From positions 1 through 38,954 of the forward strand of contig JAGHAM010000026.1 of the NCBI GenBank assembly GCA_021161465.1: 38,954 nt of DNA. Direction: 5' to 3'. Made by a program: the position numbers and the translations under genes. Below the pieces are notes generated by a model. The model saw only the letters and a program-made list of their open reading frames with translations, was not told the origin of the DNA and made no database searches. The stretch comes from Candidatus Iainarchaeum sp. GTDB taxonomy: Archaea > B1Sed10-29 > WALL01 > JAGHAM01. Positions 1 through 38,954 of the stretch are shown here, in pieces (the stretch's first letter is position 1; each line of letters starts with the position of its first letter).

Positions 1-64
1 AGCAAGTCAGAGCAAAAGCTATTTGTGTTAATTTTAGGTCACAAGAAGATAGTTTCTAGGAAAA

Positions 65-817
65 TTAGTTTTTAGGATTAACGCGCTTGGTTAGGATACT
101 ATAAATTTCTAATAGGATGACTATCACAGCGATTATGACCAGAACATACATAACCCAATCAGCCCAATTCGAGGTGTCAACTGAGAGCCTCTCTTCGGCA
201 GTTCTATAGTGTGTCTCTCCATCAAAAATGTATTCAACTGTCAGCTTAACCGAGGTTGGTGTTTCCGCGCCTGGCTTTGCTTTTAGCTCTATGATTTTGG
301 TCTGGCTCTCCCCAGACTTGAAGTTTCCCAACTCCTGCTTTTCAGAGTTAAAGCTGTAATGGTCAGGGTTTGAAAGCACGAGCTGGTAAGCCACGTTGTA
401 AACCATATATTCCCCAGGGTTGCTTATGGTAAATTCCAGGTGCGCTGCTTCCCCCGGTTTGATTTCGTTCTTATCCAATTTTACATTTTCCAGTATTAAA
501 AGTGGCTTCTCCACCTTAACTGCATTATTTGTCCCCTCCCCTTCCAGCTTGTATTCCCCTGGCTTGTCAGGAGCTTTGAATACTAAGTTTTTGGTAAACA
601 TACCGGTGCTCTTGCCTGGAATAGTGAATGTCTTTTCTTGGTCTTCAAAGGTTATTTTCGCTTTGTGCTGTGACAGCGGTGCGTTTGCCCTGAACAAAAC
701 GCTGAAATCCTCTTCAGCAAAAACATGCTTCTGCACCAGCTCAAGGCTGGTCGCGCCTGCAAAAGCAAGCAAGCTAATAGCGAGGCAAACTGTAATAGCT
801 ACCCTCATCTTCATCAT
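65..817 (-). CDS. Secreted/membrane-anchored protein with CARDB/NEW3-like extracellular beta domains and C-terminal TM
   Basis: N-terminal signal-like segment (VAITVCLAISLLAFAGA), beta-rich body, C-terminal hydrophobic helix (WVMYVLVIIAVIVILLEIYSIL). Confidence 0.75.
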   Translation of the reverse strand: MMKMRVAITVCLAISLLAFAGATSLELVQKHVFAEEDFSVLFRANAPLSQHKAKITFEDQEKTFTIPGKSTGMFTKNLVFKAPDKPGEYKLEGEGTNNAVKVEKPLLILENVKLDKNEIKPGEAAHLEFTISNPGEYMVYNVAYQLVLSNPDHYSFNSEKQELGNFKSGESQTKIIELKAKPGAETPTSVKLTVEYIFDGETHYRTAEERLSVDTSNWADWVMYVLVIIAVIVILLEIYSILTKRVNPKN

Positions 818-2147
818 ATCCTTCCTCTTTTCTTTTGTTCCACCAGATTAGTGCAATCAAAACGATGACAAGCAAGATGGCTATCCAGCCTGTCGGTGAT
901 TTCACAAAATCCGTCAGTATCTTGGTGATGGATGTCGTTGCTGGTGGCTTGTTTCTACATTTAACTCCAGACAACTTCGAAGCTTTCTCTGTGGCGTCAT
1001 TTGCATATTCCCTGGCGTTCAGATAGCTGTTTCTGGCCTTGGTGTAATCCATGTTCCTGTAGTATTCAGAGCCCTTGTTGAAAGAGTTTATGGCTTCATG
1101 ATATGTCCTGTTTAGTATATCAAGTTTCTGGAGCTGCTCGCTGTCTAGGTCTCCAGTGCAGGAGTAAAGCCTGGCTATAATTGGAGGCGCGCTGCTGTCT
1201 ATCTCCTTGATTTTAGCCTCAACCGACTTCTGCAGGTCGCTTATAGTTTCCTCGCTTTGCTCTTCCTTGTAGTGGGATATAAGCTGGTTCACTTCGTTGG
1301 CTAAGCTTTCGTTGGATAACTGGACATCTAAAAAAGTCATTCTCCAGTCGTTTGCAGTTGTTTTCAGCCCCGGGAGCGAGCTTATGCCTGTTATACCAAC
1401 TCCCTGGAGGAAGTTATGTATGTTGTCGCTTGTGGCACTGTCGTTGGTTGCGTTGGAGAGAATAGCATTGGCAGCCCTTACGAAGTCCTTCCTCTCGGTT
1501 TCATACTCATCGCCCTTGTCCGGTATCTGTGCCATTATCGTTAGCAGTGCTGAGAAGTTTCCCTTCCATGCGGATACATCATCCTCAGATGCAGGCGTTC
1601 CCATGAGTCTCTCCTCCATTGCATCCAGTTTTGTTATCAGGGATATAGCAGTTTCAACTGATGACTTCAGGGATTTAGTTTTGGCAAGCAGCGTGTTGGC
1701 CTTTCCTGCAAGGCTGTCAGGCAGTAGTGAGCTGTAGGTTTCTATGAAATCTTGCTGGCGTTTTACCTCACCAAGGAAACCATTCAGTTCCAGTTTTTTT
1801 CCGGTTGGGTAGTCCTTGGAGTCACTCTGCATGGCTATCCTCTTGAGCGTCAGGTGGATAAGGTAAATCTTCCTTAGCAGACTGTCGTTGGTGAGCACAA
1901 GTTTGCCATCAGAGTACCTGACCGGAACCCAGACTTGTTTCAGGCTGGATACATCGAACTCAACCACCCAGTATCTCTCGCCGTCAACTACTACCATGTT
2001 TGATGGGCTGCTTTTAGGAGTCGTTGGCAGGTCTGGAAACGTGAGCACAGCCTTTCTCATCGCGGTATCAAGAGTTATGTTTTCCTCTGCCTTTGAAACA
2101 GAGATAATGGTCACCAACAGGAGAATTACAAGCAGGATTCTTTTCAT
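774..2147 (-). CDS. Secreted, membrane-anchored helical protein of unknown function
   Basis: Signal peptide (MKRILLVILLLVTIISVSKA), long helical body, C-terminal TM (GWIAILLVIVLIALIWW); 3' end overlaps the next gene start by 44 nt. Confidence 0.75.
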   Translation of the reverse strand: MKRILLVILLLVTIISVSKAEENITLDTAMRKAVLTFPDLPTTPKSSPSNMVVVDGERYWVVEFDVSSLKQVWVPVRYSDGKLVLTNDSLLRKIYLIHLTLKRIAMQSDSKDYPTGKKLELNGFLGEVKRQQDFIETYSSLLPDSLAGKANTLLAKTKSLKSSVETAISLITKLDAMEERLMGTPASEDDVSAWKGNFSALLTIMAQIPDKGDEYETERKDFVRAANAILSNATNDSATSDNIHNFLQGVGITGISSLPGLKTTANDWRMTFLDVQLSNESLANEVNQLISHYKEEQSEETISDLQKSVEAKIKEIDSSAPPIIARLYSCTGDLDSEQLQKLDILNRTYHEAINSFNKGSEYYRNMDYTKARNSYLNAREYANDATEKASKLSGVKCRNKPPATTSITKILTDFVKSPTGWIAILLVIVLIALIWWNKRKEEGYDEDEGSYYSLPRY

Positions 2148-2198
2148 CGGGAAGAATTAGTGGGTGTTAATATAAAAAACTTTCATAAAAAATAAAGC

Positions 2199-2798
2199 AT
2201 GTCAGGCGAACCATTGATTCACGAGGAAAAACCATTCAGGAAAGATTCCAGATTTAAGAAAAGGCTAGTGTTCTTTGGAATGGGGGACGGGACCGAGTGC
2301 GAGCTGCTGTTGAATCATAAGGCTAACAGGAAGGATTTGTCAGTGGTTGGTGTTGAGCATTTCATGGATGATTTTGCTAAGAAGTTTAAGGGCAAGGAAA
2401 TCCCAAAGAATTTTTTTCCCCTGAAAGGAGACTTTGAGAAGGAGCCAAATTTATTTGAGGAAAAGAGCATAGACACAGCAGTTCTGAATTTCCCTTCACA
2501 CCACAGCCTAAGCGATAAGACTCTCGAGAACCTCCATAGGTGGTTGAAGGATGATTCAAGTGTGCTTGTACGGCTATGGGGTGGAAAGCCTGATTGGATT
2601 ATGGAGGAGGCAAATAGGAAAAAGCGCGAGGGTTTGATAAACTTTTTGAAAGAGAAGGGTTTTTCTGTTAAGGTTCTTAGCCAGGGGAAAAGGCAATCCG
2701 GAAGGACAATATCCCAACAGGAGGAGGAAATCTTCAACTATCCGTTTAGGAAGCACAGGACATATACGGTTATAGCTGCTAAGAGGAGAAAGAAATGA
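2199..2798 (+). CDS. Class I SAM-dependent methyltransferase-like protein
   Basis: Rossmann-type motif LVFFGMGDGTECELLL followed by VVGVEH and DTAVLNFP; ATGA overlap with downstream trmJ. Confidence 0.5.
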   Translation: MSGEPLIHEEKPFRKDSRFKKRLVFFGMGDGTECELLLNHKANRKDLSVVGVEHFMDDFAKKFKGKEIPKNFFPLKGDFEKEPNLFEEKSIDTAVLNFPSHHSLSDKTLENLHRWLKDDSSVLVRLWGGKPDWIMEEANRKKREGLINFLKEKGFSVKVLSQGKRQSGRTISQQEEEIFNYPFRKHRTYTVIAAKRRKK

Positions 2799-3472
2799 TA
2801 AGGGTGGTTTTTGTTGAGCCGGAAACGCCAGGCAACGTTGGCTCACTGGCCAGGGCCATGGCAAACTTCGGTCTGGACGAGCTGGTGCTTGTTAATCCAT
2901 GCGAGCTGAGGGATGATGGCGAGGCTCGTGCCTTGGCAGTACATGCTTGGCCCATAGTCGCTAACGCGAAGCGCATGAGCTTTGAGGAGGCAATCTCAGG
3001 CTTTGACAATGTTATAGGTGCTACAGCAAGAACTGCATCAGACACAAATACAACGAGGGCTTACATGACACCAAGGGAGCTGGCTGATGTTAGTAGGGAC
3101 TTCCGGGGTGACCTATGCCTGGTTTTTGGGAGGGAGTCCAGGGGGTTAACCAGCGAGGAGCTACGGAAATGTGACCTGGTGGTGCACATACCCTGCTCGC
3201 CAGACTACCCAACTTTGAACATAACTCATGCTGCAGTAGTAATATTCTATGAGCTTTTTGCTGAAAAAAGTAACCCGCATAGGCTTGGAAGCCCCAAGCA
3301 GAAGCAGGAAACCATACAGATTTTTGAGAAACTAGCTTATTCACTTGAGTTAAGGAATCCAGAAAACGCTGTTAAACAGTTTAGGAATGTCATTTCAAGA
3401 GCATTCATCTCAGGCAGCGAGGCTAGGGGCATATCTGGCGTTCTAAGCAGGGCCCTGAGGGATATAAAATAA
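2795..3472 (+). CDS. trmJ: tRNA (cytidine/uridine-2'-O)-methyltransferase, TrmJ/SpoU (SPOUT) family
   Basis: Family signatures VFVEPETPGNVGSLARAMANFG, LVFGRESRGLTSEEL, IPCSPDYPTLNITHA. Confidence 0.88.
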   Translation: MIRVVFVEPETPGNVGSLARAMANFGLDELVLVNPCELRDDGEARALAVHAWPIVANAKRMSFEEAISGFDNVIGATARTASDTNTTRAYMTPRELADVSRDFRGDLCLVFGRESRGLTSEELRKCDLVVHIPCSPDYPTLNITHAAVVIFYELFAEKSNPHRLGSPKQKQETIQIFEKLAYSLELRNPENAVKQFRNVISRAFISGSEARGISGVLSRALRDIK

Positions 3473-3553
3473 GCGGATATAGCGCAACCTGACGGTTGGA
3501 ATGAGCATCGAAACATAGAAACATTTAAATATCCTACTCGTGAATATGAAATC

Positions 3554-6130
3554 ATGGTAGATGGCCCCAGTTCTCAGATGGTTACACAAAAGCTAATAGA
3601 ATCCTTGAAAATCATTAAGGAAGAACTTAAAGCTTGGAGAGCGGAAAGCAAGCAAAACCAGGAAAAGATAAGGGCTCTCGAATCGAGGCTTGCAGCGGTT
3701 TCCACTTCCGGTGGAACACCAGGCATAGCAGCTGCCCAGGTAGATGATTTGCAGAAGAGGCTTAACCAGCTAATGCTTAAACTAAATGAAGTAAACAAGA
3801 AGAGCGACCTAACAGACCAGCAGCTTAAGGAGCAGATTGGCAAGCTTAACCAGACTGTTATTGCTATGAGTGAGAAGATAGCCGAGGTGGGGAAGATAAA
3901 GGGAGCCCTACAGGCTAAGGGTGCTACACCTGCTGAAATTGATGCTAAACTATCCAGCTTGAGGCTAATGCTTCAAGAAATAGGAGATGGCTTAAGCCAG
4001 CTAAGCAGGCTTAAGATGGAGCTTGATAAACTTGAAACAGAAAACCAGAGGACAGCTTCTGAAGTTAACGACCTGAGAGAGAAAATAGAGCAAATGGGTG
4101 TAGAGGGTGGTTCCCCAGAGGAGGTTGATGAACTTCGTGACAGGATTGACGAGCTGGCTGAAAAGATAGGAAAGACCCTACCAACTGAGGCTGGACCAGA
4201 GTTCCTACAGAACCTTAGCAAAGAACTTCAGAAGTGGCATGAGGAGAGCGAGAAGAATGCCAAAGCTCTAGCTACTGTAAGAGAGGAGCTGGCTAAAATT
4301 GAGGGGCAGGTTTCTGAAACAAGCAAGCTCAAGCAACACACGAACAAGCTGAGAAAGGAGATGAAGGAGCTATCTGCTGAGGCAGAGCGGCTTAGGGCCA
4401 TAAACAATGTAATACAGAAGCACAGTGAGGAAATAGAGCAACTTTACTCATTTGTTGGCAAGGAAAAGGTTAATGTGGAAGAAGTTGAGAACTCCTTGAA
4501 ATCTCTCGAGAGCAAGGTTATAAGCTGGCAGAAGGAGAACAGCAAAAAGCTTAAGGAAACTAAGGAGCTTGAAGAGAAACTGAAGAGGATGAGGAATAAG
4601 GAAAAGTTATCCTCCTCAGAGATAAACGAGATAAAAGCTAAGATGGATGAGTTTGCGGTTGTGATTGGGAAGGTCTCGGAACTTGGCGAGATGGGGCCCA
4701 AATTCTTTAAGGATATGAAAAAGGAGCTTGATGAGTGGAGGAAGGAAACCAAACAGAACGCATCCAGGCTTTCTGATATGCGCAAGACTATCAATAAGCT
4801 GAGGGCCAAGATACAAAGCGCGGTTAAGCTTAAAGGAGAAGTTGGTGAGCTCAAGAATGAGCTGAGCCAGAGCATAAATGATACAATCTCAAAGTTTGAT
4901 GAGCTGAAGCAGGCGATACTTAAGCATGGGGAAGAGTTTGAAAGTGTCTATTCCCTCATAGGCAAGGAAGAGCTTGAGATGGAGAAAATGGATTTCAAGG
5001 TGAAAAAGTTGAGAAAAACACTCAGGGAATGGCACAGCCTTAATGAGGAGAGTATCACCCAGAGCAAATTGCTGCAGGCAAAGCTTGAAGGCCTAAAGAA
5101 AAAAGTTTCTGGCAAGAAGGGGCTCCCAGTGGTGGTTAAGGAGCTTGAGGGTATTTCAAAAGATATAGAGCGGCTTAAGAAGGAAGAGAAGCGCTTAGAG
5201 GATATGGAATCAGAGATAGAGGAGTTAAGGAAGAGGCTGGAGGAGACACGGGAGATACGGGCTGAGATTCACGAGTTGCAGGATACCTTGTCTGCCATGA
5301 CTGACAATATAAAAAGCTTCCAGAGCCTGAGGGCTGCCATAGTCAAGCATGCTGAAGAATTGAAAGAGATGCAGTCTTTGGTTACCATGGAAAGAACAGA
5401 TGTCAAGCAGTTAGGGGCTAAAATTGATGGTAGCATAGCAGACTTCAAAAGAAAGATGAAATCCCTTGAGGAGCTTTCAAACACGAGTGTGAAGCGAACG
5501 CGTTCTCTTGCTGATAGGCTTGATAAGCTTGCCAAGAGGGTTGTTGGCAAGGAAGGCATACCTTCTCTTTCAAATGAGCTTCAGGAACTTGCTGATGAAA
5601 TAAGGAAACTTGAGGAGGAGCAAATGGTCCTGAAGCAGAAGCAAAAGGAAATGGTTGCGTTTGATGACAAGATAGAGTCTATGGTCCAAAAGGCACTTCG
5701 TGAGGACATCTCGAAAAAGGAGCTTGAGGACCAGTTTGACAAGCTGAAGAGGATGAAAAAGAAAGTAGTTCCACCAAGTGAGTTATCAAAGGTGAAAAGA
5801 GAAGCGCTCAAGCTAGCGTCAAAGAGGAAGGCCACTAACTTCAACTATATGCTAAAAGAGTTTACCACCAAGCTTGCCAAGGCAAAGAAAGGCGAGCAGG
5901 ACAAGCTATGGTCAGATTACAGGAAAAAGGCAAAGCAGATGATTGAGAAGATTGTAGACAAGGAGAAGAAAGGCCTTGAAAAGAAGGAAAACTCAAGAAG
6001 GCGCCTGCTGGTAACTAAAATGGAGCTTATGTCTATTTCTCTCGATAATGCTTTTGCTAAGAAAAACCTGAGGAAAGTCACCGAGCTCGTTGAAAGAATC
6101 GCCGAGCTGAAGGCGAGATTAAAGGATTGA
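3554..6130 (+). CDS. Large coiled-coil protein with internal repeats
   Basis: 858 aa of heptad-rich K/E/L sequence; repeated KEEL..W..E..QN and (I)xKHxEExxxxxSxxxxE motifs; TATA-like acatttaaatat about 30 nt upstream of the ATG. Confidence 0.85.
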
Positions 6131-7036
6131 AAGCAGATTTACATCCGAGCTCTCTAATTTTTCAAGTTCTTTCCATGTCCTGTCTATGTGTTCTTGTATC
6201 TCAGAGATTTGCTCATCTTTTAGCTGCTTGAACCTCTTCTGGCCTGTCAAATATTCTTTCACTGGCTTGCGGTTTGGTTTCATTGTAAGCTTGAAGTTGC
6301 CGTTTTCAACCTCATACAGCGCCCACATACCAGTTTCAACAGCTGCTTTTGCTACCTTTATGGTTTTAGATGATTCAAATCCCCATCCTACTGGACACGG
6401 TGCGTGCACGTGAATATATTTCCCGCCCTTGAATGTTAGTGCTTTCTTTATCTTGTTTTGGAAATCTTCAGGATATGCTATCGATGCTGTTGCTACATAT
6501 TTCAATCCGTGGGCAACTGCAATCATTGGCACGTTCTTCTTCCACTCTGACTTACCGAAGGAGACTTTTCCTGCAGGACTCGTTGTGGTTGAGGCACCGA
6601 ATGGAGTAGCCCCACTTCTCTGAACACCTGTGTTCATGTATGCTTCGTTGTCATAGCATATGTAAAGTATATTGTGGCCTCTTTCCATAGCACCACTCAT
6701 TGCTCTGAACCCGATATCCACGGTGCCCCCATCTCCACCAAGGGCAATAACAGTAACATCCTTTCTGCCTTTCTTATCAAGGGCTTCCCTGACACCAGAT
6801 GCCACGGATGCTGCGTTTTCAAACAGCACGTGAATCCATGGGACCTTCCATGAGGTTTCTGGATATGGTGTGGTTGTAACTTCCATGCAACCAGTTGCCT
6901 CACAGATGACTACGTTTTTCCCTGTAGCCCTAAGCATCTCCCTTATCGCAATAATTGCGCCACAGCCAGCACAGCTTCTGTGCCCCGGGGCAATTAGCTC
7001 CTTTTCAGGATCGTTAAGCTTTGTTATTTCACTCAT
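6119..7036 (-). CDS. porB: Pyruvate:ferredoxin oxidoreductase beta subunit (PorB)
   Basis: [18 protein letters not shown] and TPP-binding [10 protein letters not shown]; start placed at the internal ATG (MSEITKL) overlapping porA, not at the upstream start of the listed ORF (7060). Confidence 0.92.
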
Positions 7037-8183
7037 TTGGGTCACCTCCCAGGAATTCAACTACTCCCTCCTTGTCCTTCAGCCTCTCTATGAAGTTTTC
7101 CACGTTTTCCTTGGTGACATCAATACCACCTATACCACCTATGACGTTGTTCACTCGTGCCTTTGACCCGGCAGAGTAAAGGACATCCTTAATCTCTGGG
7201 TACATAGCTCCTGAGTTGAGGCCAAGTGCAACGTTCTTCTCAAACACTATCACATTCTCTTTGTCTTTGAGGGCTTTAGCTAGTTCCTCCTTTGGGAAAG
7301 GTCTATAACACCTTACTCTTACAAGACCAACATCGTCCCTCTTATCCACGACTTCCTTTATGGTTCCGCACACAGAACCCATCGCGACTATGGCTATTGG
7401 CCGGTCATTTTTGTATTCCTCAATTATCCCATTACCATAACTCCTGCCAAACTTCTTTGCAAACTCGTCATGCACTTCCTTAACCACAGCTTTTGCTTTC
7501 ATGACGTCCTTGCTTAGTTCCTTCCTCATGGCAGCGTATGGCTTCGGGTATGCAAAAGGCCCCATCGTCATTGGCTTGTCTGGGTCAAGGAACGCATGCT
7601 CTGGTTTGTATGGCGGGAGGAACTCATCAACATCCTTTTGTTCGGGGATGTCTACTGGCTCGTAGGTGTGGCTTAGTATGAATCCATCCATGCACACGAA
7701 TACAGGCAGCAAAACTCTTTTGTCCTCTGCTATCTTGTATGCTTGAATCATAGTGTCAACTGCTTCCTGGTTTGTTTCACAGTAAATCTGCAACCAACCC
7801 GAGTCCCGTTCGGATATAGTATCCTGCTGGTCGTTCCATATGTTAATTGGAGCTGATAACGCTCTGTTGACTATTGTAGTGACTATTGGCAACCTCATGC
7901 CCGCAGCTGCGTAAACAACTTCATGCATTAGTGCAAGACCCTGGCTGCTCGTGGCAGTGAAGGCCCTGACTCCAGTAGCGGAAGCACCAACTGTGGCACT
8001 CATTGCACTGAATTCAGATTCGACAGTGATTAGCTTGGCATCTAGGTCCCCATCGGCCACCATCTGGGCTAGGTTCTCTGGTATGTGTGTTGATGGTGTT
8101 ATTGGGAACATAGCCATGACTTCTGGCTTGCATAGCCTGATAGCATGGGCAACAGCGTTTGAGCCCTCCATAACCGTTTTCAT
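7029..8183 (-). CDS. porA: Pyruvate:ferredoxin oxidoreductase alpha subunit (PorA)
   Basis: [57 protein letters not shown]. Confidence 0.93.
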
Positions 8184-8449
8184 TTCTTCTCAACCTCCAT
8201 TTTTATTGCGTCGAATGGACACTCTTCAGCGCAGATACCACATCCCTTACAATAGTCCATGTTAGCTTGTGCCCCCTTCTCCTGGGTTATCTCTATTATT
8301 CCCTCGGGGCAGAACTTCGCGCAGATACCACATCTCTTGCATTTGTCACTATCAAATACAGGCTTGAATACCCTCCAGGTACCTGTTTTAGTAGCAGTTG
8401 AGTTTCCAACATCATAGATTATACCACCAATGGTGACTTTCTCTCCCAT
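8180..8449 (-). CDS. porD: Pyruvate:ferredoxin oxidoreductase delta subunit (PorD, 2x[4Fe-4S] ferredoxin)
   Basis: CKRCGICAKFCP and CKGCGICAEECP motifs; operon with porA/porC. Confidence 0.93.
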   Translation of the reverse strand: MGEKVTIGGIIYDVGNSTATKTGTWRVFKPVFDSDKCKRCGICAKFCPEGIIEITQEKGAQANMDYCKGCGICAEECPFDAIKMEVEKK

Positions 8450-8451
8450 TC

Positions 8452-8985
8452 TTATCCCTCCTTTATCTCCTCATAAGTCCTTTTTATTGCTCTGGCGTTC
8501 TTTTCGCCAACCTCACCTGGATACCTCTCTTTTATCGTTGAAACCAGGCTATCTATATTTACAAGTCCAGTGACCCCAATTAATGCCCCCAGCATTGGCG
8601 TGTTCACAAATGGCTTTCCAATCTCTTCTAGGGCTATTTTAGTTGCATCAACTATCCTGACATCAACACCTTCAGGCAGGTCCGGCATCTGTGCCGTGTT
8701 GACTACAACAACCCCTCCTTCCCTCATACCTTCAAAAACATTTACGACTTCCATGAGGGTTGGGTCTAGCACCACAATATAGTTAGGCTTGTAAACCTGT
8801 TCCCTTAACCTTATGAACTCATCATCTATCCTCGTAAAGGCCATTACCGGTGCGCCTCTCCTTTCAACACCAAAGAACGGGAATGCCTGCGAGTATTTGC
8901 CTTCCTTGAATGCAGCCACGGCAAGAACCTCAGCAGCGGTAACCGCGCCCTGGCCTCCACGGCCATGAAAACGAATCTCTTTCAT
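8452..8985 (-). CDS. porC: Pyruvate:ferredoxin oxidoreductase gamma subunit (PorC)
   Basis: [46 protein letters not shown]. Confidence 0.93.
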
Positions 8986-9199
8986 AAAAATCCCTCAGTT
9001 GCATCCTTATTAAGGCTCATGATACATATAAATCTTACTTTCCCCCTGCGCAGTTGTAACCAGTGTTGAAGCCTGTATGCTACTATTTTTTGGTGTCAGT
9101 TATCCTGCACTGTGTGCTTCCTCCTCCATCTTTTCCTACAGGAGTTATTATTTTTGAGAGATTGGAAAACATTTTAATATCCCCTGCCTAATACTCCTC

Positions 9200-10432
9200 A
9201 TGGAAGTTGTGATAAAGGACGGCCTGGTGTTGCAGCCTGATTTTTCTTTGAAGAAGCAGGACGTTGTGATAGACGATGGAAAGATTACCGGGTTTGACTC
9301 TACAGGCATTGTTGGATATGAGAAGATAGATGCGAGGGGCAAGCTTGTCCTGCCTGGGATGCTGAACGCGCATGTACATATGGCCATTGGACTGGCAAAG
9401 GGCTTAGGCGTTGGAATTCCTGTAACCGAGATGTTCAAGAAGGTCTTGTTTCCGATAGAGGATGCCATGACCGACGAGCAGGCCTACCTTGGGGCTATGG
9501 TTTGCGGTATCGAGTTTATCCGCTCTGGATGCACGAGTGTCAACAACCTTGACAAGACCTGGTCAAAACCAGTCCTAAGGGTCATGAACGAGCTTGGCCT
9601 TAAGGGAACGATGGCTCTAGCTCTGAAGGATATTGACCTTAAAACAAAGGAGAGGACAGAGTGCGAATATATGAAAGAAAACGAGTGGCTCGTCAAGGAG
9701 CTAAGAAAAAACCCGCGCGTTAAAGGCCTTTTCGGTCTTGCAAATGAAATAGAAGCTTCCCAGAGTTTGATAAATGATATCAAGCTTGCTGCATCAAGGT
9801 ATAGCACTGGTGTTCATTTGCATGTTGCTGAGTCTGTGGTTGAGAGGGGCTTTATCATGCAGAGTACAGGAAAAAGCAGCGTCAGGTACCTCTACGACCT
9901 TGGAGTCTTAAGCGAGAAGACTATAGCAGTGCACGCTGTAAATGTTTCCTCAAATGATATCCGCCTGCTTGGAAAATCGAAAGCCTTCGTTGTTCACTGT
10001 CCAAGTGCGAACATAGCTTTGGATGCAGGCATCGCGCCGGTTGAGGAAATGCTTGACAATGGTGTCAGGCTTGGCATAGGTGTTGACGATCCAGTTGCCA
10101 CGATAAATGATGACCTGTTGAGGGAGCTTTACACAGCCTGGGTCTTACAGAGGACACGCGGCTTCAACCTGCCAGCCGAGCGGCTCCTTGGAATGGCATT
10201 TGGTGGGAATTCGCTGTCAGCTGGGGCTGCTGCAGATGTAATTGTAGCTGACTTAAGAAAACCGGTACTGGAAACCATCCAGCAGTTCATAATGGACTCA
10301 CCGAAAATTGTGCACGTGCTGATAAATGGTGAGCCAGTTTTAGCTGATGGAAAATTCACTAGGATAAACGAGGAGAAAATTATGGAAAAGGCAGAGAAGG
10401 AGAGTAGGAAGCTTATATCATCCCTAGAATAA
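9200..10432 (+). CDS. Amidohydrolase, 5'-deoxyadenosine/MTA/SAH deaminase-like
   Basis: LPGMLNAHVHMA, GVHLHVAES, AVHAVNVS, VHCPSANIALDAGIAPVEEMLDNGVRLGIGVDDP; TATA-like ttttaata about 28 nt upstream. Confidence 0.82.
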   Translation: MEVVIKDGLVLQPDFSLKKQDVVIDDGKITGFDSTGIVGYEKIDARGKLVLPGMLNAHVHMAIGLAKGLGVGIPVTEMFKKVLFPIEDAMTDEQAYLGAMVCGIEFIRSGCTSVNNLDKTWSKPVLRVMNELGLKGTMALALKDIDLKTKERTECEYMKENEWLVKELRKNPRVKGLFGLANEIEASQSLINDIKLAASRYSTGVHLHVAESVVERGFIMQSTGKSSVRYLYDLGVLSEKTIAVHAVNVSSNDIRLLGKSKAFVVHCPSANIALDAGIAPVEEMLDNGVRLGIGVDDPVATINDDLLRELYTAWVLQRTRGFNLPAERLLGMAFGGNSLSAGAAADVIVADLRKPVLETIQQFIMDSPKIVHVLINGEPVLADGKFTRINEEKIMEKAEKESRKLISSLE

Positions 10433-10450
10433 GCCGCCCTACCATTAGCA

Positions 10451-11971
10451 CTAGTCAATTTCTTCCAGAATTATTTTTGAGAAGCGCACTGGATTCCTTT
10501 CCTTATATACATCAAGAGCCTGGTCTATCTTCCTTTCACTTCTTGCATAAAGCGTGAATAGCTTGTCGCCCTTTTTGACTTTGGTCCCCTCTTCAACATG
10601 TAAGTACATCCCAGCTTCCTTGTCCTGCGGCGCGCCAGCGGCTCTAACCACCGCAGATATGGCCCTATTGTTCAATTGGTCTATCTTGCCCTTCGTTGGT
10701 GAGGTTACAGTGTGTGTGTAGCTGCCAATCTCTATGTCATCTGGCTTTACTTTTGCATCCCCTCCTTGGGCTTCTATTATCTCTCTGAACTTCTTTTCAG
10801 CTTTTCCATTTGCTATGAGATCCATAGCAACTACCTTGCCATTGCCCCTTTCAGCCTTCCCACCAAGCTCAAGCAGCACACCTGCAAGCTCACAGGCCTT
10901 TTCCTTAAGCTCCTGTGAGACAGCATCACCGGATAATATCTTCAGGATTTCCCTTGCTTCTATTGCCGGGCCAATTGCCATGCCTATTGGGTGGTCCCCA
11001 TCTGTAATCAAAGAATGGACAGTCATGCCTAGTTTTCCACCTATGTCATCAAACTTCTTCGCCAGGCTCACTGCTATTTTCTTGTTGAGGACTTTTGTAC
11101 CATCACCTATTGGAATGTCAATTATCACATCAGTCGCACCAACTGCTTTTTTCTTTGCAAGTATGGAGGCAAGTAGCATTCCCTGTGGATCCAGGCGCAG
11201 TGGGTGCCTAACTTTTATTAGCTTGTCGTCTGCAGCAGCGAGGTTTACAGCACCTCCCCATGCAATGCAGGCTCCAACGCGGTCAACTATAGTTTCAAGC
11301 TCTTCTTTCTTTAATGAAACCGGAGCAATAACTTCCATGCAATCTGCAGTCCCTGCAGGGCTTGTTATGGCCCTGGAGCTGGTTTTTGGTATGGTGAGCC
11401 CAGCTGCTGCAACTATGGGAACAAGAAGCATGGTTGTCCTGTTGCCAGCAACACCACCAATACAGTGCTTATCAAAGACCCTTTCGCTTGAGAGAGATAA
11501 AGTTGAGCCTGATTTCACTATTGCCTCCGTTAGTGCGGTAACTTCCTTGTCGTCCATCCCCCGTATGTAAGTGCCTGTGACCCATGCAGTTAGCTCCACA
11601 TCAGTTAGCTCCTCATTCATGAGGTCTTCTATTATCGCATTTATCTGCTGGGGGCTTAGGTTTTTTCCATCCAGTTTGTTCTTTATGTACAAAATAGAAT
11701 CTGGCTTGTCTTTTGGTTGTAGAGATAACTTTTCACCTTCTGCTACTTTCAGCGCCTTGCTGGTTTCCCTGAATAAGCCTATCTCTCCCGGCTTTACGAA
11801 GGTGCTTGTAAGGTCAACTATTGCAGTCACTGAGCGGCCACCTGCCTTTTCAAGGGATATCCTATCAAGGGCATCAAGGTCTAAGTCTGCTGCGTCCTCC
11901 TTGTTAAGCACGGCTACCTTAACACCGTTTGTTTCTAAATCAGTTAATCTTGTTTTCATCTGGAATTGCAT
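10451..11971 (-). CDS. deoA: AMP phosphorylase (archaeal DeoA/thymidine-phosphorylase-like)
   Basis: KHCIGGVAGNRTTMLLVPIVAAAGLTIPKTSSRAITSPAGTADCMEV; archaeal-type N-terminal extension. Confidence 0.9.
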   Translation of the reverse strand: MQFQMKTRLTDLETNGVKVAVLNKEDAADLDLDALDRISLEKAGGRSVTAIVDLTSTFVKPGEIGLFRETSKALKVAEGEKLSLQPKDKPDSILYIKNKLDGKNLSPQQINAIIEDLMNEELTDVELTAWVTGTYIRGMDDKEVTALTEAIVKSGSTLSLSSERVFDKHCIGGVAGNRTTMLLVPIVAAAGLTIPKTSSRAITSPAGTADCMEVIAPVSLKKEELETIVDRVGACIAWGGAVNLAAADDKLIKVRHPLRLDPQGMLLASILAKKKAVGATDVIIDIPIGDGTKVLNKKIAVSLAKKFDDIGGKLGMTVHSLITDGDHPIGMAIGPAIEAREILKILSGDAVSQELKEKACELAGVLLELGGKAERGNGKVVAMDLIANGKAEKKFREIIEAQGGDAKVKPDDIEIGSYTHTVTSPTKGKIDQLNNRAISAVVRAAGAPQDKEAGMYLHVEEGTKVKKGDKLFTLYARSERKIDQALDVYKERNPVRFSKIILEEID

Positions 11972-11978
11972 TAAATAT

Positions 11979-12278
11979 CTACTCCATAAACTTGTTCAAG
12001 GCATCCTCGCCGTGCATGCCCACATGCACTCCCTTCTGTATGGCCTTCTCACTAGCCCAGATAACTCGCTCCTTCAACATGTCCTCGAATGAGTTGACGC
12101 CAGTTATTATCGCCATGCAGTCTTCCGTCTTTGCAACGGTCTCCTTGCTTATATAACTGCACGCTAGATAGCCATGCTCTGCCTGGATTATCAGCAGGGG
12201 TGGAGGCCTATAATCAAGGTCAATCCTAAACCCAATAGCTGCACCTTTGGCTGTTTCTATTATATCTGTTTGAATCAT
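11979..12278 (-). CDS. DUF1805 family protein
   Basis: About 99 aa, AKGAAIGFRIDLDYRPPPLLIIQAEHGYLACSYI resembles DUF1805; ATG overlaps the upstream e2b2 stop as ATGA, so the start is 12278 rather than 12293. Confidence 0.7.
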   Translation of the reverse strand: MIQTDIIETAKGAAIGFRIDLDYRPPPLLIIQAEHGYLACSYISKETVAKTEDCMAIITGVNSFEDMLKERVIWASEKAIQKGVHVGMHGEDALNKFME

Positions 12279-13180
12279 TTTGTCATCCCCCATTTCTCTC
12301 TCATAATCCTACTTGCCTCTTCAGTGTTTATTATCCCTTCTTCGCATATCAGGAAATCAACAAGCTCGGGCGGGGTGAAGTCAAATGCTGGGTTGTATAT
12401 GCTTAAGCCTTTAGGCGGGGATTCCCATACCTCAGATGGGTCTCTTTTTTCTATTGGTTCCCATTCGCCAGCAAGTGTATCAGGGTCAAATTTGAACGTC
12501 TCACAGGCTGTGCATGTCATGGTCCGGGCTTCTTTGGCAGCCAGTGCTATCAGTGAGGTACCTATCTTATTCACCACGAATCCATCTGATGTCACTGCAT
12601 CAGCCCCGAACATGAACAGGTCTATGTCATTCATTATCTTCCTTGCTGCAGAGTCAACTATCATAGTGGTTGGTATCTTCGCTTCAACAAGCTCCCGGGC
12701 CGTTATCCTTCCCTGAAACAATGGCCGGGTTTCTGTGCATATGGCCTTGAATTCCTTCCCATTTTCAGATGCTTTCTTCAATATGCCAACAACGGCAGTT
12801 GAATGGCAATGAGTCAGGACAGTGTAGCCATCCATTATTCTCCTTTCCCCTATCTCCCATATTCTTTCCTCGGCATGCTCTATCTCAGTTATGTATTTTT
12901 TCACAGTGCCGGATACCAGCTCTCTGGCGTCGCGTGTGCTAGATGCACTGGAAATACTTGCATCAACAAGTTTCAGCCCGTTCCTAAGTGCTGGCTCGGT
13001 CGAGCGTATGGAGGCTAGGCGCGTTGATTTATCCTTAATCTCCTTAATCAGTTCATCTATGTTTTTTGCCTTGCTTTGCATTACCTCTCTTTCAAGGGCT
13101 TTTAGTCCCTCTATGGCAACATTCGTGCCTGACTGTATCTCCAGGTTCTTTATCTTGGCTATGGTTTCATCAAAGGTCAT
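12275..13180 (-). CDS. e2b2: Ribose-1,5-bisphosphate isomerase (eIF2B-like, e2b2)
   Basis: eIF2B-alpha-like fold signatures: ILTHCHSTAVVGILKKA, ETRPLFQGRITA, DLFMFGADAVTSDGFVVNKIGTSLIALAA. Confidence 0.9.
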   Translation of the reverse strand: MTFDETIAKIKNLEIQSGTNVAIEGLKALEREVMQSKAKNIDELIKEIKDKSTRLASIRSTEPALRNGLKLVDASISSASSTRDARELVSGTVKKYITEIEHAEERIWEIGERRIMDGYTVLTHCHSTAVVGILKKASENGKEFKAICTETRPLFQGRITARELVEAKIPTTMIVDSAARKIMNDIDLFMFGADAVTSDGFVVNKIGTSLIALAAKEARTMTCTACETFKFDPDTLAGEWEPIEKRDPSEVWESPPKGLSIYNPAFDFTPPELVDFLICEEGIINTEEASRIMREKWGMTK

Positions 13181-13248
13181 AGACTAAGAAAAGCAGTTGA
13201 ACAATTAAAAGTTTTCTATTAAATCAGAAGGATAACTCTCTGCATAAC

Positions 13249-13935
13249 TCAACTCTTGGATAACAAGTCCTTAAACGAGTTTGCTACAAAGTCACTTTTT
13301 ATCCATGCTGCTTCCTCGTTTTTTGGTGCCTTGGAATTCGATAAGAAAACCAGCGCATTGTTGTCCACTATTGCAATCCTGTGTGGGCTTTCTTTCAAAG
13401 TCACTTTAATACCACGACTTTCGGCCCTCTTAAGCAGGGAGTTGTATTCCCTCTTCTTCCTTGCAAGCCCTTTCTGGTTGCTAGTTATAACTATGTGTTG
13501 ATTTGCATTTTTTATCAGTTCTCCAAGGAGAGAGTATATGCCTTTTCTACCTTTCAGTATGTAAACATCCTCTTCGCTTAACACTGTTGGAGTCTTGCCC
13601 TCAAGGTTCTTGGCGAGCCGTCCTTTCATTTCCTCAAGCTCTTCAAGCTCCTTGGTATGCTCCTCAATCTTCTGTCTTTTTAAGGATTCCATCGCAGCGT
13701 TTAGAGGCATGGCGATGTATGTGGTTGGCCTGGTTGGTTTTTCAGCAACGAATCCCTTCTTCAGAAGTTTCGAGAGAACATCGTAAACCCTTGGTCTTGG
13801 TATCTCTGCCATGTCGGACAGCTTGGTTGCAGTATTTGGCCCAGAGCCGACTAAAGCTAGATAAGTCCTTGATTCGTACTGGTTTAGGCCTATTCTCTTC
13901 AATAAGGAAAGTGCTTCTTTGTCCACGTGAACCAT
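13249..13935 (-). CDS. TrmB-family transcriptional regulator
   Basis: LLKRIGLNQYESRTYLALVGSGPNTATKLSDMAEIPRPRVYDVLSKLLKKGFV winged-helix signature. Confidence 0.88.
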   Translation of the reverse strand: MVHVDKEALSLLKRIGLNQYESRTYLALVGSGPNTATKLSDMAEIPRPRVYDVLSKLLKKGFVAEKPTRPTTYIAMPLNAAMESLKRQKIEEHTKELEELEEMKGRLAKNLEGKTPTVLSEEDVYILKGRKGIYSLLGELIKNANQHIVITSNQKGLARKKREYNSLLKRAESRGIKVTLKESPHRIAIVDNNALVFLSNSKAPKNEEAAWIKSDFVANSFKDLLSKS

Positions 13936-14049
13936 AACTCACTGCTCCTTTATAAGGTTTGCCCCTGATTAAACAACAAGGAAAAGAGCGTTTTCACAAC
14001 TAATTGGGTACGAAAAGGTTTATAAACATGTGTGTGCAAAAATTATTAC

Positions 14050-15138
14050 ATGAGATGGGTTATTGCAATATCATTGGCAATAGTAGCTATTGCATCTATG
14101 GCGGCTGGCTCATGCCTGAACTTTTTCGTTCAGTCCGGTGAGCCTGTTGTGGTTAGCCAGAATTCTGTTGCCGGTGTCAGGGTCGGTGTGACAAATATCT
14201 GCGATTCAGCAGACTTTAATATATCTGTTAATTCTGATTTTCCTGCTTCGATAGAACCAAACCACTTTCGGCTGAGGGAGAGGGGGACACAGGAGTTGAT
14301 TTTAAGTTTATCACCTGGTGGGACCAGTCCAGGGATTCACGAGGTTAAGATACTATCATCAAACGGCGAGGAAAAGAGCATATTCGTGAAAGTACTGAAA
14401 GGAGGAAATCCACTTGTTTTACACGCGCCAACTAGCATATCTTTTAGGGAAGGGGAGAAAGTCTCATTTTGGGTTGTCGTCGAAAACAAGGGCAACACTA
14501 CCTTAAGCAACGTGGTTGTGATGTTCGAGAGGGATGGACGGAAGGGCTTTTACGATACCCCACTCAGCCTGCAACCAGGGGAGAGGAAAGCTGTCAAGCT
14601 TAACCTTGGAGATTTGAAGCTTGGGGTGTATGACTTCACTGTGAAGGCATTCACAGGTGACATATCAACCACAAGGGTAGTTACTGTTAAGGAAGAGCCG
14701 ACTTATGTTCCTGTTTCAACTATCATAAATCTAAGGGAAACCAGCGATGGGTATGTTGTTGAGTATACCATAACAAACAATGCGGATAAGGAGCTTAAGG
14801 ATGTGTTTGTAACCATTGAGGATGCCCCATCAGATTGGGAAGTCATATCACCACCCCCATTTGACCTTAAGCCCAATGAGTCCACATCAGTTGAGCTGGT
14901 TTTAAAGCACGGTGACCAGCCAAACGCCAATGTGACCATTTCTGTGTACTCTGGCCTTTCTCTGGTTTATGAGGAAGGGCTTGAGATAAACCAGGCAAGG
15001 CTCCATGGGATTACAGGATTGTTCTTAAAGGGAACTGCATTAAGCTGGGGTTTGTTCTTCCTGCTTCTGGCTGGAGTGGCCTACCTAATCTACCTGCATA
15101 GGGAAAAGCTGATGAGACGTTTATCCTCTAAGGCCTGA
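14050..15138 (+). CDS. Secreted NEW3/CARDB-like domain protein with C-terminal TM
   Basis: Signal peptide MRWVIAISLAIVAIASMAAG; GISLFLKG..WGLFFLLLAGVAYLIYL-type TM at the C-terminus; TATA tttataaa at 14019 makes ATG 14050 a better start than the listed GTG 14032. Confidence 0.75.
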   Translation: MRWVIAISLAIVAIASMAAGSCLNFFVQSGEPVVVSQNSVAGVRVGVTNICDSADFNISVNSDFPASIEPNHFRLRERGTQELILSLSPGGTSPGIHEVKILSSNGEEKSIFVKVLKGGNPLVLHAPTSISFREGEKVSFWVVVENKGNTTLSNVVVMFERDGRKGFYDTPLSLQPGERKAVKLNLGDLKLGVYDFTVKAFTGDISTTRVVTVKEEPTYVPVSTIINLRETSDGYVVEYTITNNADKELKDVFVTIEDAPSDWEVISPPPFDLKPNESTSVELVLKHGDQPNANVTISVYSGLSLVYEEGLEINQARLHGITGLFLKGTALSWGLFFLLLAGVAYLIYLHREKLMRRLSSKA

Positions 15139-15640
15139 ATCGCTCTATCTTGTAGTAAGTTATGTCCCCCTCTTTGTCCACCAGTGCATAAATCATCTTT
15201 TTTCTCACATTTTGTGCCAGCCTGACAGACCTTGAAAAGTCCTGGAAGTCACATTTGTATTCTTCGGGGACGGCATGAACTAGCCATATGGCGTGCCCTT
15301 CCCCCGGCCTGACACCCCTACCATAAATCCTGTAGTGTGTCCCGAATTTGAAGCCGGTTTTGACTATGAACCCTCTGGCCCTTATGTCCCTGTATACAAT
15401 ATACTTCAGCGGGAATACCTTGTCTTTTTTGGTAAAGAGCTTCATAAGGTCCTTAAATTCCAGCTTCTTCCCCTTTGGGTCTTCAATCACGAAATTCTTT
15501 CGTTTTTCCTTGAGGAACAGGGTTTCTTCAGGCGACAGCAAGACCTTTCCACCATGGTCCTCACCGAAGCCCCGCTCCAAAAGTTCTTGGATAACTTTCT
15601 CATCTGTTACCCATATCCTTCCTTCAGTAAGCAAAGCCAT
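15128..15640 (-). CDS. endA: tRNA-intron (splicing) endonuclease EndA
   Basis: YIVYRDIRARGFIVKTGFKFGTHYRIYGRG, GHAIWLVHAVPE, RLAQNVRKKMIYALVD; Tyr/His/Lys catalytic residues present; 170 aa, single-unit architecture. Confidence 0.93.
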   Translation of the reverse strand: MALLTEGRIWVTDEKVIQELLERGFGEDHGGKVLLSPEETLFLKEKRKNFVIEDPKGKKLEFKDLMKLFTKKDKVFPLKYIVYRDIRARGFIVKTGFKFGTHYRIYGRGVRPGEGHAIWLVHAVPEEYKCDFQDFSRSVRLAQNVRKKMIYALVDKEGDITYYKIERFRP

Positions 15641-15682
15641 TTTAAAACCTCCTCTTAATTTTGTATCATTGCATTTAATACT

Positions 15683-16837
15683 TTAAACACTTTCAAGAAC
15701 TTTAAGCGAATCCTTCTTTATCTTATTCATAATCTCTTTTGAACATAAAATGCTTATGTAGGAGTAGTCCCATTGTGCTTCCTTGAGCACCCTGGAGATT
15801 ATTGAAACTTCACCCATATCGACTATTTTGTCCCCGCGCTTGACGTTTATCTTGCTTCCCTCAAACCATGGGGATGGTAAATACAACATAACCTGTTCTG
15901 GCTCGATTCCACAGTTTACTGCTATGTTCCCCTCCAGCTCCTTTCTCCTCTCCCTGGATAAATTTGTCAGCTCATGCCAGTTATCAAAGCTTTTTAAAGG
16001 CTTCTTGATGGCCTCCTTGAATAACTCCCTGTTCATAAGCCTGGATGCCATCTCACCGATGAATCCTTCCTGCTTGTTCAAAAAGCTCATGAGTGTCCAG
16101 TCATCCATAGTCACCAGGTCCTTTGCATTCAAAAGTTTTTCTTCAATTGCCCTCTCCACAGCCCTTACCAATAGTTCTTCAGCGGAGTATGGGACGTGGT
16201 GTGTGTAAACACCGGAGAACATCATAAACCTTGCAATCAGCATTGACTCTGCGACACTTAGGCCTTTTTCGTCTATCACTAGCTTGCCATCGACCAGTTT
16301 GGTTTTTCTTATTATCCTGTCAGCGTCGACACTGCCATAGGCAACCCCAGTATATTTTGAGTCCCTCAACAGGTAGTCAATCTTGTCTGTTCCAAGATAG
16401 CTGTGCACAAGCTCATACTCTGGCGAGTTCATCAGCTTCACAAGCTTCTTTGGTGAGTAGCCATTTTCAACCAGTACATCAGCCAGGTTCCCGGTCATTA
16501 TCTTCTCGCGCGAGTGCCCCTCATGGTCTTTTCCAGTTTTCTCTTTGACTATCCCCTCAAGAGTGTGCGAGAAGCAGGAGTGGCCGACATCATGCAAAAG
16601 GCCGGCAGCTTCAAGTAGCTCATCGCTAATCCCATGGATTTGGCAGGCCTTGCGCGTCAGGTGGTAAACCCCCACCGAGTGCTCAAATCGCGTATGGTTT
16701 GCCCCTGGGTAAAGTAGGTTGCAGAACGCAGTCTGGCCAATACGACGAAGCCTTTGCATCTCAGGCGTGTCAATCAGCGCGTTGGCTAGGGGCGTTAGGC
16801 CGATATCACCATGGAGCGAGTCTTTTATCCAGCGCAT
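15683..16837 (-). CDS. HD-domain phosphohydrolase (dNTPase/SAMHD1-like)
   Basis: DSLHGDIGLTPL, TRFEHSVGVYHLTRKA, AAGLLHDVGHSCFSHTLE. Confidence 0.88.
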   Translation of the reverse strand: MRWIKDSLHGDIGLTPLANALIDTPEMQRLRRIGQTAFCNLLYPGANHTRFEHSVGVYHLTRKACQIHGISDELLEAAGLLHDVGHSCFSHTLEGIVKEKTGKDHEGHSREKIMTGNLADVLVENGYSPKKLVKLMNSPEYELVHSYLGTDKIDYLLRDSKYTGVAYGSVDADRIIRKTKLVDGKLVIDEKGLSVAESMLIARFMMFSGVYTHHVPYSAEELLVRAVERAIEEKLLNAKDLVTMDDWTLMSFLNKQEGFIGEMASRLMNRELFKEAIKKPLKSFDNWHELTNLSRERRKELEGNIAVNCGIEPEQVMLYLPSPWFEGSKINVKRGDKIVDMGEVSIISRVLKEAQWDYSYISILCSKEIMNKIKKDSLKVLESV

Positions 16838-16867
16838 ATGTTAATTTTGTACATCATGGAATAAAAA

Positions 16868-17995
16868 CTAGTCCTTCACGACAAACTTATCAAGCTGCTT
16901 TTTTGCCTGCTCGCGCTTCTTCTGGTGCTCCTTTAAGAATTTAGCAACGCGCTCGGCAAGTTCTTTCTTGCACTCACCGCACAGGAGCGCACCGCTTTTA
17001 CAGGCATTCCTGCGCTCTTCCAGTTTCTTATCATCGTCCTCAAACAGGAATGCATAGTACTGGAATACACTGCAGATTTCAGGTTTGCCGCCGTGCTTTC
17101 TTTGCTCCTCGACAGTGGCAGCTCCGCCAGTGAAGGCTTTCATCACCTTGCGCTTGGCATCTTCCGGCTTATCCGTGGTGAAGATGCAGCTGTCTGGTAT
17201 GCTCGCGCTCATCTTGCCCCCTTCGGCTAGCCCGGGTATGAATTTGGAGTGTATGGCAGCCGGCTTTGGGAATCCTAGCTTTGGAGCAACATCCCGTGTG
17301 ATTCTCCAGTAGGGGTCCTGATCTATTGCAGCTGGTATAAGTACGCGGGTGTTTCTGCCTTTAAGTATGCTTGGGAGGAAGCATGGTGCAGCCTGCATTG
17401 CTGGATAAAATATCGAGCCTATGTTGCTTTCGTTCTTGAATCCAAAGACAGCTTTTGCAGTGGAGAAAGTAGTAAGCCTTGCAACCTTTATAGCTATTGG
17501 ATAAAGCGTTTTAGCGTAGTCCGTGTCGGCGAATATGAATGTCTTTTTGGGGTCAAATCCCACAGCTATAACATCTAGTGCGTTTTCATAGGCTAGCTTA
17601 TTTGTTTCTTCCAGTTTTTCCTTCTGCCCAAAGAGAAACTTTTCATCATCCGTCATCTGGAAGTAAAGCTCAGTACCAAACTTGTCCTGCAGGTACTTCG
17701 TAAATATCCATGGCATCAAGTGCCCAAGGTGTACTTGTCCTGATGGCCCTCTGCCAGTGTAGAGTGCAAATTGCTGGCCTTTCTCATACTCGTTTAGAAT
17801 TATATCAAAATCACGGTGGGAGAAGAAGAGGCCTCTCCTCAGCATATAGTGCAGTTTGCCTGTAAGGCGTTCAACGCGCTTCAGTAGTTTTTCATCAATC
17901 TTCTTGGTACCAAAATCTTTCACCAACTTGTCGTAGTTGACTTCACCCTTCACTTCCCACGGCGTAACAACAAACTTCTCCATAGTTTTTACCAT
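16868..17995 (-). CDS. trpS: Tryptophanyl-tRNA synthetase
   Basis: HIGH-like PSGQVHLGHLMPW, KMSKS-like GGKMSASIPDS. Confidence 0.93.
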   Translation of the reverse strand: MVKTMEKFVVTPWEVKGEVNYDKLVKDFGTKKIDEKLLKRVERLTGKLHYMLRRGLFFSHRDFDIILNEYEKGQQFALYTGRGPSGQVHLGHLMPWIFTKYLQDKFGTELYFQMTDDEKFLFGQKEKLEETNKLAYENALDVIAVGFDPKKTFIFADTDYAKTLYPIAIKVARLTTFSTAKAVFGFKNESNIGSIFYPAMQAAPCFLPSILKGRNTRVLIPAAIDQDPYWRITRDVAPKLGFPKPAAIHSKFIPGLAEGGKMSASIPDSCIFTTDKPEDAKRKVMKAFTGGAATVEEQRKHGGKPEICSVFQYYAFLFEDDDKKLEERRNACKSGALLCGECKKELAERVAKFLKEHQKKREQAKKQLDKFVVKD

Positions 17996-18444
17996 CCTGG
18001 CCTTGTTGGTTTTTGTCTTTCTCCCTTATGGGCTTGGACCAGCTTTGGTTTTGTTTCCTCTGTATAATCTATTGGCATACTAGGGCAAAGTTCCCTCAAC
18101 TTTTCAAGTAGTGTAGCAATCTCTCCTTTATCAGCAGTTATGCGCATTTCCTTTGTCCCGTTTTTGTCAACGTACTTTATCCTGATAGTTTCTCTCCCTT
18201 GAATTTTGTTGTAAATACCACGTAACCAAGCTTCGTCAATTCTAAATTGCTGGATCTTACCTAATGGGAGAACAATTGGCGAGCTGCCTCTGCTTTCTCC
18301 TATTATGAGCCTCTTATTGGTGAGGTACAATTTTGTCCACCCGAAGGATTTCCCTACAATACCCATGTCCACTCCTTGAATGAGCTGAGCCTCTATGCTA
18401 GCAACAGTACTTGTTATGATTTCTTCATCCTTTTCAAGTTCCAT
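17989..18444 (-). CDS. PH-like domain protein of unknown function
   Basis: GWTKLYLTNKRLIIGESRG....IRIKYVDKNGTKEMRI pattern typical of bacterial/archaeal PH-like domains; overlaps the trpS start. Confidence 0.55.
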   Translation of the reverse strand: MELEKDEEIITSTVASIEAQLIQGVDMGIVGKSFGWTKLYLTNKRLIIGESRGSSPIVLPLGKIQQFRIDEAWLRGIYNKIQGRETIRIKYVDKNGTKEMRITADKGEIATLLEKLRELCPSMPIDYTEETKPKLVQAHKGERQKPTRPGW

Positions 18445-18452
18445 ACTCTCAC

Positions 18453-18725
18453 TTACTCTTTAATTCCTTTTAAATGGTATCCCTTAATCTTGAAGTAGCC
18501 CGATAGAACACCAGCATCAATGAAACCATGAGCGTATGCCACGGCCTCCAGTGCTGTGGTATAGTTCCCCTTTTCGGCGTAGTGTTTTGCATCGTTGTAG
18601 TAGTCCCGTGCGAATTTAAGGAGCGCTTCCGAGGCGAGGCTGTCACTTACAACCTTAAGCTTTCCGAGTGCCTCTTCCGTATACGCAAGGCACTGCGTGT
18701 ACTTCTCCTCACAGCTCTGGCCCAT
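18453..18725 (-). CDS. DUF357 family protein
   Basis: FARDYYNDAKHYAEKGNYTTALEAVAYAHGFIDAGVL matches the DUF357 pattern. Confidence 0.75.
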   Translation of the reverse strand: MGQSCEEKYTQCLAYTEEALGKLKVVSDSLASEALLKFARDYYNDAKHYAEKGNYTTALEAVAYAHGFIDAGVLSGYFKIKGYHLKGIKE

Positions 18726-18918
18726 AGCTTAGTTTATACGTTTTAGCTTAAATATTGCTTTCTGATATAGGAAAAAGAGGCTTGTATAATAGCGACCAAG
18801 ATAGTCCCCTATGCTGTATGTTGTCTCCTCACTCCTAAGGCATATAGCAAACAGTGGAATGGAGGGTATCCAAGATGGTTACCCATACTGCATGTTATTT
18901 TCTGACAGAAAAAAGGTA

Positions 18919-18940
18919 AAGGCGGGTTTTATCCCGCCTT
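18919..18940 (-). terminator. Intrinsic-type stem-loop downstream of hup
   Basis: AAGGCGGG-TTTTAT-CCCGCCTT perfect 8-bp inverted repeat, followed on the minus strand by taccttttttctg; 14 nt beyond the hup stop. Confidence 0.7.
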
Positions 18941-18954
18941 GGTTTGAGAGCATC

Positions 18955-19227
18955 TTAACTAACAGCACTCTTGAATGCAGCTCCAGCTCTGAATTTTGGT
19001 ACCTTTTTTGCTGGAATCTTCATTCTCGCGCCAGTCTGTGGGTTGACACCAGTTCTAGCGTTCCTCTTGGCCCTGTAGAAAGTACCAAAACCAACTAATC
19101 TAACTTCGTCTCCCTTCTTGACTGAGCTGACGATTGTGCTTAGCACGCTATCAACTACTTCAGCTGCTTTCTTCTTTGTTATTTTTTGCTCTCTTGCAAT
19201 TCTTTCAATAAGTTCGCCTTTGTTCAT
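18955..19227 (-). CDS. hup: HU-family DNA-binding protein
   Basis: MNKGELIERIAREQKITKKKAAEVVDSVLSTI..GDEVRLVGFGTFYRAKRNARTGVNPQTGARMKIPAKKVPKFRAGAAFKSAV, textbook HU/IHF signature. Confidence 0.95.
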   Translation of the reverse strand: MNKGELIERIAREQKITKKKAAEVVDSVLSTIVSSVKKGDEVRLVGFGTFYRAKRNARTGVNPQTGARMKIPAKKVPKFRAGAAFKSAVS

Positions 19228-19264
19228 TTATATACACCCCCCAAAAAGGTGTTGTAATCCCTCT

Positions 19265-20035
19265 TTAACCACTTCTATTATTTAAGCCTTTCGGATTTTC
19301 CCTTATATTCAGCCGTTCAAGGGCTTCTTTTTCCATGGGATGCAAATTTCCTGTAACTATAAGCACATGAGGGCCATCGCCAAAGTCCCGCTTCAGAAGC
19401 TCATCTGCTTTGCCGTACGCTATGCTAGGCTCTTGGCTCCCAGCTCGCGAGAGCACGACTAATTTCTCGGTTTTGAATGCCGGGCTTATCTTCATTAAGG
19501 TTTCTATCGCATGGTTTGGTGTCATAAGTTTTTCCGGTCTTATGTCCAGGAGAAGGAGAGTATGCAGGCCTCTTTCCTTGTTTTCCCTGACAACATCAAA
19601 AAAGCTTGTTGGCTTGTAATTGTCTTCCCAGAATACAACTGTTGCAGTCCTGCCGAATTTGTATATCTGGAGTCCAGTTTCAGCCACAGCCGAATAAATG
19701 GATGCGTTGTGGATTACCTTATAGCTAATGTTCTTCTCCCTGGCGCGGAGCAGCAAGTCCCAGTGAGTGGTCGCAACCAGTGGGTCGCCAGCAACCAGCA
19801 AGGCAATGTTTTTCTCTCTGGCTTCAGTTAGGAATTCAGCCTTTTCTTCCACAGCCTTTCTGTCAAGCTCGATTATCTTTTTGCCTATGGTTTCCTCCAG
19901 TTTCTCCTTGGTTGTGCCGGCGAGAACGCATGTGTAGCACTCGAGGTATGCTTTGTCACAATTCCTCACGGCTTCCAAACCCCTTAGAGTTATGTCTTTC
20001 TCATCCCAGAGCCCAAGCCCAATCAGATAAAGCAT
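19265..20035 (-). CDS. dphB: Diphthine synthase (DphB)
   Basis: MLYLIGLGLWDEKDITLRGLEAV, YLECYTCVL, LLVAGDPLVATTHWDLLLRA; start at the internal ATG 20035. Confidence 0.93.
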   Translation of the reverse strand: MLYLIGLGLWDEKDITLRGLEAVRNCDKAYLECYTCVLAGTTKEKLEETIGKKIIELDRKAVEEKAEFLTEAREKNIALLVAGDPLVATTHWDLLLRAREKNISYKVIHNASIYSAVAETGLQIYKFGRTATVVFWEDNYKPTSFFDVVRENKERGLHTLLLLDIRPEKLMTPNHAIETLMKISPAFKTEKLVVLSRAGSQEPSIAYGKADELLKRDFGDGPHVLIVTGNLHPMEKEALERLNIRENPKGLNNRSG

Positions 20036-20036
20036 G

Positions 20037-20855
20037 TTACACACCCATCAATATTCTAAGCAGGTCCCTCGAACCAGGAGCAAGCCCAATCATCAGGACC
20101 AGGAAAAGGAACAGCCATTTCCAGTTGCTTTTTTCTTTGTCAACAGCGTAAACCACTAGAAACGCAAGCATTGCTTTTAGCGGTATAAACAAATAAGGGC
20201 TTACTCCAACTACCATATTGGTGAACACATGCTGTTCCCCATAGCCAAGCAAACCAACAGCTAAAGCAGTTGCAGATGCATCTAAAGATTGGCCAAACAC
20301 AACAAGCGCGCCAGCCTGTGAATACCGCTTGGCCAATTTCAAGGCAAGCACCGTTAGTCCTCCTACAATCAGCGCAAGAGCTATTATACTGAAAAACTCG
20401 ACCCAGTTCTTCCCATTTACCAAAGCTAGTAGCCAACTAAGCGAGGCTAAAATTATACCTACATTTCTAACGGTTTTGGTCCAGTCTTTTGAGAATCTCA
20501 TGGCAGCAAGCATGAGTGCGAGCACGATAACCAGAAGCACCAGGTAAATGAAAGGCGTTATCAGAAGCAGAAGCCAGGGATTCGCCTGCCTTGCCGCACA
20601 TCCTAGCGGCGCTTCCATCAGGTCTTCCAGAGCCCTGAGCGCGCCCCCGAAGAACACGAAAGGCACGAGAGCCCAGAACATCTTTTTATTGAATTTGACG
20701 TCTTTATCCTCAAAGACGCGCTTGAGCGCGATAGCGATTATTGCAAGGATAACTATGAACCCCAACGTGTTCACTATGTTGTAGCCAGAGCAGTCAAAGA
20801 GGGGCCTAACAAAATAATAATTCAAAAACCATACCAACCCACCAAACAAGTCCAT
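20037..20855 (-). CDS. DUF63 family multi-pass membrane protein
   Basis: GYNIVNTLGFIVILAIIAIALKRVFEDKDVKFNKKMFWALVPFVFFGGALRALEDL; multiple TM segments. Confidence 0.85.
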   Translation of the reverse strand: MDLFGGLVWFLNYYFVRPLFDCSGYNIVNTLGFIVILAIIAIALKRVFEDKDVKFNKKMFWALVPFVFFGGALRALEDLMEAPLGCAARQANPWLLLLITPFIYLVLLVIVLALMLAAMRFSKDWTKTVRNVGIILASLSWLLALVNGKNWVEFFSIIALALIVGGLTVLALKLAKRYSQAGALVVFGQSLDASATALAVGLLGYGEQHVFTNMVVGVSPYLFIPLKAMLAFLVVYAVDKEKSNWKWLFLFLVLMIGLAPGSRDLLRILMGV

Positions 20856-20890
20856 GCGTTTTTATTTGATTTTGTTTTAAATAACTATGG

Positions 20891-21913
20891 ATGGTGAAAG
20901 CAGTTTTTGTCAGGGCACCTAAAGAGAAAGCCCAGGAGGTTAAGGAAAAACTTAGAGAGAAGCAGCTACTGGATTCACGTTTTAATGTTAAGAGGGAAGG
21001 GGACTTCATACTTTTCCCAGTTAAGAAAGCCGTCCCGGGCTTTAAGACAGTTAGGGCAGAGGCTCATGAGAATCCTGTTAAGCCGCGCTCACTTAAGGAA
21101 GCCCTAGCGAAGGAGCTCTCTGACTCGGAGTTTGGGAAGCTTGTGAACAGCTTTGATACAATAGGCAGCATTGCTATAATCGAAGTCCCGCCTGAGCTTG
21201 AGTCCAAGAAAAGGCTCATCGGCAGGGCAATAATAGAAATCCACAAGAGCATAAGGACAGTGTTCCGCAAAAAAGGAGGCCGGCAGGGTGTTTACCGCAT
21301 TGCTCCACTCGAGCTAATTGCTGGTGAAAATACTACTGAAACCATCTACAAGGAGCACGGTGTGAGGATGGAACTTGATGTTAGCAAAACCTACTTCTCG
21401 CCAAGGTTGAGCGAGGAGAGGAGGCGGATAGCTTCTCTGGTGCGCGATGGTGAAATGATAGCCGGTCTTTTCGCAGGAGTTGGGCCGTTTCCACTGGTGA
21501 TTGCAAGGCAGAGGAAATGCACTGCTTATGCTGTGGAACTGAATCCCATTGCTTTTGAATACCTTGAAAAGAATGTGGAGCTGAATTCACGTGTTTTGAA
21601 AGGCCGTATCATCCCAATTCATGGAGATGTGCGAGAGGTTGCTAGGCAGCTCCCGCAGTGCGATAGAGTGCTCATGCCGTTGCCAAAAGGTGGCGAGGAT
21701 TTCCTTGATAGCGCGTTCTTAGTTTGCAAGCCAGGTGGTGTTATCCACTTCTACCAGTTTGCCCCAGACAGCGACCTGTACTCGGGCGCGCTGGGCAAAA
21801 TCAAGGAGGCTGCTAAGCGCGCCAGAAGGCGCGTTAAGGTTCTCAACAAGAAGGTAGTTAGACCATATGCACCTAGAGTTAGCCAGGTAGTAATCGATTT
21901 TGAGGTTGAATGA
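20891..21913 (+). CDS. trm5: tRNA (guanine-37-N1)-methyltransferase Trm5
   Basis: SIAIIEVPPELESKKRLIGRAI, ETIYKEHGVRMELDVSKTYFSPRLSEERRRIA, GLFAGVGPFPLVIA, MPLPKGGEDFLD. Confidence 0.92.
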   Translation: MVKAVFVRAPKEKAQEVKEKLREKQLLDSRFNVKREGDFILFPVKKAVPGFKTVRAEAHENPVKPRSLKEALAKELSDSEFGKLVNSFDTIGSIAIIEVPPELESKKRLIGRAIIEIHKSIRTVFRKKGGRQGVYRIAPLELIAGENTTETIYKEHGVRMELDVSKTYFSPRLSEERRRIASLVRDGEMIAGLFAGVGPFPLVIARQRKCTAYAVELNPIAFEYLEKNVELNSRVLKGRIIPIHGDVREVARQLPQCDRVLMPLPKGGEDFLDSAFLVCKPGGVIHFYQFAPDSDLYSGALGKIKEAAKRARRRVKVLNKKVVRPYAPRVSQVVIDFEVE

Positions 21914-21969
21914 GGTTTTCATCTAAAAAAAGTGAAAATTATTTAAACAGATGCTGCATACTTAATGAC

Positions 21970-23574
21970 ATGGTGTTGGATAGAATCAAACAATATCTGA
22001 AGCCAACAGCAAGCAAAGGCGTTTTAACTCTACTCCTGTTTCTTCTGGCTTTCCTTTTGGCTTTCGTTATGCTCCTCATAGGTATCCCGATACCTCACGG
22101 CTTGTTGGTCCTGAAAGTGCTTGGACTACCAGTTGTCTTGGTATCTTTGTTTGGCTCTTCTGTTTCGCCAATCTTGATAGTAGTGTCTCTCATATTAACT
22201 ATTCTTTGGTTATATCTTGTTTCCTGTGTCTTAGTGTATGTGGGTAAATGGATAGTTTCCATAAGGTGGACTCCAAGAAGGGTTGCTGTGTTAGGTGCTG
22301 TAGTAATGCTGGGTTTGGTACTCTATGGATTTTCAGCTCTTGGGTTTGGTGATATCTTCATCCCGGCTGCCGATGACAGTGGGGCAACACCCGAGGGAGT
22401 TGCATCCGTGGTCAAGGCAAACAACCAGTTTGCTGTCAATCTTTACTCTGAGATAATCAAGGACCCGCGTAACAAGGATAAGAACGTTTTCTTCTCCCCG
22501 TGGAGTATCTCAAGTGCGATGGTCATGGCATACGAAGGTGCCCGTGGACAGACGGCAGATGAGATTCACTCTGTTTTCTATTTCCCTGAGGATGATAAGG
22601 TGAGAAGGTCATCATTTGCAAGGATGTTGAACACAATCAACAAAGGCGGAGGCAAGTACGAACTCCACACAGCGAATGCCTTGTGGTTGCAGAAGGATTA
22701 TCCGTTCTTGGAGAGTTACAAGAATGTGGTGAGCAGACATTACTTAGGTGAAGTAAGGAACCTGGACTTTGTGCACAACCCATATGGCTCGAGCCAGGAG
22801 ATAAACAACTGGGTGGCGGGACACACGAATAACAAAATACAAGACATAGTTTCCCCTGACCTGTTTGAAACTGAGGATATTCGTGCCGTGATTACAAACG
22901 CCATGTACTTCAAAGGGAAATGGGCGCATCAGTTTGACAAGGCAGATACGCGGATGGATGATTTCACACTCGAATCCGGGGAGAAAGTGGAAGTTCCGAT
23001 GATGTCAGTTGATGATGACTTTAACTATGCGGAGGCAGATGGAATTCAGATACTCGAGATGGACTATCAGGGCGGGAAGATATCGATGCTCGTTCTCTTA
23101 CCCCTAAAAGAAAATATGTACAGTATGCACCGTCGTGTTGGTGACACCTCTTTCAATATATCCTATCTAGAATCCATCCTGACAGAAGAGAAACTCCAGG
23201 AGTGGAGGGGAAAACTTAGGAAAAGAGAGCTTCTCGTGTACATACCTAAGTATACCTTTGAAACGTCTTATTCACTTGTAGATTACTTGAAGAGCATGGG
23301 TATGAAAAAGCCCTTCTCCTTGTCTGGTGCAGACTTCTCTGGAATGGATGGAACGAAGGGGCTCTACCTACGTGATGTTTTACACAAGGCGTATGTCAAA
23401 GTCGATGAGGAGGGCACTGAAGCAGCCGCGGCAACTGCCGTTCTAGTTGCCATGGTTGCAGTGCCAGAGAAGTTTAGGGCTGATCATCCATTTATCTTCA
23501 TAATCCAGGAGAAGAGCACAGGGAACATTTTGTTTATGGGAAAAGTTATGGATCCAACAAAGTTGAAGACCTAA
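21970..23574 (+). CDS. Serpin with multi-pass transmembrane N-terminal region
   Basis: Serpin domain (NVFFSPWSISSAMVMAYEGARGQTADEI, EEGTEAAAATAV hinge, DHPFIFIIQEKSTGNILFMGKVMDP) after about 150 aa containing several hydrophobic segments; TATA ttatttaaac about 28 nt upstream of ATG 21970 favours this start over 21910. Confidence 0.88.
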   Translation: MVLDRIKQYLKPTASKGVLTLLLFLLAFLLAFVMLLIGIPIPHGLLVLKVLGLPVVLVSLFGSSVSPILIVVSLILTILWLYLVSCVLVYVGKWIVSIRWTPRRVAVLGAVVMLGLVLYGFSALGFGDIFIPAADDSGATPEGVASVVKANNQFAVNLYSEIIKDPRNKDKNVFFSPWSISSAMVMAYEGARGQTADEIHSVFYFPEDDKVRRSSFARMLNTINKGGGKYELHTANALWLQKDYPFLESYKNVVSRHYLGEVRNLDFVHNPYGSSQEINNWVAGHTNNKIQDIVSPDLFETEDIRAVITNAMYFKGKWAHQFDKADTRMDDFTLESGEKVEVPMMSVDDDFNYAEADGIQILEMDYQGGKISMLVLLPLKENMYSMHRRVGDTSFNISYLESILTEEKLQEWRGKLRKRELLVYIPKYTFETSYSLVDYLKSMGMKKPFSLSGADFSGMDGTKGLYLRDVLHKAYVKVDEEGTEAAAATAVLVAMVAVPEKFRADHPFIFIIQEKSTGNILFMGKVMDPTKLKT

Positions 23575-23617
23575 GAAGGGCCAAACTTTTTAAATAGTTG
23601 TTGTTTATTTCTAATTA

Positions 23618-23767
23618 ATGGTTGATAAGAAGGTTCTTGCGTGGGCCAAGAAGCAATTGGCCAGAGGCGTGTCAGTGGGAGATATCACCCGTGCTATGGT
23701 CAAATCGGGATACACCGAGCCAGAAATCGACGAGGTTCTTGCCTCTGTGTTCAAGGGAAAGAAGTAG
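23618..23767 (+). CDS. Small 49-aa protein, not in the supplied ORF track
   Basis: ATG...TAG encodes MVDKKVLAWAKKQLARGVSVGDITRAMVKSGYTEPEIDEVLASVFKGKK; TATA-like tttaaata 29 nt upstream. Confidence 0.7.
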   Translation: MVDKKVLAWAKKQLARGVSVGDITRAMVKSGYTEPEIDEVLASVFKGKK

Positions 23768-23803
23768 CTATGTAGTCTAGGTTAGTTTGTTTTACAGTTG
23801 CCC

Positions 23804-24511
23804 CTATTTGGCCAGGCTTTCCCACAATATCTGTTCTGATGGGTTGACTTCGATTCCGCGATCGGTTATCTCAAATGGGTGCACCTGCTTGTTATGGTTT
23901 ATTCCACGCATCTTCTTAATCAGCATACATCTAACCGGCGGGATGAAATACAGGGCTATCACACCATCAACGACGAATTCCTCGACACCAAATCTTGAGA
24001 ACTCATCGCGCTTGCCCTCTGTTTCAGTTATCAGGATTGTCGTGCAGTCAAGCTTCTTCATCTCATCTATCAGCTTGAAAATGTTGTACCTTATCTCAGC
24101 TTCGCTTTCCATGAACATACCAATAGCAGTGGTCGAGTCAATCACCAGTCTCTTTGCACCCATCTCTTGAACCATTCTTTTAATCTTCTCAACTTCTTCA
24201 TCAAACTTCAAGGCAAATTCTTTTGGGCTGAACATTCCAAACCGATAGATTTTAATCAGGTTGTCCTGCTGCATCTTGGTTATGTTCCAGTGGAAGCTCT
24301 TCATATTCCACCAGATGTTCTTTGAACCCTCTTCCAAGGTTATATATATGCCAGGGTCCTTGTACTGCTCCGCGCCTTTGTAAATGAACTGTGTTGAGAA
24401 TATAGTCTTCCCAGCGCCGCTACCTCCAGTAACTAATATTGAGCTACCGGGCAGAAAACCGCCACCAAGCAACTCGTCAAGACCAGTTATACCAGTTGGA
24501 ACCCTATCCAT
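23804..24511 (-). CDS. KaiC-like/RecA-superfamily ATPase, single domain
   Basis: RVPTGITGLDELLGGGFLPGSSILVTGGSGAGKTIFSTQFIYKGA, KRLVIDSTTAI. Confidence 0.9.
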   Translation of the reverse strand: MDRVPTGITGLDELLGGGFLPGSSILVTGGSGAGKTIFSTQFIYKGAEQYKDPGIYITLEEGSKNIWWNMKSFHWNITKMQQDNLIKIYRFGMFSPKEFALKFDEEVEKIKRMVQEMGAKRLVIDSTTAIGMFMESEAEIRYNIFKLIDEMKKLDCTTILITETEGKRDEFSRFGVEEFVVDGVIALYFIPPVRCMLIKKMRGINHNKQVHPFEITDRGIEVNPSEQILWESLAK

Positions 24512-24590
24512 AAACTCACCATTAAAAGCGTTAGTTTTAAATTCAAATCCTTGTTATCTATAACCAACTACTAATATTTAAGTGTTTTGT

Positions 24591-25265
24591 ATGGAACTTG
24601 ACGAACTCGTCGACATGATTGAAAAGCCAACTTGGAAGGCACTTCTGGTTAACACGGTTAAGTCTGAGGGGATGGATCCATGGGATATTGACGTCACCAT
24701 GCTGGCCTCAAAGTACTCAGATAGGATAAGGCAGATGCGTCTCAGGGACTTTAGAATTCCTGCGAATGCGGTTCTCGCGAGTGCGATTCTTGTTAGGCTT
24801 AAGTCTGACTCATGGCAGCTTCTGCCGGAGCAGGGGGCTATTGCTGATGAACCTCTGGAGGACTACCAGTCTATTGGGTTGTTTGATGGGATACCAGAGC
24901 TTGAGGTGGCCCAAAGAGTGACCACCAGAAGAGTAACTCTGGATGAGCTTATACAGGCAGTGGAGCATGTTATGGACAAGACCAGGAAAAAGGCAAGTAG
25001 GCAACGTGTTCCAGTGAAGGCAATGGAAATAACCATAGGAAAAAAAGAGGATTTCCAGAAAGTGGTAAACCAGGTTTACAGCCGTGTTTTGGAGAGGGTG
25101 GACTCCCAGGGCATGGTCTTGTTTTCGGACTTGCTTGTTGAGAAAACACGTCCAGAGGTCGTCAGGACACTGCTTTCTTTGTTGCATCTGGCTAATGATG
25201 GGAAGCTAAGCGTCTGGCAGGAGAAGGTCTTTGGGGATATATTCATTTCATTGAGGGATAGTTGA
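24591..25265 (+). CDS. scpA: Segregation and condensation protein A (ScpA)
   Basis: DPWDIDVTMLASKYSDRIRQMRLRDFRIPANAVLASAILVRLKSD; ATGA overlap with scpB; start set at ATG 24591 (MELDELVDMI) rather than GTG 24582. Confidence 0.88.
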   Translation: MELDELVDMIEKPTWKALLVNTVKSEGMDPWDIDVTMLASKYSDRIRQMRLRDFRIPANAVLASAILVRLKSDSWQLLPEQGAIADEPLEDYQSIGLFDGIPELEVAQRVTTRRVTLDELIQAVEHVMDKTRKKASRQRVPVKAMEITIGKKEDFQKVVNQVYSRVLERVDSQGMVLFSDLLVEKTRPEVVRTLLSLLHLANDGKLSVWQEKVFGDIFISLRDS

Positions 25266-25774
25266 TGAATCCAAAGCACATTGCAGAGGCAGCGTTGTTC
25301 ATGAGTACAGAACCATTGTCTGCAACTAGGCTGTCTAAGATAATGGGGGTGCATTTAGCTGATGCAATGGCAGCCATGGATGAGCTCAGGAGCGAGTTTA
25401 ACTCGCGCAATTCATCCCTAGAGATTGTGAAAACTGCTGAAGGCCTTTACAGGATGCAGGTTAGGCAGGAATTTTTACCCAAAGTAAAGGACCTTGCTGT
25501 TAGTGTGGATTTACCAAAAGCGCTCATACGAACTCTCTCATTGATAGCGTTTAAACAGCCTATAAAGCAAAGCGATGTGGTGAAGCTCAGGGGCAATAAG
25601 GCTTACGAGCAGATAGATGAGCTTGAGCAACAGGGATTCATAAAGAAATCCAAGAAGGGGCACACATTCCTTCTTGAAACCACAAGGAAATTTGAGGAAT
25701 ACTTTCAGTTACCAGGAAACCAGCAGCTAGAGAAGAAAAGTAGCACAGAGAAGCATAACTTTTTAAATAAGTGA
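25262..25774 (+). CDS. scpB: Segregation and condensation protein B (ScpB)
   Basis: IAEAALFMSTEPLSATRLSKIMGV, LSLIAFKQPIKQSDVVKLRGNKAYEQIDELEQQGFIKK. Confidence 0.88.
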   Translation: MMNPKHIAEAALFMSTEPLSATRLSKIMGVHLADAMAAMDELRSEFNSRNSSLEIVKTAEGLYRMQVRQEFLPKVKDLAVSVDLPKALIRTLSLIAFKQPIKQSDVVKLRGNKAYEQIDELEQQGFIKKSKKGHTFLLETTRKFEEYFQLPGNQQLEKKSSTEKHNFLNK

Positions 25775-25789
25775 CGAGTATCCATAATT

Positions 25790-26602
25790 GTGTCAGAGGT
25801 TAGTTTGATTACAAAACTTTCGCTGGTTGGAATCCTCCTTTTGGTTGCCATAGTTGCAGTTGTCTTTCTGTCCCAGCCACAAGATTTGGGAAATCTCTCT
25901 ACTAACACTAGTATGGAAACCTCTGTGCCTAATCCTACTAGTGGCTTAGGAACCGACAACACAACCAGTGGCACAGGGCAGCCAACTTATGGTGAGACAC
26001 CGGTTAATGAGTCTGGCAATACAATAGCAAATACGTCCCAGGGTTCTGAGCCAACAGTGCCGGAAGTTTTGTCAGCGGATTACAACAAAACAGTTATTGC
26101 CGAGGAAGGTCAGGATGTGTTGTTTAAGGATTGCATAGTGAATGTTGCTAAAGTAGGGGAGGAGCCAGTATTAGAGTTCTCTATAAATGATTATGTTTCA
26201 AACTATACACTAAAGGAAGGCTCTTTTGTGATAGACTTTTTTAATGTAGACATAAAGAAGGCTTCAGATAATGGCGTTTCATTTGAAGTTTCTGATGCAT
26301 CTAGAGAGGTGGAACCAGGATTCCTAGCAGTTGGTTTCCTTGACCCTATCAAGATTAATGGTACTGATGTTAGGATGGTCGTTACTTCACCAGGGACTGG
26401 AAATAATCCTGTTTTTATGGTGCTTGATAACGGTAAGCTTTACTCAAAAGATTTGGAATATGGGACTTCAATAGTTGCTGGAGACTACAACTTCACATTC
26501 TTGGGACTTACTGAGAGCAACGAAACACAGCAAGTTGTATTCAATGCAACCTTAGAGGGACACAAGTATCTATTCAACATAACTTCTGAGGTGAGTAAAT
26601 GA
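25790..26602 (+). CDS. Membrane-anchored extracytoplasmic protein of unknown function
   Basis: N-terminal TM (LSLVGILLLVAIVAVVFLS) and Asn/Thr/Ser-rich linker; GTG start about 28 nt after tttaaata. Confidence 0.7.
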   Translation: MSEVSLITKLSLVGILLLVAIVAVVFLSQPQDLGNLSTNTSMETSVPNPTSGLGTDNTTSGTGQPTYGETPVNESGNTIANTSQGSEPTVPEVLSADYNKTVIAEEGQDVLFKDCIVNVAKVGEEPVLEFSINDYVSNYTLKEGSFVIDFFNVDIKKASDNGVSFEVSDASREVEPGFLAVGFLDPIKINGTDVRMVVTSPGTGNNPVFMVLDNGKLYSKDLEYGTSIVAGDYNFTFLGLTESNETQQVVFNATLEGHKYLFNITSEVSK

Positions 26603-28095
26603 GAAAAACAGCTCTAATAGTCATTTTATTAGCTCTTTTCCTTTTGGTTCTTCTTCCTCTCACTTCTGCCTGTGTTAGAGTAATGAATCCCTGTGGTGGT
26701 GGGTGTGGATCTGGCTGTTCGTGTGTGTGCGACTGTGCAGGAAATTGCCATTGCGATTGTGGACCTGGTAGGATTTGTGATCCCAATAAGTGTAAGGGCA
26801 TTCTTACAATATCCTCTTGCGAGGACACTTGCCACGCGAAAGTTGAAACGTACCAAATGTCCTGTAATGTTCCTTATGTGGTAGCGTCTGGAAATCATGA
26901 TGGAACATCCCCTTCTGTGTTTTTCGCTGGGCCGGACGCTTTCTTGAGTTCTACGTGTTATAGGACTCTTATAAGTGATGATACAATCAGCTGTGGGCCT
27001 AGAAGTTGTGTAAACCGTTTTAGGTTTTCTAGTTGCACTGGCCCATGTGAAGCGTCCTGTGGTGCTGATTCCCAGTGTGATGGTGTTATGCCCGGAACAG
27101 GGAATTGTGATAGCAATTGTCATTATGTGACACCTTCGTGTAAGAATATATGCACAGATTCATCGAATGGATTCTGCGGTGCTGATGAACATTGCTCTGG
27201 AGGAAATTGTATTGCTGGAGACTGTGGAACGGATAAATGGATTTATGGAAGCCCACAGTGCAATGGTGAATGCCAGATTAAAACGAGCAAGCAATGGAGA
27301 GATTATCATTGCAGCAGTGGTTCGTGTACCTATACTGATGGTCCCACTCAATGGGACTATGCCAACTGTGGTGCGAATACACATTGCAGCAGCGGCTCAT
27401 GCGTAGCTGGTGTTGAGAGCATTGGTGCAGGCAACTGCCATGATGGAAAAGACAATGATTGCGATGGTAAAGTCGATTGCGCCGACCCTGATTGTGCTTC
27501 TGACACTACATGTTATTGTTGGGGTTGTGATTCAGCCAATAACCCCGTGAGGAAGCTCCTCTCAAGTTGTTCAGGAGGCTGCGGTAAGGGACCTTGCACT
27601 GGCTACCCCTCCAGTGTGGAATTAACTCATGCAGATTGCGCGCCGACACCAACACACACTAACCTTGTGGTTTCCAACATACAAAAAATCCCGCCATTCA
27701 AAACAGGCTCTAAGTCAACGTTCACTATAACTGTAAGCAATGAGGGGAATACGCAAAGTGGGAGCTATACAGTTAAATACGAGATAATAAACAGCACGGG
27801 TGACGTGATTAACAGCAGCATCGCAGCAGGAAACCCTGCTCTTCCAGGAGGGAAGTCAAGAAAGGCATTCAGTTTCTGGATACCAACTGAACCCGGTTTC
27901 TACACATTTAAGGTTACAGTCACAGATGGCCTTACTGGCGATACCAACACTACTACTACCAGCTTTTATGTTGAGGGGCAGCAAACTTTTTCAGCAGCTG
28001 AATACCCACCAATGGCCATACTCTTTGTTCTGGTGCTCATACCTACAATTGCCTATTTCTTTAGTGCAAATAGAAAAAAACTTAAAAAGAAGTAA
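26599..28095 (+). CDS. Cys-rich secreted surface protein with MopE-like motif, CARDB-like domain and C-terminal TM
   Basis: Signal peptide; dozens of Cys; NCHDGKDNDCDGKVDCADPDC motif; VVSNIQKIPPFKTGSKSTFTITVSNEGNTQSG CARDB-like; C-terminal hydrophobic helix plus KKLKKK. Confidence 0.75.
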   Translation: MRKTALIVILLALFLLVLLPLTSACVRVMNPCGGGCGSGCSCVCDCAGNCHCDCGPGRICDPNKCKGILTISSCEDTCHAKVETYQMSCNVPYVVASGNHDGTSPSVFFAGPDAFLSSTCYRTLISDDTISCGPRSCVNRFRFSSCTGPCEASCGADSQCDGVMPGTGNCDSNCHYVTPSCKNICTDSSNGFCGADEHCSGGNCIAGDCGTDKWIYGSPQCNGECQIKTSKQWRDYHCSSGSCTYTDGPTQWDYANCGANTHCSSGSCVAGVESIGAGNCHDGKDNDCDGKVDCADPDCASDTTCYCWGCDSANNPVRKLLSSCSGGCGKGPCTGYPSSVELTHADCAPTPTHTNLVVSNIQKIPPFKTGSKSTFTITVSNEGNTQSGSYTVKYEIINSTGDVINSSIAAGNPALPGGKSRKAFSFWIPTEPGFYTFKVTVTDGLTGDTNTTTTSFYVEGQQTFSAAEYPPMAILFVLVLIPTIAYFFSANRKKLKKK

Positions 28096-28115
28096 AGGTA
28101 AAATTTCTGGTTAGC

Positions 28116-28254
28116 GGGCCTGTGGCTCAGCTTGGTTAGAGCGTTCGACTGATAATCGAAAGGTCCCCGGTTCAAAAAGAAGGGTTGCACCCTTTCTAAA
28201 CCTGCAGGGATTGCTTCGCAATCCACTTTGGGGTGGAGAATCCGGGCAGGCCCA
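28116..28254 (+). tRNA. tRNA-Ile(GAT) interrupted by a 64-nt insertion in the T-loop (putative noncanonical intron)
   Basis: Acceptor GGGCCTG/CAGGCCC, D-stem GCTC/GAGC, anticodon arm TTCGA-CTGATAA-TCGAA, variable AGGTC, T-stem CCCGG/CCGGG, discriminator A, CCA not encoded; T-loop TTCAA...AT is split by 64 nt; the spliced product would be 75 nt. Confidence 0.88.
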
Positions 28255-28271
28255 TCATAGGGTTGCACCCT
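28181..28271 (+). repeat. 13-nt exact repeat AGGGTTGCACCCT, inside the tRNA insertion (28181-28193) and just after the tRNA (28259-28271)
   Basis: Read directly; each copy is itself an inverted repeat AGGGT-TGC-ACCCT. Confidence 0.9.
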
Positions 28272-28404
28272 GTATAATTCCCATGGACGACTGCTGAAGT
28301 ATTTGGGGTATCGAATATACAGGAAGTGCACACATTCCTGGCGCAAAGTCTGGAATGTAATTAGGGTGATAGTGGAGGGTACGCACGAATACGCAGAGGG
28401 ATTC

Positions 28405-28414
28405 TTATAATTTA
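28405..28414 (+). promoter_or_regulatory. Putative TATA box of metK
   Basis: ttataattta about 40-48 nt upstream of the metK ATG. Confidence 0.5.
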
Positions 28415-28452
28415 TCCGTCTGTTTTGGGACTGATATTATCAAGGTGTTTTC

Positions 28453-29664
28453 ATGAGGAACATAACAATAGAGCATTACCAAAGGCCGGTAACCGACCAA
28501 AAAATCGAAATCGTCGAGAGAAAAGGAACTGGTCATCCTGACCAGATTTGTGACAGTATTATGGATAAAGTCAGTGTAGCGCTTTGCAAAGAATATTTGA
28601 AGAAATGTGGGAGGATAATGCACCATAATGTTGACAAGGGTTTGCTCTCCTCTGGTTCAGTTAAAGTCCAGTTTGGGGGTGGCAAGGTAGAGGAACCAAT
28701 GCTTTTCATCTTTGGTGACAGGGCTACCTACGAGTGTGATGGGGAAACCATACCTGTAGATGAGATAGCGATAAATACAGCTAAAGAGTGGCTCCATGAG
28801 AACATAAGGTTCCTTGACCCAGAGCACGTAAGATACCAGGTTGAGCTCAAACCAGGCTCGGCTGAGTTAACGGATATCTTTAACAGGCAGGATAATGGGG
28901 TGCTTGGAGCTAATGATACCTCAGCAGGAGTGGGGTATGCACCATTGACTCCAACAGAGCGCGTTGCATTGGAGACCGAGAAGTTCATCAACTCAAAAAA
29001 ATTCAAGGAGGAGTTCCCTGAGGCGGGTGAGGACGTGAAAGTCATGGCCATGAGGCAAAACAATGATTTGCTTGTGACCATAGCGCTTGCTTTCGTTGAC
29101 AGGTTCGTAAAGGACGAGGCTGACTATTTTAGGAAGAAGAGCGAGATAACTGAGCGTGTTATGGAATTCGTTAAAGAGAACCACGGGAACGACTTCTCAA
29201 GTGCGGATGTGAACATAAACACCCTTGATGTTAAGGGTAGGGGAATCCATGGGGTTTACCTGACTGTTACTGGCACTTCGCTGGAGGATGCTGACTCTGG
29301 ACAGGTAGGAAGAGGCAATAGGACCAATGGTATAATAGCTTTCAACAGGCCGTCGACGATGGAGGCAGCTGCTGGCAAGAATCCAGTCTCTCACGTGGGA
29401 AAGATATACAATGTCCTCGCGCATAAGATTGCCAACAAGGTGGTTGAGAACGTTGACGATGTTGGGGAGGTTTACATCTGGCTTTTAAGCCAGATTGGCA
29501 ATCCAATCGACCAGCCAGCGATAGCAGCTGCGCAGGTTGCACTGAAGGATGGGGTATCTCTGAGCTCTGTTGAGAAGGATGTTTTCCATGAGGTTGATGA
29601 TGAACTTGCAAACATAGACAAGTTCACCATGAAGCTTGCCCGTGGGGAAATCCCAATATCCTAG
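28453..29664 (+). CDS. metK: Archaeal-type S-adenosylmethionine synthetase
   Basis: KIEIVERKGTGHPDQICDSIMDKVSVALCKEYL, MHHNVDKGLLSSG, GRGNRTNGIIAFNRPSTMEAAAGKNPVSHVGKIYN. Confidence 0.95.
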   Translation: MRNITIEHYQRPVTDQKIEIVERKGTGHPDQICDSIMDKVSVALCKEYLKKCGRIMHHNVDKGLLSSGSVKVQFGGGKVEEPMLFIFGDRATYECDGETIPVDEIAINTAKEWLHENIRFLDPEHVRYQVELKPGSAELTDIFNRQDNGVLGANDTSAGVGYAPLTPTERVALETEKFINSKKFKEEFPEAGEDVKVMAMRQNNDLLVTIALAFVDRFVKDEADYFRKKSEITERVMEFVKENHGNDFSSADVNINTLDVKGRGIHGVYLTVTGTSLEDADSGQVGRGNRTNGIIAFNRPSTMEAAAGKNPVSHVGKIYNVLAHKIANKVVENVDDVGEVYIWLLSQIGNPIDQPAIAAAQVALKDGVSLSSVEKDVFHEVDDELANIDKFTMKLARGEIPIS

Positions 29665-29715
29665 AAGACTAGCATTCAATGCAAAATCATTTAAATAACG
29701 GATGAGTAAACCATA

Positions 29716-30075
29716 GTGGTGTTTTCCATGAATAAACTTCCGGTCTTGTTGATGCTTGTGTTTGCCATCTCCCCGGTTTTAGCTGTATGCGGGGACCACA
29801 TATGCACCAAAGGTGAGTATGGCACTAGTTGCATTGACTGCAGGGCGCATGCCCCAGGAAAGAATTGGTGCGTCAATGATGGAATCTGCACCAATATAGA
29901 GGATGCTCACAACTGCGCGGATTGCCAGAGCAAGGGCGGGAGTTTCAGTGGTCTTGCAACTTTCACTTGGGGGTTCAGTGCACTCGCAATGGTGGCAGTG
30001 CTGGCCATTACGTTGTTCCTAGTGTACATAGTGTTCTCTGATAAAGTTAGAGCGATGAGAAGGACAAAGCTTTGA
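29716..30075 (+). CDS. Small Cys-rich membrane protein
   Basis: Signal-like N-terminus, eight Cys including CGDHICTKGEYGTSCIDC, C-terminal TM; start is GTG 29716/29719 (leaderless spacing from tttaaata at 29690) or ATG 29728. Confidence 0.65.
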   Translation: MVFSMNKLPVLLMLVFAISPVLAVCGDHICTKGEYGTSCIDCRAHAPGKNWCVNDGICTNIEDAHNCADCQSKGGSFSGLATFTWGFSALAMVAVLAITLFLVYIVFSDKVRAMRRTKL

Positions 30076-30120
30076 TTTACACAAAATCTTTAAATTCTAA
30101 GCCTTCTTTTAATTGCCACT

Positions 30121-31143
30121 ATGGGAGTCGACATAAGCGATATAGTCCCTAGCAAAACAATTGAGCTGGAACACTTGACTGGTAGGGTCCTAGCTATAGA
30201 TGCTTATAATACCTTATACCAATTCCTCTCAATCATAAGGCAGCCAGATGGAAGCCCGCTAAAAACTTCTTCCGGGATAATTACTTCTCATTTAACTGGC
30301 TTGCTTTACAGAACCGTTCGAATGGTCGAGAAGGGGATAAAGCCCTGCTTTGTTTTTGATGGTGTCCCTCCAGAGCAGAAACACAAGACAATCCTTGAGC
30401 GCCAGAAGGTTAGAGAAACCGCTAGAAAGAAATGGGAGGAGGCAATAAAGGCTGGTGCTGAGAGGGAGGCCTTTAAGTACGCCCAGCAGGCTACCCGGCT
30501 TACACACGAGATGGTTAACCAGTCAAAGGAGTTGCTTGACGCGCTAGGGATACCATACGTTGAAGCTCCAAGTGAAGGAGAAGCCCAAGCCTCTTATATG
30601 GCTGCTAAAGGTAGCGTATGGGCAGTTGGCTCACAGGATTTTGACTCACTGCTTTTCGGCGCGCCCATCCTTGTTAGAAATCTTGCTATAACAGGGAAAA
30701 GAAAGCTTCCTAAGAAGGATATTTACATAACTGTGAAACCGGAACTGCTTCGTCTGGACGAGGCTTTAGAGCATTTGGGCATCACCAGGGAACAGCTGGT
30801 GGATATAGGTATTATAATAGGCACGGATTACAACGAGGGCATAAAGGGCATTGGTCCAAAAAAGGCGCTTGATTTGGTCAAGAAGGGAAAAACAGCGGAG
30901 GAGGTCTATGAGGAAGCAGGCGGGGAACTGCCGGACATACCTGTATTGCGGTCTTTGTTCCTTAAGCCAGAGGTTGTTGAAGACTATTCGATTAAATGGG
31001 GGAAGCCAGATGAGGGGAGACTCTTTGACCTGCTCTGTGGAAAGTATGAGTTCTCCAAAGAGAGGGTGGAAAAGGCTATCGACCGGCTCAACCAACATTT
31101 AAACATTAAGGGAACACAGTCCAGGCTTGACCAGTTTTTTTGA
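30121..31143 (+). CDS. fen: Flap endonuclease 1 (FEN-1)
   Basis: MGVDISDIV, GRVLAIDAYNTLYQFLSIIRQPDGSPL, APSEGEAQASYMAAKG, GSQDFDSLLFG, IGTDYNEGIKGIGPKKAL, C-terminal PIP-like TQSRLDQFF. Confidence 0.96.
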   Translation: MGVDISDIVPSKTIELEHLTGRVLAIDAYNTLYQFLSIIRQPDGSPLKTSSGIITSHLTGLLYRTVRMVEKGIKPCFVFDGVPPEQKHKTILERQKVRETARKKWEEAIKAGAEREAFKYAQQATRLTHEMVNQSKELLDALGIPYVEAPSEGEAQASYMAAKGSVWAVGSQDFDSLLFGAPILVRNLAITGKRKLPKKDIYITVKPELLRLDEALEHLGITREQLVDIGIIIGTDYNEGIKGIGPKKALDLVKKGKTAEEVYEEAGGELPDIPVLRSLFLKPEVVEDYSIKWGKPDEGRLFDLLCGKYEFSKERVEKAIDRLNQHLNIKGTQSRLDQFF

Positions 31144-31152
31144 GGTGAGGAT

Positions 31153-31680
31153 ATGAAAAAGGAATTTGTTGAAAAATTGAAGAAAGCCTTCCTGCACGGA
31201 GATGCAAGGGGGCTTAAGGAGATAAGCAATGAGTCTGCGGAACAGGCTGTTCTGTCTAGGGACAAGGAGATGGTCTTAATCTCCCTGGTTTCGTATGCCC
31301 TCTATAAGATGCTAACGAAACCGCATTATCATTATGCTCCCGGGTGGAGTGATTTTGTGAAGGAGGTCGTAAGCCACCTTGAGCTTTGCATAAAAGACCC
31401 ACGGGCAATACAGGAGGCACTTGGAAAAAGACTAATCGAGGACATAGCAAAGATGGACAAGCTCCATGGGAGGTTCATGGGGGATTTAATAGAGCGAGCC
31501 CGGGTCAAGCAGGCGTCAAGAGCCTATGCCATGGGTCTTTCATTGGATTCAGCTGCTGAGCTGACAGGGGCGGATAGATTTAGGCTTTATGCTTACATAG
31601 GTCGGACTAGGATACATGAAGAAATACCAGCGAGAAGCGTGAGGGACAGGTATGAGCGCGCCAAGGAAGTGTTAGGATGA
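31153..31680 (+). CDS. Conserved-looking helical protein of unknown function
   Basis: 175 aa helical ORF starting 10 nt after fen and overlapping the PIN gene by ATGA. Confidence 0.7.
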   Translation: MKKEFVEKLKKAFLHGDARGLKEISNESAEQAVLSRDKEMVLISLVSYALYKMLTKPHYHYAPGWSDFVKEVVSHLELCIKDPRAIQEALGKRLIEDIAKMDKLHGRFMGDLIERARVKQASRAYAMGLSLDSAAELTGADRFRLYAYIGRTRIHEEIPARSVRDRYERAKEVLG

Positions 31681-32324
31681 GCCAGATTGTGTGTGACTCC
31701 AGCTCCATAATCTCGCTTTCTGAGAACTGCTTGCTTAACCTTTTGCCGAGATTCAAAGTGGATTTTGTTGTCCCGAGAAGCGTTGAGAAAGAGCTGGTTG
31801 ATAAGCCGCTGAGGGTTGATGAGTTTGAGTTTAAGGCGCTTAGGCTTAGAGAAGCTATAAATGAGGGTATAATCCAGGTTAAGGATGTGCCCGGGGTCCA
31901 TAAAAGGGCAGAGCAGATACTTGCTGAGGCCAATTCATTGTTTACACCGAGAATCAAGATACTACATGAAGGTGAGGCTGAGTGTATGGCAATGCTTGAA
32001 TTGACCGATGTAAACACACTTTTGGTTGATGAAAGGACCACACGGCTGATAATTGAGGATATAATTGCACTTGGAAATTTTATACAAAGCAGGGCTTCGT
32101 TCAAGCTAAGGATGGATAGGGAAAAGGCAATGGCACTGCAGGAGAGGTTCTCAGATGTGACTGTACTGCGCTCCACGGAGTTGATTGCTGTGGCCTATGA
32201 GAAAGGTTTACTCAACAACCTTGGGGATGGGCACTTGCTCCACGCTAGCCTTTATGCCTTGAAATACTCTGGTTGTGCGATAACTAAGGGAGAGATAAAG
32301 GAATACTTACAGCTACTGAAGTAG
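31677..32324 (+). CDS. PIN-domain nuclease-like protein
   Basis: VCDSSSIISLSE N-terminal Asp motif, HEGEAECMAMLE, LLVDERTTRLIIE. Confidence 0.78.
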   Translation: MSQIVCDSSSIISLSENCLLNLLPRFKVDFVVPRSVEKELVDKPLRVDEFEFKALRLREAINEGIIQVKDVPGVHKRAEQILAEANSLFTPRIKILHEGEAECMAMLELTDVNTLLVDERTTRLIIEDIIALGNFIQSRASFKLRMDREKAMALQERFSDVTVLRSTELIAVAYEKGLLNNLGDGHLLHASLYALKYSGCAITKGEIKEYLQLLK

Positions 32325-32349
32325 CAGTGGCCAAGGGCTGCAATGAATT

Positions 32350-32445
32350 GCTAGTTGGCATCAATCTTTTAGTTCTTTTCATATTGGTATGGCAGAGTTA
32401 AAGGCGTGCTACAATGCGTGCTAATTGGCATAACAATCTTTTAGT
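32350..32445. repeat. Imperfect direct repeat in the intergenic region
   Basis: GCTAGTTGGCATCAATCTTTTAGT (32350-32373) vs GCTAATTGGCATAACAATCTTTTAGT (32420-32445); also gcgtgcta twice (32404-32411, 32416-32423). Confidence 0.75.
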
Positions 32446-32494
32446 GGTTACGTTATCCTTTTATAGTTCATTTGATTTTTAAGAATGGGATTAG

Positions 32495-32513
32495 TGGTAA
32501 TTATCCATTACCA
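32495..32513. promoter_or_regulatory. Inverted repeat upstream of the large surface-protein gene
   Basis: TGGTAAT-TATCC-ATTACCA perfect 7-bp arms, just upstream of TATA-like ctataatta (about 32519). Confidence 0.5.
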
Positions 32514-32545
32514 TTATGCTATAATTAATTATGAGGGTGGGTTAA

Positions 32546-35500
32546 ATGAAAAATAAAATTTTGTTCGGAATTCTTTTAAGTGTTTTGTTCGTGCTGTTCA
32601 CTGTGACAGCAGGGGCAGATGTGGGCTGTAATATAACCTTGGGTTCACCAGCTGATGACGCATGGACGAATGATACCACACCATCATTTAATGTTTCTAA
32701 TATAACTTGCTATGGTTCAATGCCAACAAAGTGCTATGTCCTCATGAACGGGACAGCAAGCGGTGATAATTCGACGAGCATAGCAAATAACACAGGTTTT
32801 TCAATCAACGCAAATACCTCTGGATACACTGGTGATGGAGCATATTTGTGGAATATCACATGTACGAACGCAACTGGCGGTGGGTTTTACACTAACACAT
32901 CTGCCACGAAGATTTTGAATATCGATACAACCCCCCCTTCAGTCGCCATAAATACACCAACACCAGACTGGTACAACTCTGATTTCGTGGTAAATGCAAC
33001 TGTGACAGACTCAGGTTCAGGTGTTTCAGCAGTGTATTATAGATGGGAAAATGCAACCACCAATCTTACTGATTGGATATCAATGTCCAATTCAGCGGGA
33101 GACTACTGGAACGCGACTGCTAGCATTAGTTCCTTCCCTGATGGAAACTACACTATCAGGATTTTAGCAAATGATACCATAGATATAGGAGCTAATATCA
33201 CCAATAGCTCAATGGCTGTTAATATATCTCTTGATACAACTCCACCAAACCTGAGTGTTATCTTACCCCAACAGAATGCAAATATGAGCGTTTACCAAAC
33301 AAATGGTAGTTTCTGGATAAACGGTAGTGCCTTTGACACTGGGGTTGGGATGTCTAACGTTACCACAAATGGTACCACCAGCGATGTGAACTATACTGTA
33401 AATAGTGGTAACCTAACTAATTGGGCGTTCTTAAACCAATCTGATCTTGCTGAGGGCACTTATGCCATACTAATCAATGCTACTGACAAGCTTGGAAACC
33501 CCAATACTGCTGTGGTGGTCTTCACAATCGACAACACACCACCTAATTTCACCCAGGCGTCTCCGAGCTGGCCTTTGATTGCCCCGGCCATGAGTGATGT
33601 TTTCAGAGGAAATACTTCTGTAAACATCTCAGCCTATGATAACATTACAGGAGTGAGGTTCATAACGTTCTACGTTACGTACGATAATGGCACCTTGGCT
33701 GATGGGCCATGGAATATGACCCTCTACGCTGGCGATGCAAATCAGGGCAACTGGTCAATATACTGGGATTCAACCAATGTTTCTGATGATTCCTACCAAC
33801 TCTGGTTCAACATCACAGACTACGTTGGGTTTGTAGTTCACGCACCAGTGGGCCCATTTATGGTTGACAACGATAGATTAATACCTTCAGCAAACACAGA
33901 TTCGGTTATCGTTGGCCCAAATCAAACCATAACTTTCTACGCGAACTATTCACACGTGAACAGCAGCAACATGATTGAATACATCAATGGTAGCTGCAAC
34001 ATTTCAATCTTTGACAACCAGATGAACATTATCAATCAACCAATGACTTTCAATGGGACGGTGTACAACTACACGAATACATCTGGCATCAATTTCAATG
34101 CTTCTGAAATGCCAGCCTACCCGCTCCATTATGTTATAAACTGTTCAAACGCATCATACGAGAGCCTCCAGGGGGACCGCACGGCATTTCTAGTTGCACC
34201 AAGATGGATGAATGGAACAGTGAAGTATTTGAATGGGGCTACAGTTCCAAATGTCACTATAACCGTTACAGAGAACTCTGATCCGGGTATGGAGGCGTTT
34301 GGTTTATCCCCGTGGACAAGAACGGTTAACAGCAGTTCTGGTGGGCAGTTTTCGATATATTTCAATGACACTACACCAGGCGAATATCTCATACAAGCTG
34401 TTAAATACAATGGCAGCGGAGTTGCAGAGTACACAAGCCCGATAATCCCACCAATGCCGATGCCATTTAACAATATGACCAATCTTACCTTCTATTTAGT
34501 GAATGCGTCGACGATAAAGCTTAGTGCAGTCAGGAATGGGCAGAATGCATCCATAAGCGGAATGGTTTTCGTGCAGTCGAGCATTGCTGGCTTCAGTATG
34601 GTTATGCCAGTTGCTTCGTTCCAGCAGACATCCAGTGATGCTGGGAACATTGTCAATATTGTGGTTCCGACTGGAAGGAATTACACAGTAAATTACTGGA
34701 CAATGCAGTCTCCACCAGGGTACTTCCAGATAGACGCATCTACGCCTATGGCTATATACGATAACTCTTCATATGCTGGGCCAGTGTATGGTGGTTCTTC
34801 CGGCGATCCTATCAACTTGAGCTGGGTTCCTGTAACCATTAATGGCACAGTTTCGAATGGAACTACTAACTGTACGAACTTTACTGATATTGTGGTGCAC
34901 CTGTATGTTATGGATGGGAATGTGCCCTATGATGCAATAATGTGGACCAATATAACCCTCAATTCAACAACAGGGTATTATGAGGCAATGCTTCCATCGG
35001 GCTCAACTTATGAGATAAGTGCCTATGGCCATGATAACAATGGCCATTATTGTATGGGCAGGGATAGTGTACACCTAACAGGGCCTACCGAGAAGAATAT
35101 AACTTTGCGTCCGTTGTATGGTGATTATAGGACAGATAATGTTGTCAATACCAGCAAGGTTAGGTTCTTTGTGTATGAAGATACAAACAACAACAGCCAG
35201 TATGATTCGTTTGAGAACGTGACTGGCGTCTTTGCGATGGCCAACATAACGTATCCTGATGGTGACTCTGTTATGATACATCATCAGGCACAGGACACAC
35301 CTTACTTTGACCTGAGGCTTCCAGTAAACAGTTCAGTTAGTTTGATGATGATGTCCCCAAGATTCTCGCCCAGGCAGTACACTTATGCTTGGAGCGACAT
35401 AACGGGGAGTGCTAATGCCTCCAACAATTATACAATCTATATACCAGTCGAGGACTTCAAGTTGGAGGACCCAAATAGCGGTCTACAGTTCCAGAATATA

Positions 35501-37333
35501 ACTATTGGGTTCTACACCTATCTTGATGCATGTAAGGTTCCAAATCCATCTGCTAGTTGCTTGATTGAACAGTTTGATGTGCAGGGTGGTTTCGACCCGA
35601 TGCAGGCGATGATGGCAGGGAAGGTTAATGTGAGAATGAACCAGTCCTCTGGGGTTACGGTGTATTATATAGGAGTGGATATGGTTTCATCTGGTCCACC
35701 GGATGCCCAGATGAGCAACCAGTCTGTTGACCTTACATCAGGCAGCACGCTTATGCAAGCATGGAAACTGGGTTCAATGGCACCGCGGGTATACGATTAT
35801 GCAATAGTTGGGATACCTTACGATGGCAGTGCTATAAATGAGAGTTTCCCAATGACAATATCCATCCCAGTGTTCTATGATGAGGATTGGAATATAATCT
35901 GGAATATGACGACCGATACCCTAGCTGATGTGCCTACCTACTACCTAGATTACAACTCATCCACTTATCAGGCATACATAAATGGTACTGGTGTGACGTG
36001 TAACGCCAGTGATGAAAATCTCACAAGTTCGCTTTGCTACTGGGATAAGACTAACAACTATGTCTGGTTCAAAATACCTCACTTCTCAGGGCTTGGCCCA
36101 ATGACGAATTCAACACCAATTGGTACTCCACAGATTACACAGTCAAGCCCGACTGATGGGGCAAGCACTACAGACACAACACCGACTTTCTCATTTAAAG
36201 TGAGTGATACTGATGACTCTACGGTGAATTGTTCAGTGTATGTTGACGGTTCGGTGGTTGGCAACAACTCAGCAACTCCAGCGGATGGCACATCAACGAC
36301 ATCAATAGTCTCATCAAGTGCCCTAACTACAGGTTCTCACAGCTGGTACATTAAATGTTATGATAGTGGTAGTAACTCAGGACAGTCAGCTACCTGGAGC
36401 TTTACGATAACAACATCTTCAAACCAGGGGAATGGAGGCACAACTGGCGGTGTTGTAACGACAACACCGGTGAATCCGTTCCAAGAAACATATGAACCTT
36501 CGTTGACAAATGAATCGGATATTGTGGATTTGATTAACTCAGATGAGAATGTGCAGGATGCCTTAAAGGAGGCCCTTGGTGTTGAAGAGCTGGATAATGA
36601 CACTATCTCAGCGATTGCCAATGTTTCCGCAGAGGTTGCCAAGCATGCAGCAATCAGCACGTCAGTTGAACACGTCAATGGTAAGTCTAAGTTGACGCTA
36701 ACCGTTGATTACACAGGAGATAAGAACTTAACAGGGGTTGTGCTGGTGTTTAGTGTGCCAAAGAGCTTTGCTCAGTCCTCTGATGAAATTACCGTGGTTA
36801 CAGAGCCATCAATTCCATCCAGCAACATAGTGGTGATACAATCTGACCCAGTATACTCAATAGCCGTGGATGAGTTTGATGCTGGTACGGCGTTCAATGT
36901 ATCATTCCAGGTTGACAAGATAGTCAATAGGGACACAGTCAAATCAGATTTGCAGGAGCCAACAATGTTGGTGCAAGGTTACGCTACGCAACCAGAGCCG
37001 TCAGAAACAACTGGAGCTGTTTGTGGAAACAGTGTAAAAGAGGAAGGTGAGGAGTGTGATGGTACGGATGGTGTGCCTGATGGTTACAAGTGCACCGATA
37101 ATTGTACTTTGGTTCCAATTGAGGAAACACCACAGAACATTACAGTTCCGCCACAACAGCAGCAGGAACAACAAGAGGAGGAAGTTGAAACCGGAGGCAT
37201 ATCGCTCATAATGACTCTTGGTGTTCTGGTTATGCTGATAGTTATAGCTTTGTTTGTGGTGTTTATGGCCACCTACATAAAACCAGGAAAGCCCGGTAAG
37301 ATACACAAGAGTAAACACAGAATTAAATTATGA
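32546..37333 (+). CDS. Giant secreted surface protein (Ig-like repeats, sequon-rich, C-terminal Cys-rich motif and TM)
   Basis: Signal peptide, repeated DTTPP/DNTPP Ig-like domain boundaries, very frequent N-X-S/T, CGNSVKEEGEECDGTD motif, C-terminal TM ISLIMTLGVLVMLIVIALFVVFMATYI. Confidence 0.88.
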   Translation: MKNKILFGILLSVLFVLFTVTAGADVGCNITLGSPADDAWTNDTTPSFNVSNITCYGSMPTKCYVLMNGTASGDNSTSIANNTGFSINANTSGYTGDGAYLWNITCTNATGGGFYTNTSATKILNIDTTPPSVAINTPTPDWYNSDFVVNATVTDSGSGVSAVYYRWENATTNLTDWISMSNSAGDYWNATASISSFPDGNYTIRILANDTIDIGANITNSSMAVNISLDTTPPNLSVILPQQNANMSVYQTNGSFWINGSAFDTGVGMSNVTTNGTTSDVNYTVNSGNLTNWAFLNQSDLAEGTYAILINATDKLGNPNTAVVVFTIDNTPPNFTQASPSWPLIAPAMSDVFRGNTSVNISAYDNITGVRFITFYVTYDNGTLADGPWNMTLYAGDANQGNWSIYWDSTNVSDDSYQLWFNITDYVGFVVHAPVGPFMVDNDRLIPSANTDSVIVGPNQTITFYANYSHVNSSNMIEYINGSCNISIFDNQMNIINQPMTFNGTVYNYTNTSGINFNASEMPAYPLHYVINCSNASYESLQGDRTAFLVAPRWMNGTVKYLNGATVPNVTITVTENSDPGMEAFGLSPWTRTVNSSSGGQFSIYFNDTTPGEYLIQAVKYNGSGVAEYTSPIIPPMPMPFNNMTNLTFYLVNASTIKLSAVRNGQNASISGMVFVQSSIAGFSMVMPVASFQQTSSDAGNIVNIVVPTGRNYTVNYWTMQSPPGYFQIDASTPMAIYDNSSYAGPVYGGSSGDPINLSWVPVTINGTVSNGTTNCTNFTDIVVHLYVMDGNVPYDAIMWTNITLNSTTGYYEAMLPSGSTYEISAYGHDNNGHYCMGRDSVHLTGPTEKNITLRPLYGDYRTDNVVNTSKVRFFVYEDTNNNSQYDSFENVTGVFAMANITYPDGDSVMIHHQAQDTPYFDLRLPVNSSVSLMMMSPRFSPRQYTYAWSDITGSANASNNYTIYIPVEDFKLEDPNSGLQFQNITIGFYTYLDACKVPNPSASCLIEQFDVQGGFDPMQAMMAGKVNVRMNQSSGVTVYYIGVDMVSSGPPDAQMSNQSVDLTSGSTLMQAWKLGSMAPRVYDYAIVGIPYDGSAINESFPMTISIPVFYDEDWNIIWNMTTDTLADVPTYYLDYNSSTYQAYINGTGVTCNASDENLTSSLCYWDKTNNYVWFKIPHFSGLGPMTNSTPIGTPQITQSSPTDGASTTDTTPTFSFKVSDTDDSTVNCSVYVDGSVVGNNSATPADGTSTTSIVSSSALTTGSHSWYIKCYDSGSNSGQSATWSFTITTSSNQGNGGTTGGVVTTTPVNPFQETYEPSLTNESDIVDLINSDENVQDALKEALGVEELDNDTISAIANVSAEVAKHAAISTSVEHVNGKSKLTLTVDYTGDKNLTGVVLVFSVPKSFAQSSDEITVVTEPSIPSSNIVVIQSDPVYSIAVDEFDAGTAFNVSFQVDKIVNRDTVKSDLQEPTMLVQGYATQPEPSETTGAVCGNSVKEEGEECDGTDGVPDGYKCTDNCTLVPIEETPQNITVPPQQQQEQQEEEVETGGISLIMTLGVLVMLIVIALFVVFMATYIKPGKPGKIHKSKHRIKL

Positions 37334-37341
37334 GGATTGCT

Positions 37342-37373
37342 GGTTGGCTTCTGCCAACCTCCTTCTCTTTTTT
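37342..37373 (+). terminator. Intrinsic-type terminator after the 1595-aa surface gene
   Basis: GGTTGGC-TTCT-GCCAACC perfect 7-bp stem followed by tccttctctttttt, 9 nt after the stop. Confidence 0.75.
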
Positions 37374-37441
37374 AGTGCTGGACACACAAACCATTATAAA
37401 GAGTTGTTACCACAAAATAGTTGAAATTGGGGGCCAATATT

Positions 37442-38954
37442 ATGCGAAGTAGATTTTTAGTGATATCTATATTAGTTTTGTTGTCATTCGTTTTGATAGC
37501 ATCAGTAGCGAGTGCTCGTGTTTGTGAGGGTTATCACTCATCGGACTGTGATGATGGGAATCCATGCACTATTGATGTCTGTAGCAGTGGCCACTGTACG
37601 CATGAGTTGACCAACGGAGCAGAGTGTTATGCAGATAGTCAATGTGGCCAAGAAGTATGCAACTTGAACACATGTACCTGTGGAGATACTCCAACAGAGT
37701 GTACTACCTTGGAGTTCACGCCGGATTATGGTGAAGACACTACTGATAATCCAAATACATATATATTGACCTCCTCCGACTTACAGAAAGTTTCTACTAG
37801 TGACGATACTTGGTATAAGACTCGGAATTACTGGATTTCAAGCTATTATAGTAATAGATATATGTTGTTTGATTTTTCCCCCAATATCCCTTCTGATAAC
37901 ACTGTTCACGATGTAACACTTTACATGGAGTGGAAAACTGGTTGTTACAACGTACATTATGCAAGAGTCCTAGTTTGGGACGAGAGCGCAAACGAGTGGG
38001 TAACACACAATTTACCAACTCCTTCCAAGACAGATAGACTGGATGTCATTGATTTAAGATCATATATAACGTCCCCAGATGACCTAAATAACGTTAAAAT
38101 AAAATTCCAAGCCCATGATGGGTATACTGGAGGACATACTTATTACGATCTTGTGAAAATAACTGCGGTTGTTTGTGAACCACAACCAGTCTGTGGAAAC
38201 GGTATCATAGAAGAAGGCGAGGAATGTGAAGCAGATGCTGATTGTGATGATGGCAATTCAAACACTGTTGATTCATGTAGGGAATGTACATGTGAGCACA
38301 AGGAGATAGCATGTGATGCTCGGTCAGTTGGATACTGGAGCAACAACGAAGGTTGTCCAGATTCTAGTTACTGGGCAGACGAAATAAGTGAGTTGTCAAA
38401 TAATTACTTCCATGGGGCTTTCCATGACATATCTGGAGAAGAGATCTGTGAAACGACAGATATCTCAAATTGTCCGTCAGCTAATCAGTTGGAAGGAAAA
38501 CTCTGCAGGGCAAAGGCCCAGGCACTTGCAGTTGAATCTAATCTTGTTAGCGGAAGACTTACTTTAGGTGCTTCACTGGCAGGTTCCGATAATGGCGATG
38601 AAGCTTTCGATAATTTAGGTTTAGGGCCCTCTTCCACTATAGAAGATGCAATGCTTGCAGTAGAGGAAATAATTTTAAACGGTAGCCACACCAGTGGTGA
38701 ACTTACTGATGCTGCTACTGTTGCAGAGAGGATAATCTCCTTCTATGAGGATGAGAACCCTCAATATCCAGAATGTATTTACACAAGCTGTGGTGATGGC
38801 TATGTTGGCCAGGATGAGGAATGCGAATTACCTGATACTGACAACAACACCTACTGTGACCAATCCACAGAGCAATGTGCACCTGGAACCAACAAGACCC
38901 AATACAGGGATGCATATGGCTACTGTGATGGTTCCTGTGGATGTGTTGATGACC
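37442..38954 (+). CDS. Partial Cys-rich secreted surface protein (runs off the window end)
   Basis: ATG 37442 opens an uninterrupted frame of 504 codons to the window end; signal peptide MRSRFLVISILVLLSFVLIASVASA; CGNGIIEEGEECEAD; RSVGYWSNNEGC; absent from the track because no stop is reached; TATA-like cattataaa about 50 nt upstream. Confidence 0.85.
   Translation, partial: MRSRFLVISILVLLSFVLIASVASARVCEGYHSSDCDDGNPCTIDVCSSGHCTHELTNGAECYADSQCGQEVCNLNTCTCGDTPTECTTLEFTPDYGEDTTDNPNTYILTSSDLQKVSTSDDTWYKTRNYWISSYYSNRYMLFDFSPNIPSDNTVHDVTLYMEWKTGCYNVHYARVLVWDESANEWVTHNLPTPSKTDRLDVIDLRSYITSPDDLNNVKIKFQAHDGYTGGHTYYDLVKITAVVCEPQPVCGNGIIEEGEECEADADCDDGNSNTVDSCRECTCEHKEIACDARSVGYWSNNEGCPDSSYWADEISELSNNYFHGAFHDISGEEICETTDISNCPSANQLEGKLCRAKAQALAVESNLVSGRLTLGASLAGSDNGDEAFDNLGLGPSSTIEDAMLAVEEIILNGSHTSGELTDAATVAERIISFYEDENPQYPECIYTSCGDGYVGQDEECELPDTDNNTYCDQSTEQCAPGTNKTQYRDAYGYCDGSCGCVDD

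Follow-up and report, generated by a model that had tools for sequence, protein, structure and literature searches.

The 64-nt T-loop insert of tRNA-Ile(GAT) in Candidatus Iainarchaeum sp., a probable protein-spliced intron and one copy of a genome-wide family

T-loop introns and the transposition of tRNA introns are already known from the Thermoproteales. In this order, T-arm introns lie at positions 53/54, 56/57, and 59/60 (PMC4090602), intron transposition has occurred on a large scale (PMC4033280, PMC4090602), and P. calidifontis carries 71 introns across 46 tRNA genes (PMC8450103). A high density of noncanonical tRNA introns has been associated with broad-specificity splicing endonucleases that carry additional subunits or loops. 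According to reviews, the alpha4 EndA is narrow, and efficient removal of relaxed introns is confined to the (alphabeta)2 and epsilon2 enzymes (PMC6379350; PMC4090602). Here, we describe an interrupted tRNA-Ile(GAT) gene in a window of 38,954 nt, the whole stretch analysed, from a genome of Candidatus Iainarchaeum sp. A lone alpha4 enzyme accompanies tRNA genes that are mostly interrupted in the T-loop, which makes the co-evolution rule directly testable.

The interrupted tRNA-Ile(GAT) gene

The acceptor stem (GGGCCTG/CAGGCCC), D arm, anticodon arm (TTCGA-CTGATAA-TCGAA), and T-stem (CCCGG/CCGGG) of the gene are fully paired, and its T-loop is opened by exactly 64 nt (Table 1). Removal of 64 nt results in a 7-nt T-loop and a 75-nt tRNA with a complete cloverleaf. 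ARAGORN did not call the interrupted gene in the raw window and called tRNA-Ile(gat) in the insert-free sequence. The Rfam tRNA model (RF00005) matched 28116-28174 with 33.5 bits, above its cut-off, only with the T-arm skipped. As the insert has A-rich flanks, the same 7-nt loop and 75-nt length result from four junctions (56/57 to 59/60), of which three (57/58 to 59/60) also yield an identical spliced sequence. An earlier note on this DNA had described intact arms around a 64-nt opening, a 75-nt tRNA with a 7-nt T-loop after removal, and a junction ambiguous by a few nucleotides, and all three descriptions hold.

Table 1. Coordinates of the tRNA-Ile(GAT) gene, its insert, and other features of the window.
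Feature	Position	Strand	Remark
tRNA-Ile(GAT) gene, interrupted	28116..28254	+	mature 75 nt; discriminator A at 28254
Anticodon GAT	28151..28153	+	
T-stem 5' strand CCCGG	28166..28170	+	partner CCGGG 28242-28246
T54-A57 (UUCA), 5' strand of BHB-like central helix	28171..28174	+	
64-nt intron (putative)	28177..28240 if cut at 59/60 (BHB rule); 28174-28237 if 56/57	+	register inferred from the BHB rule; sequence alone cannot fix the junction
Conserved hairpin H1 (AGAAGGGU-UGC-ACCCUU[U]CU)	28178..28197	+	bulged U 28195; core common to the intron family
Conserved linker AAACCTGCA	28198..28206	+	
Second hairpin H2 (GGATTGC-TTC-GCAATCC)	28208..28224	+	
UGGA, 3' strand of central helix	28234..28237	+	then 4-nt bulge GAAT (3 nt in most other copies)
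3' exon: T-stem 3' strand, acceptor 3' strand, discriminator base	28242..28254	+	
Hairpin AGGGTTGCACCCT directly 3' of the tRNA gene	28259..28271	+	sequence equals the H1 core
Archaeal-type AdoMet synthetase	28453..29664	+	shows synteny of the tRNA-Ile orthologue in the same-family relative
EndA tRNA-splicing endonuclease, alpha4-type	15128..15640	-	170 aa; full-length match to M. jannaschii 1A79

The UUCA/UGGA pairing and the strong H2 hairpin, both of which had been noticed earlier by eye, are present in the insert. At the 3' site, all 4 pairs of the central helix form, but the bulge has 4 nt rather than 3 nt. At the 5' site, AAA is followed by H1 and AA before the inner helix, unlike the strict form, in which a 3-nt bulge leads directly into the inner helix. 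The motif is therefore at best a relaxed or BHL-like form; the earlier note had likewise stated that it is not a textbook hBHBh'. We tentatively note that the CC(T) of the linker could pair with a GGG upstream of the 3' site and stack on the central helix. The MFE fold of the insert does not show the full BHB-like motif. Of 38 T-loop inserts, 14 show the central helix in single-sequence MFE folds, and the structural reading therefore rests on comparison, not on folding.

No second GAT tRNA was found among the RF00005 matches in the assembly (976 kb, 40 contigs, 93% complete), which is a MAG with contig breaks inside repeated introns. Of 51 CTGATAAT sites checked in the assembly, a full anticodon stem was found at one, that of the gene described here. 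The search for an intact tRNA-Ile(GAT) elsewhere, proposed by the earlier note, thus found none in the assembly by either approach.

In G001, the one same-family relative compared, the orthologous tRNA-Ile also lies directly upstream of the AdoMet synthetase gene (78% protein identity over the available stretch). It carries a 45-nt T-loop insert at the same position, with a diverged sequence that retains the pairing as a perfect UUCA/UGGA helix with a 3-nt bulge. The same tRNA is uninterrupted in the same-order and same-class relatives G002, G005, G010, and G014. An uninterrupted tRNA in these relatives, together with a position that is kept in G001 while the sequence has changed, suggests that the insert was, most simply, gained and has since been maintained. 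The gene is very unlikely to be a decayed copy. The G001 orthologue (G001:C38, L195) carries an extra D-loop insert, which is absent from the window gene. The closest listed relatives of the AdoMet synthetase are scattered over Bathyarchaeota, Hadesarchaea, Jordarchaea, and several bacterial phyla, a spread that suggests horizontal transfer; we rejected this protein as a taxonomic marker for being too horizontally mixed.

A family of inserts with a common core

A DNA search with the T-arm revealed many homologous inserts in the genome, nearly all of which are located within tRNA T-loops. The tRNA-Ile(GAT) insert belongs to a T-loop intron family that extends across the genome and has a common structured core, and it is far beyond chance because it is homologous to inserts in many tRNA genes of this genome and of its relatives. 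Structural parsing identified T-loop inserts of 12-321 nt in 21 of 25 tRNA genes, a fraction that is biased upward, since some of these genes were found through their introns, and that includes isotypes assigned by eye. Anticodon or D-loop inserts often accompany the T-loop inserts, and a hand count gives about 45 introns in the 25 genes, or about 1.8 per gene. In a control free of the intron-based bias, RF00005 found 8 tRNAs in this genome, all of them interrupted, with a best score of 55 bits. The same search in 18 relatives found 13-53 tRNA matches each and, where listed, the best scores are about 69-76 bits; the comparison set for the phylum comprises 19 genomes, all of one class. One of these relatives, G012 (15 matches), is another heavily interrupted genome. 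Annotation can thus miss most tRNAs in such organisms.

Simple copies have 45-67 nt, the inserts of the Cys and Val genes have 12-13 nt, and compound arrays reach 321 nt. Inserts identical over 59-77 nt are found in tRNA genes of different identity, and excision results in standard tRNAs for Ile, Gly, Phe, and Val (ARAGORN). A 31-position covariance model of the core (R1) matched 25 places in the genome; 22 of these are within tRNA introns, and the other 3 immediately follow tRNA genes. Because some of the sequences used to build R1 come from this genome, its scores here are partly by construction. The E-values of R1 are rough. H1-like hairpins stand directly behind the 3' ends of Ile, Ala, and Glu genes (window 28259-28271, L001, L190, L192); these may represent inserted units, processing signals, or terminators. 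The assembly breaks at the repeats of a tRNA-Ser gene (L307 C20:1-600, L309 C25, L310 C34) that bears large inserts in both the anticodon loop and the T-loop and seems to be longer than 500 nt.

All parsed core-bearing T-loop inserts start with UUCR after the T-stem, in most cases with an A-run behind it; nearly all finish with YGRA or UGGA, then three bases (usually ANU), and the T-stem. When UUCR was compared with the four bases before the 3' site in 38 inserts, all 4 pairs formed in 33, with a 3-nt bulge in 23 and a 4-nt bulge in 10; neither register fits the other 5, and bulge registers of 0-2 and 5-7 nt gave the complete helix in none of the 38. In the 3-nt register, base 57 and its partner are A:U in 16 inserts, G:C in 8, A:C in 1, and G:U in 0 (Fisher p about 8e-6; because the copies are related, the covariation counts overstate the number of independent events). 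The same pattern is seen separately within G001 and within G012. By the BHB rule, pairing in the 3-nt register would place the cuts at 59/60 and leave a UUCRAAU loop.

The H1 hairpin shows 25 double-change cells across 18 sequences, and 95.8% of cells are paired. None of 500 shuffles reached the observed covariation score or percentage paired, and H1 clearly exceeds slid registers. A bulged pyrimidine is conserved in H1, beside the 5' site. In G012 (L046, L049, L052, L180, L184, L187, L196), the H1 5' strand GGGGYUGC can pair either locally or with a distal GCARCUCC, and the partners change together (U/A to C/G). The distal alternative would form a long-range inner helix that gives a near-canonical BHB; a conformational switch or copying between two source types is possible.

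H1 is also found at the 5' site of anticodon introns, in tRNA-His of this genome, G001, and G002, in tRNA-Asp of G001, and in tRNA-Gly of G011, as well as in tRNA introns of Ca. Burarchaeum (a named Micrarchaeota genome) and LFW-281_7. In other archaeal families, the hairpin is mostly an intergenic repeat, in some cases near tRNA 3' ends. In G056 and G036 of another archaeal family (L212, L213), it is flanked by a tRNA 3' end and a second copy of this end, on the opposite strand, which resembles an integration footprint. The exact DNA pattern of the core had no match in the named GTDB genomes, a set that may exclude the window's own genome. A search of plasmids found no match. Given that H1 is present in both T-loop and anticodon introns, here and in relatives, and also in Ca. 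Burarchaeum, we considered whether its core, the hairpin with the bulged pyrimidine together with AAACC next to the 5' site, is an undescribed RNA module that moved between archaeal phyla and either enables a narrow alpha4 EndA to act on introns of different tRNA loops or drives intron spread. We regard this proposal as possible, though on balance doubtful.

Splicing machinery and competing explanations

The genome contains a single PF01974 gene, the EndA gene of the window, with no second subunit type. The protein is colinear with the homotetrameric EndA of M. jannaschii (1A79), relative to which no insertion the size of a crenarchaeal or ARMAN-type specificity loop is visible. The earlier expectation of a broad-specificity endonuclease is contradicted by this lone alpha4-type enzyme. 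One gene in the genome encodes RtcB. The T-loop junctions may be near enough to the strict BHB for an alpha4 EndA, or H1 may help.

The reading of the insert as a noncanonical intron, one of two offered by the earlier note, has the best support, and no second GAT tRNA was found in the assembly. We are confident that the insert represents an archaeal tRNA intron removed by proteins from a noncanonical position in the T-loop, most likely 59/60 by the BHB rule, and that it is one copy of a family that has probably dispersed among the tRNA genes of the lineage. In the unspliced transcript, the outer helix would be formed by the T-stem. T54-R57 (UUCR) would pair with four bases of the intron just upstream of the 3' site, so that a bulge of 3 nt (4 nt in this copy) separates this helix from the T-stem. 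The 5' side would have an AAA bulge, then H1, and then the intron-internal helix. The single alpha4-type EndA would cut in both bulges, and RtcB would join the exons into a normal 7-nt T-loop (UUCRAAU).

A decayed copy, broken by a small palindromic repeat while the true GAT tRNA lies in the unassembled part of a 93% complete genome, would accord with the resemblance of H1 to a dispersed repeat, which is found behind several tRNA genes here and between genes in a few other archaea. This explanation is very unlikely: every stem is perfect, as is the restored T-loop; an insert has been kept at the same site in the orthologue; and about 20 other tRNA genes carry such inserts with no uninterrupted RF00005 match, so that the cell would be almost without tRNAs. 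Retention of the insert in the mature tRNA as an expanded T-loop is similarly improbable. The small inserts of 12-13 nt (Cys and Val) might be tolerated in this way, but inserts of 64-321 nt would be expected to block processing or to disturb the T54-A58, Psi55-G18, and C56-G19 contacts that T-loop bases make in tRNA, and the conserved, covarying pairing ties up U54-R57, the very loop bases that a mature tRNA needs.

The conserved structured core, with the bulged pyrimidine of H1, the AAACC linker, and copies in other phyla, could also point to a self-splicing group I or group II intron or to a new small ribozyme. Rfam families, however, revealed no known ribozyme or other element in the insert and no group I or group II match at E<=1, simple copies have only 45-67 nt, the splice sites are BHB-like, and EndA and RtcB are present; self-splicing is thus highly improbable. 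Protein splicing, the preferred reading, is compatible with an origin of the insert as a mobile element (a MITE-like palindrome or an RNA-level transposon) that targets T-loops and is tolerated through splicing. The long identities across tRNA identities, the compound arrays, and the related units at tRNA 3' ends favour such an origin, whereas neither a coding partner nor a target-site duplication is seen here, and all 25 core matches in the genome lie in or directly behind tRNA genes. We consider a mobile-element origin a reasonable candidate, though we lean somewhat against it.

Comparison with known intron systems

In the open literature, we found neither T-loop introns described for this lineage nor any account of the H1 core. 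The new elements are the lineage, the saturation of its tRNA genes, the common structured core, and the "narrow" enzyme type. The near-identical introns provide a second system, outside the Thermoproteales, for the study of tRNA intron spread. Comparison with the Thermoproteales revealed that both systems have removable T-arm inserts, BHB or relaxed BHB junctions, several introns per gene, and near-identical introns across different tRNAs, with a density of about 1.8 per parsed gene here (hand count) versus 71 in 46 genes in P. calidifontis. The present system differs in that (i) it belongs to another archaeal phylum; (ii) the T-loop is the dominant site (21/25 parsed genes); (iii) a conserved hairpin lies beside the 5' site; and (iv) the endonuclease is alpha4 rather than (alphabeta)2. 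ARMAN-2 (Micrarchaeota; PMC6379350, PMC12397907) is likewise a small-genome archaeon with unusual tRNA introns, but its EndA is an epsilon2 enzyme with a specificity loop, whereas the sole EndA here is a 170-aa alpha type colinear with that of M. jannaschii. As in BHL and relaxed BHB motifs, the 3'-site bulge lies beside a 4-bp helix and the 5'-side bulge is enlarged; unlike in those motifs, the enlarged part here consists of a conserved hairpin of 20 nt, after which come AA and the inner helix.
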